From positions 3,430,001 through 3,494,000 of the forward strand of contig NZ_CP087719.1 in the NCBI RefSeq assembly GCF_020991085.1: a stretch of 64,000 nucleotides of DNA, read 5' to 3'. Positions 1 through 64,000 of the stretch are shown piece by piece (within the stretch, counting starts at the first letter, position 1; each line of letters begins with the position of its first letter). The position numbers and the translations under genes were made by a program. The notes below the pieces were generated by a model. It did no database searches, was not told the DNA's origin, and was given only the letters and a program-made list of their open reading frames with translations. Source of the DNA: Roseomonas sp. OT10. GTDB lineage: Bacteria; Pseudomonadota; Alphaproteobacteria; Acetobacterales; Acetobacteraceae.

Positions 1-398
1 GCGAAGGGCAGCAGGGCGCGCTTGAGTGTCTCCACCGCCTCCTCCGCCAGCAGCTTGTGGCCCCCCTTGGCCACCATCACCGGGTCGGCCACCAGCGGGA
101 TGCCGCGCGCATGGGTGCCCAGCACCTCCGCCACCGCCTCGATGGTGCCGGCATCGGCCAGCATGCCCGTCTTCAGCGCGTCGGCGCCGATATCCTCCAG
201 CACCAGCCGCATCTGCTGCCGGAGGAAGTCCAGCGGCACGGGGTGCACGCCATGCACCCCCCGCGTGTCCTGCGCGGTCAAGGCGGTGATGGCCGTGGCC
301 GCGTAGGCGCCGAGCGCGGTGACGGCCTTGATGTCCGCCTGGATCCCGGCCCCGCCGCCGGAATCCGAGCCGGCAACGATCAGGACGCGGCCCTTCAC
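1..398 (-). CDS. thiD: Hydroxymethylpyrimidine/phosphomethylpyrimidine kinase, N-terminal part (runs off the window)
   Basis: ThiD phosphorylates HMP and HMP-P in the pyrimidine branch of thiamine synthesis. The visible 132 or so residues begin [20 protein letters not shown], the ribokinase-fold signature of ThiD, followed by [15 protein letters not shown] and [11 protein letters not shown], all in the family order. The C-terminal half lies left of base 1. The GTG start overlaps the glmM stop in a GTGA tetranucleotide, so the two genes are probably translationally coupled. Thiamine and amino-sugar genes have no direct metabolic link here; the pairing looks like simple operon packing. Confidence 0.93.
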
Positions 399-1792
399 GC
401 CCCGGCTCCGGCCAGTTCGCGCTTCGGCGCGACGGCGGCGCGGATGGCCTCCACCAGCCCCGCCACCGTCTCCTCCACCAGGGATTCCTCCTCCGCCTCG
501 GCCATGACCCGGATCACCGGTTCGGTGCCGCTGGGACGGATCAGCACGCGGCCGCGGCGGCCCAGCCTCGCCTCGGCCTCGGCGATGGCGGCGCGCACCG
601 CCTCGTCGCCCAGGGGGTCGCCGCCGGCATGGCGCAGGTTCACCAGCTTCTGCGGCAGCGGCTCGAAGCGGCGGCAGACCTCGCTGGCGGGCCGCCCCTC
701 CTCGACCAGCGCCGCCAGCACCTGCAGGGCGGCCACCAGCCCGTCGCCGGTGGTGCCGTGGTCGGAGAGGATGACGTGGCCCGACTGCTCGCCGCCCAGG
801 TTGCAGCCCGTCTCCCGCATCCGCTCGCCGACGTAGCGGTCGCCCACCTTGGTCCGCAGCAGCTCCAGCCCCTTCGCCTTCAGCCGGCGCTCCAGCCCCA
901 GGTTCGACATCACCGTCGCCACCACCGCCCCGCCGCGCAGCCGTCCCTGCGCGGCCCAGGTCTCGGCGACCAGGGCGAGGATCTGGTCGCCGTCGATGAT
1001 CGCCCCCTGCTCGTCGCACAGGACCAGCCGGTCCGCATCGCCATCGAGCGCGATGCCCAGGTCGGCGCGCCGCTCGCGCACCAGCTCCGCCATGCGGGAG
1101 GGCGCGGTCGAGCCGCAATCCTTGTTGATGTTGAACCCGTCCGGCGCGACGCCGAGCGAGACCACCTCCGCCCCCAGCTCCCACAGCACCGTGGGCGCGA
1201 CGCGGTAGGCGGCGCCGTTGGCGCAGTCGACGACGATGCGCAGCCCGGCCAGGGTGGAGCCCTTGGGGAAGGTCTGCTTGGCCGCCTCGATGTAGCGGCC
1301 GGGGGCGTCGTCCAGCCGGCTGGCGCGGCCGAGCTTCTTCGGTGCGGCGAGGCCGGCGCCGGGGTCGCCCGCCATCAACGCCTCGATCTCCGCCTCCTGC
1401 TGGTCGGAGAGCTTCAGCCCGTCCGGGCCGAACAGCTTGATGCCGTTGTCCTCGAAGGGATTGTGCGAGGCGCTGATCATCACGCCTAGATCGGCGCGCA
1501 GCGAGCGCGTCAGCATGGCGATGGCCGGTGTCGGCAGCGGGCCGACCAGCACCACATCCATCCCCGCCCCGATGAAGCCCGCGGTCAGCGCCGGCTCCAG
1601 CATGTAGCCGGACAGGCGCGTGTCCTTGCCGATCACCACCCGGTGGCGGTGGGTGCCGCGGTTGAAGTAGCCCCCGGCGGCCTGGCCGAGGCGCAGCGCC
1701 GTCCCCGCATCCATCGGGCTGCGGTTCGCCACGCCGCGGATGCCGTCGGTTCCGAACAGGCGGCGGGCAGGGGTCGCGGCGACATGGGACAT
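395..1792 (-). CDS. glmM: Phosphoglucosamine mutase
   Basis: GlmM converts glucosamine-6-P to glucosamine-1-P for UDP-GlcNAc, peptidoglycan and lipid A synthesis. The 465-residue protein has the four landmarks of the family: [10 protein letters not shown] near residue 11, the phospho-serine loop MISASHNP with Ser109, the magnesium loop LDGDADR, and the phosphate-binding loop RPSGTEP near the C-terminus. Length is slightly above the usual 445-450 because of about 8 extra N-terminal residues and an Ala/Gly-rich tail. It lies 113 bases downstream of folP, the same neighbour as in many bacteria (ftsH-folP-glmM). An internal start closer to RLFGTDG is possible. Confidence 0.96.
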
Positions 1793-1905
1793 CGGGAACG
1801 GCTCCGCTCAGGGGCGGGCTGGCCGCCGGCAGAAACCGCTGCTGTAGCGCGGCGGCGGCGGGTGGGTCCATGGGGTGGGGCCGCCGCGCCGGACGGCGGC
1901 GAGGG

Positions 1906-2952
1906 TCAGGCCGCGCCCCGGTCGGCCGCGTGCCAGACGCGCAGCGCCTGCACCGTCTCCGCCACGTCGTGCACGCGCAGGATCGCGGCGCCGCGGGCAG
2001 CGGCGGCCAGCGCCACGCCGATGCTGCCGGGCCCGCGCCGTCCCGCCTCCGCCACGCCGGACAGGGTGCCGACGAAGCGCTTGCGCGAGGCGCCGACCAG
2101 CACCGGGCAGCCCAGCCCGGCCAGCAGCGGCAGGCGGTCGATCAGCTCCAGGTTGTGCTCCAGCGTCTTGCCGAAGCCGATGCCGGGATCGAGGGCGATG
2201 CGCTCCCGCGGGATGCCGGCGGCTGCGCAATCCTCCAGGCGTCCGGCCAGGTGCCGCGCCACCTCCAGCGCCACGTCGCCGTAGCGGGCCTGCGCCTGCA
2301 TGGTGCGCGGGTCCGTGCCGGGCATGTGCATCAGCACCACCGGGCACCGTGCCTGCGCCACCAGCGGCAGCGCCGCCGGGTCGTGGCGCAGGGCCGTGAC
2401 GTCGTTGACGATGGCCGCCCCCGCCTCCAGCGCCGCCCGCATCACCGCCGCATGGCGGGTGTCGATGCTGACCGGGGCGTGCGGCGCCAGGGCGCGGACC
2501 ACCGGCAGGATGCGCGCGGCCTCCTCCTCCGGCGTGACCGGGGCGGCGCCGGGGCGGGTGCTCTCCCCGCCCACGTCCAGGATGTCCGCGCCCGCCTCCA
2601 GCATGGCATGGCCGGCGGCGACCGCGGCCTCGGCCCGCAGATGGCGGCCGCCATCGGAGAAGCTGTCCGGCGTGGCGTTCAGGATGCCCATGACCAGCGG
2701 CATCCCGGGTGCACGGGGGACGATCCCGGCGAAGGACGGCAGCGGCCGGGCCAGCGCCGCCAGGGCGCCATCCCAGCCGGGCGGCAGCCGGTCGGGGGGC
2801 AGCACGGCGATGGTGCGGCCCTCCTCGACCAGCCGGGCGAGGGTGAAGGCCGCGCCCTCCCCGCCCAGCGGCACTGCCGCCCCTGCCGCCACGGCGAGCG
2901 CCGCGCCATGACCGTGCAGCAGCGCCAGCGGCTCCAGCCAGCGTTCCGCCAT
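1906..2952 (-). CDS. folP: Dihydropteroate synthase
   Basis: Condenses para-aminobenzoate with dihydropterin pyrophosphate in folate synthesis; the sulfonamide target. The 348-residue reading from MAERWLEPL contains the pterin-binding motif MGILNATPDSFSDGG near residue 98, DVGGESTRPGA, the DPGIGFGKT loop and GASRKRF. An N-terminal extension of about 95 residues before the barrel is unlike E. coli FolP but common in alphaproteobacteria. The frame stays open far upstream into ftsH, but that stretch is only a shadow of ftsH. A hairpin separates it from ftsH, so folP may have its own promoter. Confidence 0.95.
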   Translation of the reverse strand: MAERWLEPLALLHGHGAALAVAAGAAVPLGGEGAAFTLARLVEEGRTIAVLPPDRLPPGWDGALAALARPLPSFAGIVPRAPGMPLVMGILNATPDSFSDGGRHLRAEAAVAAGHAMLEAGADILDVGGESTRPGAAPVTPEEEAARILPVVRALAPHAPVSIDTRHAAVMRAALEAGAAIVNDVTALRHDPAALPLVAQARCPVVLMHMPGTDPRTMQAQARYGDVALEVARHLAGRLEDCAAAGIPRERIALDPGIGFGKTLEHNLELIDRLPLLAGLGCPVLVGASRKRFVGTLSGVAEAGRRGPGSIGVALAAAARGAAILRVHDVAETVQALRVWHAADRGAA

Positions 2953-2971
2953 CCCACCCCCCGAACATGAT

Positions 2972-2994
2972 ACGGGGGCCGCGAGGGCCCCCGT
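2972..2994 (-). terminator. Hairpin downstream of ftsH
   Basis: Perfect 9-base arms ACGGGGGCC and GGCCCCCGT separated by 5 bases, 24 bases past the ftsH stop. There is no clean T-run on the minus strand, so it may be a weak or partly Rho-assisted terminator between ftsH and folP. Confidence 0.5.
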
Positions 2995-3017
2995 GCGATC
3001 AGACCGGCCGTCCGGCC

Positions 3018-4943
<1,926 letters not shown>

Positions 4944-5054
4944 TGGGGGGTTTCCGTCCTGCCGCCGGGCAGACCCGGCACGGTGCACAAGATAGGGACA
5001 AGAGGCGCCTTCTGGAACCTCAACCTGACCATTTCGCCATGTAACCGAGGGATT

Positions 5055-6209
5055 CTAGGCCACGGCGCCCCCGAGAGGGGCGAATTCGGGGCCGGGCTGC
5101 GGCCAGGGGCGCAGGCGCTCCGCGACCCGCAGCGCCGGCAGCCCCCGCCGCACGAGGGCGGGCAGGCCGGAGGGTTCCCCCACCCGGCCCTCCCCGAGCG
5201 CGCCGATCGTCGCGCCGGGCGGGAGGGCGGCGGCCAGGGCGGGCGGGACGCGCCAGCGCCCGTCCCAGACCGCCTCCGCCCGCGCCGGCACCGCCGGGGC
5301 ACAGGCCGCCGGTTCCCGGCCCAGCACCCGGCCCCGCCACAACGCTCCGGCCAGGGTGCCGCCGCCCCGCTCCAGCAGGTGCGCCACCCCCGCCCGCGGC
5401 GGCGGGTGCCGGGCGCCGGAAACGGCACGCAGCAGGCGCGACAGCGCCGCCCGCGCCACGGCGTCCCGCCCCAGCGCCGCCGGGTCCAGCCGCACCCAGC
5501 CCTCGGGACGGAAGACGGCGCAGCCGGCCAGCCGCTCCGCCACGGCCGCCTCCTCCCGCCCGCGGCGGCGGGCGAAGGCGGCGGCGGCCTCGGCCAGGGC
5601 GGCCATGCCCGGGCCGGTGCCGTCCGGGTCGGCCAGGGCGGCGCGCAGCCGGGCACGGGCGAAGCGCGGGGCATCGTTGGAAGGATCGCGGAGGGGGACC
5701 AGACCCGCTTCCGCCACCACCGTCTCCAGCCGGGCGGGCGGCATTCCCAGCAGGGGCCGCAGCAGCAGCACCGGCCCGGCCGGGCGGGCGGGCGCCATCG
5801 CGGCGAGCCCGGCCTCGCCGGACCCGCGCAGCAGGCGGAACAGCAGCGTCTCCGCCTGGTCGGCGCGATGGTGGCCCAGCAACAGCCAGGGCGCCCCCAG
5901 CCGGCCTGCGGCGTCGGCCAGGGCGGCCAAGCGGGCCTCCCTGGCGCGTTCATGCAGGGCGCCGCCGCCGGGCAGGCCAAGGGCGAGGGACAGCACCGGC
6001 ATCCCGCGGGCCCGCAGCATCGCCGCCACCCCGGCCGCCTCGGCATCGCTGCCGGGCCGCAGCCCGTGATCCGCGACCAGCGCGGTGGCCGCGCCGCCAC
6101 GGGCCGTCGCCCAGCGGGCGGCGAGCAGCAGCAGGGCCAGGCTATGGGGTCCGCCCGACACCCCCACCGCGAGGCGAGGGGACGGGCCGAAGGGGCCGAG
6201 CGGCGCCAT
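5055..6209 (-). CDS. tilS: tRNA(Ile)-lysidine synthetase
   Basis: TilS adds lysine to C34 of the CAU-anticodon tRNA-Ile so that it reads AUA. The 384-residue protein starts with an N-type ATP pyrophosphatase loop, VGVSGGPHSLALLL (residues 15-28), then VADHGLRPGS, LLLGHHRADQAETLLFRLLRGSG and RPLLGM, all TilS hallmarks. The loop reads SGGPHS where most members have SGGxDS. The C-terminal region is divergent and Pro/Ala-rich. The ATG at 6209 is used, but coding-like sequence (TPNAASIGEAEFAAL) continues upstream in frame to the cpoB stop without a normal start codon, so a rare start further upstream is conceivable. Confidence 0.93.
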   Translation of the reverse strand: MAPLGPFGPSPRLAVGVSGGPHSLALLLLAARWATARGGAATALVADHGLRPGSDAEAAGVAAMLRARGMPVLSLALGLPGGGALHERAREARLAALADAAGRLGAPWLLLGHHRADQAETLLFRLLRGSGEAGLAAMAPARPAGPVLLLRPLLGMPPARLETVVAEAGLVPLRDPSNDAPRFARARLRAALADPDGTGPGMAALAEAAAAFARRRGREEAAVAERLAGCAVFRPEGWVRLDPAALGRDAVARAALSRLLRAVSGARHPPPRAGVAHLLERGGGTLAGALWRGRVLGREPAACAPAVPARAEAVWDGRWRVPPALAAALPPGATIGALGEGRVGEPSGLPALVRRGLPALRVAERLRPWPQPGPEFAPLGGAVA

Positions 6210-6253
6210 CAGCGCCGCGAACTCCGCCTCGCCGATCGAGGCGGCGTTTGGGG

Positions 6254-7114
6254 TCAGCGGCAGCCGGCCTGCTGCCGGGCCCGCGTCGCCCGGTCGTTCA
6301 GCCCGCCGGACAGGCGCGGGAACTGGCTGCGCAGGTCGTCCAGGGTCTGGCAGGCCTCCCGCCGCGCGCCGAAGCCGTTGAAGGCGCTGGCCAGCCCGAC
6401 CAGCGCCTCGGGTGCCCGGCTGGACTGGCGGTTGCGGCGATAGGCGTCGTCGAAGGCCAGCGCCGCGTTCTGGAAGTCGCGCCTGCCCAGCAGCGCCTCG
6501 CCGAGCAGGAGCTGCGCGTCCTGCGTCCGGGGGGAGTTGCGGGTGGCCAGCGCCTCCCGGGCCGCCGCTTCGGCGGCGGGGTAGTCCCGCCGCCCCAGCG
6601 CCGCCTGGCCATCCGACAGGGCCCGCTCGGGCGTGCGGGGGGCAGGGGCCGCTTGAGCCGGGGCCGGGGTGGGGACCGGGCTGGCGGCCGGCGCCGCGGG
6701 GCGGGCGGGGGGCGGCGTGGCGGGCGCCCCGCCGCCGGCGCGCCCGGCCTCCAGTTGCTGCAGCCGGTAGTCCATGTCGCCCTGCAGCTTCTCCACCACC
6801 TGCTGCAGGTTCCGGAGGCGGTAGTCCGCCTGCTCGGCCTGGCCGCGCAGGCGACGGACCTCCTCCTCCAGGGCATTCACGCGGTCGAGCAGCGGGCCGA
6901 TCAGCTCGCTGCCCCCGCCTCCCCCGCCGCGTGCGACGGGCGGGGGGGCGACGGGGGCGGCGACGCCGCCGCGGCGCAGCATCTCCATCTCCTGGCGGAG
7001 CTGCAGGATCTGGTTCTGCAGCATGATCCCCTCCCGGCTTTCCACCTGCGCCTGCGCAGGGGGAATGACGGCCGGGGCGGCCAGCAGGAGGAAGGCGAGC
7101 AGCGCGCCGCGCAT
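6254..7114 (-). CDS. cpoB: Tol-Pal associated periplasmic TPR protein CpoB (YbgF)
   Basis: Periplasmic protein that coordinates Tol-Pal outer-membrane constriction with septal peptidoglycan synthesis. 286 residues: signal peptide at 1-23 (LLAFLLLAAPAVIPPAQAQ), an N-terminal coiled-coil rich in Gln/Glu/Leu (about 28-125) that trimerises in known homologues, an Ala/Pro linker, then C-terminal TPR repeats (RALSDGQAALGRRDYPAAE, and LLLGEALLGRRDFQNAALAF) ending in CR. It follows pal by 16 bases, the standard last gene of the tol operon. Good match in layout and length. Confidence 0.93.
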   Translation of the reverse strand: MRGALLAFLLLAAPAVIPPAQAQVESREGIMLQNQILQLRQEMEMLRRGGVAAPVAPPPVARGGGGGGSELIGPLLDRVNALEEEVRRLRGQAEQADYRLRNLQQVVEKLQGDMDYRLQQLEAGRAGGGAPATPPPARPAAPAASPVPTPAPAQAAPAPRTPERALSDGQAALGRRDYPAAEAAAREALATRNSPRTQDAQLLLGEALLGRRDFQNAALAFDDAYRRNRQSSRAPEALVGLASAFNGFGARREACQTLDDLRSQFPRLSGGLNDRATRARQQAGCR

Positions 7115-7130
7115 CAGGCCGTCCGTCGGA

Positions 7131-7619
7131 TCAGCGGACGACGGTCACGGCGCGGCGGTTCTGCGCCCAGGCCGACTCGTCCGAGCCCAGGGCCGCCGGG
7201 CGGTCCTTGCCGTAGGAGATGGTCTGGATGCGGCTGCCGGCCACGCCGGAGGCCACCAGCACGTCGCGCGCGGAATTGGCGCGGCGCTGGCCCAGGGCGA
7301 GGTTGTACTCGCGGGTGCCGCGCTCGTCGGTATGGCCCTCGAGGGTCACGGCGACCTGCGGGTAGCGGCCCAGCCAGGAGGCCTGGCGCACCAGCACGTC
7401 GCGCTGGTCGGAACGGACGGCGCTGGAGTCGAAGTCGAAGAAGACGCGGTCGCCGACATTGGCCACCAGATCCTCCTGGCTGCCCGGCCGGACGCTGCCC
7501 ATGCCGCCGGCACCGGCGGAGGAGCCCGCGCCGGTCGCGGCGCCGGCCTGGTCGTCGTTGCTGGAGCAGGCGCCCAGCAAGGCAATGGCGGCGAGCGCGC
7601 CCAGAAGCTTGGTCTGCAT
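7131..7619 (-). CDS. pal: Peptidoglycan-associated lipoprotein Pal
   Basis: Outer-membrane lipoprotein that binds peptidoglycan and couples to TolB. 162 residues. The signal peptide ends in a lipobox LLGAC with lipidated Cys18, followed by a Gly/Ala-rich tether and an OmpA-like domain from about residue 55: FDFDSSAVRSD, VTLEGHTDERGTREYNLALGQRRA and SYGKDRPAALGSDESAWAQN. The EGHTDERGTREYN box carries the Asp and Arg used for diaminopimelate binding. A strong ribosome-binding site AAGGAGA precedes the ATG. Sits between tolB and cpoB. Confidence 0.97.
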   Translation of the reverse strand: MQTKLLGALAAIALLGACSSNDDQAGAATGAGSSAGAGGMGSVRPGSQEDLVANVGDRVFFDFDSSAVRSDQRDVLVRQASWLGRYPQVAVTLEGHTDERGTREYNLALGQRRANSARDVLVASGVAGSRIQTISYGKDRPAALGSDESAWAQNRRAVTVVR

Positions 7620-7749
7620 GATGTCCCGATCTCCTTGGTCTTGCGGGGGGTCTTTTCAGGGCCATCCGACGCGGCGTGGCGCCGGCACAAGCACGCTGCG
7701 CCCCTACAGTTGCATCTTGGCCACGGTCAAGCGCACGAGCCGAGCGGAA

Positions 7750-9093
7750 TCAGGAGAGCAGGGGCGACCAGGAAGGATCGGTGGCGTCGGTGGGGGTCAC
7801 GACCTGCCGCTCGTTGAAGCCGGCGATGTCGATCATGGACATCCGCGCGCCATAGCCGTTGCCGCGGGAATCCCGTGCCGGGCTCTCGCGGTAATAGGCG
7901 AGGACCCGGCCGTTGGGGGCGAAGGTCGGGCCCTCCATGCCCCAGCCCTCGGTCAGGATGCGCTCGCCCGTGCCGTCCGGACGCATCACGCCGATGGCGA
8001 ACTGGCCGCCGCCGAAGCGGGTGAAGGCGATCAGGTCGCCGCGCGGCGACCAGACGGGCGTGGCGTAGCGGCCGCGGCCGAAGGAGATGCGCCGGGCCCC
8101 GCCGCCGCCGGCATCCATGACGTAGAGCTGCTGGTCGCCGCCGCGGTCGGAGTTGAAGACGATCTGCGACCCGTCCGGGCTGAAGCAGGGCGAGACGTCG
8201 AGCCCGCCGCCGGAGGTGAGCTGCCGCTCCCGGCGCGAGCCGAGGTCGACCACGAAGATGTTGGCGTCGCCGCCGCGCATCGAGGAAAGCACCACCGAGC
8301 GCCCGTCCGGCGAGAAGCGCGGCGACAGGGTCATGCCCTGGAACTGGCCCAGCACCTCCTGCCGGCCGCTGTCCAGGTTGAACAGGTACACCCGCGGCTG
8401 GTTCTGGTAGTAGGACATGAAGGCGATCTGCCGCGCGTTCGGGTGGAAGCGGGGCGTCAGCGCCTGGAAGCTGCCATCGGTCAGGAAGCGGTTGTTCTCG
8501 CCGTCCTGGTCCATGATGGCGAGCCGCCGGGTGCGGCGGTCGCGCGGCCCGCTCTCGCCGACATAGACGATGCGGGTGTCGAAATAGCCCTTCTCGCCCA
8601 GCAGCCGCTCGTAGATCACGTCCGAGATCAGGTGGGCGATGCGGCGCCACTGCGCGGCCGGCGCGGTGAAGGCGGTGCCCTGGATCTGCTGCTCCGGCAG
8701 CACGTCCCACAGGCGGAACTCGACGCGCAGCTGTCCGCCCTGGTCGGCGACGCGGCCGGTGACCAGCGCCTTGGCGTTGATCACGCGCCAGTCCTGGAAG
8801 CGCGGCGTGGCGGAGGCGGCCTCGGCGCTCTGCACGAAGGCGGCGTTCTGGATCGGGCGGAACAGGCCCGAGTTGCGCAGGTTGTTCTGGATCACCTGGG
8901 CGATCTGCGCGCCCTGCGGGCCGGGCAGGGCCGGCACGGCGATCGGGATCGGATCGGTGCGCGCCCGGGTGACGTCCACCACCGAGGTCTCGCCCGGCGT
9001 GGCCGGCTGGGCGAAGGCGCGCAGCCCCGGCACGCCGGCCGCCACCGTGGCGGCGCCCAGAAGTGCGGCGCGTCGTGTCACGCGGCTGTCCAT
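7750..9093 (-). CDS. tolB: Tol-Pal system protein TolB
   Basis: Periplasmic beta-propeller linking TolA to Pal. Starting at [13 protein letters not shown] gives 447 residues with a signal peptide carrying a twin arginine ([18 protein letters not shown]...AFAQ), which hints at Tat export. Residues 30-170 form the TolB N-terminal alpha/beta domain; the rest holds repeated propeller blades such as [26 protein letters not shown] and [15 protein letters not shown] 26 codons upstream would mask the signal peptide and is rejected. Gene order tolA-tolB-pal confirms it. Confidence 0.97.
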
Positions 9094-9193
9094 CCCGTGG
9101 TTCCCCCAAGATCCCATGAGCGACGGGAACATCCCCGGATCGCCCGTCAAATCAAGCCCCGCGCGTGTCACGAAGCGTGGCGCCCGGCATCGC

Positions 9194-10279
9194 TCAGCGC
9201 GCGAAGTCGCGCGGGTTGAAACGGAAGACCGTGTCGCGCAACGCCGCGAGACGCTCGCGCGGCAGCGGCAGCGGGTTGCAGCGCGGGTCCATCAGCGCGC
9301 GGCGCGCGGCGTCGAATACGGCCCGCGCCCGCGGCTCGCTCGGCGCCGAGCCGTTGGGGCGCACGTTGCGCACCGTGCCGCCGGCATCGACCTCCACCCG
9401 CAGCTCCACCACGATCGAGGAGACGTTCAGCGCGCCGCTGTCCACCGCCCAGCATTCGCTGATGGTGTTGGCCAGCGCCGTGCGCTCGCCGGCAGAGAGC
9501 GCCGCCGTTCCGCTGGGTGCACCGCCACCCGGGCTGCCCCCGGCCGCGGGCGCGCCGGCGGCAGCGGCGGGCGCGGAGTTCGGGCGGCCGCGCGGCGGCG
9601 TCTGCTGCGCCTGCTGCTGCGCGCGCAGGCGCTCCAGCGTGTTCTGCACCGTGCTGCTTCGCTCCTCCGGCCGCTGCACCGGCGGCGTGCGCCCGGTGCC
9701 GGCCTGCTGGCTGGGCTGCGGGGGTGGCGGCTGGCGCGGCGGCGGGGTCGGCGCCGGCGGGGTCGGCGTCGGGCGCGGCGGGGTCTGCGGCCGCGGCGGC
9801 TCCGGCGGGCGGGGCGGCGGCGGGGTGGGCGGTGGCGGCGGCGGCGGGGGCTGGCGCACCGGCTCCGGCGTCGGCGCCGGCGGCGGGGGCGGCGGGCTGG
9901 GCGGCGTGGGACGTGGCGGCGGTGGGGTCGGCGCCGGCGGGGTCGGCGTCGGTGCCGGGGCGGGCGGCGGCGGGGGTGGGGGCGGCGGCGGTTCGGGCGG
10001 CGCCTCGCGCGGCGGCTCCGGGGGCGGCGGCAGCGGCACGGGCGCGGTCGCGGGCGGCGCCTGGTCCTCGCTGGGCGGGTTGGGGGCGGCGATGGGGGCC
10101 GGGGCGTGGGCGAGCTGCGTCGGCAGGTCGGAGACGACCTCGACCGGAATCCCCATCTCCTGCGGTTCGGGCAGCTCGCGGCCCGGCAGCTTCAGCAGCA
10201 GCGCCAGGATGACGAGGCCGTGCAGTCCCGCCGAGATCCAGGCCCAGGCGCGCAATCCGCGCGGCCAGCGCATTCGCAT
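9194..10279 (-). CDS. tolA: TolA-type cell envelope protein with long proline-rich linker
   Basis: Inner-membrane protein spanning the periplasm between TolQR and TolB/Pal. The 361-residue protein begins [18 protein letters not shown] with one membrane helix (about 10-32). From roughly residue 60 to 245 it is almost wholly Pro with Glu, Thr and Arg (runs of 6-9 prolines), replacing the Ala/Lys/Glu helix of E. coli TolA. The C-terminal 90 residues ([20 protein letters not shown] onward) form the TolA/TonB-like domain. Start chosen for its GGGGAGGGG ribosome-binding site and for leaving tolR intact. Position between tolR and tolB makes TolA, not TonB, the right name. Confidence 0.9.
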
Positions 10280-10301
10280 CCCCTCCCCGACCCGGCGGCC
10301 C

Positions 10302-10808
10302 TCAGCGCGCCGGCGGGCGCGCGGCGGCCGGCCGGCTGCCGGATGCGGGCTGGCCCGCCGGGCGCGCGCCGCCGGCCGGCTGCTCCGCCAGCAGGGCGAC
10401 GCGGGTGAAGCCGGAGGAGACCACGGCACCCATGACCTCCATCACCCGGCCATAGGAGTTGGTGCGGTCGCCACGCACGAAGATCCGCCGCTCCGGCGCG
10501 CCCGGCTGCTGCTCGGCGCGGATCGCCTCCAGCCTGGGCACCAGGGCGGCAAGGTCGATCTCCGTGTCCTGCAGGAAGATCTTGCCCTGCGGGTCGACGG
10601 TGACGGTCAGCGGCTCCTGCTCCTGGTTCAGCGGCGCGGCGCTGGTCTTGGGCAGGTCGACCGCGACGCCCGAGGTCATCAGGGGCGCGGCCACCATGAA
10701 GATGATCAGCAGCACCAGCATCACGTCGACCAGCGGCGTGACGTTGATCTCCGCCATCGGGCGGTAGCGGGAGCGCCCCTTGCCCGGCGCGTTCAGCGAG
10801 ACGGCCAC
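10302..10808 (-). CDS. tolR: Protein TolR (ExbD family)
   Basis: Partner of TolQ in the proton-driven stator that energises TolA. 168 residues: a short cytoplasmic N-terminus with [20 protein letters not shown], where the Asp in PLVDVML is the conserved proton-carrying residue in the single membrane helix; then a periplasmic domain ([39 protein letters not shown]) typical of ExbD/TolR. The last 25 residues are a Pro/Ala/Arg tail not common to the family. Four bases separate it from tolQ. Confidence 0.96.
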
Positions 10809-10812
10809 GGGG

Positions 10813-11547
<735 letters not shown>

Positions 11548-11580
11548 CGGGCCATCCTTCCCCTCTCGATCCCCCGGCGA

Positions 11581-12000
11581 TCAGGCCGGACGGACCACGA
11601 CATCCGCCAGGGCGGAGGACCAGGGCTCGGGGATGCGCGCCGCGCGAAGCCCCTCCCGGCTGACGCAGACCAGCCCCACCCTGAGCCGCGCCCGCACCCC
11701 GCCGTCCTCATCCGTCACGTCCTGCGCCAGATCGAGCGACGCCCCGCCCAGCCGCGTCACCCGCGTCTCGACCACCAGGGCGTCGTCCAGCCTGGCCGGG
11801 CGCAGATACTCCACTTCGATGCGCCGCACCACGAGGAACAAATTGTGACGTTCGATCAGAAGTTGGTGCGGCAAGCCCATGTCGCGCAAGGATTCCGTGC
11901 GTGCCCGCTCTGCCCAGCGGAGATAGCTGGCATGATAGGCGACGGCGCCCGCGTCGGTGTCCTCGAAATAGACCCGGATGGGGAAGCGGTGCGCGTGCAT
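11581..12000 (-). CDS. ybgC: Acyl-CoA thioesterase YbgC (tol-pal associated hot-dog fold)
   Basis: Small acyl-CoA/acyl-ACP thioesterase of the 4-hydroxybenzoyl-CoA thioesterase group. 139 residues, typical length. The N-terminal motif YFEDTDAGAVAYHASYLRW (residues 11-29) contains the catalytic Asp region and the YHxxYLRW signature; the rest follows the hot-dog pattern (VEYLRPARLDDALVVET). It is the customary first gene of the tol-pal cluster, and the whole envelope operon is probably read from the 128-base gap upstream of it. The physiological substrate is unclear in all species. Confidence 0.94.
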   Translation of the reverse strand: MHAHRFPIRVYFEDTDAGAVAYHASYLRWAERARTESLRDMGLPHQLLIERHNLFLVVRRIEVEYLRPARLDDALVVETRVTRLGGASLDLAQDVTDEDGGVRARLRVGLVCVSREGLRAARIPEPWSSALADVVVRPA

Positions 12001-12128
12001 CCCGCGGGCGGTTACCCGGCTTCGCGGCCCAGCGCCAGGGCCGGCGGAGGCGGCGATGCGGGCCGCCCGGTGCCCGTTGCCCCCGGCCCCCCGCTTTCCG
12101 GGCCGGGACGGCGGCCCCGCCCCCGGGG

Positions 12129-13085
12129 TCAGCCGCTGCCGATCAGGATGCCGGCGGCCACCACCAGCGCCCCGCCCAGCACCACCTTGGCGGCGGCGGA
12201 GAGAGGCGGCGTCCCCATGAAGCGGGCCTGCACCCAGGTGATAGCCGCCAGCTCGACCAGCGTCGCCGCGCCCGCCAGGCCGATGGCCAGGCGGAAGTCC
12301 GGGATGAGGAAGGGCAGCGTGTGGCCCAGCCCGCCCAGCGTCGTCATCAGCCCGCAGACCAGCCCGCGCAGCAGCGGCGCCCCGCGGCCGGAGAGCCTGC
12401 CGTCATCGGCCAGGGCCTCGGCGAAGCCCATGCTGATCCCCGCACCGAGGCTCGCGGCCAGACCGACGACGAGGGCGTCGCGGGGCTCGCGGGTCGCGAA
12501 GGCCGCGGCGAAGACCGGCGCGAGGGTGGAGACGGAGCCGTCCATCAGCCCCACCAGCCCGGGCTGGATGATCTGGAGCACCAGCCGACGGCGGGCCTCC
12601 TGGTCCTCGGCCTGGCGCGCGGGCAGGTCCAGGCGGCGGTCGGCGATGGCGCCGGCGCGCTGGAGGTGGTCGCCCTCCGCCGCGGCCAGGTCACCCAGCA
12701 GGCGGCGGGTGGCGGTATCGCCGGAACGCGCGGCGGCCTGGAGGTAGAAGCGGCCCGCATCCGCCTCCATTTGCTGCGCGTGGCGCCGGATCGCCTCGAT
12801 GCCCTGGGCCATGACACGCCAGGCCGGGGCACGCCGCGGGGCACCGTGGATGTGGTCGCGCCGGATGAGCGGAATGTGGTGGCCGAAGCGCCCGGCATAG
12901 AGGTCGAGCAGCGCGCGGCGGTGGCTCTCCTCCTGCGTCGCCATCTCGTCGAAGACACCGGCGGTATCGGGATGGGTCGGGCGGAGGGTCTCCGCGAAGT
13001 CGCGGTAGATGCGCCCGTCCTCCTCCTCGCTGGAGATGGCGACGGCCAGGATCTCCCGCTCCGTCAGGTCGTCGAACCGCTGCAT
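12129..13085 (-). CDS. mbfA: MbfA-type iron exporter (ferritin-like domain fused to VIT1 membrane domain)
   Basis: In Bradyrhizobium and Agrobacterium, MbfA exports iron and protects against iron and peroxide stress. The N-terminal half is an erythrin/ferritin-like di-iron domain with the expected carboxylate and His ligands (SSEEEDGRIY, EMATQEESHRRAL, AAAEGDHLQR); the C-terminal half (from about residue 175) is a CCC1/VIT1 transporter with QIIQPGLVGLMDGSVSTLAPV and five hydrophobic segments. Start at MQRFDDLTERE (13085) is preferred because of an upstream GAGAAG and its likeness to family N-termini; an ATG at 13112 would add 9 residues. Lone gene behind an AT-rich control region. Confidence 0.9.
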   Translation of the reverse strand: MQRFDDLTEREILAVAISSEEEDGRIYRDFAETLRPTHPDTAGVFDEMATQEESHRRALLDLYAGRFGHHIPLIRRDHIHGAPRRAPAWRVMAQGIEAIRRHAQQMEADAGRFYLQAAARSGDTATRRLLGDLAAAEGDHLQRAGAIADRRLDLPARQAEDQEARRRLVLQIIQPGLVGLMDGSVSTLAPVFAAAFATREPRDALVVGLAASLGAGISMGFAEALADDGRLSGRGAPLLRGLVCGLMTTLGGLGHTLPFLIPDFRLAIGLAGAATLVELAAITWVQARFMGTPPLSAAAKVVLGGALVVAAGILIGSG

Positions 13086-13170
13086 GACGGCGGGCTTCTC
13101 ACGCCCCGCCATAATTATCAAGCTATATCAATAACTTAAAGCAACTCACTTGCAGTTGCAACTTCAGTCG
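13086..13170 (-). promoter_or_regulatory. AT-rich control region upstream of mbfA
   Basis: A sharp drop in GC against the surrounding sequence. On the minus strand it carries near-direct repeats TTGATATAG (13131-13123) and TTGATAATT (13121-13113), and a palindrome TTGCA-AC-TGCAA (13160-13149). By analogy with rhizobial mbfA, control by an iron regulator such as Irr is expected, but no textbook Irr or Fur box is matched, so the regulator is inference only. Confidence 0.45.
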
Positions 13171-13323
13171 GAGCCGATTGGCCGCCTCGTTCCCCGTGAC
13201 GGGCCCTCATCCCGGCTTTGGCCGCGCCCGGCCATCATCCCGCAAGCACGACCGGATGACGGCCCGACGCCGAGCAGCCTGGCCCAGGCGGCCGATGCTG
13301 GCGCAGGGAAGGCCCGGCGGCCG

Positions 13324-16300
13324 TCAGGGCGGTGCCTCCCGGCGCGGGGCGTGCGCGTCCAGCAGCGCCGCCGGCAGTTCCATCACCCGCCCCGACCAGG
13401 TCCAGACCAGGGCGCAGCCCACCGTCCGCCCCGGCCAGGCGGCGCGCAGCACGGCGCGGTAGGCGGCCATCTGGCGCAGATAGGCGGGCGAGACGTCCTC
13501 CACCCGGCTCGGCGGCGGGCGGTTCGACTTGTAGTCCACGATCAGCGCCCGGTCGGGGCCGATCCACAGCCGGTCCACCTGCCCCGCGATGGGCATGCCG
13601 TCCACGCGGCCCGCGAGCGGCGCCTCGGCTAGGCTGTCCGGGCCGAAGGCATCGGCCAGCGCCGGGTGGTCCAGCACCCCCATCACCTCGGCCAGCGTCG
13701 CATCCTGCTCCTCCGGGGTCAGCCCATGGCCGGGTCGCGCGAGGTGGCGCCGGGCCAGGGCCGCGCGGGCGGCGGGCGGGTGGTCCGGCAGGTGCTGCAA
13801 CAGGCCATGGATCAGCAGCCCGCGCCGGAAGCGGCGGCCGGAGGGATCGCCCGCCCCGTGCGGCGCGGCCGCCGGCTCCACCTCCTCGCCGGCGAGGCGG
13901 GAGGGGGCGATCGGGTCCTCCGACGCCTCGGGCGGGGCGGGGCGGTGCGCCCAGCCCGGCAGGGCGGCGGGGTCGATGCGGGCGGGGGCGGGCTCGGCAC
14001 GCGGCGGCGCGGTCTGCTCGGAGCGCAGGCGCAGCAGCGGCCCGGCGAAGGCCGCACCGGCCGGGGCGCCGAAGCCGGCGGGGTCGAACGCCTCCTCCTC
14101 CACGCCGGGGCAGCGGGCCATGCCCTGCCGGACGAGGGCGTGCCAGGTGGTCTCGCGCCCCGCGCGCTGCTTGGGCTCCTGGCCGCAGACCAGAAGCCGG
14201 TCCTCGGCGCGGGTGAGCGCGACGTAGAGGAGGCGGTTCTCCTCCTCCGCCTCGGCCTCCTGGCGGCGGCGGTCCGCCTCCTTCCAGGCGGGCGCCTGGA
14301 ACTCCTTACGCGGCGCCCAGAGCGGGAGGTCCGGCCGGTTCGGCGTGCCACCCGGCGTTGCAGCCGTGTCCCACAGCAGCACCGGCCGCATCCCCCCCTT
14401 CCCCACATCCGGCAGGATGACGACCGGCGCCTGGAGGCCCTTCGAGCCGTGCGCGGTCATGATGCGCACGGCATCGCCTGCATTCTCCGCCTCGCGCTTC
14501 ACCTCCGCCCCGCCGCGCCGCAGCCAGTGGACGAAGCCCTGGAGCGAGGGCGGGTGGCGGTTCTCGTGGCGAAGGGCCGCGCTCAGCAGCTCGTCCAGCG
14601 CGTCGATGGCGTCGGAGCCGAGGCGGGCCAACAGCTTCGCGCGGCCGCCATGCTCGCCCAGCACCTCGCTCAGCAGCGCGTGCGGGGTGACGATGTCCGC
14701 CCGGTCGGAGAGGTCCGCGATCCAGCTCGCCGCCCGGCCCAGCGCCGTCTCCTCGCCGCGGTGCTTGACCAGGGCGTGCCACAGCCGCCCCTCGCGCCCA
14801 TGGCAAAGGGCGAAGAGCGCCTCCTCGTCCAGCCCGACCAGCGGCGACTTCAGCAGCGCCGCCAGTTGCAGGTCGTCCTCCGGCAGCAGCAGCACGTCGC
14901 ACAGCGCCAGCAGGTCCTGCACCGCGATCTGCTCGACGAGCGCGATGCGGTCCACGCCCCCCACCGGCACGTTGCGCCGCTTGAGGTGGCGCACCAGCAG
15001 CTCCGTCAGCCGCGTGCGGCGGCGCACCAGCACGAGGATGTCGCCCGGCCGCACCGGGCGGCCGCCGCGCGCCGGCAGGGTCTCGCGGGCGATCATGTGG
15101 GCGATGCGCGCGGCGAGGATCTCCGCCATCTGCGCATCCGGGTCCTGGGCGGGGACGGGTTCCTTCGGCACCACCCAGGGCTCGGGGTCCTCGGTGGCGG
15201 CGCGTTCCAGCAGCGGCCAGACCTCGACCATGCCCGCCTGGCCGACGCGATCGGGGAAGTGCGCGAGGTGGGATTCCGGCCGCACCACGCCCGCGCAGGC
15301 CGGCCCCTCCGCGAAGACGGCGTCCACCAGCGACAGCACGGGCGCGCAGGAGCGGAAGGAGACGTCCAGCGGCACCCGCTCGAAGCGCGAGCCGCCGCGC
15401 TCCACCTGGGCGGCGAAGCGGCGCTCCCACCGCTCGAAGCCGCGCGCGTCGGCGCCCTGGAAGCCGTAGATCGACTGCTTCTCGTCGCCCACGACGAAGA
15501 GCGTGCGCTCGCCCGCCGCGCGCGTGCCGGAGCCGGCGAAGAACTCCTCCGCCAGCGAGGCGGCGATGCCCCATTGCGTCGGGTTGGTGTCCTGCGCCTC
15601 GTCCAGCAGCAGGTGGTCCAGCCCGCCATCGAGCTTGAACAGCACCCAGGCCGAGCCGGGATCGCGCAGCAGCGCCTGGGCGTACTGGATCAGGTCGTCG
15701 AAATCGAGCGCGCCGAGGCGCTTCTTGCGCGCGGCGTAGTCGGCGAGCGTGGGCTTCGTCGCGGTCAGCAGCGCATGGGTGGCGCCGAGCAGGCGGTGCG
15801 CGTTCCAGCGCTCGCGCAGCGCGGCGAGGCGTTCCGATTCCCGCGCGAGGGCGTCGTATTCCGCCAGCGCCTTGCGCAGATCCCCCTTGTCGGTGTGCAG
15901 GCAGGACCACCACTCCTCCGCCTCCAGCGCGCGCGCGGCGGGGTCGAGGGAGAGGAAGTCCAGCATGCGCTGGCCCAGGTCGCGCTGGGTCTTGGTCTTG
16001 TGGCCCAGCAGCGTCTCGCAGACGGCACGGATTCCCTCGGGCGGGCTGGCGAGGAGGCGCGGCATGTCCTCCTCGCGCTCGCCATCGGGCAGGCCGAGCC
16101 CGTCGCGCAGGTGGTCGGCGATGGCGATGCTGCCGCCCGGCGCCTCGATCAGCGGGCGCAGCCGCTCGCGGTGCCGCGCCAGCTCGCGCAGGGCGCCGGC
16201 GATGGAATCCGCCGAGACGAGGCGGGCCAGCGCCGCCAGGCTCTCGGGCGGCACGCGGCCGCCGCCCAGCGCCGCCTCCCGCGCCTCCGCCAGCAGGGTG

Positions 16301-16773
16301 GCGGAATCGGCGTCCTCCAGCAAAGCGAACTGCGGCGGCAGGTTGGCTTCCAGCGGGAAGGAGCGCAGCAGCGACTGGCAGAAGGAGTGGATCGTCGCGA
16401 TCCGCATCCCGCCCGGCTGCTCCAGCACGCGGCAGAACAGGGCGCGGGCGCGATCCAGCTCCGCATCGGTGCAGCCCTTGCCCGTCAGCGCCTCGATCTT
16501 CCCGCGCAGCGCGGCCGCGTCGGCCACCGCCCATTCGCCCAGGCGGCGGGCGAGGCGCGTCGCCATCTCGGCGGCGGCGGCCTTGGTGAAGGTCAGGCAG
16601 AGGATGCGCCCCGGCTCCGCCTGCTCGCGCAGCAGCAGGCGCAGGACGCGGTCGGTCAGCACCTTGGTCTTGCCCGAGCCGGCCGAGGCGCCCACCCAGG
16701 CGGAGAGCGAGGGATCGGAGGCGAGGCGCTGGAGCTGCGCCGCGCGCTCGCGGTTGGAGAGGGGGAGGTTCAT
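13324..16773 (-). CDS. addA: Double-strand break repair helicase/nuclease subunit AddA
   Basis: UvrD-like helicase with a RecB-type nuclease; with AddB it resects double-strand breaks for RecA loading. 1149 residues from MNLPLSNRERAAQLQ. Walker A ASAGSGKTKVLTDR at 29-42; LDEAQDTNPTQWGI is the DExx motif; VVGDEKQSIYGFQGA, MTAHGSKGLQAPVVILPD and LLYVALTRAEDRL are UvrD motifs III, V and VI. The C-terminal nuclease motif is ALIVDYKSNRPPP. Start follows a GGGGGAGG site and overlaps the addB stop as ATGA. Longer open reading to 17397 is just addB in another frame. Confidence 0.96.
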   Translation of the reverse strand: MNLPLSNRERAAQLQRLASDPSLSAWVGASAGSGKTKVLTDRVLRLLLREQAEPGRILCLTFTKAAAAEMATRLARRLGEWAVADAAALRGKIEALTGKGCTDAELDRARALFCRVLEQPGGMRIATIHSFCQSLLRSFPLEANLPPQFALLEDADSATLLAEAREAALGGGRVPPESLAALARLVSADSIAGALRELARHRERLRPLIEAPGGSIAIADHLRDGLGLPDGEREEDMPRLLASPPEGIRAVCETLLGHKTKTQRDLGQRMLDFLSLDPAARALEAEEWWSCLHTDKGDLRKALAEYDALARESERLAALRERWNAHRLLGATHALLTATKPTLADYAARKKRLGALDFDDLIQYAQALLRDPGSAWVLFKLDGGLDHLLLDEAQDTNPTQWGIAASLAEEFFAGSGTRAAGERTLFVVGDEKQSIYGFQGADARGFERWERRFAAQVERGGSRFERVPLDVSFRSCAPVLSLVDAVFAEGPACAGVVRPESHLAHFPDRVGQAGMVEVWPLLERAATEDPEPWVVPKEPVPAQDPDAQMAEILAARIAHMIARETLPARGGRPVRPGDILVLVRRRTRLTELLVRHLKRRNVPVGGVDRIALVEQIAVQDLLALCDVLLLPEDDLQLAALLKSPLVGLDEEALFALCHGREGRLWHALVKHRGEETALGRAASWIADLSDRADIVTPHALLSEVLGEHGGRAKLLARLGSDAIDALDELLSAALRHENRHPPSLQGFVHWLRRGGAEVKREAENAGDAVRIMTAHGSKGLQAPVVILPDVGKGGMRPVLLWDTAATPGGTPNRPDLPLWAPRKEFQAPAWKEADRRRQEAEAEEENRLLYVALTRAEDRLLVCGQEPKQRAGRETTWHALVRQGMARCPGVEEEAFDPAGFGAPAGAAFAGPLLRLRSEQTAPPRAEPAPARIDPAALPGWAHRPAPPEASEDPIAPSRLAGEEVEPAAAPHGAGDPSGRRFRRGLLIHGLLQHLPDHPPAARAALARRHLARPGHGLTPEEQDATLAEVMGVLDHPALADAFGPDSLAEAPLAGRVDGMPIAGQVDRLWIGPDRALIVDYKSNRPPPSRVEDVSPAYLRQMAAYRAVLRAAWPGRTVGCALVWTWSGRVMELPAALLDAHAPRREAPP

Positions 16774-19700
16774 TCGCCCGCCCCCTCCTCGGCCCCGCCC
16801 CATTCGCGCAGACGCGCGAGGTGGTCGTAGTCGCTGCCCTGCGGCGCCCGTCCCGGATGCGGCCGGGCGAGGAAGGGCCGTTCGCCGAGCAGGAACTCGC
16901 GGGCCAGGTCGTCCACGGCGTGCAGCGCGTCCTCGGCCAGGGCCTCCAGCGTCGTGCCCTTGGCCGGCTGGAAGACCCGCGTCTCGCCCGCCTCGTAGCC
17001 GCCGGAGAGCTTCCAGTGCTCCAGCACCGCGACCGGCGCGCCGCCGATGCCCGCGAAGCCGCCGCGCGCGGCGATGGCCGCCTCCAGCGGCAATTGCGGC
17101 TTGCGCCCGTCCTGGATCTCGCTGTGGCTGGGCAAGGCGCCCGTCTTGAAGTCCAGCAGGGCGATGCGCCCGTCCTCCAGCACGTCCACCCGGTCGGCGC
17201 GTCCCTCCAGCCGCACGCCGCAGGCCAGCGTCAGCGCGCCCTCCACCTCGGCATGGCGGGCGGCGACATGCGGCCGCTGGAACTCCTGCTCGCGCAGGAA
17301 CTCGCCGATGCGCGCCAGGCGCGGGCGCCAGAAGGCGACGAGGCCCGGGCGCGGCGCGTGCCGGCGCAGCGCCTCCAGCGCCGCCTCCTCGAACCACTCC
17401 GCGGCCTGGTCCGCGTCGAGGCGGCCAGCGGCGCGACGGGTCCAGGCGGCGACGGCGTCGTGCACGATGCTGCCGTAATCGGCGCCGCTGGCCTCGGCAT
17501 CCAGCTCGTCCAGCCGGCTCAGCTTCAGCAGGCGCTTGGCGTACCAGGCGTAGGGATCCGCCTTCAGCGTCCAGACGTCGGTCACCGTCAGCCGGCGCGG
17601 ACGCACATCGGCGGGCGGGGCCGGGGCCGGGCGGGCGCAGGGCCGCGGCGCCACCGGCACGTCCAGCGCCGCCGCCCAGCCCATGGCCGGCGAGGGGCGC
17701 AGGGCGAGGCGCCGTCCCTCCCCGGACTGGCCATCCAGGAAGGTCTCCAGCCGGGTCAGCCAGCGCGCCTGCACGGTCGGGCTGCCGCCGCGCTTGCGGG
17801 CGCGCGACAGGATGGCCTCGGGCGCCGAGAGGGCGGAGAGGAGGAAGTCGGCCGCCACCCGGCCGATCCGCTCCTCCGGCTCCGGCAGGCCGAACTCCCG
17901 GCGCATCGGCCGGCTCATCCAGGCGCCGGGGTCGGTCGCGATCGGCCAGACGCTCTCCTCCAGCGCGCCCAGCACCACCCGGTCGAAGGATTGCAGCCGG
18001 GCCTCCAGCAGGCCCAGCACCTGCACGCGCGGGTGGCTGCCGCCCTTGCGCCCGCGCATCTGCCGCACGCCCGGCGCCAGCGGCCCCTCCAGCAGCGCGT
18101 CGAACAGGCCGGGCCAGGCGGCGGCGGCGATCGGCGGCAGGCAGGCCATGGCCGGTTCCAGCCCGGCGAGGTGGACGGCCAGCGGCTCCCCCTCCTCCCC
18201 GGCATAGAGGCGCAGGCCCCCGGGGCGCTCGTCGGTGGCGGCCAGGGCCTCGGCGGCGGCCAGATGCGCGGCGAGCAGGTCGGCGGGCGGGCGCACCGTA
18301 TCGTGCAGCGAGTCGAATCCGGCCAGCGCCGTGCCCAGCGCGTCGAGCAGCGCCAGCACCCGGGCGCCGTCGCGCCGGCGCGCGGCGCGCCCGGCCGCGC
18401 CGCGCGGATCGGCCGGGGGCGCGTCGCCCTCCGCCGCCTCGTCGCGCGGGGTGTCCTCCTCCGCCGCGAAGGCGGCCTGGGCGGCGAGGCGCAGGCCGGC
18501 CAGCCCGGCGGCGGGGCGCGGGCCGCGTAGCACGTGCTTCTCCAGCAGGCGCACGCCGCCGATCCAGTCCTGCCGCGCCATCCCCGCGGCGCAGAGCGGG
18601 TGCTTCAGGCAGGCGAGCGTGGGAACGGGGGCGAAATCCTCCGCCACCATCCGGGCCATCTGGCGCAGGAAGGCGCCGGCCGAGGTCATGCCCAGCGGCT
18701 GGCCGGCGGAATCATCGGCCAGGATGCCGTGCCGGGCCAGCTCCACGATCACGCGCCGGGCCAGGTCGCGGTCGGGCGTCACCAGCGCGGCGCGGTGGCC
18801 GGGGGTCTCCAGGGTTTCGCGCAGGAGCAGGGCGATGGCCGCGGCCTCGCCCGCCTCGTCCGGGGCGGTCAGCAGGGAGAGGCCGGCCAGCGCCGGCGCC
18901 CAGCGGCCGGGCTCCTTCTCCTGCCAGCAGCAGATGGCGGCGGCGGGGAGCAGGGCGCGGGAGAGCAGCGCGGCGCGGGCCTCGCCGCCCCGGTCGTCGG
19001 GCAGGCCGTGCGGCCAGGGGCGCAGGTCCGCGGCCGTGGCGTCCATCGCCTGGAGCAGCCGGCACTGGCCGTGCAGCGGGTGGGTGTGGCTGCCGCACAG
19101 CTCCGGCCACAGTTCGGGGGACAGCTCCTCCCCCGCCCCGTGCAGCACGACATGGCCGTTGGGCGTGCGCGCCAGGATGCGGAGCAGCTCGGCCGCGGCC
19201 GGGATGGTGCCGCCGACGCCGATCCCGGCGGCGATCACCGGATGCGCGGGCGGGGCGTCGCGCCACTCCTCCGCCTGGGCGCGGAGGACGGCGACGCGGC
19301 GGGCGCCGATGTCGGACAGGCCCTGGCGCTCCAGCCAGGACTGCCATTCCCGGATGACGCCGCCGAGGAAGAGGTGCGTCACCTGCCAGTGCTGCGCCAG
19401 CCCCTCCGGCACCAGCCCGGGGAGCCGTTCCGGGTCGCAGCCCTCCAGCGCCATCTCGTCCAGCAGGGTCGCGAGCTCCAGCGCCAGGCGCCAGGCCTGG
19501 TCGGGGTGGGACGGACCGCCGAAATGCGGCGGCAGGCGCATCACCATCTCCGTCAGCACCGCGAGCCGCCTCGCGGCATCCACGGCGGGGGGGATGTCCA
19601 TCAGGGCGGGCAGCGACAGCTCCTCCGCATCCTCGACGGAGAGCCCGGCCAGGGGGCGCATGCGCGGCAGCAGGAGCGCGGTCTCCCCGGAAGCGCGCAA

Positions 19701-19874
19701 GAAGCTCTCGCGCAGGCTGCGGGCGGCGCGGCGGGTCGGCAGCAGGATGGTGGTCCGCGCAAGCGCCGCCGGGTCGGCGCGGCCGGTGCCGGCGAGCGCC
19801 ACCACCCCGCGCGCGAGCGCGTCGAGGAAGGGCAGGTGCGCGGGAATCTCGTAGAGGTTCACCCTCCGTCCCAT
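16770..19874 (-). CDS. addB: Double-strand break repair protein AddB
   Basis: Nuclease partner of AddA. 1034 residues. The N-terminal half (FLDALARGVV, TILLPTRRAARSLRESFL, GIGVGGTIPAAAELLRIL) is the inactivated helicase domain that scans for Chi-like sites; the C-terminal PD-(D/E)XK nuclease has GSIVHDAVAAW, LEGRADRVDVLEDGRIALLDFKTG and GGAPVAVLEHWKLSGG. Unlike Bacillus AddB, no four-cysteine iron-sulfur cluster is seen. Start at MGRRVNLYEIPAHLPFL; a GTG four codons later is an alternative. Followed directly by addA, the normal alphaproteobacterial pair. Confidence 0.94.
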   Translation of the reverse strand: MGRRVNLYEIPAHLPFLDALARGVVALAGTGRADPAALARTTILLPTRRAARSLRESFLRASGETALLLPRMRPLAGLSVEDAEELSLPALMDIPPAVDAARRLAVLTEMVMRLPPHFGGPSHPDQAWRLALELATLLDEMALEGCDPERLPGLVPEGLAQHWQVTHLFLGGVIREWQSWLERQGLSDIGARRVAVLRAQAEEWRDAPPAHPVIAAGIGVGGTIPAAAELLRILARTPNGHVVLHGAGEELSPELWPELCGSHTHPLHGQCRLLQAMDATAADLRPWPHGLPDDRGGEARAALLSRALLPAAAICCWQEKEPGRWAPALAGLSLLTAPDEAGEAAAIALLLRETLETPGHRAALVTPDRDLARRVIVELARHGILADDSAGQPLGMTSAGAFLRQMARMVAEDFAPVPTLACLKHPLCAAGMARQDWIGGVRLLEKHVLRGPRPAAGLAGLRLAAQAAFAAEEDTPRDEAAEGDAPPADPRGAAGRAARRRDGARVLALLDALGTALAGFDSLHDTVRPPADLLAAHLAAAEALAATDERPGGLRLYAGEEGEPLAVHLAGLEPAMACLPPIAAAAWPGLFDALLEGPLAPGVRQMRGRKGGSHPRVQVLGLLEARLQSFDRVVLGALEESVWPIATDPGAWMSRPMRREFGLPEPEERIGRVAADFLLSALSAPEAILSRARKRGGSPTVQARWLTRLETFLDGQSGEGRRLALRPSPAMGWAAALDVPVAPRPCARPAPAPPADVRPRRLTVTDVWTLKADPYAWYAKRLLKLSRLDELDAEASGADYGSIVHDAVAAWTRRAAGRLDADQAAEWFEEAALEALRRHAPRPGLVAFWRPRLARIGEFLREQEFQRPHVAARHAEVEGALTLACGVRLEGRADRVDVLEDGRIALLDFKTGALPSHSEIQDGRKPQLPLEAAIAARGGFAGIGGAPVAVLEHWKLSGGYEAGETRVFQPAKGTTLEALAEDALHAVDDLAREFLLGERPFLARPHPGRAPQGSDYDHLARLREWGGAEEGAGE

Positions 19875-20058
19875 AGCCGGAAAAGCCCGGGCCGCGCACC
19901 CGTCGCCTGCGTCGCCCCGCCCCGCGGCGGGCGCGGCCCGGCTTGAGGTAGCCCTGGGGTGGCCTGCTTCAGGCGATCCGGGCGCGGAGCGCTGGGCGGG
20001 CGGCGGCGGCCGTGAGAGAAGGCGCCCTCCCCTGCCCGAACCGGAGGTGCCCCCGCCG

Positions 20059-20538
20059 ATGACCGTCGAATCCGTCCGCGCCTTCCTGGCGGAGCGGGCG
20101 CCCGAGCTGACCGTGCTGGAAACGCAGGCCAGCAGCGCCACCGTGGCGCTCGCCGCCGCCGCGCATGGGGTGGAACCGGGGCAGATCGCCAAGACCCTCT
20201 CGCTCCGCCTGGGCGAACGGGTGGTGCTGGTGGTGGCCCGGGGCGACGCCCGGCTGGACAACCGCAAGATGAAGGCCGCCTTCGGAACGAAGCCGCGGAT
20301 GCTGGGGGCGGAGGAGGTCGCGGCGCTCACCGGCCATCCGGTGGGCGGCGTCTGTCCCTTCGGCCTAGCGACACCTCTGCCGGTCTATTGCGACGTGTCG
20401 CTGCGCGACTTCGCCGAGGTCATCCCGGCGGCCGGCGGGACCCATGCGGCGGTGCGGGTGGCGCCGGTGCGGATGGCGGAGCTGGTGGGGGCGGAATGGG
20501 TGGATGTGTGCCAGGAGGTCCCGGCGGAGGCGGGCTGA
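20059..20538 (+). CDS. YbaK/EbsC-family aminoacyl-tRNA deacylase domain protein
   Basis: 159 residues of the prolyl-tRNA synthetase editing (INS/YbaK) fold, which hydrolyses mischarged tRNA in trans. Seen are GQIAKTLSLR with the expected active Lys45, VVLVVARGDARLDNRKMKAAFG, the GHPVGGVCPFGLA loop near residue 98 and VYCDVSLRDF. A GGAGG site lies 11 bases before the ATG. It reads toward the second YbaK-type gene on the other strand, and its start faces addB across a 184-base gap. Which mischarged tRNA it edits cannot be told; it belongs to the EbsC/YeaK side rather than classic YbaK. Confidence 0.88.
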   Translation: MTVESVRAFLAERAPELTVLETQASSATVALAAAAHGVEPGQIAKTLSLRLGERVVLVVARGDARLDNRKMKAAFGTKPRMLGAEEVAALTGHPVGGVCPFGLATPLPVYCDVSLRDFAEVIPAAGGTHAAVRVAPVRMAELVGAEWVDVCQEVPAEAG

Positions 20539-20566
20539 CCGGGCCAGCCCGGCTGGGGGCATCGCG

Positions 20567-21040
20567 TCAGGTCACCACCGCGGCGACCCGGGCGCCGAGC
20601 AGGTCGCGCAGCGTGGCGGGGCTCAGCTCCAGCTGGAGCCCCCGCTGCCCGCCATTGACGAAGACCCTGTCCTCCCGCAGCGCCGACTCCTCCAGCACGG
20701 CGGGAACGCCACGCCGCTGCCCGAAGGGCGAGATGCCGCCGACATGGTAGCCGGTGACCCGCTCCGCCTCGGCGGGCTTCATCATGGCGGCCGACCGGCC
20801 CTGCATCGCGGCCGCGAGGCGCTTCATCGACACCTCGCGGTCCGACGGCACAACGACGCAAACCGGTCTGCCGTCCACCAGCGCCATCAGCGTCTTCAGC
20901 ACGCGGGATGGCGGGGCGCCCAGCGCCTCGGCCGCCTGCATCCCGATCCGGTCGGCCTGCGGGTCGTAGGCGTATTCGTGCAGGGTGAAGTCCGCCCCGG
21001 CCCTGGCCAGGGCCTGCGTCGCGCGGGTGGCCTTCGACAT
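20567..21040 (-). CDS. ybaK: Cys-tRNA(Pro)/Cys-tRNA(Cys) deacylase YbaK
   Basis: 157 residues, the usual YbaK length. YbaK clears Cys from tRNA-Pro with prolyl-tRNA synthetase. N-terminus MSKATRATQALARAGADF then HEYAYDP, SRVLKTLMALVDGRPVCVVVP with catalytic Lys49, and the signature GYHVGGISPFGQRRGVPAVLEE; these are much closer to E. coli YbaK than the convergent neighbour ending 28 bases away. The start ATG lies 22 bases after the stop of the nucleotidyltransferase gene, so it may be the last gene of that operon. Confidence 0.93.
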   Translation of the reverse strand: MSKATRATQALARAGADFTLHEYAYDPQADRIGMQAAEALGAPPSRVLKTLMALVDGRPVCVVVPSDREVSMKRLAAAMQGRSAAMMKPAEAERVTGYHVGGISPFGQRRGVPAVLEESALREDRVFVNGGQRGLQLELSPATLRDLLGARVAAVVT

Positions 21041-21062
21041 CGCCCGGTCCGCGCCCCCGCGC

Positions 21063-21791
21063 TCAGAACAGCCGCACCAGCCCATGCGACAGCCGGCGCT
21101 CCGTGCGCTCCAGGTCCGGCGGCGTGGAGAGGTGGAACCACGCCCCGTCATGCACCACGGCGAAGCAGCGCCCCGCCTCGATCGCCCGGTCGTAGAGCCG
21201 GTTGAGCGACCAGGGCCCTTCCTCCGGCGTGCCCTCGAAGGCCTCGGGCCGCAGGATCTGCACCCCCGCGAAGAGGTAGGGCGCCACCTCCCGCTCCTTC
21301 GGCCGCCGCACCCGGCCCAGCGGGTCCAGCAGGAAGTCGCCGCGCCCGACATCGCCCTCGACCAGGGAGGTGCGGACCAGCAGCAGCAGCACGTCCATCG
21401 TCGCCGGCTCGAAGGCCCCGGCCATGCGGGTCAGGGCGGGGGTCGGCCCGTCCAGCCAGAAGGCGTCGCCATTGATCACCGCGAAGGGCGCCCCGCCGAG
21501 CCGCGGCAGGGCGTTGCGCACCCCTCCCCCCGTCTCCAGCAGCGTGTCCTCGACGACCACCTCGACGGCGAGATCGGTCCGCGCCGCACAGGCCGCGACG
21601 ATCTGCGGCGCCAGGTGGAAGGCGTTCACCACCACGTGCCGCACGCCCGAGGCCGCCAGCCGGTCCAGCACATGATCCAGCAGCGACTGCCCCTCCAGGG
21701 TCAGCAGGGGCTTGGGCGTGGTTTCCGTCAGCGGGCGCATGCGCTGGCCGAGGCCGGCCGCGAGCACCATGGCGTCCTGCAATGCGATCAC
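21063..21791 (-). CDS. Sugar-1-phosphate nucleotidyltransferase, MurU-like
   Basis: 242-residue NTP-transferase domain protein: MVLAAGLGQRMRPLTETTPKPLLTL at the N-terminus gives the nucleotide-binding G-loop, followed by DTLLETGGGVRNAL, INGDAFWLDG and FLLDPLGRV. In Pseudomonas putida MurU converts MurNAc-alpha-1-P to UDP-MurNAc in an anhydro-MurNAc recycling route, with the kinase AmgK next to it; the same pairing occurs here. The GTG start (VIALQDAMVLAAG) overlaps the kinase stop as GTGA. Substrate assignment is by context and resemblance, so the symbol is left empty. Confidence 0.88.
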   Translation of the reverse strand: MIALQDAMVLAAGLGQRMRPLTETTPKPLLTLEGQSLLDHVLDRLAASGVRHVVVNAFHLAPQIVAACAARTDLAVEVVVEDTLLETGGGVRNALPRLGGAPFAVINGDAFWLDGPTPALTRMAGAFEPATMDVLLLLVRTSLVEGDVGRGDFLLDPLGRVRRPKEREVAPYLFAGVQILRPEAFEGTPEEGPWSLNRLYDRAIEAGRCFAVVHDGAWFHLSTPPDLERTERRLSHGLVRLF

Positions 21792-22807
21792 GCGGCCAGA
21801 CCTTCGGGCGGGGGGTTGCGGCGTGCCTCCGGCGGCACGTGACGATCGAGGAAGGCGGCGAGCGGCGCCGCGGCGGGATGCGACAGGCTGCGGGCCAGCA
21901 GCGCCCAGCAGCGCGGGCCGTGGACGAGGTAGCGCGGCTTGCCGTCGCGCCGCTCCAGCCGCACCCAGAGGGAGGCGACGCGCAGGTGGCGCACCGCCCC
22001 CAGCGCGGCCATGGCGGCGGCGAGCCGCGCCGGCTCCTCGCCCGGCCGGCCGGCGAGGTAGGCGGCGATCGCGGCCTCCCGCGCGGCGGGGGCGACATCG
22101 CGCCGGGCATCCTCGACCAGGCTGACCAGGTCGTAGGCCCCGTTGCCCAGCGCGCCGTCCTGGAAGTCCAGCAGCCCGACCGCCGCCACCCCCTCGCGGC
22201 CCGGCACGCGGGTCAGGTTGGCGGGGAAGTAGTCGCGGTGGACGATGACGCCGTCCGCCGCCCCGGCGGGCTCGAAGGGCGCGACCGTCTCGCGCAGGGC
22301 GGCCTCGAAGCCGGCACGGGCGGCCGCATCGGGCCGATGGCCCAGCGCTGCCGGCCACCACCAGTCGAGGAAGGTCGCAGCGGCCGCCTTCGCCATCTCG
22401 GCCGCCCCCCAGCGCGGCAGGCCGGGCGGCACCGGCAGGCCGTGCAGGACGGCCAGCGCCCCCCCGGCGGCGGCGTAGAGCGGCACAGGGTCGGCACCGG
22501 AATCCAGCAGGGCGGCGTGGGTCTCCTCGCCCAGATCCTCGACCAGCAGCAGGCCCGCCGCCGCCTCCCGCGCCAGGATGGCGGGGACGGAGAGCCCCCC
22601 CGCCGCCAGCGGCGCGGCGAGGCGCAGGAAGGGGTGCAGGTCGACCTCCGGCTCGGCGGAGCAGTCCATCAGCAGCGCCGGGCGCGGCCCGCCGCGCAGC
22701 CGGGTGTAGCGGCGGCGGCCGGCATCGCCGGGCAGCGCCTCCCGCGCGGCGCCGGCATAGCCGTGGCGGGCGAGGAAGGACTCGGCAACGGGGTGCGGCG
22801 CGCTCAC
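21788..22807 (-). CDS. Aminoglycoside phosphotransferase-fold sugar kinase, AmgK-like
   Basis: 339 residues of the APH/choline kinase fold. Brenner-type catalytic loop VIVHRDYFPANLT with Asp, and the magnesium motif VGLLDFQDGALGN; GLLLVEDLGEETHAALL is in the N-lobe. In Pseudomonas and Caulobacter the AmgK orthologue phosphorylates MurNAc/GlcNAc at C1 and feeds MurU. Start is GTG overlapping the tsaE stop (GTGA); its own stop overlaps the nucleotidyltransferase start in the same way, so the three are a tightly coupled operon. A general phosphotransferase role cannot be excluded. Confidence 0.87.
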   Translation of the reverse strand: MSAPHPVAESFLARHGYAGAAREALPGDAGRRRYTRLRGGPRPALLMDCSAEPEVDLHPFLRLAAPLAAGGLSVPAILAREAAAGLLLVEDLGEETHAALLDSGADPVPLYAAAGGALAVLHGLPVPPGLPRWGAAEMAKAAAATFLDWWWPAALGHRPDAAARAGFEAALRETVAPFEPAGAADGVIVHRDYFPANLTRVPGREGVAAVGLLDFQDGALGNGAYDLVSLVEDARRDVAPAAREAAIAAYLAGRPGEEPARLAAAMAALGAVRHLRVASLWVRLERRDGKPRYLVHGPRCWALLARSLSHPAAAPLAAFLDRHVPPEARRNPPPEGLAA

Positions 22808-23274
22808 GCCGCGGCCCCCGCGGCGGCGAGGCGCTCCAGCCGGCCGGGCCAGCCGGCGAGGCGCAGGGCACGCCGCTCCTCCCCCTCCGGCACCAGCCGC
22901 AGCCGCAGCGCGTCGGCGGGGGCATGCGGCCCCAGGCGGTCGGGCCATTCCACCAGCACGATGCCCTCCCGTGCCTCCTCCCAGCCCAGCTCCTCGAGTC
23001 CCCCCGGGCCGTCCAGGCGGTAGAGGTCGAAGTGATGCGCCGTGCCGCGTGGCAGCGCGTAGCCCTGGACCAGGGTGAAGGTGGGAGAGGGCACCTCGAG
23101 CCCCGGATCGCCCGCCGCGGCGCGCAGGAAGGCACGGGCGAAGGCGGACTTCCCCGCCCCCAGCGGCCCCTCCAGCAGCAAGGTGTCCCCCGGCCGCGAC
23201 AGGGCTGCGGCACGGGCGGCAAGCGCTTCCGTGGCCGCCAGGTCGGGCAGCACGAGGTCGATGGCAGGAGTCAT
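22804..23274 (-). CDS. tsaE: tRNA threonylcarbamoyladenosine biosynthesis ATPase TsaE
   Basis: TsaE is the ATPase that turns over the TsaBD complex making t6A37 on ANN-decoding tRNAs. 156 residues from MTPAIDLVLPDL: Walker A LLLEGPLGAGKSAFARAFL at about 34-52, SPTFTLVQGY, HFDLYRL and the LVEWPDRLG motif, each in family order. First gene of the operon with the AmgK-like kinase and MurU-like transferase, a common alphaproteobacterial arrangement. The frame is open further upstream but has no family match there. Confidence 0.95.
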   Translation of the reverse strand: MTPAIDLVLPDLAATEALAARAAALSRPGDTLLLEGPLGAGKSAFARAFLRAAAGDPGLEVPSPTFTLVQGYALPRGTAHHFDLYRLDGPGGLEELGWEEAREGIVLVEWPDRLGPHAPADALRLRLVPEGEERRALRLAGWPGRLERLAAAGAAA

Positions 23275-23603
23275 GGCGCGGCCGCACCTTGCCCCGGCGG
23301 TGCCGGCCCGGACAAGCGCGGCCGAACCGGTCCGGACGCAGCCCTGCGTCCCGCCGGCCGGTGTGCCCGCCACGCCACGGCTTCCCCTCCCCCGGGGCGC
23401 CAGGAGGGGCTGCCATGCGGCACCTCCGACAGGGAATGGTTGCATTCCGGGCGCCGAGGGCCCATTTGGATCACGTCAAGTCGTGGTTTCGGCCTGCTCC
23501 GTCGTCGTCTTCGAGCGCCGAGCCGAGTGACCGTCCCCCATCGAGCCTTGATCCGCCGGGCAGCGTCGCCCGGTGGCCTATTGCGACGAAAGGGTCCGGA
23601 CGC
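23275..23603 (+). other. Intergenic region with cold-shock gene leader
   Basis: 329 bases between divergent tsaE and the cold-shock gene. No credible protein. The part next to the cold-shock gene can form a hairpin, CCGGGC (23556-23561) with GCCCGG (23568-23573), about 30 bases before the start codon; cold-shock genes often have long structured leaders, but a regulatory role here is only a guess. Promoters of both genes must lie here, none identified with confidence. Confidence 0.4.
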
Positions 23604-23810
23604 ATGGCGATCGGCACCGTGAAGTGGTTCAACGCGACCAAGGGCTATGGCTTCATCCAGCCCGAGGATGGCAGCAAGGACGTCTTCGTCCACATCACCG
23701 ACGTCCAGAACTCTGGCGTGGGTGATCTGCGCGAGGGCGACAAGCTGGAGTTCGACCTCCAGAAGGGCAACCAGGGCAAGGTTTCGGCCGGCAACCTCCG
23801 CCGCGCCTGA
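23604..23810 (+). CDS. Cold-shock protein (CspA family)
   Basis: 68-residue single cold-shock domain, an RNA/ssDNA-binding beta-barrel that melts RNA structure. MAIGTVKWFNATKGYGFIQP carries RNP1 (KGYGFI) and DVFVHITDV is RNP2; the rest, LREGDKLEFDLQKGNQGK, is typical. Several paralogues usually exist in one genome, so no letter is assigned. It has a leader of up to about 300 bases and a hairpin about 45 bases after the stop. Confidence 0.96.
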   Translation: MAIGTVKWFNATKGYGFIQPEDGSKDVFVHITDVQNSGVGDLREGDKLEFDLQKGNQGKVSAGNLRRA

Positions 23811-24162
23811 TCTGTGGCCGGTCAGCCCGCCGCGACAGCGGCCGGGCCCGGCCATCGGGGGCGCCTCCGCGCCTCCCCCGTCCGGGTGCGCCCCGGCCTT
23901 CGGGCCACGGCGCGCCCGGCCGTCCGGGATAGCGTTCCGGACCATCCGCCGGCAGACCAGCAGGGCCGGCCCTCCACGACAACCAACCGGGACTTCCCCG
24001 CACCAGCCCGCCGACGCGGGTCCCGCGGGCGCAGCCGGTGCAGACCCTTCCTCCAGGACCGTAGCCTGGCGGAGCGGATGGCCCCCCCGGGCCACCCGCC
24101 GCTCATCCATATCAACGCCGACGGTGTCCTACGGCGCGCCCCGGCCAAGGAACGATAAGCTC
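23811..24162 (+). other. Intergenic region, with terminator-like hairpin at 23856-23880
   Basis: 352 bases between the cold-shock gene and a small ORF. CGGGGG (23856-23861) can pair with CCCCCG (23875-23880) around an inner GGCGC/GCGCC stem, a plausible end of the cold-shock transcript although no T-run follows. The remainder is GC-rich with open frames on both strands that look like composition noise. Nothing else recognised. Confidence 0.35.
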
Positions 24163-24330
24163 ATGAACACACATACCCGCGGCGCCCGCGCGCCGCATGC
24201 CGCCCACCACCCCGTCCCGCCGCGTCGCCCCGCCGGCATCGCGCCGGTCCAGGGCCTGCCGCGCCAGCCGGAGCCGCTGGCCATGTCCGCCGCCGAGATC
24301 CGGCAGCTGATCCACGACATGGTGGGCTGA
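24163..24330 (+). CDS. Small uncharacterised protein (55 residues)
   Basis: Not recognised. MNTHTRGARAPHAAHH is followed by a Pro/Arg-rich middle and a helical tail MSAAEIRQLIHDMVG. An AAGGAA ribosome-binding site sits 8 bases before the ATG, and the ATG codon choice is unusual among GTG-rich neighbours, both of which favour a real gene. It is isolated between the cold-shock gene and the ferredoxin reductase. Coding status rests on these signals alone; the internal ATG giving a 15-residue tail peptide is an alternative. Confidence 0.5.
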   Translation: MNTHTRGARAPHAAHHPVPPRRPAGIAPVQGLPRQPEPLAMSAAEIRQLIHDMVG

Positions 24331-24475
24331 GCGGCCCAACCCTCCCCCACGCGCAGGGCGGCCGCGCCGGCCCGCCCGGGCCGCCCGCCCAGGCCATGGG
24401 GGGGACCCGGCTTTGTTTCCGACGCCGCTTGCCTGTATCACCCCCGCTCCGGCGGATCGGCGAGGGCAGGACGGC

Positions 24476-25495
24476 ATGGTGGCGCGCATCGAGACGGACG
24501 TGGCCGTGATCGGCGGCGGGCCTGCGGGCCTCTTCGCCGTCTTCGAATGCGGCATGCTGAAGATGCGCTGCGTGGTGATCGACGCGCTGGAGGCCCTCGG
24601 CGGCCAGTGCACCGCGCTCTACCCCGAGAAGCCGATCTTCGACATCCCCGCCCACCCGCGCATCCCGGCGGGTGAGCTGATCGACCAGCTTCGCGCCCAG
24701 GCCGAGCCCTTCGCCCCCATCCTGCTGCTCGGCCGCCGGGTGGAGGCGCTGGCCCGGGACGGGGACGGCACGCTGACGCTCACCACCAGCCAGGGCGACA
24801 CGGTGGTGGCCAAGGCGGTGATCCTCGCCGCCGGCGCCGGCGCCTTCGGCCCCAACCGCCCGCCGCTCGAGGGGCTGGAAAGCTACGAGGCCAGCGGCGC
24901 CGTGCGCTACCTGGTGGCGCGGCGCGAGGATTTCCGCGGCAAGCGGGTGGTGATCGCGGGCGGCGGCGATTCCGCGGTCGATTGGGCGCTCTCGCTCAAG
25001 CAGGTCGCAGCGCAGGTCACCGTGGTCCACCGCCGGCCGAAGTTCCGCGCGGCGCCCGAGACCGTCTCGCAGATGGAGGAGGCGGCCGCGCGCGGCGAGA
25101 TCGAGCTGGCCATCCCCTACCAGCTGCACGGGCTGAAGGGCGACGGCGCCACCCTGTCCCACGTCACCCTCGCCACGCTGAAGGGCGAGCAGCGGGACGT
25201 GGAGGCGGACCACCTCCTCGCCTTCTTCGGCCTGTCGATGGAACTGGGCCCGATCGCCGAATGGGGGCTCGGGCTGGACAAGCACCATGTCACCGTCGAT
25301 CCCGCGACCTGCGCCACCAACGTCCCGGGCGTGCATGCGATCGGCGACGTGGCGACCTATCCCGGCAAGCTGAAGCTGATCCTGCAGGGCTTCTCGGAGG
25401 CGGCGATGGCCGCCCATGCGATCCACCCGCGCGTCTTCCCCGACGTGGCGCTGCACTTCGAGTACTCGACCAGCAAGGGCGTCCCCGCCGCCTGA
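24476..25495 (+). CDS. Ferredoxin/flavodoxin--NADP+ reductase, thioredoxin-reductase-like type
   Basis: FAD-dependent reductase passing electrons between NADPH and ferredoxin or flavodoxin. 339 residues from MVARIETDVAVIGG. FAD-binding GGGPAGLFAVFECGM at about 12-26, GGQCTALYPEKPIFDIP, NADPH-binding VVIAGGGDSAVDWAL, and IGDVATYPGKLKLI near the C-terminus. The redox CxxC of true thioredoxin reductase is absent, and the Bacillus YumC-like length and FEYSTSKG tail point to TrxR-type FNR. A GAGGGCAGG site precedes the start. Divergent in role from the GST that follows. Confidence 0.92.
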   Translation: MVARIETDVAVIGGGPAGLFAVFECGMLKMRCVVIDALEALGGQCTALYPEKPIFDIPAHPRIPAGELIDQLRAQAEPFAPILLLGRRVEALARDGDGTLTLTTSQGDTVVAKAVILAAGAGAFGPNRPPLEGLESYEASGAVRYLVARREDFRGKRVVIAGGGDSAVDWALSLKQVAAQVTVVHRRPKFRAAPETVSQMEEAAARGEIELAIPYQLHGLKGDGATLSHVTLATLKGEQRDVEADHLLAFFGLSMELGPIAEWGLGLDKHHVTVDPATCATNVPGVHAIGDVATYPGKLKLILQGFSEAAMAAHAIHPRVFPDVALHFEYSTSKGVPAA

Positions 25496-25530
25496 GCGGC
25501 GCCGGGCGACGCGACCAAGGAGAGCGGGAC

Positions 25531-26187
25531 ATGGCCGAAGGCCGCCTCATCATCGGCAACAGGCGCTACTCCTCCTGGAGCCTGCGCGGCTGGCTCGCCG
25601 TGCATCTCGCCGGGCTGGACGTGGAGGAGGTGCTGATCCCGCTGGCCGGCGGCGGCGGCACGGCGGCGATCCGGGACGCCACCCCGGCGGGCCTCGTCCC
25701 CTATCTCGAGCACCGCGGCGCGAAGGTCTGGGAGAGCTTGGCCATCGCCGAGTACTGCGCCGAGATCGCCCCCGCCCTCTGGCCCGCCGATCGCGTCGCA
25801 CGGGCCCAGGCGCGCTCGGTCGCGGCGGAGATGCATGCCGGCTTCCGCGCGCTGCGCATGGCCATGCCGATGAACCTCGGCCGCGACTATGCCGGGCTGG
25901 GCCGCAACCCGGAGAGCCTGGCCGATATCGCGCGGGTCGAGGCCATCTGGGGCGAATGCCTCGCCGCTCATGGCGGGCCCTTCCTCTTCGGCGCGGAGCT
26001 CGGCGCGGCGGATGCCATGTACGCGCCGGTCGTCGCCCGCTTCCTTACCTACCGCCCCGAGCTGGGCACGGCGGCGCAGGGCTACTGCGCGGCGGTGCGG
26101 GCGCATCCGCTGGTCGAGCGCTGGTATGCGGAGGCCGCGGCCGAGCCAAAGGAATGGCTCCTCCCGAAATACGAGTCCCTCGCGTGA
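25531..26187 (+). CDS. Glutathione S-transferase family protein
   Basis: 218 residues. N-terminal thioredoxin-like domain with IIGNRRYSSWSLRGWLAVH, where the Ser-Ser-Trp-Ser segment holds the usual GSH-activating position, and VWESLAIAEYCAE, the ESxAI GSH-binding motif; the C-terminal helical domain includes FLFGAELGAADAMYAPVVARF with the N-capping box. Strong AAGGAGAG ribosome-binding site. The end overlaps the next gene (GTGA), forming a three-gene run with the VOC protein and methyltransferase. Substrate unknown. Confidence 0.9.
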   Translation: MAEGRLIIGNRRYSSWSLRGWLAVHLAGLDVEEVLIPLAGGGGTAAIRDATPAGLVPYLEHRGAKVWESLAIAEYCAEIAPALWPADRVARAQARSVAAEMHAGFRALRMAMPMNLGRDYAGLGRNPESLADIARVEAIWGECLAAHGGPFLFGAELGAADAMYAPVVARFLTYRPELGTAAQGYCAAVRAHPLVERWYAEAAAEPKEWLLPKYESLA

Positions 26188-27038
26188 CCGAGGGCGTCGC
26201 CACGGGGCTGGACCATGTCGGCGTCTGCACCCGCGACGGCCCCGCCCTCTGGGCGCGGTGGGAGGCGCTGGGCTTCGCCCTGACGCCGCTGGCCCGCCAT
26301 TCCGCCCCGGCCGTGCCCGGCGGCCCGGCGGTCCCGATGGCGACCGGCAACCGCTGCGCGATGCTGCGCCAGGGCTATCTGGAGCTGCTGGCGATCCTGG
26401 ACCCCAGCCTGCCGGACAACGGCATGGGCCAGCGTCTGGACCGCTACGAGGGGATGCACATCCTCGCCCTGGCCATCGCGGATGCGGGGGCCAACCTGGC
26501 CCGGCTGCGCGCCGCCGGGCTCGACATCCCCGGCGTCTCGCATCTGGAGCGCCCGGTGGACGCGCCGGACGGCCCGCGCGCCGCCTTCTCCCGCCTGCCC
26601 CTGCCCGACGCGCCGGAGGGCCGCATCCAGCTCATCCAGCACCTGACGCCGGAACTGCTCTGGCAGCCGCGCTGGCTGGAGCACCCGAACAACGCCGTCG
26701 CCCTGGAGACGGTGGTGCTGGCCAGCGAGGCCCCGGCCGAAAGCGCCGCCCGCCTCTCCCGCCTCGCCGGCCTGCCGCTGGAGCCCGATCCGGCCGGCGG
26801 CTACGCCCTGCCGCTGCGGCACGGCCGCGTCCGCATCCTGCCGCCCGCTTCGCTGGAGGCGGTGCTGCCGGGCGTCGTCCCGCCCTCCCTCCCCTTCCTT
26901 GCCGGGATCGTGGTCCGCACCGGCGACGGCAACGCGGCAGCGCGCCGGCTGCTGGCTGGCGTCGCCGCGGACGGGCCGCTGGGCCTGACCGTGCCGCCGG
27001 ACCGGGCAGGCGGCGTGGCCCTGGCCTTCGCGGCGTGA
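26184..27038 (+). CDS. VOC (glyoxalase-like) family protein
   Basis: 284 residues. LDHVGVCTRDGPALWARWEALGF at the N-terminus is the vicinal-oxygen-chelate pattern with a metal-ligand His; GYLELLAILDP supplies the Glu side; later HPNNAVALETVVLASE starts the second half with another His. The layout matches the glyoxalase-like domain 3 group, enzymes or binding proteins of unknown substrate. GTG start overlaps the GST stop, and its stop overlaps the FkbM methyltransferase start, so it is co-translated with both. Confidence 0.82.
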   Translation: MTEGVATGLDHVGVCTRDGPALWARWEALGFALTPLARHSAPAVPGGPAVPMATGNRCAMLRQGYLELLAILDPSLPDNGMGQRLDRYEGMHILALAIADAGANLARLRAAGLDIPGVSHLERPVDAPDGPRAAFSRLPLPDAPEGRIQLIQHLTPELLWQPRWLEHPNNAVALETVVLASEAPAESAARLSRLAGLPLEPDPAGGYALPLRHGRVRILPPASLEAVLPGVVPPSLPFLAGIVVRTGDGNAAARRLLAGVAADGPLGLTVPPDRAGGVALAFAA

Positions 27039-27850
27039 GCGGTCCGCACGTCGCCCGGCGGAGGGGCGCCGCAGCGCCCGGGGCCGGGGACGCGGCGCCG
27101 ACGAGCCCGGCCGCCGCCATCGGCCGCTCGCTCCGCACCTACTACGCCCCCGGCCGGGCGGAGGGGCTGGATGCGCTGCTCGGCCGCTTCCTCGGGCCGG
27201 GCGAGACCGGCTTCGACCTCGGCGCCCATGTCGGCGACCGCACGGCCTCCTTCCGGCGGCTCGGCGCCAGGGCCGTGGCGGTGGAGCCGCAGCCCCGGCT
27301 GGCGCGGCTGCTGCGCCTGCTCTTCCGGTCCGATCCGAAGGTGCGGGTGGTCTGCGCCCTGGTGGGCGCCGCACCGGGCGAGGGCGTGCTGCGGCTGAAC
27401 ACCGCGAACCCGACCGTCGCCACCGCCTCGGATGATTTCGTCGCCGCCGCGCAGGGCGCCCCGGGCTGGGAGGGGCAGGTCTGGGACGGCAGGCTGGCGC
27501 GGCGCGTCACCACGCTGGACGCGCTGGTCGCGCGGCACGGCGCGCCCGCCTTCGCCAAGATCGACGTGGAGGGCTACGAGGCCCAGGTGCTGGCCGGGCT
27601 GTCGCAGCCGCTGCGCGCCCTCTCCTTCGAGTTCACGACGATCCAGCGCCCCGTGGCGCTGGCCTGCCTGGACCGCCTGGCGGCGCTCGGGCCCTACCGC
27701 TTCAACGCCTGCCTGGGCGAGACGCCGGCCTTCGCCCTGCCCCGCCCGGCCGGGCACGCGGCCATGGCGGAATGGCTGCTCGCCCTGCCGGCCGGGGCGA
27801 ACAGCGGCGACGTCTACGCCAGCCTCGAAGCCGACCGGTTGCAGCCCTGA
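27035..27850 (+). CDS. FkbM family methyltransferase
   Basis: 271 residues, SAM-dependent. GETGFDLGAHVGDRTASFRRLG is the glycine-rich SAM motif I, AVAVEPQPRLARLLRLL carries the acidic residue for the ribose, and FAKIDVEGYEAQVLAGL is the FkbM signature. FkbM proteins O-methylate sugars, polyketides or small alcohols. Start is GTG overlapping the VOC gene stop. The next gene is a polyprenyl-phosphate sugar transferase only 12 bases away, so a role in decorating a surface glycan is a fair inference, not shown. Confidence 0.85.
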   Translation: MSGPHVARRRGAAAPGAGDAAPTSPAAAIGRSLRTYYAPGRAEGLDALLGRFLGPGETGFDLGAHVGDRTASFRRLGARAVAVEPQPRLARLLRLLFRSDPKVRVVCALVGAAPGEGVLRLNTANPTVATASDDFVAAAQGAPGWEGQVWDGRLARRVTTLDALVARHGAPAFAKIDVEGYEAQVLAGLSQPLRALSFEFTTIQRPVALACLDRLAALGPYRFNACLGETPAFALPRPAGHAAMAEWLLALPAGANSGDVYASLEADRLQP

Positions 27851-27862
27851 CCTGACCCGACG

Positions 27863-28921
27863 ATGCAGTTCGCCAACATCCTCGAGCATCTGGGCTTCGC
27901 CCTGCTGCTCACCGTGCTGTCGGGCGCGCTGGTGCGCCTGATGATCGCCTTCCCCATCCTCGACCGGCCCAACGCCCGCAGCGCGCATGCGGTGCCGACG
28001 CCCCGCGGCGGCGGCGTGGGCGTGGTGGGCGCCTTCGTGGCGGGGATGCTGGTGCTCTACCACGTCGCCGCCCTGGCCCGGATCGCCGAGCCGCAGTTCG
28101 TCGGCGTGATCCTGGCCGCGCTGGTGATCGCCGCCGTGTCGCTGGCCGACGACGTGGTGAACTTCCGCTTCGTGGTGAAGCTCGCGGCCCAGGGCGGGGC
28201 GGCGCTGGTCGCGATCGGCAGCGGGCTGGTCGTGGACCGGCTGGCCCTGCCCTGGATCGGCCCCGTCAGCCTCGGCTGGGTCGGCCTGCCGCTGACGCTG
28301 TTCTGGATCCTGGCCTGCACCAACGCGGTGAACTTCATGGACGGGCTGGACGGGCTGGTCGGCGGCACGCTGCTGATCGCCTGCGCCGGGCTCTGCCTGA
28401 TCGCGGCGCTGGAGGGGGGCGGCTTCGTCTACGCCGCCTCGCTGTTCCTCGCCGCGGGGCTCGCGGGCTTCCTGCCCTTCAACCTGCCCCCTGCCCGGAT
28501 CTTCATGGGCGATGTCGGCTCGCAGTTCCTGGGCTTCATGATGGCGGTGCTGGCGGTCGCGGCCTCCCGCTTCGACATGAACCAGGTGTCGTTCCTGATC
28601 GTGCCGCTGCTGCTCTTCGCCCTGCTCTTCGACACCGGCTTCACCCTGCTGCGCCGGATCGCCATGGGCGAGCGGGCCAGCAGGCCGCACCGCACCCACC
28701 TCTACCAGATGGCCCAGCGCAGCGGCGTGCCGACCGCGCGGGTCGCCGCGATCCACTGGGGCTTCGCGCTGTTCCACTTCGCCCTGGCGCTGCTGTTCCG
28801 CGAGCTCTCGCCCTGGATGAAGCCGCTGGTCGTCGTGCCGGCGCTATGCGTGCAGCTGCTCTGGCTGGCCTGGGTAGCGCGGCGCGTGCGCCAGGCCGGG
28901 CTCAGCTGGCGGGCGGGGTGA
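27863..28921 (+). CDS. Polyprenyl-phosphate N-acetylhexosamine-1-phosphate transferase, WecA/TagO-like
   Basis: Starts a surface polysaccharide by moving a sugar-1-phosphate from a UDP-sugar to undecaprenyl phosphate. 352 residues, about ten membrane helices. ARSAHAVPTPRGGG near residue 35, the aspartate pair LADDVVNFRF, NFMDGLDGL and FMGDVGSQFLG are the catalytic loops of this family; HRTHLYQMAQRSG is the His-containing last loop of WecA types. MraY-specific signatures are missing. Its last 20 bases overlap, tail to tail, the YjbF-type lipoprotein gene on the other strand. Confidence 0.92.
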   Translation: MQFANILEHLGFALLLTVLSGALVRLMIAFPILDRPNARSAHAVPTPRGGGVGVVGAFVAGMLVLYHVAALARIAEPQFVGVILAALVIAAVSLADDVVNFRFVVKLAAQGGAALVAIGSGLVVDRLALPWIGPVSLGWVGLPLTLFWILACTNAVNFMDGLDGLVGGTLLIACAGLCLIAALEGGGFVYAASLFLAAGLAGFLPFNLPPARIFMGDVGSQFLGFMMAVLAVAASRFDMNQVSFLIVPLLLFALLFDTGFTLLRRIAMGERASRPHRTHLYQMAQRSGVPTARVAAIHWGFALFHFALALLFRELSPWMKPLVVVPALCVQLLWLAWVARRVRQAGLSWRAG

Positions 28922-29579
28922 GCACCTCGATCACCATCAACCCGCGGTCGCCGCCGACCCACTGCTCGGAACGCCAGATCGAACCCGTCTCCGGCACCGC
29001 CCAGTAGCGGTTGGTGAAGGAGGCACCGCCGCCGCAGCGCTCCTCGATCAGCAGCGCCTCCTCCTGGCGCACCGCGCGGAGGCGGCATTCCAGCGAGACG
29101 CCGAAGCGCATCCCGTCCGGCGAGCGGCTGGAGCGCATCAGGTCCACCGAGCGTCGGAACACCGCCGGCCGCTCGGCCAGGGCGCCAGGATCGTCCAGCG
29201 GGTCCGGCCCGTCCAGCCGCGTCGCCGTCAGCCAGACCGGCAGCCCGGCCGTCGCCACCACTCGCGCCCCGTCGGTCGCCACCACCAGCCCGCTGGCGCT
29301 TCGCCACAGCCGCTGCTCGCCGTTCTGCTGCAGCAGGGTGGCGGTGGCGCGGCGGCTGCCGATGCTGACCAGCAGCGCCGGCTCGCCGGGCGCCGACTCG
29401 GTGGCCGGGGGCAGGGTGTCGGGCGGCGGCGCCAGTTCCTCGGGCTGCGGCGGGCCCGAGGGGCCGAGTGGCGGCAGGAGCAGGCTCATCCGCAGCACGT
29501 CGCTGAACGGCGTGTCGCCGCAGCCCGCCAGCCCGAGGGGAAGGCAGAGGGGCAGCAGGAGGAGAAGGGTGCGACGCAT
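28902..29579 (-). CDS. YjbF/GfcB-family lipoprotein
   Basis: 225 residues beginning MRRTLLLLLPLCLPLGLAGC, a lipoprotein signal with lipobox LAGC (Cys20). The mature part matches the pattern of YjbF/GfcB, outer-membrane lipoproteins of group 4 capsule and exopolysaccharide clusters: FSDVLRMSLL, ALLVSIGSRRATATLLQ, GLVVATDGARVVATAGLP and a C-terminal GLMVIEVLTP. A 20-base convergent overlap with the WecA-like gene supports a shared surface-glycan context, but no polymerase or export genes are nearby. Function in the cell is unproven for the family. Confidence 0.78.
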   Translation of the reverse strand: MRRTLLLLLPLCLPLGLAGCGDTPFSDVLRMSLLLPPLGPSGPPQPEELAPPPDTLPPATESAPGEPALLVSIGSRRATATLLQQNGEQRLWRSASGLVVATDGARVVATAGLPVWLTATRLDGPDPLDDPGALAERPAVFRRSVDLMRSSRSPDGMRFGVSLECRLRAVRQEEALLIEERCGGGASFTNRYWAVPETGSIWRSEQWVGGDRGLMVIEVLTPPAS

Positions 29580-29762
29580 GCGGGGGCCGGCTCCGGGCGT
29601 TCCGCAGGATGGCGCGAAAGAGAAGATGGGACCACCCGGCATGCGGGAAAATCCGGCACGCGGGCCCGGCAGCGTGCCATGCGCCGGGCCGGCGGGACGG
29701 GGCGGGCCGCGCCGTGCCAGACAGGGGCCGGACGGCGGCCGGAACCCTCGGAGGCGATTCGC

Positions 29763-30269
29763 GTGCACCAGTTCGTCGAACGGCTGATCATCGCCAGCCG
29801 CTGGATCATGGCGCCCTTCTACCTCGGGCTGGTGGTGGCGCTGGTGGTCTTGCTCGCGACCTTCGCCATCGAGCTGTTCCGCATGGTGGCGAGCATCGGC
29901 ACGCTGAGCGAGCACCAGGTGATCCTGGGCATCCTGTCGCTGGTCGACATGACCTTCGTCGGCGGGCTGGTGATCATCGTGATCTTCTCGGGCTACGAGA
30001 ACGTCGTCACCCGGATCAGCCCGGAGCAGCGGCCGAACTGGCCGATCTGGCTGACCACGGTGGATTTCTCCGGGCTGAAGCGGAAGCTCTTCGCCTCGCT
30101 CGCCGCCATCGCCGCGGTCGCGCTGGCCAAGGGGCTGATGAAGCTGGAGGACACGGTCAGCGTGACGCAGCTCACCTGGCTGGTGGTGATCAACGTCGTT
30201 TTCATCATCGGCTACATGCTGATGGCCATCGCCGACCGCATCATCGAGAGCCCGCCCCGCGACGAATAG
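29763..30269 (+). CDS. UPF0114 / YqhA-like integral membrane protein
   Basis: 168 residues from a GTG with GGAGG nine bases upstream. Four hydrophobic segments (about 7-35, 50-75, 105-120, 135-158). VERLIIASRWIMAPFYLGL, LSLVDMTFVGGLVIIVIFSGYENVVTRI and FSGLKRKLFASLAAIAAV are the hallmark motifs of the TIGR00645/UPF0114 family. Role unknown; E. coli YqhA is also uncharacterised. Stands alone between yjbF-like (divergent) and the Bug receptor (convergent). Confidence 0.9.
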   Translation: MHQFVERLIIASRWIMAPFYLGLVVALVVLLATFAIELFRMVASIGTLSEHQVILGILSLVDMTFVGGLVIIVIFSGYENVVTRISPEQRPNWPIWLTTVDFSGLKRKLFASLAAIAAVALAKGLMKLEDTVSVTQLTWLVVINVVFIIGYMLMAIADRIIESPPRDE

Positions 30270-30296
30270 GCCGGGCGCCGCGGGGCCGGGGCGCGG

Positions 30297-31283
30297 TCAG
30301 TCCACCTCGATCCCCGCCTTGCGGATCACCTCCGCCCAGCGGGTCCGCTCCTCCGCCATGAAGCGGCCGAAGGCGGCGGCGTCCATGCGGAAGGGCTCGG
30401 TGCCATCCGCGCGCAGCCGGTCCAGCAGCTCCGGCGCGCCCAGCGCGGTGTCGATCGCCCCGGCGAGGCGGGCGCGCACCGGCTCCGGCGTGCCATGCGG
30501 CACGAGGATGCCGTACCAGGCGGTGACGGCGTAGCCCGGCAGGGTCTCGGCCACGGTGGGCACGTCCGGCAGGGCGGCGACGCGGCTGCGGCCGGTGACG
30601 GCCAGCGCCCGCAGCGTGCCGCCCTGCACCAGCCCCAGCACGGAAGGCAGGGTGGAGATCATCGCCGCCATGTGCCCCGCCGCCACGTCGGTCAGCCCCG
30701 GCGCCGCGCCGCGGAAGGGCAGGTGCGTCGCGGTGACGCCGGCCTGGAGCAGCAGCAGCGCCATGGCCAGGTGTCCCGCCGAGCCGTTGCCCGGCGAGGC
30801 GTAGTTCAGCTCGCCCTTCCTCGCCCGTGCCTCCTCCAGCAGCTCCGCCAGGGTCTTCGCCCGGGTGCCGGGGCCGACCACCAGCACCAGCGGCGTCTCC
30901 GCCACCATCGCCACCGGGTCGAGCGCCGTCGCCGGGTCGGTCTTCAGGGTGCGGCCGAACAGCGTCGGGTTCACCGTCATGGGCCCCTGGTTACCCATCA
31001 GCAGGGTGTAGCCATCGGGCTTCGCCGTCGCGACCAGCTCGGTGGCCAGGTTGCCGCCGGCGCCGGGGCGGTTCTCCACGACGACGGGTTGGCCCAGCTC
31101 CGCCTGGAGGCGCGCCGCGAGGGTGCGGGCCACGCCATCCGTGCCGCCGCCGGGGGTATAGGGCAGGATCAGCCGCAGCGGCCGGTCAGGCCAGCCCGCC
31201 CCCTGCGCGGCCGCCGCACGCGGCAGGACCAGGGGTGCCGACAGGGCCAGCAAGGCCGCGCGCCGCGGCAGCGGAAGGGTCAT
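30297..31283 (-). CDS. Bug-type (TctC) periplasmic solute-binding protein
   Basis: 328 residues. Signal peptide RRAALLALSAPLVLPRAAAAQ, perhaps Tat-like, then the Bug opening DRPLRLILPYTPGGGTDGVAR, ENRPGAGGNLATELVA, and LNYASPGNGSAGHLAMALL. These receptors bind carboxylates or similar small acids for tripartite tricarboxylate transporters, but no TctA or TctB membrane gene is close, so it is an orphan as is common in beta- and alphaproteobacteria. Ligand not predictable. Its start faces the distal end of the CRISPR array 115 bases away. Confidence 0.92.
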   Translation of the reverse strand: MTLPLPRRAALLALSAPLVLPRAAAAQGAGWPDRPLRLILPYTPGGGTDGVARTLAARLQAELGQPVVVENRPGAGGNLATELVATAKPDGYTLLMGNQGPMTVNPTLFGRTLKTDPATALDPVAMVAETPLVLVVGPGTRAKTLAELLEEARARKGELNYASPGNGSAGHLAMALLLLQAGVTATHLPFRGAAPGLTDVAAGHMAAMISTLPSVLGLVQGGTLRALAVTGRSRVAALPDVPTVAETLPGYAVTAWYGILVPHGTPEPVRARLAGAIDTALGAPELLDRLRADGTEPFRMDAAAFGRFMAEERTRWAEVIRKAGIEVD

Positions 31284-31398
31284 GGACGTGTCTCCGGCAT
31301 TCTTTCCTGGCGGGCATGCTAGACGGGGCGAGCCTTTGCCGCGAAGAGCCGGCCGCCGCGCCGCATGGCCGGTCCCGGCCAGGCGGCCGTTGGCTTAT

Positions 31399-32586
31399 CG
31401 GTTCATCCCCGCGAGCGCGGGGAACACCTACGAGACTCGTGTGAGCGGCGGCCAACTCGTGGTTCATCCCCGCGAGCGCGGGGAACACGCCGGCGACACA
31501 GGACATCTTGTCGTCGACCCCAGTTCATCCCCGCGAGCGCGGGGAACACTTGCGCCGTGCGCGCGGAGGGAAGCGTCCAGCCGGTTCATCCCCGCGAGCG
31601 CGGGGAACACGCGTCGCTGCGCTCGCGCAGCCAGTCCTCGTGCGGTTCATCCCCGCGAGCGCGGGGAACACGCGCGCCAGTCCTGCGCGCCCTATCCCCT
31701 CGCCGGTTCATCCCCGCGAGCGCGGGGAACACGCTGTCCGCCTGATGCCGCCTGGATTCTTCCACGGTTCATCCCCGCGAGCGCGGGGAACACATCAGCA
31801 CTGGCGGCGCGACAGGCGGCCAGGTCGGTTCATCCCCGCGAGCGCGGGGAACACCCGGCGGGAGCCCGCCTGATGCCCCGCGTCGCCGGTTCATCCCCGC
31901 GAGCGCGGGGAACACCAGTCGGCGGGCACCTGCACGATGCGCATCGACGGTTCATCCCCGCGAGCGCGGGGAACACTCGATGTAGGCAGGGCCGTCCTCG
32001 CGATGCAGCGGTTCATCCCCGCGAGCGCGGGGAACACCATGCGGAATGGGATGACGACATCCGGGCGCACGGTTCATCCCCGCGAGCGCGGGGAACACGT
32101 CTCCGCCTGCCGCCCGGAGACAATCGCCGGCGGTTCATCCCCGCGAGCGCGGGGAACACCCGACCAGCATGCCGATCAGCGGCCCGCCGACCGGTTCATC
32201 CCCGCGAGCGCGGGGAACACTCGCGCCACATTCGCGCGATGGATGAGCGACGCGGTTCATCCCCGCGAGCGCGGGGAACACGTGCTCGCGACGGACAGCG
32301 GCAGCGCCTATCGCGGTTCATCCCCGCGAGCGCGGGGAACACACGGAACCGCGACCGACCTGGTGGAAGAGGCGCGGTTCATCCCCGCGAGCGCGGGGAA
32401 CACATGATGGGCCGGCCATCCTCGCGCAGCGCCGCCGGTTCATCCCCGCGAGCGCGGGGAACACGACAACGCCTTGAGGTAGTCCCAGGCGACACGCGGT
32501 TCATCCCCGCGAGCGCGGGGAACACACGGCCAGGGACAGGTCAGTCACGAAGAAGGTCGGTTCATCCCCGCGAGCGCGGGGAACAC
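31399..32586 (-). CRISPR. CRISPR array, type I-E-like repeat, 20 repeats and 19 spacers
   Basis: Repeats begin every 61 bases exactly, at 31400, 31461, 31522 and so on to 32559. On the plus strand each 28-base core starts GGTTCATCCCC and ends GCGGGGAACAC, with a CCCCGC/GCGGGG stem around GAGC and, in all but the second copy, a preceding C that makes it 29 bases. All 19 spacers are 32 bases and all differ. The reverse complement (GTGTTCCCC...GATGAACCG) is the usual transcribed form of type I-E repeats. The only deviations are at the left end (T for C before copy 2, A for G at 31522), so the left is the old, leader-distal end and transcription is on the minus strand. No cas genes occur in the window. 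Confidence 0.98.
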
Positions 32587-32771
32587 CTTTCCTGTAAGCG
32601 ACTGTTCTGCCATCGCTATTCGGTTGCCGAAAGAACCACCGATCGGAATGCCCGTTCCGAGCCGGACCGGGGACCGGGCCGAGCATACCGCCCCGGGCGC
32701 GACGGGGCCCAGACCAAAGCCGTGGCGCCCCGCCCGCACCGCATGGCCGGGCCCGGAGCCCGCCCCGGGGA
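32587..32771 (-). promoter_or_regulatory. Probable CRISPR leader and spacer-acquisition end
   Basis: 185 bases between the last perfect repeat and the fhs stop. Because repeats decay at the opposite end, this is the expected leader. The 60 bases next to the array are lower in GC than the surroundings and contain stretches such as CTGTAAGCGACTG and TATTCGGTTGCCGAAAGAA, with an inverted CGGTTG/CCGAAA-like element; the rest returns to high GC. No clear promoter or IHF site could be defined. Confidence 0.55.
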
Positions 32772-34436
32772 TCAGAACAACCCTTCGATGTTGCCCTCCG
32801 CATCCAGGCCGATGCGCTCGGCGGCCGGGCTGCGCGGCAGGCCGGGCATGGTCATCACGTCGCCGCAGATCGCCACCACGAAGCCGGCGCCGGCCGCGAG
32901 GCGCACCTCGCGCACCGGCAGGACATGGCCGGTGGGGGCGCCGAGGGCGGCGGGATCGGCGCTGAAGGAGTACTGCGTCTTGGCGATGCAGACGGGGACC
33001 TGGCCGAACCCCGCCTCCTCGAACCGCTTCAGCCGGGAATGCACGGAGGGCGGCACGGCGATGTCGGCGGCGCGGTAGATCCGCCGCGCGATGGTGCGGA
33101 TCTTCTCCTCCAGCGGCAGCGAGTCCTCGTAGATCGGGGCGAAGCGCGCGGTGCCGTCCTCGATCAGCCGTCGCACGGCGCGGCCCAGCTCCATCGCCCC
33201 CGCCGCGCCGTCGGCCCAGTGGGTGCAGAGCACGACCTCCGCGCCCAGCGGCGCCAGCGCCTCGCGCACCACGGCGATCTCCGCCTCCGTGTCGGAGGTG
33301 AAGCGGTTCAGCGCCACCACCACCGGCAGGCCGAAGAGGCGCATGTTCTCGACGTGCCGCACGACGTTGACCACGCCACGCTTCACGGCGGCCACGTCCT
33401 CGCGGTCCAGCTCGCCGCGCGCCACGCCGCCGTTCAGCTTCAGCGCGCGCACGGTCGCGACGACGACGCAGGCCTCGGGCGAGAGGCCGGCGAGGCGGCA
33501 CTTGATGTCGCAGAACTTCTCGCCGCCCAGGTCGGCGCCGAAGCCCGCCTCCGTCACCACCACGTCGGCCAGCCGCAGCCCGAGCCGGGTGGCGGCGACG
33601 GAGTTGCAGCCATGCGCGATGTTGGCGAAGGGGCCGCCATGGACGAGCGCCGGGCTGCCTTCCAGCGTCTGCACCAGGTTGGGGAACATCGCTTCGCGCA
33701 GCAGCGCCGCCATGGCGCCGTGCGCCTTCAGCTCGGCCGCCGTCACGCTGGTGCCGTCGCGCCTCTGGCCGACGATGATGCGGCCCAGCCGGGCCTGGAG
33801 GTCGGCGAGGTCGTTCGACAGGCACAGGATCGCCATCACCTCGCTCGCCACGGTGATGTCGAACCCGTCCTCGCGCGGCAGGCCGTTGGGCATGCCGCCG
33901 AGGCCCACCAGCACGTCGCGCAGCGCGCGGTCGTTCATGTCGATGGCGCGGCGCCAGGTGATCCGCCGCTGGTCGAGCCCGAGCGCGTTGCCCCAGTGGA
34001 GGTGGTTGTCCACCATGGCCGAGAGCAGGTTGTTGGCGCTGGTGATGGCGTGGAAGTCGCCGGTGAAGTGGAGGTTGATGTCCTCCATCGGCGCCACCTG
34101 CGCCCGCCCGCCGCCCGTGGCGCCCCCCTTCACCCCGAAGCAGGGGCCGAGGCTGGGCTCGCGCAGGCAGATCATGGTCCGCGTGCCCAGCGCGTTCAGC
34201 GCGTCGCCCAGCCCGATGGTGGTGGTCGTCTTGCCCTCGCCGGCCGCGGTCGGGTTGATGCCCGTCACCAGGACCAGCGCGCCCGTCCTGCCGGAATCCG
34301 GGATGCGGCCGGGGTCCAGCTTGGCCTTGAAGCGCCCGTGCGGCTCCACCGCCGCCTCCGGGATGCCCGCCCGCTCGGCGATGCGGAGGATCGGCTGCAG
34401 GGTGGCGGCCCGGGCGATCTCGAGGTCGGTGGCCAT
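32772..34436 (-). CDS. fhs: Formate--tetrahydrofolate ligase
   Basis: ATP-dependent synthesis of 10-formyl-THF from formate and THF in one-carbon metabolism. 554 residues, usual length. P-loop region [19 protein letters not shown] near residue 66, [38 protein letters not shown] and FGGLDGAKFCDIK-like segment [15 protein letters not shown], all strongly conserved. Start ATG ([16 protein letters not shown]) is standard. Lies between the CRISPR leader and the ABC permease operon, 43 bases after the latter, so could be read from it. Confidence 0.97.
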
Positions 34437-34478
34437 GCGGGGCGGGTACTCCTCGGTCGGGTCGGCGCCTCCCAGCGG

Positions 34479-35258
34479 TTACGACGCGGCCGGAGAGGGG
34501 GCAAGCAGGGCCCGGAGCGCCAGGGCCAGGGCGAGCAGCCCGAGTGCCGGCCCGACGAGCAGCCAGGGCGCCGTCCAGGCATGGGTGCGGTACTCCCAGA
34601 CCATCGCCCCCCAGTCCGGCCGCCCCAGATCGGCGCCCAGGCCCAGGAAGGCCAGCCCGCCATAGGCCAGGGCCAGCCGCGGCAGGCGCGCGGCCGCCCA
34701 GCCCTGCAGCGGCCCCGACAGCATCGGCAGGACATGGCGCCAGAGCAGGCGCGGCAGGGGCACCCCGAGCGCCACGGCGGCGCGGGCATGCGGCTCCGCG
34801 AGCTGCGCCGCGGCACAGCTCGCCGTGACCAGCGCCACCTGTGCCGCGGCGGGCGGCGCCAGCGCCAGCCCCGCCCCGGCGGGGGACAGCCCGCCGAGCA
34901 GCCCCGCGGCCACGATGCCCAGCAGCAGGCCCGGCAGGGCGGAGAGCAGCGCGGCCAGCCCCCGCGCCCAGGCGCCGGCCCCCTCCGCCCGGGCCCCGGC
35001 CAGGCCCAGCGGCAGGCCCAGGGCGATCGCGGCGGCGAGCGCGACCGCCGTCGCCTCGATGGTCGGCCAGCCCCCCGCCAGCACCCGCCCGAGGAGGTCG
35101 CGCCCGAGCGAATCCGTCCCCAGCGGCGCCGCGAGGCCCGGGGGCAGCAGGCGGCGGTCGAGGTCGGGCCGGTCGGCGGCGGGGGCCAGCGCCGCGGCGG
35201 CGGCCAGCAGCAGCAGCGGCACCACCCGCCGCGCCAGCCGGGCGGCGGGGCGCGTCAC
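34479..35258 (-). CDS. ABC transporter permease, DppC/OppC type
   Basis: 259 residues, about six membrane helices, shorter than usual DppC (about 290) through a short N-terminus. LGTDSLGRDLLGRVLAGGWPTI is the DppC N-terminal signature (GTDxLGRD), and ARAAVALGVPLPRLLWRHVLP resembles the EAA loop that docks the ATPase. The GTG start overlaps the upstream permease stop (GTGA). Heavily Ala/Leu-rich and somewhat divergent. With the next two genes it makes an SBP-permease-permease operon lacking ATP-binding subunits. Confidence 0.85.
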   Translation of the reverse strand: MTRPAARLARRVVPLLLLAAAAALAPAADRPDLDRRLLPPGLAAPLGTDSLGRDLLGRVLAGGWPTIEATAVALAAAIALGLPLGLAGARAEGAGAWARGLAALLSALPGLLLGIVAAGLLGGLSPAGAGLALAPPAAAQVALVTASCAAAQLAEPHARAAVALGVPLPRLLWRHVLPMLSGPLQGWAAARLPRLALAYGGLAFLGLGADLGRPDWGAMVWEYRTHAWTAPWLLVGPALGLLALALALRALLAPSPAAS

Positions 35259-36163
35259 AGGGCCCGCAGGCGCGGGTCCAGCCGGACGCGCAGCCAGCCG
35301 GCGGCGAGCTGCACCGCGAGCGCCCAGAGGAAGGCGGCCAGGATGGTCGCCTGGAGCACCGGCCAGTCGCGGGCCCGCGCCGCCTCCACCGCCCAGCTTC
35401 CCAGGCCGGGCAGGCCCAGCAGCGCCTCCAGCACCGCCGCGCCGCCGAGCGCGAAGGCAGCCTCCCCGGTCGCGGCCGCGAGCAGGGCGAGGCGGGCCGC
35501 CGGGGCGCCCTGGCGGCGCAGCACCGCGCCGACCGGCTCGCCGCGGGCCAGTGCGGCCCGGAGGTGGCGGCTGGAGGCCACCTCCCGGTAGGCGGCGCGG
35601 ACGGCGCCGGCCAGGGGCGGCAGCGCGGCGAAGGCCAGCAGCGCCACCGGCAGGACCGCCCGCTCCCAGGCGGTGCCGGTGAGCGGCGAGAACGCGCCCA
35701 GCCGGGCGGAAAGCAGCCAGAGCGCGGCGGAGCCCAGCCAGAAGCCCGGCAGGGCCTGGTTCGCCAGGGTAGCCAGGCCGAGCCCGCGATCGGCCGCGCC
35801 GCGCGGGCGGGCCGCCGCGGCGAGGCCGAGCGGCAGGGCGCCCAGCGCCGCCACGGCCAGCCCGCCGAGCGACAGGCCGAGGGAGACGGGCAGGCGCCCC
35901 AGCAGCTCCGGCAGCACCGGCAGGCCGGTGCGGAAGGAGAGGCCGAGATCGCCGCGGAGCAGCCCGCCCAGGAAGCGGAGATACTGCGACAGCCAGGGAA
36001 GCTCCGTGCCGAAGGCGGCACGCAGGGCGGGCGCGGCCTCGCCGCCCAGCCCGGCCTCGGCCAGGACCAGCAGGGCGGGGTCGCCCGGCGCCGCGCGGGT
36101 GGCCAGGAAGGCGGCGAGGCTGCCGGTCAGGAACAGCAGCGCGAGGCGGAGCGCCGCGCTCAA
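35255..36163 (-). CDS. ABC transporter permease, DppB/OppB type
   Basis: 302 residues read from a TTG that overlaps the solute-binding protein stop as TTGA. LALLFLTGSLAAFLATRAAPGDPA is the DppB first helix and PGDP motif; LSQYLRFLGGLLRGDLGLSF and RQGAPAARLALLAAATGEAAFAL (EAA-like) follow, ending LRVRLDPRLRAL, the standard DppB C-terminal pattern. The start is inferred from coupling; the frame stays open upstream but without family similarity. Confidence 0.85.
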   Translation of the reverse strand: MSAALRLALLFLTGSLAAFLATRAAPGDPALLVLAEAGLGGEAAPALRAAFGTELPWLSQYLRFLGGLLRGDLGLSFRTGLPVLPELLGRLPVSLGLSLGGLAVAALGALPLGLAAAARPRGAADRGLGLATLANQALPGFWLGSAALWLLSARLGAFSPLTGTAWERAVLPVALLAFAALPPLAGAVRAAYREVASSRHLRAALARGEPVGAVLRRQGAPAARLALLAAATGEAAFALGGAAVLEALLGLPGLGSWAVEAARARDWPVLQATILAAFLWALAVQLAAGWLRVRLDPRLRAL

Positions 36164-37635
36164 CGCACCCCGGCGTGCAGGATGTAGTAGTCGGAGGGGA
36201 AGGGCTCGTAGGTCCCGAGCCGCGCCGAGGTGCCGAGGTGCCATTCCGGCGTGAGCAGGAAGAGGACCGGCGCCAACGCGTTCAGCCGCGCCCCGGCCTC
36301 GCGGGCCAGGGTGGCGCGGGCTTCGGTGCCGGGCTCGGAGCGCAGGCGGTCGAGCACGCCGTCCAGCGCCGGATCGGAGAAGCCCATCCCGTTCAGCGGC
36401 GCGCCGGTGCGGGCATACTGCTCGAACGCGAAGGAAGGGTCGCCGCCGGGCGCGACATGGGTCGTCCAGAACAGAAGGTCGAAATCCCCCGATTGCAGCG
36501 CCGCCGTGCCGTTCTCCACCACCCGCGTCGCGACGCGCAGGCCCAGCGCCTCCCACTGCGCCCGCACCAGGGGCGCCAGGGCGAGGAAGTCCGGGCGCTG
36601 CGGATAGGCGGCGAGCGTGACCTCCAGCACCTGGCCGTCGCGCCGGCGCAGCCCGCCCTGCAACGGCCACCCCGCCCCGTCCAGCAGCGCGGCGGCGGCG
36701 GCGCGATCATGCGGCAGGGGATCGGGAAGGGCCCAGGGCATCCAGGCGGGGAACAGGCCGCTGGCTGGCGCCCCGCCCAGCAGGGCGCGGGCGAGCTGCC
36801 CGCGGTCCAGCGCCAGGGAGAGGGCACGGCGTACCTGCGGGTCGGCCAGGGCGGGACGGCGGGTATTGGCCATGATCATGTACTGGTAGGCGACGGGGAA
36901 GGAGCGGACCGCCACCCCCGCGACACGGCGCAGCCGATCCAGCGTCTCCGGCACCAGGCCGAAGGCCAGGTCCAGCTCCCCCGATTCCAGCCCGATCGCC
37001 AGGGCCGCCGGATCGGCCACGCGCCGGATCACCGCCGGGCGGCGCGCCACGCCGTCGCGGTGGTGCGGGTTGGACTCCAGCGTGATGCGGTCGCCGGCGC
37101 GAAAGCCGGTGACGCGCCAGGGCCCGGTGAAGACCGGGGCGGCGGCGGTGGGGCGATGGATCACCAGCGGGAACTCGGCCAGCAGCGGTGCCAGGGCGGC
37201 CACCGGGCGGGCGGGGCGGATGCGCAGGGTGGTGGCATCCACCGCCTCGAACCCGGCCTCCCGCCCCAGCCCGGTCGCGGCGCGGGGATTGCCCCGGACG
37301 GCGCGGGAGAGGCTGGCCGCGGCGGCCTGGGCGTCGAGCGGCGTGCCGTCGGAGAAGCGCAGCCCCGCCTGCAGGCTCACCAGCCAGGACTCGCCCTCCG
37401 CCCGCGCCCCGGTCGCCAGATTCGGCACCGCCGTGCCCCGCCGGTCCACGGTGAACAGGGTCTCGGCCACGCCATGCGACTGCAGCGCCCAGCCGGCGCT
37501 GCCCTGGACCGGGTCGAGTCCTTCGGCCAGGAAGGCCTGCCCGATCTGCAGCGGCCGCTCCGGAACCTGTCCGGCCAACGCCGGCCAGGGCAGCAGGGCC
37601 GGCAGGGTCGCGGTCAGCAGCGAGCGGCGGCGCAT
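36160..37635 (-). CDS. ABC transporter solute-binding protein, peptide/opine family 5 (SBP_bac_5)
   Basis: 491 residues. MRRRSLLTATLPALLPWPALAG is a signal peptide; QIGQAFLAEGLDPVQGSAGW, LETLFTVDRRG-like ETLFTVDRRGTAVPNLATG, and SLQAGLRFSDGTPLDAQAA are the dipeptide/nickel-binding protein landmarks. GDFDLLFWTTHVAPGGDPSF and YARTGAPLNGMGFSDPALDG follow near the C-terminus. An upstream ATG 14 codons earlier would spoil the signal. Ligand could be a peptide, opine or nickel chelate; not decidable. First gene of the permease operon. Confidence 0.9.
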   Translation of the reverse strand: MRRRSLLTATLPALLPWPALAGQVPERPLQIGQAFLAEGLDPVQGSAGWALQSHGVAETLFTVDRRGTAVPNLATGARAEGESWLVSLQAGLRFSDGTPLDAQAAAASLSRAVRGNPRAATGLGREAGFEAVDATTLRIRPARPVAALAPLLAEFPLVIHRPTAAAPVFTGPWRVTGFRAGDRITLESNPHHRDGVARRPAVIRRVADPAALAIGLESGELDLAFGLVPETLDRLRRVAGVAVRSFPVAYQYMIMANTRRPALADPQVRRALSLALDRGQLARALLGGAPASGLFPAWMPWALPDPLPHDRAAAAALLDGAGWPLQGGLRRRDGQVLEVTLAAYPQRPDFLALAPLVRAQWEALGLRVATRVVENGTAALQSGDFDLLFWTTHVAPGGDPSFAFEQYARTGAPLNGMGFSDPALDGVLDRLRSEPGTEARATLAREAGARLNALAPVLFLLTPEWHLGTSARLGTYEPFPSDYYILHAGVR

Positions 37636-37709
37636 GAAGGCATCCTGAGCCAGGGAGGATGCGTTATAATGTATCATTCCAGGAACGCCCAGGCCAGGAC
37701 GATGCCAGC

Positions 37710-37907
37710 ATGAAGAGCCCTTGTACCAGCATCTGCCGCTTCGACGCCGCCACGGGCTGGTGCCTGGCCTGCGGCCGCACGCGCGGGGAATGCCGCGACT
37801 GGAAGCGCCGGCCGGAGACCCAGCCGGGCATCGCCCGCCGCCTGCCGGCGCGGATCGAGGCGCTGCGGGAGGGTGGGCGGCGGGCCGGGAAGGAGGCGCG
37901 GAAGTAA
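37710..37907 (+). CDS. DUF1289 family small cysteine protein
   Basis: 65 residues: MKSPCTSICRFDAATGWCLACGRTRGECRDW. The pattern C-x3-C-x8-C-x2-C-G-R-T is the DUF1289 signature (also called YdhL/Fe-S-like), likely binding a metal or iron-sulfur cluster. Tail rich in Arg/Lys. Divergent from the solute-binding protein across 74 bases and upstream of ilvD, with which it may not be linked. Function unknown in the family. Confidence 0.85.
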   Translation: MKSPCTSICRFDAATGWCLACGRTRGECRDWKRRPETQPGIARRLPARIEALREGGRRAGKEARK

Positions 37908-38048
37908 CGGGGCACCACCGGGCGCCCGGCCAGCCCCCCCGGCCAGCCCCCCGGCCATCGCGGGGGTGCCATGCGTTGAACTGCCCCGCCGGTTCGTGGG
38001 AGAGGACCAGGGAAACGGCCCCGCCGCCCCACGGAAACGAGCCAGACC

Positions 38049-39887
38049 ATGCCCGCCTATCGCTCCCGCACCACCACCCATGGCCGCAACATGGCCGGCG
38101 CCCGCGGCCTCTGGCGCGCCACCGGCATGAAGGACGGCGATTTCGGCAAGCCGATCATCGCCGTCGTCAACTCCTTCACCCAGTTCGTCCCCGGCCATGT
38201 CCACCTGAAGGACCTGGGCCAGCTCGTCGCGCGGGAGATCGAGCAGGTCGGCGGCGTCGCCAAGGAGTTCAACACCATCGCGGTGGATGACGGCATCGCG
38301 ATGGGCCATGACGGGATGCTCTACTCCCTGCCCTCGCGCGAGCTGATCGCGGATTCCGTGGAATACATGGTCAACGCGCACTGCGCCGACGCCATGGTCT
38401 GCATCTCCAACTGCGACAAGATCACGCCGGGCATGCTGATGGCGGCGCTGCGGCTGAACATCCCCGTCGTCTTCGTCTCCGGCGGGCCGATGGAGGCGGG
38501 CAAGGTCGTCGCCAAGGGCGTCACGAAGAAGTACGACCTGATCGACGCCATGGTGGCCGCCGCCGACGACCGCGTCTCCGACGAGGAGGTGAAGGTCATC
38601 GAGCGCTCCGCCTGCCCGACCTGCGGCTCCTGCTCCGGCATGTTCACGGCGAACTCGATGAACTGCCTGACCGAGGCGCTGGGCCTGGCGCTGCCGGGCA
38701 ACGGCTCGACGCTCGCCACCCATGCCGATCGCCGCCGGCTGTTCGTCGAGGCGGGGCACCTGATCGTCGATCTCGCCAAGCGCTACTACGAGGAGGACGA
38801 CGCCTCCGTCCTGCCGCGCAACGTCGCCTCCTTCGCCGCCTTCGAGAACGCGATGACGCTCGACATCGCCATGGGCGGCTCGACCAACACGGTGCTGCAC
38901 CTGCTGGCCGCCGCGAACGAGGGCGAGGTGCCCTTCACCATGGCGGACATCGACCGGCTCTCCCGCCGCGTCCCCGTGCTGTGCAAGGTCGCGCCCGCCG
39001 TGTCGCAGGTCCACATGGAGGACGTGCACCGCGCCGGCGGCATCATGGGCATCCTGGGCGAGCTGGACCGCGCGGGCCTCGTGGACACCTCCGTCGGCAA
39101 CGTCGCCGAGGGCACGCTGGGCCAGGCCCTGGCGCGCTGGGACATCCGCACCACCGAGAGCGCCTCGGTGAAGGAGTTCTACCGCGCCGCCCCGGGCGGC
39201 ATCCCCACCCAGGTCGCCTTCAGCCAGGACGCCCGCTACGACGCGCTGGACCTGGACCGCGAGACGGGCGTCATCCGCGAGGCGGCGCATGCCTATTCCA
39301 AGGATGGCGGTCTCGCCGTGCTGTTCGGCAACCTCGCCCTCGACGGCTGCATCGTGAAGACCGCCGGGGTGGACGAGAGCATCCTGACCTTCACCGGCGC
39401 CGCCCATGTCTTCGAGAGCCAGGACGCGGCCGTGGAGGGCATCCTCGGCGGCAAGGTGGTCGCGGGCGAGGTGGTGCTGATCCGCTACGAGGGGCCGCGC
39501 GGCGGGCCGGGCATGCAGGAGATGCTGTACCCGACCAGCTACCTGAAGTCGAAGGGGCTGGGGAAGGCCTGCGCCCTGGTGACGGACGGGCGCTTCTCCG
39601 GCGGCTCCTCGGGCCTCTCCATCGGCCATGTCTCGCCCGAGGCGGCCGAGGGCGGGCTGATCGGCCTGGTCGAGCAGGGGGACCGCATCGAGATCGACAT
39701 CCCCAACCGCCGCATCCACCTGGCGGTGGACGAGGCGGAGCTGGGCCGCCGCCGCGCCGCCCGCGACGCCGCCGGCTGGAAGCCCGCGGCGCCGCGCGCG
39801 CGCAAGGTCAGCACGGCGTTGCAGGCCTATGCCATGCTGGCGACCAGCGCCGCCAAGGGCGCGGTGCGGAAGATTCCGAAGAGCTGA
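38049..39887 (+). CDS. ilvD: Dihydroxy-acid dehydratase
   Basis: Third step of valine, isoleucine and pantothenate synthesis, using an iron-sulfur cluster. 612 residues. [20 protein letters not shown] start, Cys in [12 protein letters not shown] (about 121-132), [20 protein letters not shown] (about 192-211), [13 protein letters not shown]-like [20 protein letters not shown] and [13 protein letters not shown]. The double-Cys segment and length of about 612 fit the E. coli-like 4Fe-4S type. GGAAACGAG ribosome-binding site. Stands alone and ends before a 392-base gap. Confidence 0.97.
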
Positions 39888-40026
39888 GGCGGTCGCGGGC
39901 CGCCGCGTCGCGCCCGTTTCCCGGGGGAGGCTTGTCGACGCAGTGCGTCGGCCCCCCGATGCCCCCTCCACCAGGGCCACAGGCTGGCCCCGGACCCCGC
40001 CGGGCGGCTGGTTCTCCGCGGTGAAA

Positions 40027-40046
40027 GTGCAGCCCGCGGGCTGCAC
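40027..40046. repeat. Perfect 20-base palindrome
   Basis: GTGCAGCCCG followed by its exact reverse complement CGGGCTGCAC, 140 bases after ilvD. Could be a cruciform, a REP-like unit or an extragenic hairpin near the transcript end; no T-run. Confidence 0.6.
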
Positions 40047-40231
40047 CCAAGGATCGCGCTGTCAGGCGGGTCGCGGAAGAATCAGGAAGCCGTCAGCAGG
40101 CGGGGCGACGTGGCCCGCCGGAGGTCGATGACCTCCGGCGACGCGACCCCGACGCAGGCTGTCCCGCGGCAGCACGGATCGGGTCCAGGGCCCCCAAAGG
40201 GGATCAGAGGGTCCTGGCGGAAAGGGGGTAG

Positions 40232-40258
40232 CGGGGGAAAGGCAGCGCCTTTCCCCCG
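40232..40258 (-). terminator. Strong hairpin downstream of katG
   Basis: Twelve-base perfect arms CGGGGGAAAGGC and GCCTTTCCCCCG around a 3-base loop, about 20 bases after the katG stop on the minus strand. It lacks a T-run; best read as the katG (possibly bidirectional) terminator. Confidence 0.6.
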
Positions 40259-40279
40259 GGCCACGGACGCCGACGACCG

Positions 40280-42646
<2,367 letters not shown>

Positions 42647-42669
42647 TCACGGAGGCGCCGCGCCGGTCC

Positions 42670-43302
42670 TCACGAGATCAGCCCGGCCGCGATGTTCACC
42701 GCCCCCGCCACCACCGCCGCGTTGAACAGGAAGGAGACGATGCCATGCGCCAGGACCAGCCGGCGCATCCCGGCGGAGGCGGTGGTGACGTCCGACACCT
42801 GCGCCGTCATGCCGACGGTGAAGCCGAGGTAGAGGAACTCCAGCAGGTCGGGATCGTCGTTGCCGGGGAAGTCGATCCCGCCGCGCAGGCTGTGCTCGTG
42901 CAGGTAGTGGATGGCGAAGAGCACGTGGACGATGGTCCAGGAGAGCAGCACCGTCACGATCGCCAGTGCCGCGCTCCAGGGCGAGACACCGTTCTTCGCG
43001 CCCGCCAGGTCGACGCCCACGGCGACCAGCGACATCAGCACCGCGGCGATCGTGCCGCTCAGCACGCCCCAGCGTCCCTCGTCCAGCGCCTCGGCCTGGG
43101 CGCGGGTCCGCTCCGGGCTGACGCCGAGCAGGGCGTGGAGGGAGAAGCCCAGATGCGCCAGCACCGCCGCGTCCCAGGCGATCAGCGCCGCGGTGGAGGC
43201 GCGCAGATGCAGCAGCAACGCCAGCCCGGTCCAGACCAGCGGGCCGACCAGCAGCGCCGCGCGCAGCCCGGGGCGACGGTTCAGGTGCAGCCAGGATGCC
43301 AT
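42670..43302 (-). CDS. DUF1345 family membrane protein
   Basis: 210 residues with five predicted membrane helices (about 13-32, 37-58, 82-102, 110-132, 180-205). Motif YLHEHSLRGGIDFPGNDDPDLLEFLYLGFTVGMTAQVSD is the DUF1345 signature, here quoted only in part by residues HEHSL, GIDFPG and DFLYLGFTVGMT-like LEFLYLG. Often found near catalase or stress genes; here directly upstream of katG in the same direction but 155 bases apart. Function unknown. Confidence 0.88.
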   Translation of the reverse strand: MASWLHLNRRPGLRAALLVGPLVWTGLALLLHLRASTAALIAWDAAVLAHLGFSLHALLGVSPERTRAQAEALDEGRWGVLSGTIAAVLMSLVAVGVDLAGAKNGVSPWSAALAIVTVLLSWTIVHVLFAIHYLHEHSLRGGIDFPGNDDPDLLEFLYLGFTVGMTAQVSDVTTASAGMRRLVLAHGIVSFLFNAAVVAGAVNIAAGLIS

Positions 43303-43366
43303 GGCCGAAGGCTCCCCACGATTCCCACCGGATCCCGACCGGGACGAGTGGGCGCCCCCCGGGGGT

Positions 43367-44521
43367 TCAGCGCAAGGCGGCCAGCACCGCCCGCGCCGCT
43401 GCCTCGCTGGGGCGGCCGTCGGGCGCCGCCTCCGGGGGCGGGCGCAGCAGGCCCATCACCCGCGCGAAGCCCTCCCGCTGCGCCGCCCGCGCCGCCGGAT
43501 CGGTCAGGAGGCTCTCCAGCTCGGCCGAGAGCAGGGTGGGGTTGCAGCGCTCCTGCAGGAACTCCGGGATGACGGGCGCATCGGCTAGCAGGTTCACGAT
43601 GCTAGCATGCTTCACCGTCATCAGCCGGCGCACGATCTCCGCCGTGAGCGGGTTCACCTTGTAGCCCACGGCCATCGGCACCCCGGCCAGCGCGACCTCC
43701 AGCGAGGAGGTGCCGGACTTGATCAGCCCCGCCTCGGCCGCGGCATAGGCGTCGTGCTTCTCCGCCACGCCGGTCAGCAGGAGCGGCGGCGTGGCCCAGC
43801 CGGCGGTGCCGGCGCGCACCGCCTCCTCCACCGGGCCGGCGAGCGGGACCACCGGCCGTAGCCCGGGGATGCGCCCGCCCAGCCGGCGCAGGGTTTCCCC
43901 GAAGACGGGCAGCAGGCGGCCGATCTCCGTGCGCCGGCTGCCGGGCATGACCAGCACCACGCGCTCGTCGCCGCCGATGCCGTGGGCGGCGCGGAAGCGG
44001 GCGGCGTCGCCCGCATCCGCGCCGCTCTCCAGCACGGGGTGGCCGACGAAGGTGACGGGAATGCCCGCCTTCTCGAAGAAGGGCGCCTCGAAGGGCAGCA
44101 GGGCGAGGATGCGGTCCACCCGCTTCGCGATCTTGCGCACGCGCCAGGGCCGCCAGGCCCAGACCTGCGGCGCGACGTAGTGCACCACGGGGATGCCCAG
44201 CGGCTTCACCCGCGCCGCGACGCGCAGGGCGAAGCCGGGGCTGTCGATGGTCACCAGCACGCTGGGGCGGCGGGCCGTGATGTCGGCCACCGTCTGGTCC
44301 AGCCGGCGCGACAGGCTGCGGATGTTCGGCAGCACCTCCAGCAACCCCATCAGCGCCAGCTCCCGCATCGGGAACAAGCTCTCCAGCCCCTGCTCGGCCA
44401 TGCGCTCGCCGCCCACGCCGGCGAAGGACAGGTCGGGCCGGTGCTCGCGCAGCCGGGCGATCAGCCGCGCGCCCAGCACGTCGCCGGAGGCCTCGCCGGC
44501 GACGAGGTAGACGCCGCTCAC
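43367..44521 (-). CDS. lpxB: Lipid-A-disaccharide synthase
   Basis: Joins UDP-diacylglucosamine and lipid X to make the lipid A disaccharide, at the inner membrane face. 384 residues. VYLVAGEASGDVLGARL at the N-terminus, FAGVGGERM, HYVAPQVWAWRPWRVRKIA, LPFEAPFFEKAGIPVTFVGHP and IKSGTSSLEVALAGVPMAVGYK are the LpxB blocks. The GTG start overlaps the nitrilase stop (GTGA). Unusually it is separated from lpxD-fabZ-lpxA and instead coupled to a nitrilase and GNAT gene. Confidence 0.96.
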   Translation of the reverse strand: MSGVYLVAGEASGDVLGARLIARLREHRPDLSFAGVGGERMAEQGLESLFPMRELALMGLLEVLPNIRSLSRRLDQTVADITARRPSVLVTIDSPGFALRVAARVKPLGIPVVHYVAPQVWAWRPWRVRKIAKRVDRILALLPFEAPFFEKAGIPVTFVGHPVLESGADAGDAARFRAAHGIGGDERVVLVMPGSRRTEIGRLLPVFGETLRRLGGRIPGLRPVVPLAGPVEEAVRAGTAGWATPPLLLTGVAEKHDAYAAAEAGLIKSGTSSLEVALAGVPMAVGYKVNPLTAEIVRRLMTVKHASIVNLLADAPVIPEFLQERCNPTLLSAELESLLTDPAARAAQREGFARVMGLLRPPPEAAPDGRPSEAAARAVLAALR

Positions 44522-45441
44522 GCGAAGGGAACCGGACGCGCGTCCGGGATGGGCGCGCGCGGCCGGTCGGCGAAGTTGCGCACGCCGCCGTCGCGCCGCA
44601 CCGTCTCCAGCCGCACCGGGTCCAGCGTCGCCAGCACCCAGCCCGGCTGGTCCAGCGCGCCGCGCGCCAGCACGCCGTCCTCCGGGAAGCCGCGGTCGAT
44701 CGGGCCGAAGACGGCGGCATGCCCCCGGTTCACGTCCAGCGCGGCGGACCAGGGCGCCTCGCCCACGGTGGGGGTGATGGCGACGTAGCACTGGTTCTCC
44801 ATCGCCCGTGCCGCCGCCCCGACCCGGACCCGGTGGAAGCCGTGCATCGTGTCCGTGCAGGAGGGGGCGAGGATCAGCCAGGCGCCGGCTTCCGTCTGGG
44901 CGCGGACGTGCTGGGGGAACTCCACGTCGTAGCAGACGGAGACGCCGATCCGCCCCCAGGGCGTGTCGAACACCCCGGGCGGGTCCCCGGGCGAGACCAG
45001 CCAGCGCTCCTTCTCGAAGCGGGTCATGATGCGCTTCTCCTGGAAGGCCATCCGCCCGTCCGGGGCGATCAGCGGGGCGCGGTTGCGCACGCGGCCCTCC
45101 GCATCGCGCATCGGCAGGGTGCCGGGCAGCAGCCAGAGCCCCGCCCGCCTCGCGGCGCCCCGCATGGCGTCCAGGATGGCGGGGGCGGCCTCCACCATCA
45201 CGGCCAGTTCGCCCGCCTCGTCCACCGCGCCATGGCCGGCGGCTTCGGCGAGGCCGGCTCCCAACTCGACGCAGGCGTATTCCGGCAGCACGGCAAGGTC
45301 GGCGCGGCCCGCGACCTCCGCCAGCCAGCGGTCCAGCCTGGCGGCGAAGGCGGCGACGCCCTCCGGACGTTCCACAGGATATTGCAGCAGGGCGAGGCGC
45401 AGCGTGGCCGAGGGCGGGGCGCCCGGAGGAGCCCCGGTCAC
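44518..45441 (-). CDS. Carbon-nitrogen hydrolase (nitrilase superfamily)
   Basis: 307 residues, amidase/nitrilase fold. Catalytic triad visible: Glu in LAVLPEYACVE, Lys in FQEKRIMTRFE, and Cys in GVSVCYDVEFPQHVR. The Cys context (VCYDVEFPE-like) is that of branch 10/12 amidases, such as omega-amidase-like or N-carbamoyl-type enzymes; the substrate cannot be fixed. GTG start overlaps the GNAT gene stop, and its stop overlaps the lpxB start. GNAT-nitrilase pairs are known as separate genes or fusions in other bacteria. Confidence 0.88.
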   Translation of the reverse strand: MTGAPPGAPPSATLRLALLQYPVERPEGVAAFAARLDRWLAEVAGRADLAVLPEYACVELGAGLAEAAGHGAVDEAGELAVMVEAAPAILDAMRGAARRAGLWLLPGTLPMRDAEGRVRNRAPLIAPDGRMAFQEKRIMTRFEKERWLVSPGDPPGVFDTPWGRIGVSVCYDVEFPQHVRAQTEAGAWLILAPSCTDTMHGFHRVRVGAAARAMENQCYVAITPTVGEAPWSAALDVNRGHAAVFGPIDRGFPEDGVLARGALDQPGWVLATLDPVRLETVRRDGGVRNFADRPRAPIPDARPVPFA

Positions 45442-46058
45442 AGCGGCTTCACCCAGGCGGTGAGGGCATTCGCCACCTCGCCCACGCCGTCGATCTCCTT
45501 CCAGCGGAAGGTCGCGACGATGTCGGGCCGGGGGGCATAGCCGCGCCGGCGCCAGAACCCGTCCAGCGGCACCGCATCGGCCGGGCGGCGCGGGTCGCCG
45601 GGATCGCGCCGCACGGCGAGGAAGGCGGCGGTGGCCGCGCCCAGCACCCGCGCATGCGCCTCGCGATGCGCGAAGAAGCCCAGGCCGATCCCGGTGCCGC
45701 GGTATTCCGGCAGCAGCACCGATTCCCCGAAGTAGCAGGCGGTGGCCGGGTCGATGCCCCCGGCGGCGAAGGCGGCGCGGACGGGCTCCGACGCCTCCGC
45801 CATCGGCTGGCAGGTGGCGGCGCCCACGGCGCGCTCGCCCTCCCCGCCCGGAGCCAGCGCCAGCACCACCGCCGCGCCAGGGCTCCTCGCATAGCTGCGC
45901 AGGTAGTCGCCCTCGTAATCCGGGTCGCCGTCGTAGAGGTAGGGCCAGTCGCGGAACACGGCGCTGCGCAGCCGCGCCAGGTCGCGCAGGTGAGGCTGCA
46001 GCGCCTCGCCGGTCAGGGTGACGAGGCGGATCTCCGGCAGGGGGGCGGCGTCGGGCAT
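45438..46058 (-). CDS. GNAT family N-acetyltransferase
   Basis: 206 residues. Acetyl-CoA loop in CYFGESVLLPEYRGTGIGLGFFAHREAHARV (key: LLPEYRGTGIG, the R/Q-x-x-G-x-G/A motif), plus FWRRRGYAPRPDIVATFRWKEID at the C-terminus. Preceded by LYDGDPDYEGDYLRSYARSP. The family with this YLYDG segment is often adjacent to nitrilases. Acceptor unknown. First gene of the GNAT-nitrilase-lpxB operon; 40 bases downstream of nsrR on the same strand. Confidence 0.86.
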   Translation of the reverse strand: MPDAAPLPEIRLVTLTGEALQPHLRDLARLRSAVFRDWPYLYDGDPDYEGDYLRSYARSPGAAVVLALAPGGEGERAVGAATCQPMAEASEPVRAAFAAGGIDPATACYFGESVLLPEYRGTGIGLGFFAHREAHARVLGAATAAFLAVRRDPGDPRRPADAVPLDGFWRRRGYAPRPDIVATFRWKEIDGVGEVANALTAWVKPL

Positions 46059-46098
46059 CCGTGTCTGATAGGGGCGGCGGGGGATCGCGGAAAGGCCG

Positions 46099-46575
46099 TC
46101 ACGCCCGCTCCAGCGGCACGCCCAGCCGCTCGGCCATCGGGCGGCGCAGGGGGCCGAGCAGGTCGGCCAGGGTCTTGCTGTCCAGCACGGCCAGGAAGGC
46201 GTCCAGCGCCTCCGCCAGGACGGAGCGCAGCCGGCAGGCGCCGGCGATGATGCAGCCGCCGCCCTCCAGCCCGTCGCCGGCCGGCGTGCCGTCCGGGTTG
46301 AAGCAGACCAGCAGGGCCAGGTCGTCCTCCGTGGCGCGGACCACGGCGCCGATGTTGATCGCCTCCGCCGGCCGGGCAAGGCGCAGCCCGCCGCCGCGGC
46401 CACGCAGCGTCTCGATGAAGCCCGCCCTGCCCAGCCGGTGCACCACCTTGGTCAGGTGATTCTCCGAGATGCGGTGCGCCGCCGCGATCTCCTGGATGGA
46501 GGCGAGCCGGTCCGGCCGCAGGCCCAGGTACATCAGGGTGCGAAGGGCATAGTCCGCGTGCAGGGTCAGGCGCAT
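46099..46575 (-). CDS. nsrR: Nitric-oxide-sensing Rrf2 regulator NsrR
   Basis: Iron-sulfur repressor that releases DNA on reaction with NO. 158 residues. MRLTLHADYALRTLMYLG start and ISENHLTKVVHRLGRAGFIE winged helix are NsrR/Rrf2; three Cys at LLVCFNPDG, GGGCIIAGAC fit the NsrR cluster spacing. Divergent from its classical target hmp with two operator sites between them. Longer reading from 46635 would include the operator and is rejected. Confidence 0.95.
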   Translation of the reverse strand: MRLTLHADYALRTLMYLGLRPDRLASIQEIAAAHRISENHLTKVVHRLGRAGFIETLRGRGGGLRLARPAEAINIGAVVRATEDDLALLVCFNPDGTPAGDGLEGGGCIIAGACRLRSVLAEALDAFLAVLDSKTLADLLGPLRRPMAERLGVPLERA

Positions 46576-46579
46576 GGCA

Positions 46580-46602
46580 GAGATGTATTTCCCATGCATC
46601 TT
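46580..46602. promoter_or_regulatory. NsrR operator 1
   Basis: Inverted half-sites GAGATGTATTT and CCATGCATCTT around a central C, the 11-1-11 form of the NsrR box (AAGATGCATTT and its complement). It lies 5 bases upstream of the nsrR start codon, so nsrR is probably autoregulated. Confidence 0.85.
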
Positions 46603-46621
46603 CGAATCAGGCCAGCGATAT

Positions 46622-46644
46622 AAGGTGTATTTCAATTACATCTT
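46622..46644. promoter_or_regulatory. NsrR operator 2
   Basis: Half-sites AAGGTGTATTT and AATTACATCTT around a central C, again 11-1-11. It ends 11 bases before the hmp start and overlaps a TATAAGG -10-like element at about 46619, giving a direct way to block hmp transcription. Confidence 0.85.
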
Positions 46645-46655
46645 TTGGAGCCACC

Positions 46656-47870
46656 ATGCCCGCCCCCCTGAGCGCCCAGACCATCGCCACCGTGAAGGCC
46701 ACCGTCCCGGCCCTGGCGGAGCACGGGCTGGCCATCACCCGCCGCATGTACCAGCGGATGTTCCAGGACCCGGCGATCGCGGCGCTGTTCAACCAGTCCC
46801 ACCATGGCGATGCCGGCTCCCAGCCGCGCGCCCTGGCCGATGCCATCCTGGCCTATGCGCAGAACATCGACCGGCTGGAGGTGCTGGCCCCCGCCGTCGA
46901 GCGGATCGCCCAGAAGCATGCCGGACTGAACATCCTGCCGGAGCACTACCCGGCCGTGGCCAACGCCCTGCTGCCCGCGATCAGCGACGTCCTGGGCGAT
47001 GCGGCGACGGCGGAGGTGCTGGGCGCCTGGGGCGAGGCCTACTGGTTCCTGGCCGAGCTGCTGATCGGCCGCGAGGCGCAGATCTACCGCGCCATGGCCG
47101 AGGCCCGCGGCGGCTGGAACGGCTGGCGCCCCTTCGTGGTCGAGCGGGTGGAGCGGGAGAGCGCCGTCATCACCTCCTTCACCCTGCGCCCGCAGGATGG
47201 CGGCCCCGTGCTGCGCCACCGCGCCGGCCAGTACCTGACCTTCCGGCTGGACATCCCCGGCCAGGTACCGGGGCTGAAGCGGAACTACAGCATCTCCTCC
47301 GTGCCGGGCGGGGAGACCTACCGGATCAGCGTGAAGCGGGAGCCGCACGGCGTCGCCTCCGGCTGGCTGCACGACCACGCCGCGCCCGGCACCGTGCTGC
47401 AGGTCGCGCCCCCGGCAGGCGACTTCTTCCTGGCGGAGCGGCCGGCCCGCCCGGTGGTGCTGGTCAGCGGCGGCGTCGGGCTGACGCCCATGGTCAGCAT
47501 GCTGGAGGAGATCGCCGCGCGGCACCCGGACCTGCCGGTCCATTACGTCCACGGCACCCAGGACGGTGCCACCCACGCCATGGGCGCGCGGGTGAGGGCG
47601 CTGGCCGCGGCTGCGCCGGGGATCACGGCCACGACCTTCTACCAGTGCCCGCGTCCCGAGGATCTGGAGGGCGCGGATTACGACGTCGCCGGGCTGATCA
47701 CCCCGGAATGGCTGCTGCGCCACACCCCGGCGGCGGAGGCGGATGTCTACCTCTGCGGCCCGGTGCCCTTCCTCCGCTCCCTCGTCGGCGGGCTCGCCGC
47801 GGCCGGCGTGCCCGCCGGGCGCATCCACCACGAGTTCTTCGGCCCGGCCGACGCGCTGCTTGCGGCGTAA
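46656..47870 (+). CDS. hmp: Nitric oxide dioxygenase (flavohemoglobin)
   Basis: Converts NO with oxygen to nitrate. 404 residues: globin domain 1-140 (TIATVKATVPALAEHGLAIT, with the proximal His in AQKHAGLNI), then FAD domain (YLTFRLDIPGQ, RNYSISS) and NAD domain (LVSGGVGLTPMVSMLEEI, YLCGPVPFLRSL). TGGAG ribosome-binding site. Downstream of two NsrR operators, so NO-inducible. Ends near a GC-rich inverted repeat. Confidence 0.97.
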   Translation: MPAPLSAQTIATVKATVPALAEHGLAITRRMYQRMFQDPAIAALFNQSHHGDAGSQPRALADAILAYAQNIDRLEVLAPAVERIAQKHAGLNILPEHYPAVANALLPAISDVLGDAATAEVLGAWGEAYWFLAELLIGREAQIYRAMAEARGGWNGWRPFVVERVERESAVITSFTLRPQDGGPVLRHRAGQYLTFRLDIPGQVPGLKRNYSISSVPGGETYRISVKREPHGVASGWLHDHAAPGTVLQVAPPAGDFFLAERPARPVVLVSGGVGLTPMVSMLEEIAARHPDLPVHYVHGTQDGATHAMGARVRALAAAAPGITATTFYQCPRPEDLEGADYDVAGLITPEWLLRHTPAAEADVYLCGPVPFLRSLVGGLAAAGVPAGRIHHEFFGPADALLAA

Positions 47871-47884
47871 GCAGCGTTGGGGCG

Positions 47885-47930
47885 CGCCGGGCGGGATTGG
47901 CGTTCCCCTCCTGGCACGCCCCGCCCGGCG
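47885..47930. terminator. Inverted repeat between convergent hmp and PepSY gene
   Basis: Arms CGCCGGGCGGG (47885-47895) and CCCGCCCGGCG (47920-47930), 11 perfect bases with a 24-base loop. A possible two-way terminator in the 69-base gap; no T-run. Confidence 0.4.
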
Positions 47931-47939
47931 GGCGCTCCG

Positions 47940-49397
47940 CTACTCCGCCGGCAGCGGGGGCGTGGCCATCCGGCGGCTCGCCCGCTGCCAGCGGGCCAGG
48001 TCCACCAGCAGGAAGGCCAGCAGGCTGCCCCCCGCGACGGGCAGGGCCCAGCCCAGCGCCGCCAGGACCAGCAGCACGACGAGGCGCAGCGGCAGGCCGA
48101 GGCGCAGCCACGCCTGGACCAGGGTGCGCGGCAAGGCGCCGGGGGCGGGGCGGTTCTGCCACCAGACCCGGTAGCCGTAGACGATGGTCCCGATCAGCCC
48201 CAGCGCGATGGCCGCGACCAGCGCCTGATTCGGCAAGCCGAACAGGATGCCCATGTGCAGGTCGATGCCCCAGCGGATCAGCTTCGCCACCAGCGGGAAG
48301 GTCGCGAAATCCGCCCGGCTCGTCACCGCCAGGTCGCGCGGGTCGATCGCCACCGTGTCCACCTGCGTGGGCCAGGAGCGGTCGTATTCCCGCACCAGCC
48401 AGGTGCGGCCCGGGCGCGGCAGCCGGATCTCCACCAGCGGCGAGTCGATCCCAGCGGCCCGTGCCACCGCCAGCACCGCGTCCAGTTGCGCCTCCGGCGG
48501 CCGGGCCAGGAGGCCGGGGTCCGCTGGGGATGCCGGTCGGGGCGCGGCCGCCTCCCGCGGCGCCTCGCCGTGGTGGTTCTGGCCATGGTGGTCATGCCCG
48601 CCCATGGTGTCCGCCGGGGCGTTCAGCGCCTGCACGACGGCGGGCGTCACCCAGCCGAGCGCCTCCCGCAGCCCGTCGATCCGCCCGCCAGCCCATTGCG
48701 ACCACGTCAGCCCGGTGGCGGAGAGGAAGAGCAGCCCGAGCGAGACGGCGACGCCGGCCAGCCCATGCAGCCGCCGGGCGCGCAGCCGCGCGTTCCTCGG
48801 GTTCTGCCGCGACAGCGCGCCCGTCCGGCGCCAGGCCCAGAGCAGCACGCCACCCAGGGCGAGCACCCAGAGCCAGGAGGCGGCCAGTTCGCTGTAGAGG
48901 CGGCCGAACTCGCCCAGCAGCAGGTTGCGGTGCAGGTAGTCGAGCGTGGTGCGCAGGGGCAGGATTCCGCTGGTGCCGTAGACGGTCATGTCCCCGCGGA
49001 TCGCCAGGGTGACGGGGTCGACGAAGATCGCCCGGCTCTCGGATTCCGCCAGCCCCGGCTGGAGGAACATCACCTGCGTCGTCGCACCCTCCCCGGTGGC
49101 GGGGCGGATGGCGAAGAGGCGCGGCCCGGGCCCGATGGCGGCGCGGGCGGCCTCGGCCTGGGCGGAGAGGCTGTGCGCCGAGCCGGTCGAGGCGGTCCGC
49201 AGGCTGTCGCGGTAGAGCATCGCTTCCAGCTGCGGCGTCAGTACGTAGAGCAGGCCGGTGACGGCCGCGACGAGGAGGAAGGGACCGACGAAGAGGCCGA
49301 TATAGAAATGCAGCCGGGCGATGAAGGCTTTCAGCTCGGCGGAAGGGGCGTTCGGGCGCGCGGCGGCGCGGTCCCGCCCAGGGGACGGATCAGGCAC
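47940..49397 (-). CDS. PepSY-associated transmembrane protein
   Basis: 485 residues, PepSY_TM (PiuB-like) family, usually four membrane helices: LKAFIARLHFYIGLFVGPFLLVAAVTGLL, LASWLWVLALGGVLLW, LHGLAGVAVSLGLLFLSATGLTWSQ, and a C-terminal pair. Conserved HxG histidines (RLHFYIG, RRLHGLAG, IDLHMGILFG) could bind heme. A periplasmic His-rich loop GGHDHHGQNHHGE is notable. GTG start with GGAGAA eight bases upstream. Family members act in siderophore iron release or reduction; here coupled in order to a DUF2946 gene. Confidence 0.88.
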   Translation of the reverse strand: MPDPSPGRDRAAARPNAPSAELKAFIARLHFYIGLFVGPFLLVAAVTGLLYVLTPQLEAMLYRDSLRTASTGSAHSLSAQAEAARAAIGPGPRLFAIRPATGEGATTQVMFLQPGLAESESRAIFVDPVTLAIRGDMTVYGTSGILPLRTTLDYLHRNLLLGEFGRLYSELAASWLWVLALGGVLLWAWRRTGALSRQNPRNARLRARRLHGLAGVAVSLGLLFLSATGLTWSQWAGGRIDGLREALGWVTPAVVQALNAPADTMGGHDHHGQNHHGEAPREAAAPRPASPADPGLLARPPEAQLDAVLAVARAAGIDSPLVEIRLPRPGRTWLVREYDRSWPTQVDTVAIDPRDLAVTSRADFATFPLVAKLIRWGIDLHMGILFGLPNQALVAAIALGLIGTIVYGYRVWWQNRPAPGALPRTLVQAWLRLGLPLRLVVLLVLAALGWALPVAGGSLLAFLLVDLARWQRASRRMATPPLPAE

Positions 49398-49455
49398 GGG
49401 AAATTCTCCGGAAGGGGGCGGGGTCCGGCCGGGATGGTTCCGGTCGGTCGGCGCT

Positions 49456-49827
49456 TCAGGAGAGGGGCGGGGCGCGCGAGTGCCGCGTGCGCGGCGGCGG
49501 CAGGAAGGACAGGGTGGCGACCGCCGCCATGACGGCGGTGCCCGGCTGCTGCACCTCGCGCGGCGCAGGCAGCCCGGCGGGCGCCGGCAGATCGCCGCCA
49601 AGGTTCGGTCCCTGGCAGAGCTGGCAGCAGTCGAGGCCCTGGCCCGGCGCATCCAGCGGCTTGCCGTCCGCGCCCAGCCGGAGGGTCTTCATCCCTTCGG
49701 GCGTGCAGATGACCGCCATGTCGCCCGCGCCGAAGCTGGCCTGGAGATGCGGCCACAATCCGCCGCCCCACTGCAGGACGAGCAGGAGCGCAAGCATCCA
49801 GGTCGCCGGGCGCCGCGGGACGGTCAT
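49456..49827 (-). CDS. DUF2946 family protein
   Basis: 123 residues. MTVPRRPATWMLALLLVLQWGG signal/membrane anchor, then AVICTPEGMKTLRL and GLDCCQLCQGPN, the CTPEG and CCxLC cysteine pattern typical of DUF2946, a small family next to metal (copper, cobalt or iron) uptake genes. C-terminal hydrophobic FLPPPR. 58 bases upstream of the PepSY gene in the same direction, so likely one operon. An ATG 9 codons earlier is possible. Role unproven. Confidence 0.78.
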   Translation of the reverse strand: MTVPRRPATWMLALLLVLQWGGGLWPHLQASFGAGDMAVICTPEGMKTLRLGADGKPLDAPGQGLDCCQLCQGPNLGGDLPAPAGLPAPREVQQPGTAVMAAVATLSFLPPPRTRHSRAPPLS

Positions 49828-49873
49828 TCCAGGGACGGTTACCGTGGCCGGCAAACCTTGTCACCAGGGAAGG

Positions 49874-50899
49874 TCAGCCCGCCGCCGCGGCGAAGGCGCG
49901 CAGCCCCGTCTCCACCGTGGCGCGGTCCAGGTCGCGCAGGATGAAGACGAGGCGGGAGCGGCGGTCGTCCCCCTCGGGCCAGGCGGGCAGGCGTTCCGGC
50001 GTGTGCCAGACATGCTGCACGCCGTGGATCGCCACCGGCCGGTCGTCGTCCGCGAGGTTCAGCAGCCCCTTCACCCGCAGCACGGAATCCCCGCGCGTGG
50101 CGGTCAGCATCTCCAGGAAGGCGGCGATGCCCTGCCAGCGCAGCGGTTCGTCGAAGGTCACGGAGAAGGCGTGGATGCGCGCATCGTGCCGGTTGCGGTC
50201 GTGGTCATGCCGATGGTGGTGATGCCCGTGCCCCGCGCGGTCGCCGGGCCGCGCCTCCTCCGCCAGCCAGGCGGACACCTCCGCGATGCGGCGGCCGGGG
50301 TCGTAGCCGCCGTCGCCTGCCGCGCCGAGCAGCGCCTCCGGCCCCGCCCCCGGCGCCAGGACGGGCGCGCCGGGGTTCAGCGCCCGCAGCCGGTCCAGCA
50401 GCGCGGCATGGTCGGGGGCGAGGTCCGCCTTGGCCAGCACCAGCCGGTCGGCCACGGCCACCTGCTTCACCGCCTCGGGCTGGGCATCCAGCGTCGCCAT
50501 GCCGTTCACCGCATCCACCACCGTCACCACCCCCTCCAGCACGAAGCGGCGCAGCGCGGGCAGCTCGCCCAGCAGGGTCTGGAGGATGGGCGCCGGATCG
50601 GCGAGGCCCGTCGTCTCCACCAGCACGCGGCGGATCGGCCGGTCGCGGGCCGCCAGATCCTCCAGCGCGCGCATCAGGTCGCCGCGCACGGTGCAGCAGA
50701 GGCAGCCGGCGTTCAGCAGCACCGTGTCCTCGTCCAGCCGGCCGACGAGGAGGTGGTCCAGCCCGATCTCGCCGAACTCGTTGATCAGCACGGCGGTGTC
50801 CGCCATGTCCGGGTGCCGCAGCAGCCGGTTCAGCAGGGTGGTCTTGCCGGCGCCGAGGAAGCCGGTCAGCACGGTGACCGGGATGCGGTCCCCCGTCAC
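49874..50899 (-). CDS. COG0523 (CobW/ZigA-type) GTP-dependent metallochaperone
   Basis: 341 residues. P-loop VTVLTGFLGAGKTTLLNRLL near residue 8, metal motif NAGCLCCTVRGDL (CxCC), VVDAVNGM, and GLADPAPILQTL. A His-rich metal-buffer stretch GHGHHHHRHDHDRNRHD sits between the GTPase and C-terminal domains. GTG start overlaps hisI stop. Zur box upstream of hisI and a divergent zur place it in the zinc-scarcity group that delivers zinc to client enzymes. Cobalamin or nitrile-hydratase roles are unlikely from context. Confidence 0.9.
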   Translation of the reverse strand: MTGDRIPVTVLTGFLGAGKTTLLNRLLRHPDMADTAVLINEFGEIGLDHLLVGRLDEDTVLLNAGCLCCTVRGDLMRALEDLAARDRPIRRVLVETTGLADPAPILQTLLGELPALRRFVLEGVVTVVDAVNGMATLDAQPEAVKQVAVADRLVLAKADLAPDHAALLDRLRALNPGAPVLAPGAGPEALLGAAGDGGYDPGRRIAEVSAWLAEEARPGDRAGHGHHHHRHDHDRNRHDARIHAFSVTFDEPLRWQGIAAFLEMLTATRGDSVLRVKGLLNLADDDRPVAIHGVQHVWHTPERLPAWPEGDDRRSRLVFILRDLDRATVETGLRAFAAAAG

Positions 50900-51333
50900 G
50901 GGTGGGCGTGCCCGCCGTAGAGCGCATCCGGATCGGCCAGCGGCTCCGCCAGCGGCACCACCACCCCGTCGCGCAGCCCCCAGGAGAAGCAGGAGCGCCG
51001 GCCGGTGTGGCAGGCGACGCCGAGCTGGTCCACCAGCGCCAGCACTGCATCCCCGTCGCAGTCCAGCCGCAGCTCGCGCAGCCGCTGCACCTGGCCGGAG
51101 GTCTCGCCCTTGCGCCACAGGGCCTTGCGGGAGCGGCTGTAGTAGGTGACCCGGCCGGTGCGCAGCGTCTCCTCCACCGCCTCGCGGTTCATCCAGGCGA
51201 GCATCAGCACCTCGCCCGTGTCGTGCTGCTGCGCCACCACCGCGACCAGCCCGTTCGCGTCGAAGCGCAAGGCGTCGGCGAAGCGGGCGACGGCATCCGG
51301 GGTCGGTGCCAGGGTCGGTGTGGGATCGGCCAT
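50896..51333 (-). CDS. hisI: Phosphoribosyl-AMP cyclohydrolase, zinc-regulated copy
   Basis: Opens the adenine ring of PR-AMP in histidine synthesis; a zinc enzyme. 145 residues with MLAWMNREAVEETLRTGRVTYYSRSR, LWRKGETSG and LRLDCDGDAVLALVDQLGVACHTGRRSCF, quoted in pieces: the Asp-x-Asp-x-Asp magnesium site and all three zinc cysteines are kept. Zur box only 2 bases upstream of the ATG with TATAGT inside it. Next to a metallochaperone rather than other his genes, so it may be an extra copy used under zinc limitation, or the sole one. Confidence 0.93.
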   Translation of the reverse strand: MADPTPTLAPTPDAVARFADALRFDANGLVAVVAQQHDTGEVLMLAWMNREAVEETLRTGRVTYYSRSRKALWRKGETSGQVQRLRELRLDCDGDAVLALVDQLGVACHTGRRSCFSWGLRDGVVVPLAEPLADPDALYGGHAHP

Positions 51334-51335
51334 GC

Positions 51336-51348
51336 GTTACTATATAAC
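51336..51348. promoter_or_regulatory. Zur box between hisI and zur
   Basis: GTTACTATATAAC, 11 of 13 matches to the GTTATAnTATAAC core of proteobacterial Zur sites. It contains -10-like elements for both directions (TATATA toward zur, TATAGT toward hisI), so one bound dimer could shut both. Confidence 0.75.
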
Positions 51349-51381
51349 GACCGAACCGGCAGGGCGGGAGAGGCGGGGGCG

Positions 51382-51843
51382 ATGGCGGCAGCGACGGGCG
51401 AGGCGGCCCTGGACCGGGCGGCGGCGGCCTGCGAGGCGCGGGGGGCGCAGCTCACCCCCCTGCGGCGGCAGGTGCTGGCCCTGGTGCTGGCGGCGGAGCA
51501 GCCGATCGGCGCCTATGCCCTGCTCGACCGGCTGAAGGCGGAGCGCCCCGGCGCCGCGCCGCCCACGGTGTACCGCGCGCTGGACTTCCTGCTGGAGCAG
51601 GGCTTCATCCACAAGGTCGAGCGGCTGAACGCCTATGTCGGCTGCGTCGAGGCAGACCACGGCCATGGCCACGACCACCCGCACCAGTTCCTGATCTGCG
51701 GCCGCTGCGGCACGACGCGGGAGATGGCGGACGAGGCGGTGACCCGCGCCGTGGCCGCCGCCGCCGCCCGCGCCGGCTTCCGCCCGGCGCATGCGACGGT
51801 GGAGGTGGAGGGGCTCTGCGCGCGCTGCGCCGAGGCGGCCTGA
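51382..51843 (+). CDS. zur: Zinc uptake regulator Zur (Fur family)
   Basis: 153 residues. Winged helix (LTPLRRQVLALVLAAEQPIGAYALLDRL, PPTVYRALDFLLEQGFIHKVE), then metal ligands in EADHGHGHDHPHQFLICGRCG and CARCAE: structural zinc Cys pairs CxxC and CxxC and the regulatory His cluster. Its place divergent from hisI/COG0523 with a Zur box points to Zur over Fur. Probably represses itself and the opposite operon when zinc is sufficient. Confidence 0.92.
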   Translation: MAAATGEAALDRAAAACEARGAQLTPLRRQVLALVLAAEQPIGAYALLDRLKAERPGAAPPTVYRALDFLLEQGFIHKVERLNAYVGCVEADHGHGHDHPHQFLICGRCGTTREMADEAVTRAVAAAAARAGFRPAHATVEVEGLCARCAEAA

Positions 51844-51856
51844 ACGCGGCCAGGCG

Positions 51857-52456
51857 TCAGCGCAGGGCTGCCACGAGGCCCGGCTTGCCCAGCACCTCGT
51901 CGATCGCCTGGGTCATCGCCCGCTGCACCACCTCGCGCATGTCGTCGGTGGAGGCGAAGACGCCGACGGAGAGGGACAGCACGCTGCCGTCCACCACGGT
52001 CGCGCGGCCGGTCTCGCTCCACAGCGTGGCGCCGCCGGCGGCATCGGTCAGGGTGACGCGGAACTCGGCCGTGGCCTCGCGGCGGAGGTACTGGTTGCCG
52101 CTGAGCTGCTCGATGACCACGGCGAGGCGGTAGCGCGGCGCGCCCGCCGCCAGCAGCCTGCGCGCGGCCAGCGCGTCGGCGAAGGCCTTCGCCACCACCT
52201 CGCGCACCGGCTGCCCGGCATCGAGGCGCTTGACGGGGTTGCCGTAGCCACCCCGGATGGTGGCGATCCAGGCCGGGTCCTCGCGCCCGCCCTCGCGGTT
52301 GTCGGTCACGCTGCCCACGGCGACGACGGGGCGCGCGCCTGCGACGGGAGCGGGGACTGCCGTGGGCGCGTAGGGCAGGGCGACCTGGGTGGTGCCGCAG
52401 GCGGCGAGCAGCCCGGCCAGCAAGAGCGGCAGGAGGCGACGCAGGGTGGCGGTCAT
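51857..52456 (-). CDS. YajG-like lipoprotein
   Basis: 199 residues. MTATLRRLLPLLLAGLLAAC gives a lipobox with Cys20. The mature protein resembles the YajG/curli-assembly-like fold: [46 protein letters not shown] and VFASTDDMREVVQRAMTQAI. Lacks enzymatic motifs. Convergent with zur, 13 bases apart. Function unknown; naming by general pattern only. Confidence 0.7.
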   Translation of the reverse strand: MTATLRRLLPLLLAGLLAACGTTQVALPYAPTAVPAPVAGARPVVAVGSVTDNREGGREDPAWIATIRGGYGNPVKRLDAGQPVREVVAKAFADALAARRLLAAGAPRYRLAVVIEQLSGNQYLRREATAEFRVTLTDAAGGATLWSETGRATVVDGSVLSLSVGVFASTDDMREVVQRAMTQAIDEVLGKPGLVAALR

Positions 52457-52614
52457 CGGTGGCGGATCGATCCGGTTGGGGGGAGCTGCCGGACCCGCCG
52501 GCCGCTCCGGGCCCGCGCTCCTACCGGCCGCGCCGGATCGTGACACCCTCCGAACGGATGCAGCCGGATGGAGGGGCTGCGCCGCCGCGGCCGGAGCGCG
52601 GCGGCGCGGAGCGG

Positions 52615-53817
52615 TCAGCCCGGCAGCGTCGCCAGCGCCGCCTTCAGGTCGGCGATGATGTCCGCCGGGTCCTCCAGCCCGATATGCAGGCGGAAGGCCG
52701 GGCCGCCCAGGTCGGGGCTGGTGGCGGTGCGGCTGATGAAGCCCGTGGTCGGCAGCGCCAGGCTCTCGTAGCCGCCCCAGGAGGCGCCGATGCCGAACAG
52801 CTTCAGCCCGTCGATGGCGGCGAACATCTGCGCCTCCGTCACGCCCGGCCGCAGCACCACGCCGAACAGGCTGCACGCGCCGGTGAAGTCACGCCGGAAC
52901 AGCGCGTGCTGCGGATGCGACGGCAGGGCGGGGTGCAACACGCGCTGCACCTGCGGCTGCCGCTCCAGCCAGGACGCCACTTGCAACGCGTTGGCCGATT
53001 GCTGCTTCAGCCGCACGGGCATGGTGCGCGCGCCGCGCAGCGCCAGCCAGCAATCGTCCGGGCTGGCGTAATGCCCCATCGCCGCGCCGACGGAGCGGAC
53101 GATGTGCCAGTCCGTCTCGTCGTTCACCGTGACGCTGCCCAGCAGCACGTCGGAATGCCCGACCACGTATTTGGTCAGCGCCTGGATGGACACGTCCACC
53201 CCGTGCTGGAACGGCTGGAAGTGGTGGATGCCCCAGGTGTTGTCCATCAGCACCTTCGCGCCCGCGGCATGCGCGGCGCGGGCGATGGCGGGGACGTCCT
53301 GCACCTCGAAGGTGTGCGAGCCCGGGCTCTCGGTGAAGACGACCTTCGTGTTCGGGCGGATCAGCGCGGTCGTGCCCGCCTCGTCCACCAGCGGGTCGTA
53401 GAAGGTCGTCTCGATGCCCCAGCCGCGCAGCATCCCCTCGGCCAGGCCGCGCGCGGGGCCGTAGACGCTGTCGGGCATCAGCATGTGGTCGCCCGTCTTG
53501 AGATAGGCCAGCAGCGGCACGGCGATGGCGGCGAGGCCGGTGCCCACGATCATCGCGTGGCTGCCGCCCTCGATCTCGGCAACCACGTCCTCCAGCGCGT
53601 AGTGGGTGGGACCACCGGCGGTGCCGTAGGTCATCACCTGCTCGAAGCGGTGCTTCGCCAGCTCCCGCCGCGCCTCGCAGGAGGGGTACAGCACCGTCGA
53701 GCCGCGATGCACCCCCGTGTTGACGAAGCCATGCGTCCGCACCGAGGGGCGGCCCGCATGCGACATGCGGGTGGAGAAGCCCATCGTGGTGCTGGGCGGA
53801 TGGCGGTCGTCGGGCAT
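52615..53817 (-). CDS. metC: Cystathionine beta-lyase
   Basis: PLP enzyme cleaving cystathionine to homocysteine, pyruvate and ammonia. 400 residues. YPSCEARRELAKHRFEQVMTYG, STSGLAAIAVPLLA-like VGTGLAAIAVPLLAYL, DNTWGIHHFQPFQHGVDV, and SIQALTKYVVGHSDVLLGSV with the PLP-binding Lys. Family pattern of MetC/PatB rather than MetB. Its start shares one base with the sulfurtransferase stop (TGATG), the last of a four-gene coupled operon. Confidence 0.92.
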   Translation of the reverse strand: MPDDRHPPSTTMGFSTRMSHAGRPSVRTHGFVNTGVHRGSTVLYPSCEARRELAKHRFEQVMTYGTAGGPTHYALEDVVAEIEGGSHAMIVGTGLAAIAVPLLAYLKTGDHMLMPDSVYGPARGLAEGMLRGWGIETTFYDPLVDEAGTTALIRPNTKVVFTESPGSHTFEVQDVPAIARAAHAAGAKVLMDNTWGIHHFQPFQHGVDVSIQALTKYVVGHSDVLLGSVTVNDETDWHIVRSVGAAMGHYASPDDCWLALRGARTMPVRLKQQSANALQVASWLERQPQVQRVLHPALPSHPQHALFRRDFTGACSLFGVVLRPGVTEAQMFAAIDGLKLFGIGASWGGYESLALPTTGFISRTATSPDLGGPAFRLHIGLEDPADIIADLKAALATLPG

Positions 53818-54665
53818 CAGGAAACCTTCGGGGTCTCGGGCCGGGCGGCCCATTCGGTCCAGGAGCCGTCATAGACGGCGGCCTCGGGCAGGCCGGCGCG
53901 CTCCAGCCCCAGCGCGAGCACGCAGGCGGTGACGCCCGTGCCGCAGCTGGTGATGACGGGGCGCTCGCCATCCACCCCGGCGGCGGCGAAGATCTCGCGC
54001 AGCCGCTCGGGCGGCAGGTAGCCGCCGTCGGGGCCCATCAGCTCCGTCGCCGGCACGTTGGCGGCGCCGGGCATGTGGCCCGAGGGCAGGCCCGGGCGCG
54101 GCTCCGGCGCGGTGCCGTCGAAGCGGCCGCGGGCGCGGGCGTCGAGGATCAGCGCCTCGCCGCCGCCCTGACGGACGACGCGCTTCACGTCGCCGATGCC
54201 CACCATCCGGTGCGCGCGCAGGTCGGGGACGAAGCTGGCGGGGGTGGGGGCGGGGGGCTCGCCGCTCTCGACGCGCAGCCCCTCCGCCTGCCACTTCGGC
54301 AGGCCGCCATCCAGCACGGCGACGTCATCGTGGCCGAACAGCTTGAACAGCCACCAGCCGCGCGGCGCGCGGGTCGTGCCCGTCTGGTCGTAGAAGACGA
54401 TGCGCGAGGCGTTGGAGATGCCCATCGCGCCGACCAGCTTCGCGAAGCGCCCGGCCGTGGGCGCCATGTGCGGCAGGTCCGTGTCCTGGTCCGCGACGGC
54501 GTTGATGTCGAAGTAGCGCGCGCCGGGGATGTGGCCGCGGGCGAACTCCTCCGCGCCGTTCTTCTTCTCCGTCGGCAGGTAGTAGGTGGCGTCGAGCACC
54601 ACGAGGTCCGGCGCGCCCAGGCTGCCGGCCAGCCATTCCGTGGAAACCAGCGGTCCCATGCTCAT
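53817..54665 (-). CDS. sseA: 3-mercaptopyruvate sulfurtransferase
   Basis: Two rhodanese domains, 282 residues. N-terminal domain (DATYYLPTEKKNGAEEFARG, HIPGARYFDIN) and C-terminal domain (DARARGRFDGTAPEPRPGLPSGHMPGAANVP pieces) ending in the active Cys loop ITSCGTGVTACVLALGL; CGTGVTA matches the mercaptopyruvate rather than thiosulfate (CRKGVTA) type. Overlaps the alanyl-tRNA editing gene by ATGA. With MetC in the same operon it suggests coordinated sulfur amino-acid turnover. Confidence 0.93.
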   Translation of the reverse strand: MSMGPLVSTEWLAGSLGAPDLVVLDATYYLPTEKKNGAEEFARGHIPGARYFDINAVADQDTDLPHMAPTAGRFAKLVGAMGISNASRIVFYDQTGTTRAPRGWWLFKLFGHDDVAVLDGGLPKWQAEGLRVESGEPPAPTPASFVPDLRAHRMVGIGDVKRVVRQGGGEALILDARARGRFDGTAPEPRPGLPSGHMPGAANVPATELMGPDGGYLPPERLREIFAAAGVDGERPVITSCGTGVTACVLALGLERAGLPEAAVYDGSWTEWAARPETPKVS

Positions 54666-55387
54666 CCCTGTCCCTCCGCCAGCACGAGGTAGACGCGCCG
54701 GTTCTGCTTGCCCTTGCTTTCGAGCTTCGTGACCTCGATGCGCCCGATCTCGCCCGTGGCGCGCACATGCGTGCCGCCGCAGGGCTGGAGGTCGACCGGC
54801 GCCTCCTCCGGCCCGATGCGGACCAGCCGCACCTGCCCCGTCCCGCGCGGCGGCTGCACCGAGAGGGTGCGGACCAGGCCGGGATTGGCGTCCAGCTCCG
54901 ATTCGTCCACCCAGCGCTCGCCCACCGCGTGGTTGCCGGCGGCGAGGGCGTTGAGCTGCTCCGTCAACCATTCCTTGGTCGGCGGCTCCGGCATGTTGAA
55001 GTCCAGCCGCGAGCGGTCGGCGCCTATCTGCCCACCGGTCACGCCGATGCCGGGCATCACGCTGCACAGCAGGTGCAGCGCCGTGTGCATCCGCATGTGC
55101 CGGTGCCGGCGTTCCCAGTCGAGCGTCGCCGTCACCGCCGCGCCCACGGGCGGCAGCGGCGAGTCCGGCGCCAGCACGTGCAGCGCGGCGCCGTCGGGTC
55201 CCTTCACCGCCTCCGTGACGATCGCCTCGCCGCCCTCCCAGCGCAGCGTCCCGGCATCGCCCGGCTGGCCGCCGGCGCGCGGGTAGAAGACGCTGCGGTC
55301 GAGCACCACGCCCTCCGGCCCGGCGGCGAGCACGGTCGCCGTGCAGTCGCGCGCATAGGCGTCGTCGCGGAACAGGGCACCGCTCAT
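54662..55387 (-). CDS. alaX: Alanyl-tRNA editing protein AlaX (AlaX-M type)
   Basis: Hydrolyses Ser- or Gly-mischarged tRNA-Ala in trans. 241 residues from MSGALFRDDAY. FYPRAGGQPGDAGTL, the HxxxH zinc site in RMHTALHLLC, and the second site LQPCGGTHVRATGEIG are diagnostic; the full N-terminal part makes it the AlaX-M (two-domain) class. ATGA overlaps at both ends with NUDIX and sseA genes. Alternative start 8 codons earlier is inside the NUDIX gene. Confidence 0.92.
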   Translation of the reverse strand: MSGALFRDDAYARDCTATVLAAGPEGVVLDRSVFYPRAGGQPGDAGTLRWEGGEAIVTEAVKGPDGAALHVLAPDSPLPPVGAAVTATLDWERRHRHMRMHTALHLLCSVMPGIGVTGGQIGADRSRLDFNMPEPPTKEWLTEQLNALAAGNHAVGERWVDESELDANPGLVRTLSVQPPRGTGQVRLVRIGPEEAPVDLQPCGGTHVRATGEIGRIEVTKLESKGKQNRRVYLVLAEGQG

Positions 55388-56124
55388 GCCTGCCACTCCC
55401 CCGCCTGCCATTCGGGGCGCAGCCGCTCGCGATGCGCCTGCAACCAGAGCAGCCCGAGCGCAGCGGGGGCGCCGAAGATCCGTCCGTCCGCGACCATCGC
55501 CAGCGCCTCCTCCAACGGGACCACCACCACCTGCGTCTCCTCGTGCTCGCTGTCCAGCCCGGCCGAGGCCCCCTCGCCCAGCGTCTCCAGCCGTACCCGC
55601 GCGAGGTGGTAGTGCAGCACCTCGTCGCAGCCGCCCGGCATCAGCAGCCAGCGTCCCATCGGCACCAGCCGGTCGGCCGACAGCCCCGTCTCCTCCGCCA
55701 GCTCGCGCCGGGCCGCCTCCTCCCGCGGCTCATCCCCGTCCAGCAGGCCGGCGGGGAACTCCGTCTGGATCGGCTCGCCCCCCGCCGCCAGGGCGGCGAG
55801 GCGGAACTGCCGGATCAGCGCCACCCGGTCGTGCCAGGGGTCCCAGGGCAGGATCAGCACCCCGCCCCTGCCCCGCCGCCACAGCTCCCAGGTCAGCTCG
55901 CCGGAGAGCGCCCCGTCGCGCCGCGTGTAGCGGAAGCGCACCTGTTGCAGCGCGAAGCGCCCGGCATGGACCGTCGCCTCCTCCTCCGGGTGGTAGAGCG
56001 GGTGGGTGGGCAGCGGACGGGCATCGGGATGCGCCGGGCCGGGGCGCGGCAGGGCAGGCGGGGCGGAACCGGCATCCGCGGGCGGCGTCCCCGCATCGCC
56101 GGGGGCAGGCGGTCTGGCCTTCAT
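55384..56124 (-). CDS. NUDIX hydrolase, ADP-ribose pyrophosphatase type
   Basis: 246 residues. NUDIX box GLLDGDEPREEAARRELAEETGL matches Gx5Ex7REUxEExGU (shown as GLLDGDE and RELAEETG). RFALQQVRFRYTRRDG and ALIRQFRLAALAAGGEPIQTEFPAG precede it, fitting NudF-like ADP-sugar diphosphatases. The first 45 residues are Pro/Ala/Asp-rich and unusual, so a later start may be true. First gene of the NUDIX-alaX-sseA-metC operon, divergent from the EamA exporter 39 bases away. Confidence 0.87.
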   Translation of the reverse strand: MKARPPAPGDAGTPPADAGSAPPALPRPGPAHPDARPLPTHPLYHPEEEATVHAGRFALQQVRFRYTRRDGALSGELTWELWRRGRGGVLILPWDPWHDRVALIRQFRLAALAAGGEPIQTEFPAGLLDGDEPREEAARRELAEETGLSADRLVPMGRWLLMPGGCDEVLHYHLARVRLETLGEGASAGLDSEHEETQVVVVPLEEALAMVADGRIFGAPAALGLLWLQAHRERLRPEWQAGEWQA

Positions 56125-56163
56125 GCGGCGCGGACCCTACCCTTGCCCCGAAACGCCGTCCAC

Positions 56164-57084
56164 ATGACCCCCGACACACCCCCCTCCCCCACCGGGGCGC
56201 TGCGCGACGCGCGCCGCCGCGCCATCCTCTGCGTCCTCGGCTCCGCCCTGGCCTTCGCCCTGGCGGCGGCGGCGATCAAGGCGCTGGGCGGCACCATCCC
56301 CGTGGCGGAGGTGATCGTCTTCCGCAACCTGCTGGCCCTGCCGCTGCTGCTGCCGATGGGGCTGGCGCAGGGGGGCGGCTGGCAGGTCTTCCGCACGCGC
56401 GACCCCTGGGGCCATGCGCAGCGCTGCGCCTGGGGCCTGCTGGGCATGTGGGGCAGCTTCTACGGCTATGCCCACCTGCCGCTGGCGACGGTGACGGCGC
56501 TGAACTTCACCATGCCCTTCTTCCTCACCGCCCTGTCCATCCCCCTGCTGGGCGAGACGGTGGGGCCGCGCCGCCTGGCCGCCGTGGTGGCGGGCTTCCT
56601 GGGCGTGGTGCTGGTGATGCGGCCCTGGAGCGGCGCGCAGGAGGCCATCGACCTCGTGGCCGCCGGCTGGGTGCTGGCGGCGGCCTTCGGCTGGGCCATG
56701 GCGATGATCTCGATCCGCCGCATGGGCGAGCGTGGCGAGCCCGGGGTGACGATCGTGCTGTGGTTCGCGGTGGGCGCCTTCGCCGTCTCGCTGCTGGCGG
56801 CGATCCCCGTCTGGGTCTGGCCCTCGCCGCAGGAATGGGCGCTGCTGCTCTTCGTCGGGCTGATCTCGGCCGTGGCGCAGCTGATGATGACGGCGGCCTA
56901 TCGCAGCGGCGAGACGACGCTGATCGCGCCCTTCGAGTACTCCGCCATCCTCTGGACCACCGGGCTGGGCGCGATCCTGTGGTCAGAGCTGCCGGATGGC
57001 TGGGATGCCGCGGGCATCGCCGTCCTGGTCGGCTCGGGGCTCTATATCTGGTGGCGGGAGGTCCGGCTGGGGGTCAGGCGCTGA
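56164..57084 (+). CDS. EamA/DMT family transporter
   Basis: 306 residues with ten predicted membrane helices in two EamA repeats (about 18-148 and 160-300): AILCVLGSALAFALAAAAIKALGG, YAHLPLATVTALNFTMPFFLTALSIPLLGE and EYSAILWTTGLGAILWSELPDGW with the terminal pattern LIVGSGLYIWWRE. Family members export amino acids or metabolites such as S-adenosylmethionine; substrate unknown. Starts opposite the NUDIX operon and ends 86 bases before the GntR gene. Confidence 0.9.
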   Translation: MTPDTPPSPTGALRDARRRAILCVLGSALAFALAAAAIKALGGTIPVAEVIVFRNLLALPLLLPMGLAQGGGWQVFRTRDPWGHAQRCAWGLLGMWGSFYGYAHLPLATVTALNFTMPFFLTALSIPLLGETVGPRRLAAVVAGFLGVVLVMRPWSGAQEAIDLVAAGWVLAAAFGWAMAMISIRRMGERGEPGVTIVLWFAVGAFAVSLLAAIPVWVWPSPQEWALLLFVGLISAVAQLMMTAAYRSGETTLIAPFEYSAILWTTGLGAILWSELPDGWDAAGIAVLVGSGLYIWWREVRLGVRR

Positions 57085-57098
57085 GGCCGAGGCCGGCG

Positions 57099-57171
57099 AT
57101 GCATGCAAAGAAGACCTTAGAAGTCTAATTGCCCCTGGGCAGGCGGTAGCAGGTTGCGTATCATGCATGCA
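57099..57171. promoter_or_regulatory. Candidate GntR operator region
   Basis: Two copies of the palindromic 9-mer ATGCATGCA (57099-57107 and 57163-57171, the latter covering the gntR start) flank a palindrome TTAGA-AG-TCTAA (57117-57128). Arrangement suits autoregulation by a FadR-type dimer. Confidence 0.5.
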
Positions 57172-57980
57172 TGGACGACACCCTGGCCGCCCCGGATTCC
57201 GGCACCAGCCAGCTCGAGCAGGTCACCGCCCTCCTTCGCGGCCATATCCTCTCCGGCGCCTTCGAACCGGGCGAGCGGCTGATGGAAGTGCCGCTGGCGG
57301 AGATGCTGGGCACCTCCCGGACGCCGATCCGCCTGGCCCTGTCGCTGCTCCAGGCGGAGCGGCTGGTGGTGGCGGGCGGCCCGCGCCGCGGCTTCGTGGT
57401 GAACTCCTTCTCGCTGGAGGAGGTGTTCGAGGCGATCGAGGCGCGCGGCGCGCTGGAGGGGCTGGCCGCGCGCCACCTGGCCGAGCGCGGCCTGTCCCCG
57501 GCCGATGCCGCATCCCTGCGTGCAGGCCTGGAGGCGGGGGCGGCGCTGCTGGCCGAGGCGCGGGAGGACGAGGCCCGCGCGGATGATGCCTGGGGCCGCG
57601 CCTGGGCCCGCAACAACGCCGCCTTCCATGCCGCCCTCGTCGGCGCCGCGCGCAACCGCGCCATCGCCGCGGCGCTGGAGCCGCTGAACCGCATCCCCCT
57701 CACTGCCCCCACCGCCGTCGTGCTGCGCACCGGCGACCGCGCCGCCGACCTGCACCGGCTGCGCCGGGCCCAGGACGACCACGCCGACATCCTCGATGCC
57801 GTCGCGACGGGACAGGGCAGCCGTGCCGAGGCGCTGCTGCGCGAGCATGCGCTGCTCAACATCCGCAACAAGCGGCGCAACTTCGCCGAGATCAAGGCGC
57901 GCAAGGCGGCCGGCGATATCCCCGGGCTCGACCTGGTGGAGGCCGCCGCCGCGCCGCCGCCGCGCCGTGGCCGGCGCTGA
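57171..57980 (+). CDS. GntR family (FadR subfamily) transcriptional regulator
   Basis: 269 residues. N-terminal winged helix: LRGHILSGAFEPGERLMEVPLAEMLGTSRTPIRLALSLL with the TSRTPIR recognition helix; C-terminal FCD effector domain with FEAIEARGALEGLAARHLAERGL and the metal/ligand residues in NNAAFHAALVGAARN and QDDHADILDAVATGQ (His set of FadR-C). Starts the plus-strand catabolic block, 31 bases before the metalloenzyme gene, so it may be a regulator of and co-transcribed with that block. Confidence 0.9.
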   Translation: MDDTLAAPDSGTSQLEQVTALLRGHILSGAFEPGERLMEVPLAEMLGTSRTPIRLALSLLQAERLVVAGGPRRGFVVNSFSLEEVFEAIEARGALEGLAARHLAERGLSPADAASLRAGLEAGAALLAEAREDEARADDAWGRAWARNNAAFHAALVGAARNRAIAAALEPLNRIPLTAPTAVVLRTGDRAADLHRLRRAQDDHADILDAVATGQGSRAEALLREHALLNIRNKRRNFAEIKARKAAGDIPGLDLVEAAAAPPPRRGRR

Positions 57981-58011
57981 CCACCGATCACCCAGGGAGG
58001 AAACGCAAACC

Positions 58012-59199
58012 GTGCCAAGCTTCCACAGCAGCGTCGAGGACATCCTCGCCTCGTCCACCCGCCGCGGCCTGCCGCGCAAGGTGCAGATCACGCCGTCCGA
58101 CACCGCCAGCTACATGCGCGGGATCGACAATTTCTGCCGCGTCATGGCGATCCGCCCGGGCGACCACGTGGTGATGCTGACCGACCCGCTGCTCGACCCG
58201 CGCGTGATCCAGGCGGTGCAGGGCCTGGCGCGCGGGCGGGGGGCGAGCTTCATCTCGTACATGGGGGAGTCCACCCGCTACGTGACCGTCCCGGACGAGG
58301 CCAAGGCGCTGCTGGAGCGGGCGACCTTCGTCGTCTCCACCTGGTTCGCCTCGGTGCTCGACCCGTTCTGCATCGGCCTGCGTCGCAAGAAGGGGCAGCG
58401 CTGGGTGAAGATCACCTTCTTCCGCGACCTCGACCTGCTGCACACGCCGCAGGCGCAGTTCCCGGTGGAGCTGCTGGGCGAGATCATCCGCGCCACCGGC
58501 CGCATGTTCCCGGAAGCCGGCGACTTCACGCTTCGCATCACCGACCCGCGCGGCACGGACTTCCGCGTCCCGTTCAGCGAGCGGATGCTGCAGCACCTGC
58601 GCCGCCACAACCGCTGGCGCGGGCAGAACGTGGCGGACCAGGATGGCTGCTACGTCCACTACCTGCCGACGCACGGGCCGAACCTGTTCGAGCCGAGCAT
58701 GGTCGGGCTGCAGCCGGAGGAGAAGATCGGCGTCACCGGCACGATCTGGCCGCAATGGGCGGTGGGCTTCGACGAGCCCTTCCAGGAGCCGCTGGGCGTC
58801 GAGTTCGAGAACGACGTGGTGAAGGCCGTCCACGGCGAGAGCTGGGAGGCGCAGGTGATGCGCGACTACCTGATCGGCGGCACGCTGGAGGAGGTGGGCT
58901 GCGGCCACAACCCGAAGGCCCCGCGCTTCGACATCTACCCCGCCGGCCCGAATTCGCCCGGTGCGCTGCATTTCGGCATCAACGCGCTGCAGCCCTCCGA
59001 GTACCTCCGCCGCGTCATGCCGAACTGGGAGGAGCCGCACATCCACATGGACCTCGTCACCTTCGACAGCACGGTGATGGCGGGGAACCGCACCATGGTG
59101 GAGGACGGCTACCTGATGTCCCTGCGCGACCCGGCGGTGCGCGCCCTGGCCGAGACCTATGGCGACCCGGTGGAGCTGCTGGAGGCCTATCCGGTCTGA
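58012..59199 (+). CDS. M29-type / NicX-like metalloenzyme, function unknown
   Basis: 395 residues from a GTG behind GGGAGGA. Shows the fold of M29 aminopeptidases and the iron enzyme NicX (2,5-dihydroxypyridine dioxygenase): VEFENDVVKAVHGESWEAQVMRDYL with Glu279 region, GCGHN with His299, then HIHMD with His345 and Asp347 as likely metal ligands, and MVEDGYLM near the end. Spacing matches NicX-like proteins better than peptidases. No nicotinate-pathway partners beside it, so the real substrate is open; a ring-cleaving or amide-hydrolysing role is conjecture. Confidence 0.72.
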   Translation: MPSFHSSVEDILASSTRRGLPRKVQITPSDTASYMRGIDNFCRVMAIRPGDHVVMLTDPLLDPRVIQAVQGLARGRGASFISYMGESTRYVTVPDEAKALLERATFVVSTWFASVLDPFCIGLRRKKGQRWVKITFFRDLDLLHTPQAQFPVELLGEIIRATGRMFPEAGDFTLRITDPRGTDFRVPFSERMLQHLRRHNRWRGQNVADQDGCYVHYLPTHGPNLFEPSMVGLQPEEKIGVTGTIWPQWAVGFDEPFQEPLGVEFENDVVKAVHGESWEAQVMRDYLIGGTLEEVGCGHNPKAPRFDIYPAGPNSPGALHFGINALQPSEYLRRVMPNWEEPHIHMDLVTFDSTVMAGNRTMVEDGYLMSLRDPAVRALAETYGDPVELLEAYPV

Positions 59200-59300
59200 T
59201 CCGGCCGGCGCGGCCAGACAGGATGGCGCGCGGCCCCGAAGCCGCGCGCAGGCCGGGGGCATGCCCGCCGGCCGGATGCAAGGGTGGAGGAGTCCGAAGA

Positions 59301-60344
59301 ATGTCCCATGGTTCCGGCGCATGCGCGCCGTCATCCCGCATGCCCGCGGCATCGCGGCGGCGCCTGCTCGGCGCCGGCGCCGCGCTGCTGGCCACGCCGG
59401 TGTCCGGCCGCGGCGCGCTCGCCCAGGGAGGAGGCCAGGCGGGCGCCTATCCGGACCGTCCCGTGAAGCTGATCGTCCCCTTCCCGCCCGGCGGCGGCGG
59501 CGACACCCTGGCCCGCCTCGCCGCGCAGCCGGCGCAGGAGGTCCTGGGCCAGACCCTCGTGATCGACAACCGCGCCGGGGCGGGCGGCAACCTGGGCGCC
59601 GAGGCGGCCGCGCGCTCCCCGGCCGATGGCTACACCCTGCTCTACGGGACCAATGGCACGCACGGGATCAACGAGGCGCTCTATCCCCGGCTGCCCTTCC
59701 GCCCGGACGCGGATTTCAGCCCCGTCGCCGCGCTGACCCGGATCGCGCTGGTGCTGGTGGTACGCAAGGACCTGCCGGTGGAGTCGGTGCCGGAGCTGAT
59801 CCGGTACCTGAAGGCCCATCCGGGCAAGGTCACCTACGCCTCGGCCGGCAACGGCACCACGGGCCACATCGCGGCGGAGATGTTCCGCGTCGCGGCCGGG
59901 GTGGAGATCGTCCACGTGCCCTATCGCGGCAATGCCCCGGCCATGACGGATCTCGGCGGCGGCCGGGTGGACATGGCGATCGACCTGATCCCCGCCGCCT
60001 ATCCGCTGGTCGAGGGTGGGCTGATCCGCGCCCTGGGGGTGACGAGCCCGCAGCCGCTGCCCAGCCTGCCGCAGCTGCCCACCCTCGCCTCCGTCCTGCC
60101 GGGCTTCGAGGTCGCGGCCTGGGACGGCATCTTCGTGCCGGCCGGCACGCCGGAGCCGGCGATCCGCCGCCTGAACGCCGCCTTCCGCGAGGGGCTGCGC
60201 AAGCCCGACACGGTGGACCGGCTGCGCGCCCGCGGCGCGGAGGTGGCGCCGCTGGAATCGCCGCAGGACTTCGCCGGCTTCGTGGCCGCCGAGCGCGGCA
60301 AGTGGGCGGCAGCGGTGAAGGCCAGCGGCGCCCGCATGGGCTGA
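59301..60344 (+). CDS. Bug-type (TctC) periplasmic solute-binding protein
   Basis: 347 residues. Signal with Tat-like SRRRLLGAGAALLATPVSGRGALAQ, then YPDRPVKLIVPFPPGGGGDTLARL, IDNRAGAGGNLGAEAAARS, VTYASAGNGTTGHIAAEMF and VPYRGNAPAMTDLGGGRVDMA, the Bug core. GGAGGAG ribosome-binding site. No TctA/TctB nearby, but surrounded by catabolic genes, so its ligand is probably the substrate of this block, perhaps a carboxylate or amide; inference from location. Confidence 0.92.
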   Translation: MSHGSGACAPSSRMPAASRRRLLGAGAALLATPVSGRGALAQGGGQAGAYPDRPVKLIVPFPPGGGGDTLARLAAQPAQEVLGQTLVIDNRAGAGGNLGAEAAARSPADGYTLLYGTNGTHGINEALYPRLPFRPDADFSPVAALTRIALVLVVRKDLPVESVPELIRYLKAHPGKVTYASAGNGTTGHIAAEMFRVAAGVEIVHVPYRGNAPAMTDLGGGRVDMAIDLIPAAYPLVEGGLIRALGVTSPQPLPSLPQLPTLASVLPGFEVAAWDGIFVPAGTPEPAIRRLNAAFREGLRKPDTVDRLRARGAEVAPLESPQDFAGFVAAERGKWAAAVKASGARMG

Positions 60345-60369
60345 GCCGGGCCAGGGGCCGCCCCGCCCC

Positions 60370-60417
60370 CTGGCCTGCCCCCTGGCCTGCCCCCTGGCCC
60401 GCTCCCTGGCCCGCCGC
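60370..60417. repeat. Four tandem 12-base units (CTGGCCTGCCCC type)
   Basis: Two exact copies of CTGGCCTGCCCC are followed by two variants (CTGGCCCGCTCC and CTGGCCCGCCGC), with related GC-rich sequence on either side, within the 223-base gap after the Bug gene. Likely a slippage repeat; no hairpin or operator role seen. Confidence 0.75.
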
Positions 60418-60567
60418 TTGCCAGGCCCGCCCCGCCCCCTTGCCGTGGGGGCCGGGTCGGCGCGACGCTCCCGTGCCGTCGCCGGCCCCGGGGCCCGGCC
60501 CGCCGCCGCTGCAGGGGGGCGGGCGGGGCGCCGCGTGGCGCGGGACCCGGATACGGAGTGAAGGCAC

Positions 60568-61392
60568 ATGGCTGCACTGACCAGCCCCAAGGTCCACATG
60601 GGCACCCTGACCGGCGGGGAGGGACGGGAGGCCTATGCCGCCAACCCGGTGATCCTGCTGCCGCTCGGCAGCCACGAGGACCAGGGCCCGCACGCGCCCA
60701 TGGGCGACTACCTGCTGGCCGAGAAGATGGCCGAGCTGATCGCGCTGCGGGCCACCGCCGCCGGCACGCCCACCTATGTCGCCCCCGTGCTGCCCTTCGG
60801 CGGCGCCGACTGGTTCGGCCCGATGATCGGCGGCATCGCCATCAGCCAGGCGACGCTGACCGCCGTGCTGGCGGACATGGTGGAGAGCCTGGGGCGCAAC
60901 GGGCTGACGCGGATCGTCGTCATCAACGGCCATGGCGGCAATGTCGGCCCGGTCGCGGAGGTGGCGCGCCAGATCTGGCAGGATCGCGGGCAGGTGATCC
61001 CCAGCCTGTACCTGTGGCGCATCGCCTACGCGCTGCTGCCCGGGCTGATCGGGGCGGAGAAGGCGAAGGCCGTCTCCGGCCACGGCGCCGATCCGCTGAC
61101 CAGCCTGGGCCTGCACCTCTTCCCGGAGCTGCTGCGCCCCGACCTGGTGCCTCAGGCGCAGCCGCTGAAGTCCGACAGCGTGCTCGGCCTGCGCTACACC
61201 GGCCTGGGGGCCGCGGATTTCGAGGGGGCGGAGATCGGCCTGCCGATGGAGTACGACGACACCTACCACCAGGGCGTGGCGAAGGGCGATCCGACGCTCT
61301 GCTCGGCCGAGACGGGCGTGCTGCTGGCGGAGAAGCTGACCGATCTCGGCGCCCGCTTCGTCGCGCACTACGCCGCGAAGATCCCCGCCTGA
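60568..61392 (+). CDS. Creatininase family amidohydrolase
   Basis: 274 residues. LPLGSHEDQGPHAPMGDYLL (residues 31-50) is the family entry motif, VVINGHGGNVGP (about 117-128) the central one, and MEYDDTYHQGVAKGDPTLC the third. True creatininase uses Glu34, His36, Asp45, His120 and Glu122; here Glu37 and Asp47 are kept but the His36 place is Gln39 and the Glu122 place is Gly124, so only one metal site looks normal. Probably opens a cyclic amide or removes a formyl group; substrate unknown. Confidence 0.85.
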   Translation: MAALTSPKVHMGTLTGGEGREAYAANPVILLPLGSHEDQGPHAPMGDYLLAEKMAELIALRATAAGTPTYVAPVLPFGGADWFGPMIGGIAISQATLTAVLADMVESLGRNGLTRIVVINGHGGNVGPVAEVARQIWQDRGQVIPSLYLWRIAYALLPGLIGAEKAKAVSGHGADPLTSLGLHLFPELLRPDLVPQAQPLKSDSVLGLRYTGLGAADFEGAEIGLPMEYDDTYHQGVAKGDPTLCSAETGVLLAEKLTDLGARFVAHYAAKIPA

Positions 61393-61444
61393 CCCGCCGG
61401 CGGCCTGGCCGCCGCCCCTGCCTTGCCTCCGGAGCCCCGCCCGC

Positions 61445-62425
61445 GTGACCAGCGCCCCCTCCCCTTCCCGGATCGTCGTCGTCGATGCCCTGCCCGCTGC
61501 CACGGTCGAGCGCCTGCGCGCCCTGCTGCCGCCCGGCTTCACGCTGGAGGCGCCGGCGACGCGCGACCTCGCGGATCTGCATGCGCTGCTGGCCGGCGCG
61601 GATTTCCTGATCTCCGGCCAGCGGGAGGTGGATGCCGCGCTGCTGCGCGCCGCGCCGAAAGCCCGGCTGCTGCACAAATGGGGCGTCGGCGTCGACAATT
61701 TCGACCTCGACGCCGCGCGCGCGCAGGGCATCGCCGTGGCCCGGACCACGGGCAGCAACGCCGTGCCGGTGGCGGAGTACGCGCTGGCGCTGACCCTCGC
61801 CCTGCTGCGCAACCTCGCCTCCGCCCATGCGCGGCTGAGCCAGGGGGAGTGGCGCGGGCTGAACGCCGCCCGTCCCGCCCTGCTGCTCTCCGGCAAGACG
61901 GTGGGCATCGTCGGCTTCGGCGCGATCGGCCAGACGCTGGCGCGCCTGCTCGCCGGCTTCGGCTGCCGCATCCTGTACAACAAGACCCGCCCCCTGCCGG
62001 CGGCGGAGGAGGCGGCCAAGGGCGTCGCCTATGCCAGCCTGGACACGATCCTGGCCGAGGCCGACGTGGTCTCCCTGCACTGCCCCCTGACGCCCCAGAC
62101 GCGTGGCCTGATCGACGCCGCCGCGCTGCGCCGCATGAAGCCGACCGCCATCCTCGTCAACGTCGCGCGCGGCGGCGTGGTGGTGGAGAGCGACCTGGTG
62201 GAGGCGCTGCGGGAGGGCGTCATCCTCGGCGCCGCCATGGATGTCTACGAGACGGAGCCGGTGCCGCCGGACCACCCGCTGCTGCGCCTGGACAACGTCG
62301 TGGTCACGCCGCACATCGCCGCCCTCTCCGCCGATACCTTCGAGCCGACGGTGCGGCGCATGTTCGCCAACATCGCCCGCCACGCGGCCGGCGAGCCCAT
62401 CCCGGAGACCGACCGGGTCGGCTGA
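61445..62425 (+). CDS. D-isomer specific 2-hydroxyacid dehydrogenase
   Basis: 326 residues. NAD-binding IVGFGAIGQTLARLLAGFG, catalytic Arg in VNVARGGVV, Glu in VYETEPVPPDHPLL and His in VVTPHIAALS complete the D-2-hydroxyacid dehydrogenase triad. LLHKWGVGVDNFDLDAAR and NAVPVAEYALALTLALLRN are typical of phosphoglycerate/glyoxylate-type members. GTG start. Likely handles the hydroxyacid formed or used by the catabolic block; exact substrate unknown. Confidence 0.9.
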   Translation: MTSAPSPSRIVVVDALPAATVERLRALLPPGFTLEAPATRDLADLHALLAGADFLISGQREVDAALLRAAPKARLLHKWGVGVDNFDLDAARAQGIAVARTTGSNAVPVAEYALALTLALLRNLASAHARLSQGEWRGLNAARPALLLSGKTVGIVGFGAIGQTLARLLAGFGCRILYNKTRPLPAAEEAAKGVAYASLDTILAEADVVSLHCPLTPQTRGLIDAAALRRMKPTAILVNVARGGVVVESDLVEALREGVILGAAMDVYETEPVPPDHPLLRLDNVVVTPHIAALSADTFEPTVRRMFANIARHAAGEPIPETDRVG

Positions 62426-62484
62426 CCCGGGCCCGGCCGCCGCGACGGAGGGGAAACCCGCCGGCCCTTCCCGATCCTTGACCC

Positions 62485-62498
62485 CCAAAACGTTTCGG
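62485..62498. promoter_or_regulatory. LacI-type operator upstream of lacI-family gene
   Basis: CCAAAACGTTTCGG, a near-perfect palindrome with the central CG of LacI-family operators, 40 bases before the regulator start. Suggests autoregulation. Confidence 0.6.
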
Positions 62499-62538
62499 AT
62501 CACCCTGCCGCCAACCCGCAGGAAGCGCGTCCAGGACC

Positions 62539-63624
62539 GTGTCGCTCGCCCGCATCGCCGCCGCGCTCGGCCTCTCCGTGACCACCGTGTCGCGGGCGCT
62601 GGGGGGCTATGCCGACGTGTCGGCGGCCACGCGCCAGCGCGTGCGGGAGGAAGCGGAGCGGCTGGGCTACCGCGCCAACGCCTCGGCCCGGCGCCTGCGG
62701 GCGGGGGTCAGCGACGCGATCGGCGTGATCCTGCCGACCGGCCCCGGACAGCTCGAGGACGCCTTCTTCCTGCGCCTGCTGGGCAGCATCGGCCCGCGCC
62801 TCGCCGCGGCCGGGCTGGACCTGATGGTCGGCGCCGCACGCCCGGGGGCGGAGGAGATGGCGCTGTACCGCCACCTCGTCGACAACCATCGGGTGGATGG
62901 CTTCCTGGTGGCACGCGCGCGGCGGCAGGACCCGCGCGTCGGCTTCCTGCTCGACCGCGGCGTGCCCTTCGTGCTGCATGGTCGCACCGAGGAGGCGCGG
63001 CCCTACGCCTATGTGGACGTGGACGGCGCCGCCGCCTTCCGCCAGGCGACGGAGCGCCTGCTGGGCTTCGGCCATCGCTGCATCGGGCTGATCAACGCCC
63101 CGGGCACCTACAGCTTCGCCCAGGCGCGCGAGGCCGGCTGGCGCGGCGCGCTGGAGGCCGCCGGCCTGCCGCCCGGCCCGCGCGCCGAGGCGGTGGCGAC
63201 GGAGGAGAACGGCTTCCGCCTGGCGCAGGCGATGCTGCGGGGGCGGACGGCGCCCACCGCGCTGCTCTGCGCCACCGACCGGCTGGCGGTCGGGGTGCTG
63301 CACGCCCTCGCCGCGGCGGAGCTGCGCGCGGCGCGCGACGTCTCCGTCCTCGGCTACGACAACCTCTCCTTCGGCACCTTCACCGATCCGCCGCTGACCA
63401 CCTTCGAGCCCCGGGTGGACGACGCGGCCGAGCGGATGGTGGGGATGCTGGTCGCCCTGCTGCGCGGCGCGCCGCCCGCCGGCATGGCGGAGATCCTGGC
63501 CGCGCAGCTGGTGGCGCGTTCCTCGGACGGGCCGGCGCCCGCGGCCGGAATGCGCCGCACGCAGCGCCGGAAGCAGGCGCCAAGCAAGGGAGAAGCGATC
63601 CATGGGAACGATACCGAAGGCTGA
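62539..63624 (+). CDS. LacI family transcriptional regulator
   Basis: 361 residues. LARIAAALGLSVTTVSRALG (residues 3-22) is the LacI helix-turn-helix, then AATRQRVREEAERLGYRANA hinge; the rest is the periplasmic-binding-protein-like effector domain (IGVILPTG, VPFVLHGRTEE, VLGYDNLSFGTFTDPPLTTF). GTG start. An operator-like site precedes it, and the next gene, an ABC solute-binding protein, begins inside its last 23 bases, so both likely serve uptake of one sugar-like or acid substrate. Confidence 0.92.
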   Translation: MSLARIAAALGLSVTTVSRALGGYADVSAATRQRVREEAERLGYRANASARRLRAGVSDAIGVILPTGPGQLEDAFFLRLLGSIGPRLAAAGLDLMVGAARPGAEEMALYRHLVDNHRVDGFLVARARRQDPRVGFLLDRGVPFVLHGRTEEARPYAYVDVDGAAAFRQATERLLGFGHRCIGLINAPGTYSFAQAREAGWRGALEAAGLPPGPRAEAVATEENGFRLAQAMLRGRTAPTALLCATDRLAVGVLHALAAAELRAARDVSVLGYDNLSFGTFTDPPLTTFEPRVDDAAERMVGMLVALLRGAPPAGMAEILAAQLVARSSDGPAPAAGMRRTQRRKQAPSKGEAIHGNDTEG

Positions 63625-64000
63625 CTCCACCACCCTGTCCCGCCGCGACGCGGGGCGGCTGGGGCTGGGCGCGCTGCTCGCCGCGGCGCTGCCGGCCGCC
63701 GGCGCGCGCGCGCAAGGACAGGAGCTGGTCTTCCTCTCCACCCAGCTGCGTCCGATCGAATCCGCGCAGGCGATGCGGCAGAAGATCCTCGCGGGCTTCG
63801 GCCGCCCGGTGAACTTCGTCACCGAGCAGCCACCGCAGCTCGGCGTGCGGGTGCGCGCGGAGCAGCAGGCGGGGGCACGCACCACCAGCCTGATCGGCGG
63901 GCTGCACGGCGAGATCCTGCCGCTGCTCTCGACCAACGCGCTGGCGCCGGTGGACGAGGTGCTGTCCGGCCTGTCCAACCGCACCTTCAACGCCGCGATG
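63602..64000 (+). CDS. ABC transporter extracellular solute-binding protein, N-terminal part (runs off the window)
   Basis: 133 residues visible. MGTIPKADSTTLSRRDAGRL starts a Tat signal (SRRDAGRLGLGALLAAALPAA), and the mature part LVFLSTQLRPIESAQAMRQK, FGRPVNFVTEQPPQLG resembles family 1 (sugar-type) solute-binding proteins. AAGGGAGAAG ribosome-binding site. Starts 23 bases before the LacI-family gene stop, so co-transcribed with it. Permease and ATPase genes would lie past base 64000. Confidence 0.85.
   Translation, partial: MGTIPKADSTTLSRRDAGRLGLGALLAAALPAAGARAQGQELVFLSTQLRPIESAQAMRQKILAGFGRPVNFVTEQPPQLGVRVRAEQQAGARTTSLIGGLHGEILPLLSTNALAPVDEVLSGLSNRTFNAAM

Follow-up and report, generated by a model that had tools for sequence, protein, structure and literature searches.

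The window, by which we mean the whole 64,000-nucleotide stretch of Roseomonas DNA analysed here, carries a type I-E CRISPR array and its leader between a formate-tetrahydrofolate ligase gene (fhs) and a gene for a TctC/Bug-type receptor, with leader and array together bracketed by a pair of 23-bp direct repeats:

30297..31283, minus strand: TctC/Bug-type receptor gene (PF03401)
31356..31378, no strand assigned: left copy of the 23-bp direct repeat, CCGCGCCGCATGGCCGGTCCCGG
31399..32586, minus strand: type I-E CRISPR array, 20 repeats of 29 nt and 19 spacers of 32 nt
31399..31549, minus strand: leader-distal end of the array, with its oldest end at 31399
32558..32586, minus strand: leader-proximal (first) repeat, with the newest end at 32586
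32589..32721, minus strand: leader, given as the best local alignment to the leader of a second, main array
32734..32756, no strand assigned: right copy of the direct repeat, identical at 21 of 23 bases
32772..34436, minus strand: fhs (PF01268)

In the crRNA sense the 29-nt repeat unit reads GTGTTCCCCGCGCTCGCGGGGATGAACCG and folds as a 7-bp hairpin. The start-to-start spacing is 61 nt in 19 of 19 intervals and a 27-nt core is identical in all 20 copies, confirming the 20 nearly perfect repeats described by the first-pass annotation. Repeats of 29 nt with a type I-E stem, 32-nt spacers, and a 61-nt period are those of a type I-E array and agree with the multi-array type I-E systems in the accessible part of a published survey (PMC12814883). 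The repeats at 31460 and 31521, near the leader-distal end, have the final two bases of the unit altered; since these variants lie towards 31399 and the leader lies at the opposite end, the array grew from its 32586 end, with the crRNA sense on the minus strand. The earlier calls of a type I-E-like array with minus-strand sense hold on the combined evidence of the repeat, the side of the leader, and the subtype of the cas genes described below. No Rfam family reached its gathering score in window positions 31000-33000, and a consensus scan of 31280-32900 returned no promoter-like or terminator-like site.

A tblastn search with the eight Cas proteins of the same genome against the window plus 10 kb on each side found nothing below E 0.07, the lowest value (0.073) belonging to a 37-residue match of cas6e. 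Weak matches of cas3 mostly paired its C-terminal residues with the array repeats, because the cas3 frame reads through repeat-like DNA. No cas gene was thus found in the window or within 10 kb of it, in line with what had been stated from the open reading frames of the window, and the nearest genes had been correctly named as the Bug receptor and fhs, both on the minus strand.

A search of the whole genome for type I-E cas genes found the full set on the same chromosome (C1), within a stretch (L002, C1:66000-85500) that also holds the only other array with this repeat:

C1 about 70.5-79.6 kb: complete type I-E operon, cas3-cas8e-cse2-cas7-cas5-cas6e-cas1-cas2
C1:78392-79216: single genome-wide match of the Cas1e model
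C1:79296-79553: single genome-wide match of the Cas2e model
C1:79678-82756 (L002:13679-16757): main array, 51 repeats and 50 spacers, adjoining the operon via its leader

The eight translated cas frames run in one direction and have no inner stops. In L002, cas3, cas8e, cas5e, cas6e, cas1e, and cas2e were called by NCBIfam and PADLOC, and cse2 and cas7 by Pfam; cas3 scored 443.7 bits against the NCBIfam full-length Cas3 model, below its cut-off of 569, and exceeded the cut-offs of the NCBIfam helicase and HD domain models. The main array lies directly after cas2, its first repeat beginning 49 bp past the cas2 stop, and is itself followed immediately by an 80-residue frame (L002:16799-17041), which we take to resemble a Phd/VapB-type antitoxin. 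If the 5.33-Mb contig is assumed to be circular, the window array stands about 3.38 Mb from the operon and main array in one direction and about 1.94 Mb in the opposite one. Across the 5.69-Mb genome, the repeat core with at most three mismatches occurred in the window array, in the main array, in a single degenerate copy next to cas3, and at a lone site with three mismatches, compared with 0 matches for the reversed pattern used as a control. We took that last, solitary site (C1:2458005) as chance, the second arm of its palindrome being broken; it adjoins a frame that we read as rarA-like.

The first-pass annotation had left two readings side by side, in which cas genes act in trans from elsewhere or the array is an orphan remaining after their loss. 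The former is supported by the complete type I-E operon and same-repeat array on the same chromosome, and the latter is refuted by that other array standing directly beside cas genes. Nothing beyond the absence of cas genes from the window speaks for an orphan relic, and although the window array resembles orphan arrays in having no cas genes nearby, the whole-genome search places a cognate operon with a full gene set, able to serve the array, on its own chromosome; we regard loss of the cas genes as a practically negligible explanation. A cas-less stretch does not, then, imply a dead array.

The two arrays record their kinship in their repeats. Over 27 nt, the 11 leader-distal repeats of the main array are identical to all 20 window repeats, whereas of the 40 newer main-array repeats 39 differ by C6T only and one by C6T plus a further change; the T6 form folds to the same hairpin as the C6 form via a G-U pair. 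One leader-proximal mutation, recopied at every later insertion, accounts for all 40 C6T repeats, and because the window array never shows C6T, new repeats in each array are copies of that array's own first repeat. The pair is thus a clean natural record of array growth, in which C6T was passed on 39 times in the main array while the window array kept the old form.

The leaders are likewise related, and it is by homology to the main leader that a leader is recognized next to the first repeat of the window array. The best local alignment covers 134 columns with 96 identities and 1 gap (72%). We relied on local scores against shuffles and dropped percent identities from global alignment, as unrelated stretches at -300..-171 also gave 66-76%. 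Against 500 base shuffles, positions -85..-1 scored z 19.9 and positions -170..-86 scored z 6.2, with 0/500 shuffles as good in either case, and upstream of -170 no signal of homology between the two leaders was found. Since 49 bp separate the cas2 stop from the first repeat of the main array, the homology takes in the 3' end of cas2; the window leader includes DNA corresponding to it, in which the reading frame is not kept. Over -85..-1, the window leader scored z 7.4, 9.4, and 6.4 against the cas2-adjacent leaders of three other genomes of the genus (G003, G006, and G014, respectively).

These leader data bear on a rival explanation in which the window array is transcribed and usable by Cascade, and its gain of spacers ended through decay of the leader. 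The limited identity between the leaders (96/134 columns), the weaker match of the upstream, cas2-derived part, the lack of a promoter-like site in the consensus scan, and the fewer spacers than in the main array are all consistent with such freezing. Against it, the array is normally polarised, with all 20 cores identical and variants near the leader-distal end only, and the main leader over -85..-1 gives a local score of 54 with the window leader, compared with 26-37 for leaders next to the cas genes of sister species. As the main leader is closer to the window leader than to its counterparts in sister species, such divergence is normal for leaders here, and we consider a frozen array possible but doubtful.

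How the array came to its present site is suggested by its edges. With up to two mismatches, the 23-bp direct repeat occurs at its two bracketing sites only in the genome; at three mismatches 6 further sites appear, against 8 in a reversed-pattern control. No shuffled pair of flanks among 3,000 aligned as well as the real flanks, which had been picked after the repeat was seen. Leader and array thus look as if they had been inserted together, and we infer that the cas2 end, the leader, and the repeat were copied to the window site as one segment within this lineage. A bracketing repeat would equally fit insertion from any source, including horizontal transfer from another type I-E strain. An exact copy of the repeat is found in no other of the 15 genus genomes surveyed, our own being counted among them, so that a donor could be unsampled. 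Likewise in favour of capture, fhs and the best match of the Bug gene are widely separated in G003, G011, and G013, the three relatives that have the two on a single contig; in the remaining genus genomes they are on different contigs. Such capture is opposed by the repeat, which is that of the old end of the main array, and by leader positions -170..-86, which match the genome's own cas2 end (z 6.2), whereas the same stretch gave no signal against G003 and G014 and a weak one against G006 (11/500 shuffles as good). We hold transfer from outside to be rather improbable. An empty site could not be read in nine compared loci, where homology in pieces of >200 bp extends no further than fhs or the Bug gene itself. 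Judged by its fhs, the genome falls within Roseomonas, with R. mucosa as the closest named species. Among the 15 genus genomes, own included, cas1e is present in 4 and the repeat with at most two mismatches in 3; G014 carries a more different type I-E repeat.

Taken together, we propose, with a probability of about 0.87, that the window array is a satellite of a complete type I-E CRISPR-Cas system and is most likely served in trans. The insertion between fhs and the Bug-receptor gene would have brought in the cas2 3' end, the leader, and one repeat or more as a single segment, after which Cas1-Cas2 would have added spacers at the satellite site independently. The minus-strand transcript of the satellite would be cut by Cas6e in trans, and its crRNAs would load into the same Cascade as those of the main array. 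Transcription of the satellite, cutting in trans, loading into a shared Cascade, and past acquisition by a shared Cas1-Cas2 are all inferred here. Points that we counted against the satellite explanation are the diverged leader, the shorter array (19 versus 50 spacers), the lack of a promoter-like site in the scanned region, and the lack of a PAM-flanked protospacer in the DNA searched. In the accessible part of the survey, type I-E systems typically have two or more arrays, and arrays with the same repeat gain spacers at comparable rates whatever their distance (PMC12814883), which makes a satellite an ordinary case. The present pair resembles the systems described there in that one operon serves more than one array, and differs in that its arrays stand megabases apart and in different repeat states (C6 versus T6 in the newer main part).

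No spacer is common to the window array (19) and the main array (50), in which spacers P33 and P34 are identical. Two window spacers showed partial matches:

32038..32069, minus strand: spacer R09, overlapping main-array spacer P39 by 26 nt at an offset of 6, with 23 bases identical
31977..32008, minus strand: spacer R10, 26 of whose 32 bases match a repeat-protein frame on a viral contig

The R09/P39 pair scored 17, the next cross-array pair 6. Both spacers read WDDDIRA in one reverse frame, where two of their three differences are silent, suggesting that the two arrays sampled one gene of related elements. A pattern of their shared region, also in back-translated form, matched no viral contig, and in 397 family genomes it occurred in the two arrays themselves only. 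The viral frame matching R10 adjoins a Sak4-like gene; the match has AGG as its flank, belongs to a set of several imperfect repeats, and is no exact protospacer, so that we do not take AGG for a PAM. When the window array was compared with 50,697 phage records, 111 matched, and the 30 of these that were listed are repeat-driven or weak, with a best E of 0.1 or higher among those 30 outside array-like records. Comparison of all 69 spacers with 1.67 Mb of non-array DNA, including the genome's two smaller contigs, gave at most 25/29 identities (R10, on the viral contig). The strongest match in the two smaller contigs was that of main-array spacer P45, 19 exact bases on the genome's third contig, which we took as chance in GC-rich DNA. 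None of the window-array spacers had a protospacer with a convincing PAM in the phage, viral-contig, and family-genome DNA searched.

The distant operon holds what we regard, as a prediction only, as the more interesting part of this system, a candidate toxin-antitoxin module of the CreTA kind between cas3 and cas8e:

L002:7187-7600 (C1:73186-73599), outside the window: predicted CreTA or CreR module
L002:7187-7215 and L002:7254-7282, cas strand: two degenerate repeats, with 5/29 mismatches each and a 38-nt spacer between them
L002:7350-7366: partial match to the first 17 bases of the guide spacer
From L002:7504: tandem AGA-AGA, codons 7 and 8 of a mini-ORF

The degenerate repeats stand downstream of the conserved part of cas3 and before cas8e, and the cas3 frame ends in repeat-like DNA. 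The first 138 bp of the cas3-cas8e gap have 41% GC, compared with 75% in cas3. Three features expected of CreTA are seen. The first is a guide that contains two degenerate copies of the co-occurring CRISPR repeat. The second is a spacer that partly matches a PAM-flanked site upstream of the putative toxin: of the first 17 bases of the guide spacer 13 match, directly after AAG, with mismatches at positions 6, 10, 11, and 12. In type I-E systems every sixth guide base does not pair. With all 17 positions counted, 17/2000 dinucleotide shuffles of the 319-bp gap were as good; without positions 6 and 12, a scoring chosen post hoc, 1/2000 was as good and 0/2000 with AAG. A narrower seed test, likewise post hoc, gave 4/20,000 base shuffles with the PAM and 192 without it. 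The third is a strong Shine-Dalgarno (SD) sequence, start codon, tandem rare codons, and stem-loop, as in toxins of the tRNA-sequestering kind, here a mini-ORF that follows AGGAGG and reads ATG TGG CAA ACA CGC CCC AGA AGA GTC GTT TCG GGC TAA, with an RNA fold at z -5.9 against shuffles. In 33 window ORFs picked mechanically, AGA makes up 12 of 13,423 codons, which is the lowest use of any Arg codon but leaves it just outside the ten rarest codons overall. One tRNA-Arg(UCU) gene and no CCU anticodon were found among 45 tRNA genes, in a list that may be incomplete, as the expected Ile-GAU and Ala-UGC are missing from it. No sigma-70 promoter match was found at the candidate.

CreTA modules have been published in several forms, the accessible parts of which offer both likenesses and differences. 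For Citrobacter rodentium, a CreTA has been described in a type I-E locus, where it sits between cas3 and casA (PMC12055562); it shares with the present candidate the place in the type I-E locus, a repeat-like and spacer-like guide, a partial target adjoining a PAM, and a small ORF. In the portion of that report available, however, rare codons are absent from the C. rodentium CreT, and its CreA is found on the opposite strand (PMC12055562); the present guide, by contrast, lies on the cas strand, and AGA-AGA occurs in the mini-ORF. The two degenerate flanking repeats are like those of Haloarcula hubeiense CreTA, and the strong SD, start codon, tandem AGA codons, and stem-loop are like those that the CreT of H. 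hispanica needs, according to the accessible text of PMC8501985. The Haloarcula modules described there are archaeal, and the AGA codons come directly after the start in H. hispanica and at codons 7 and 8 here (PMC8501985). We found no tRNA-sequestering CreT in a bacterial type I-E locus in the accessible parts of the CreTA literature, and no report of CreTA in alphaproteobacteria or of CRISPR and cas genes in Roseomonas in the open-licence literature.

On these sequence features, we predict that the module is likely a CreTA whose toxin RNA is silenced by Cascade. The main alternative is CreR, a guide that would autorepress the cas genes. In the accessible part of its description, a CreR guide represses the cas promoter from a target at that promoter, generally without a toxin gene (PMC12737573). 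Here the target and cas8e, which is downstream of it, are separated by about 250 bp that include the mini-ORF, and both roles could combine. With somewhat better than even odds, we suggest that a CreTA maintains the satellite-serving type I-E system, in that the guide at the end of cas3 and Cascade would silence a mini-ORF RNA trapping the single tRNA-Arg(UCU). If this is true, loss of Cascade would be poisonous, which would explain why an array so far from the operon stays provided for. A working candidate would also extend CRISPR addiction by tandem rare codons to a bacterial type I-E locus.

Matches to the 431-bp module at E 0.001 or better occurred in 23 of the 397 family genomes, our own among them. 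The matches listed for 19 of the others, which leave aside those of G131, G283, and G285 (E 7e-4 to 9e-4), are confined to the first 111 bases of the module, the repeat-like part, and no relative of the toxin part was seen among the listed matches in these family genomes. The cas3-cas8e gap is short in G003 and G006 and contains no repeat-like pair. In G003 (L143 about 6379-7973) and G014 (L145 168-1113), cas8e matches in two separate pieces; those of G003 are in different frames and may reflect a frameshift or an assembly error. In G003, a stretch of about 1.35 kb (L143 about 13700-15050) divides the cas-adjacent array into blocks of 22 and 43 repeats; the end of this stretch looks to us like an insertion-sequence transposase. 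In the repeat of the sister species (L143 and L144 arrays) the central CT is read as AG, and best tblastn identities between the Cas proteins of the sister species and our own are about 81-97%.
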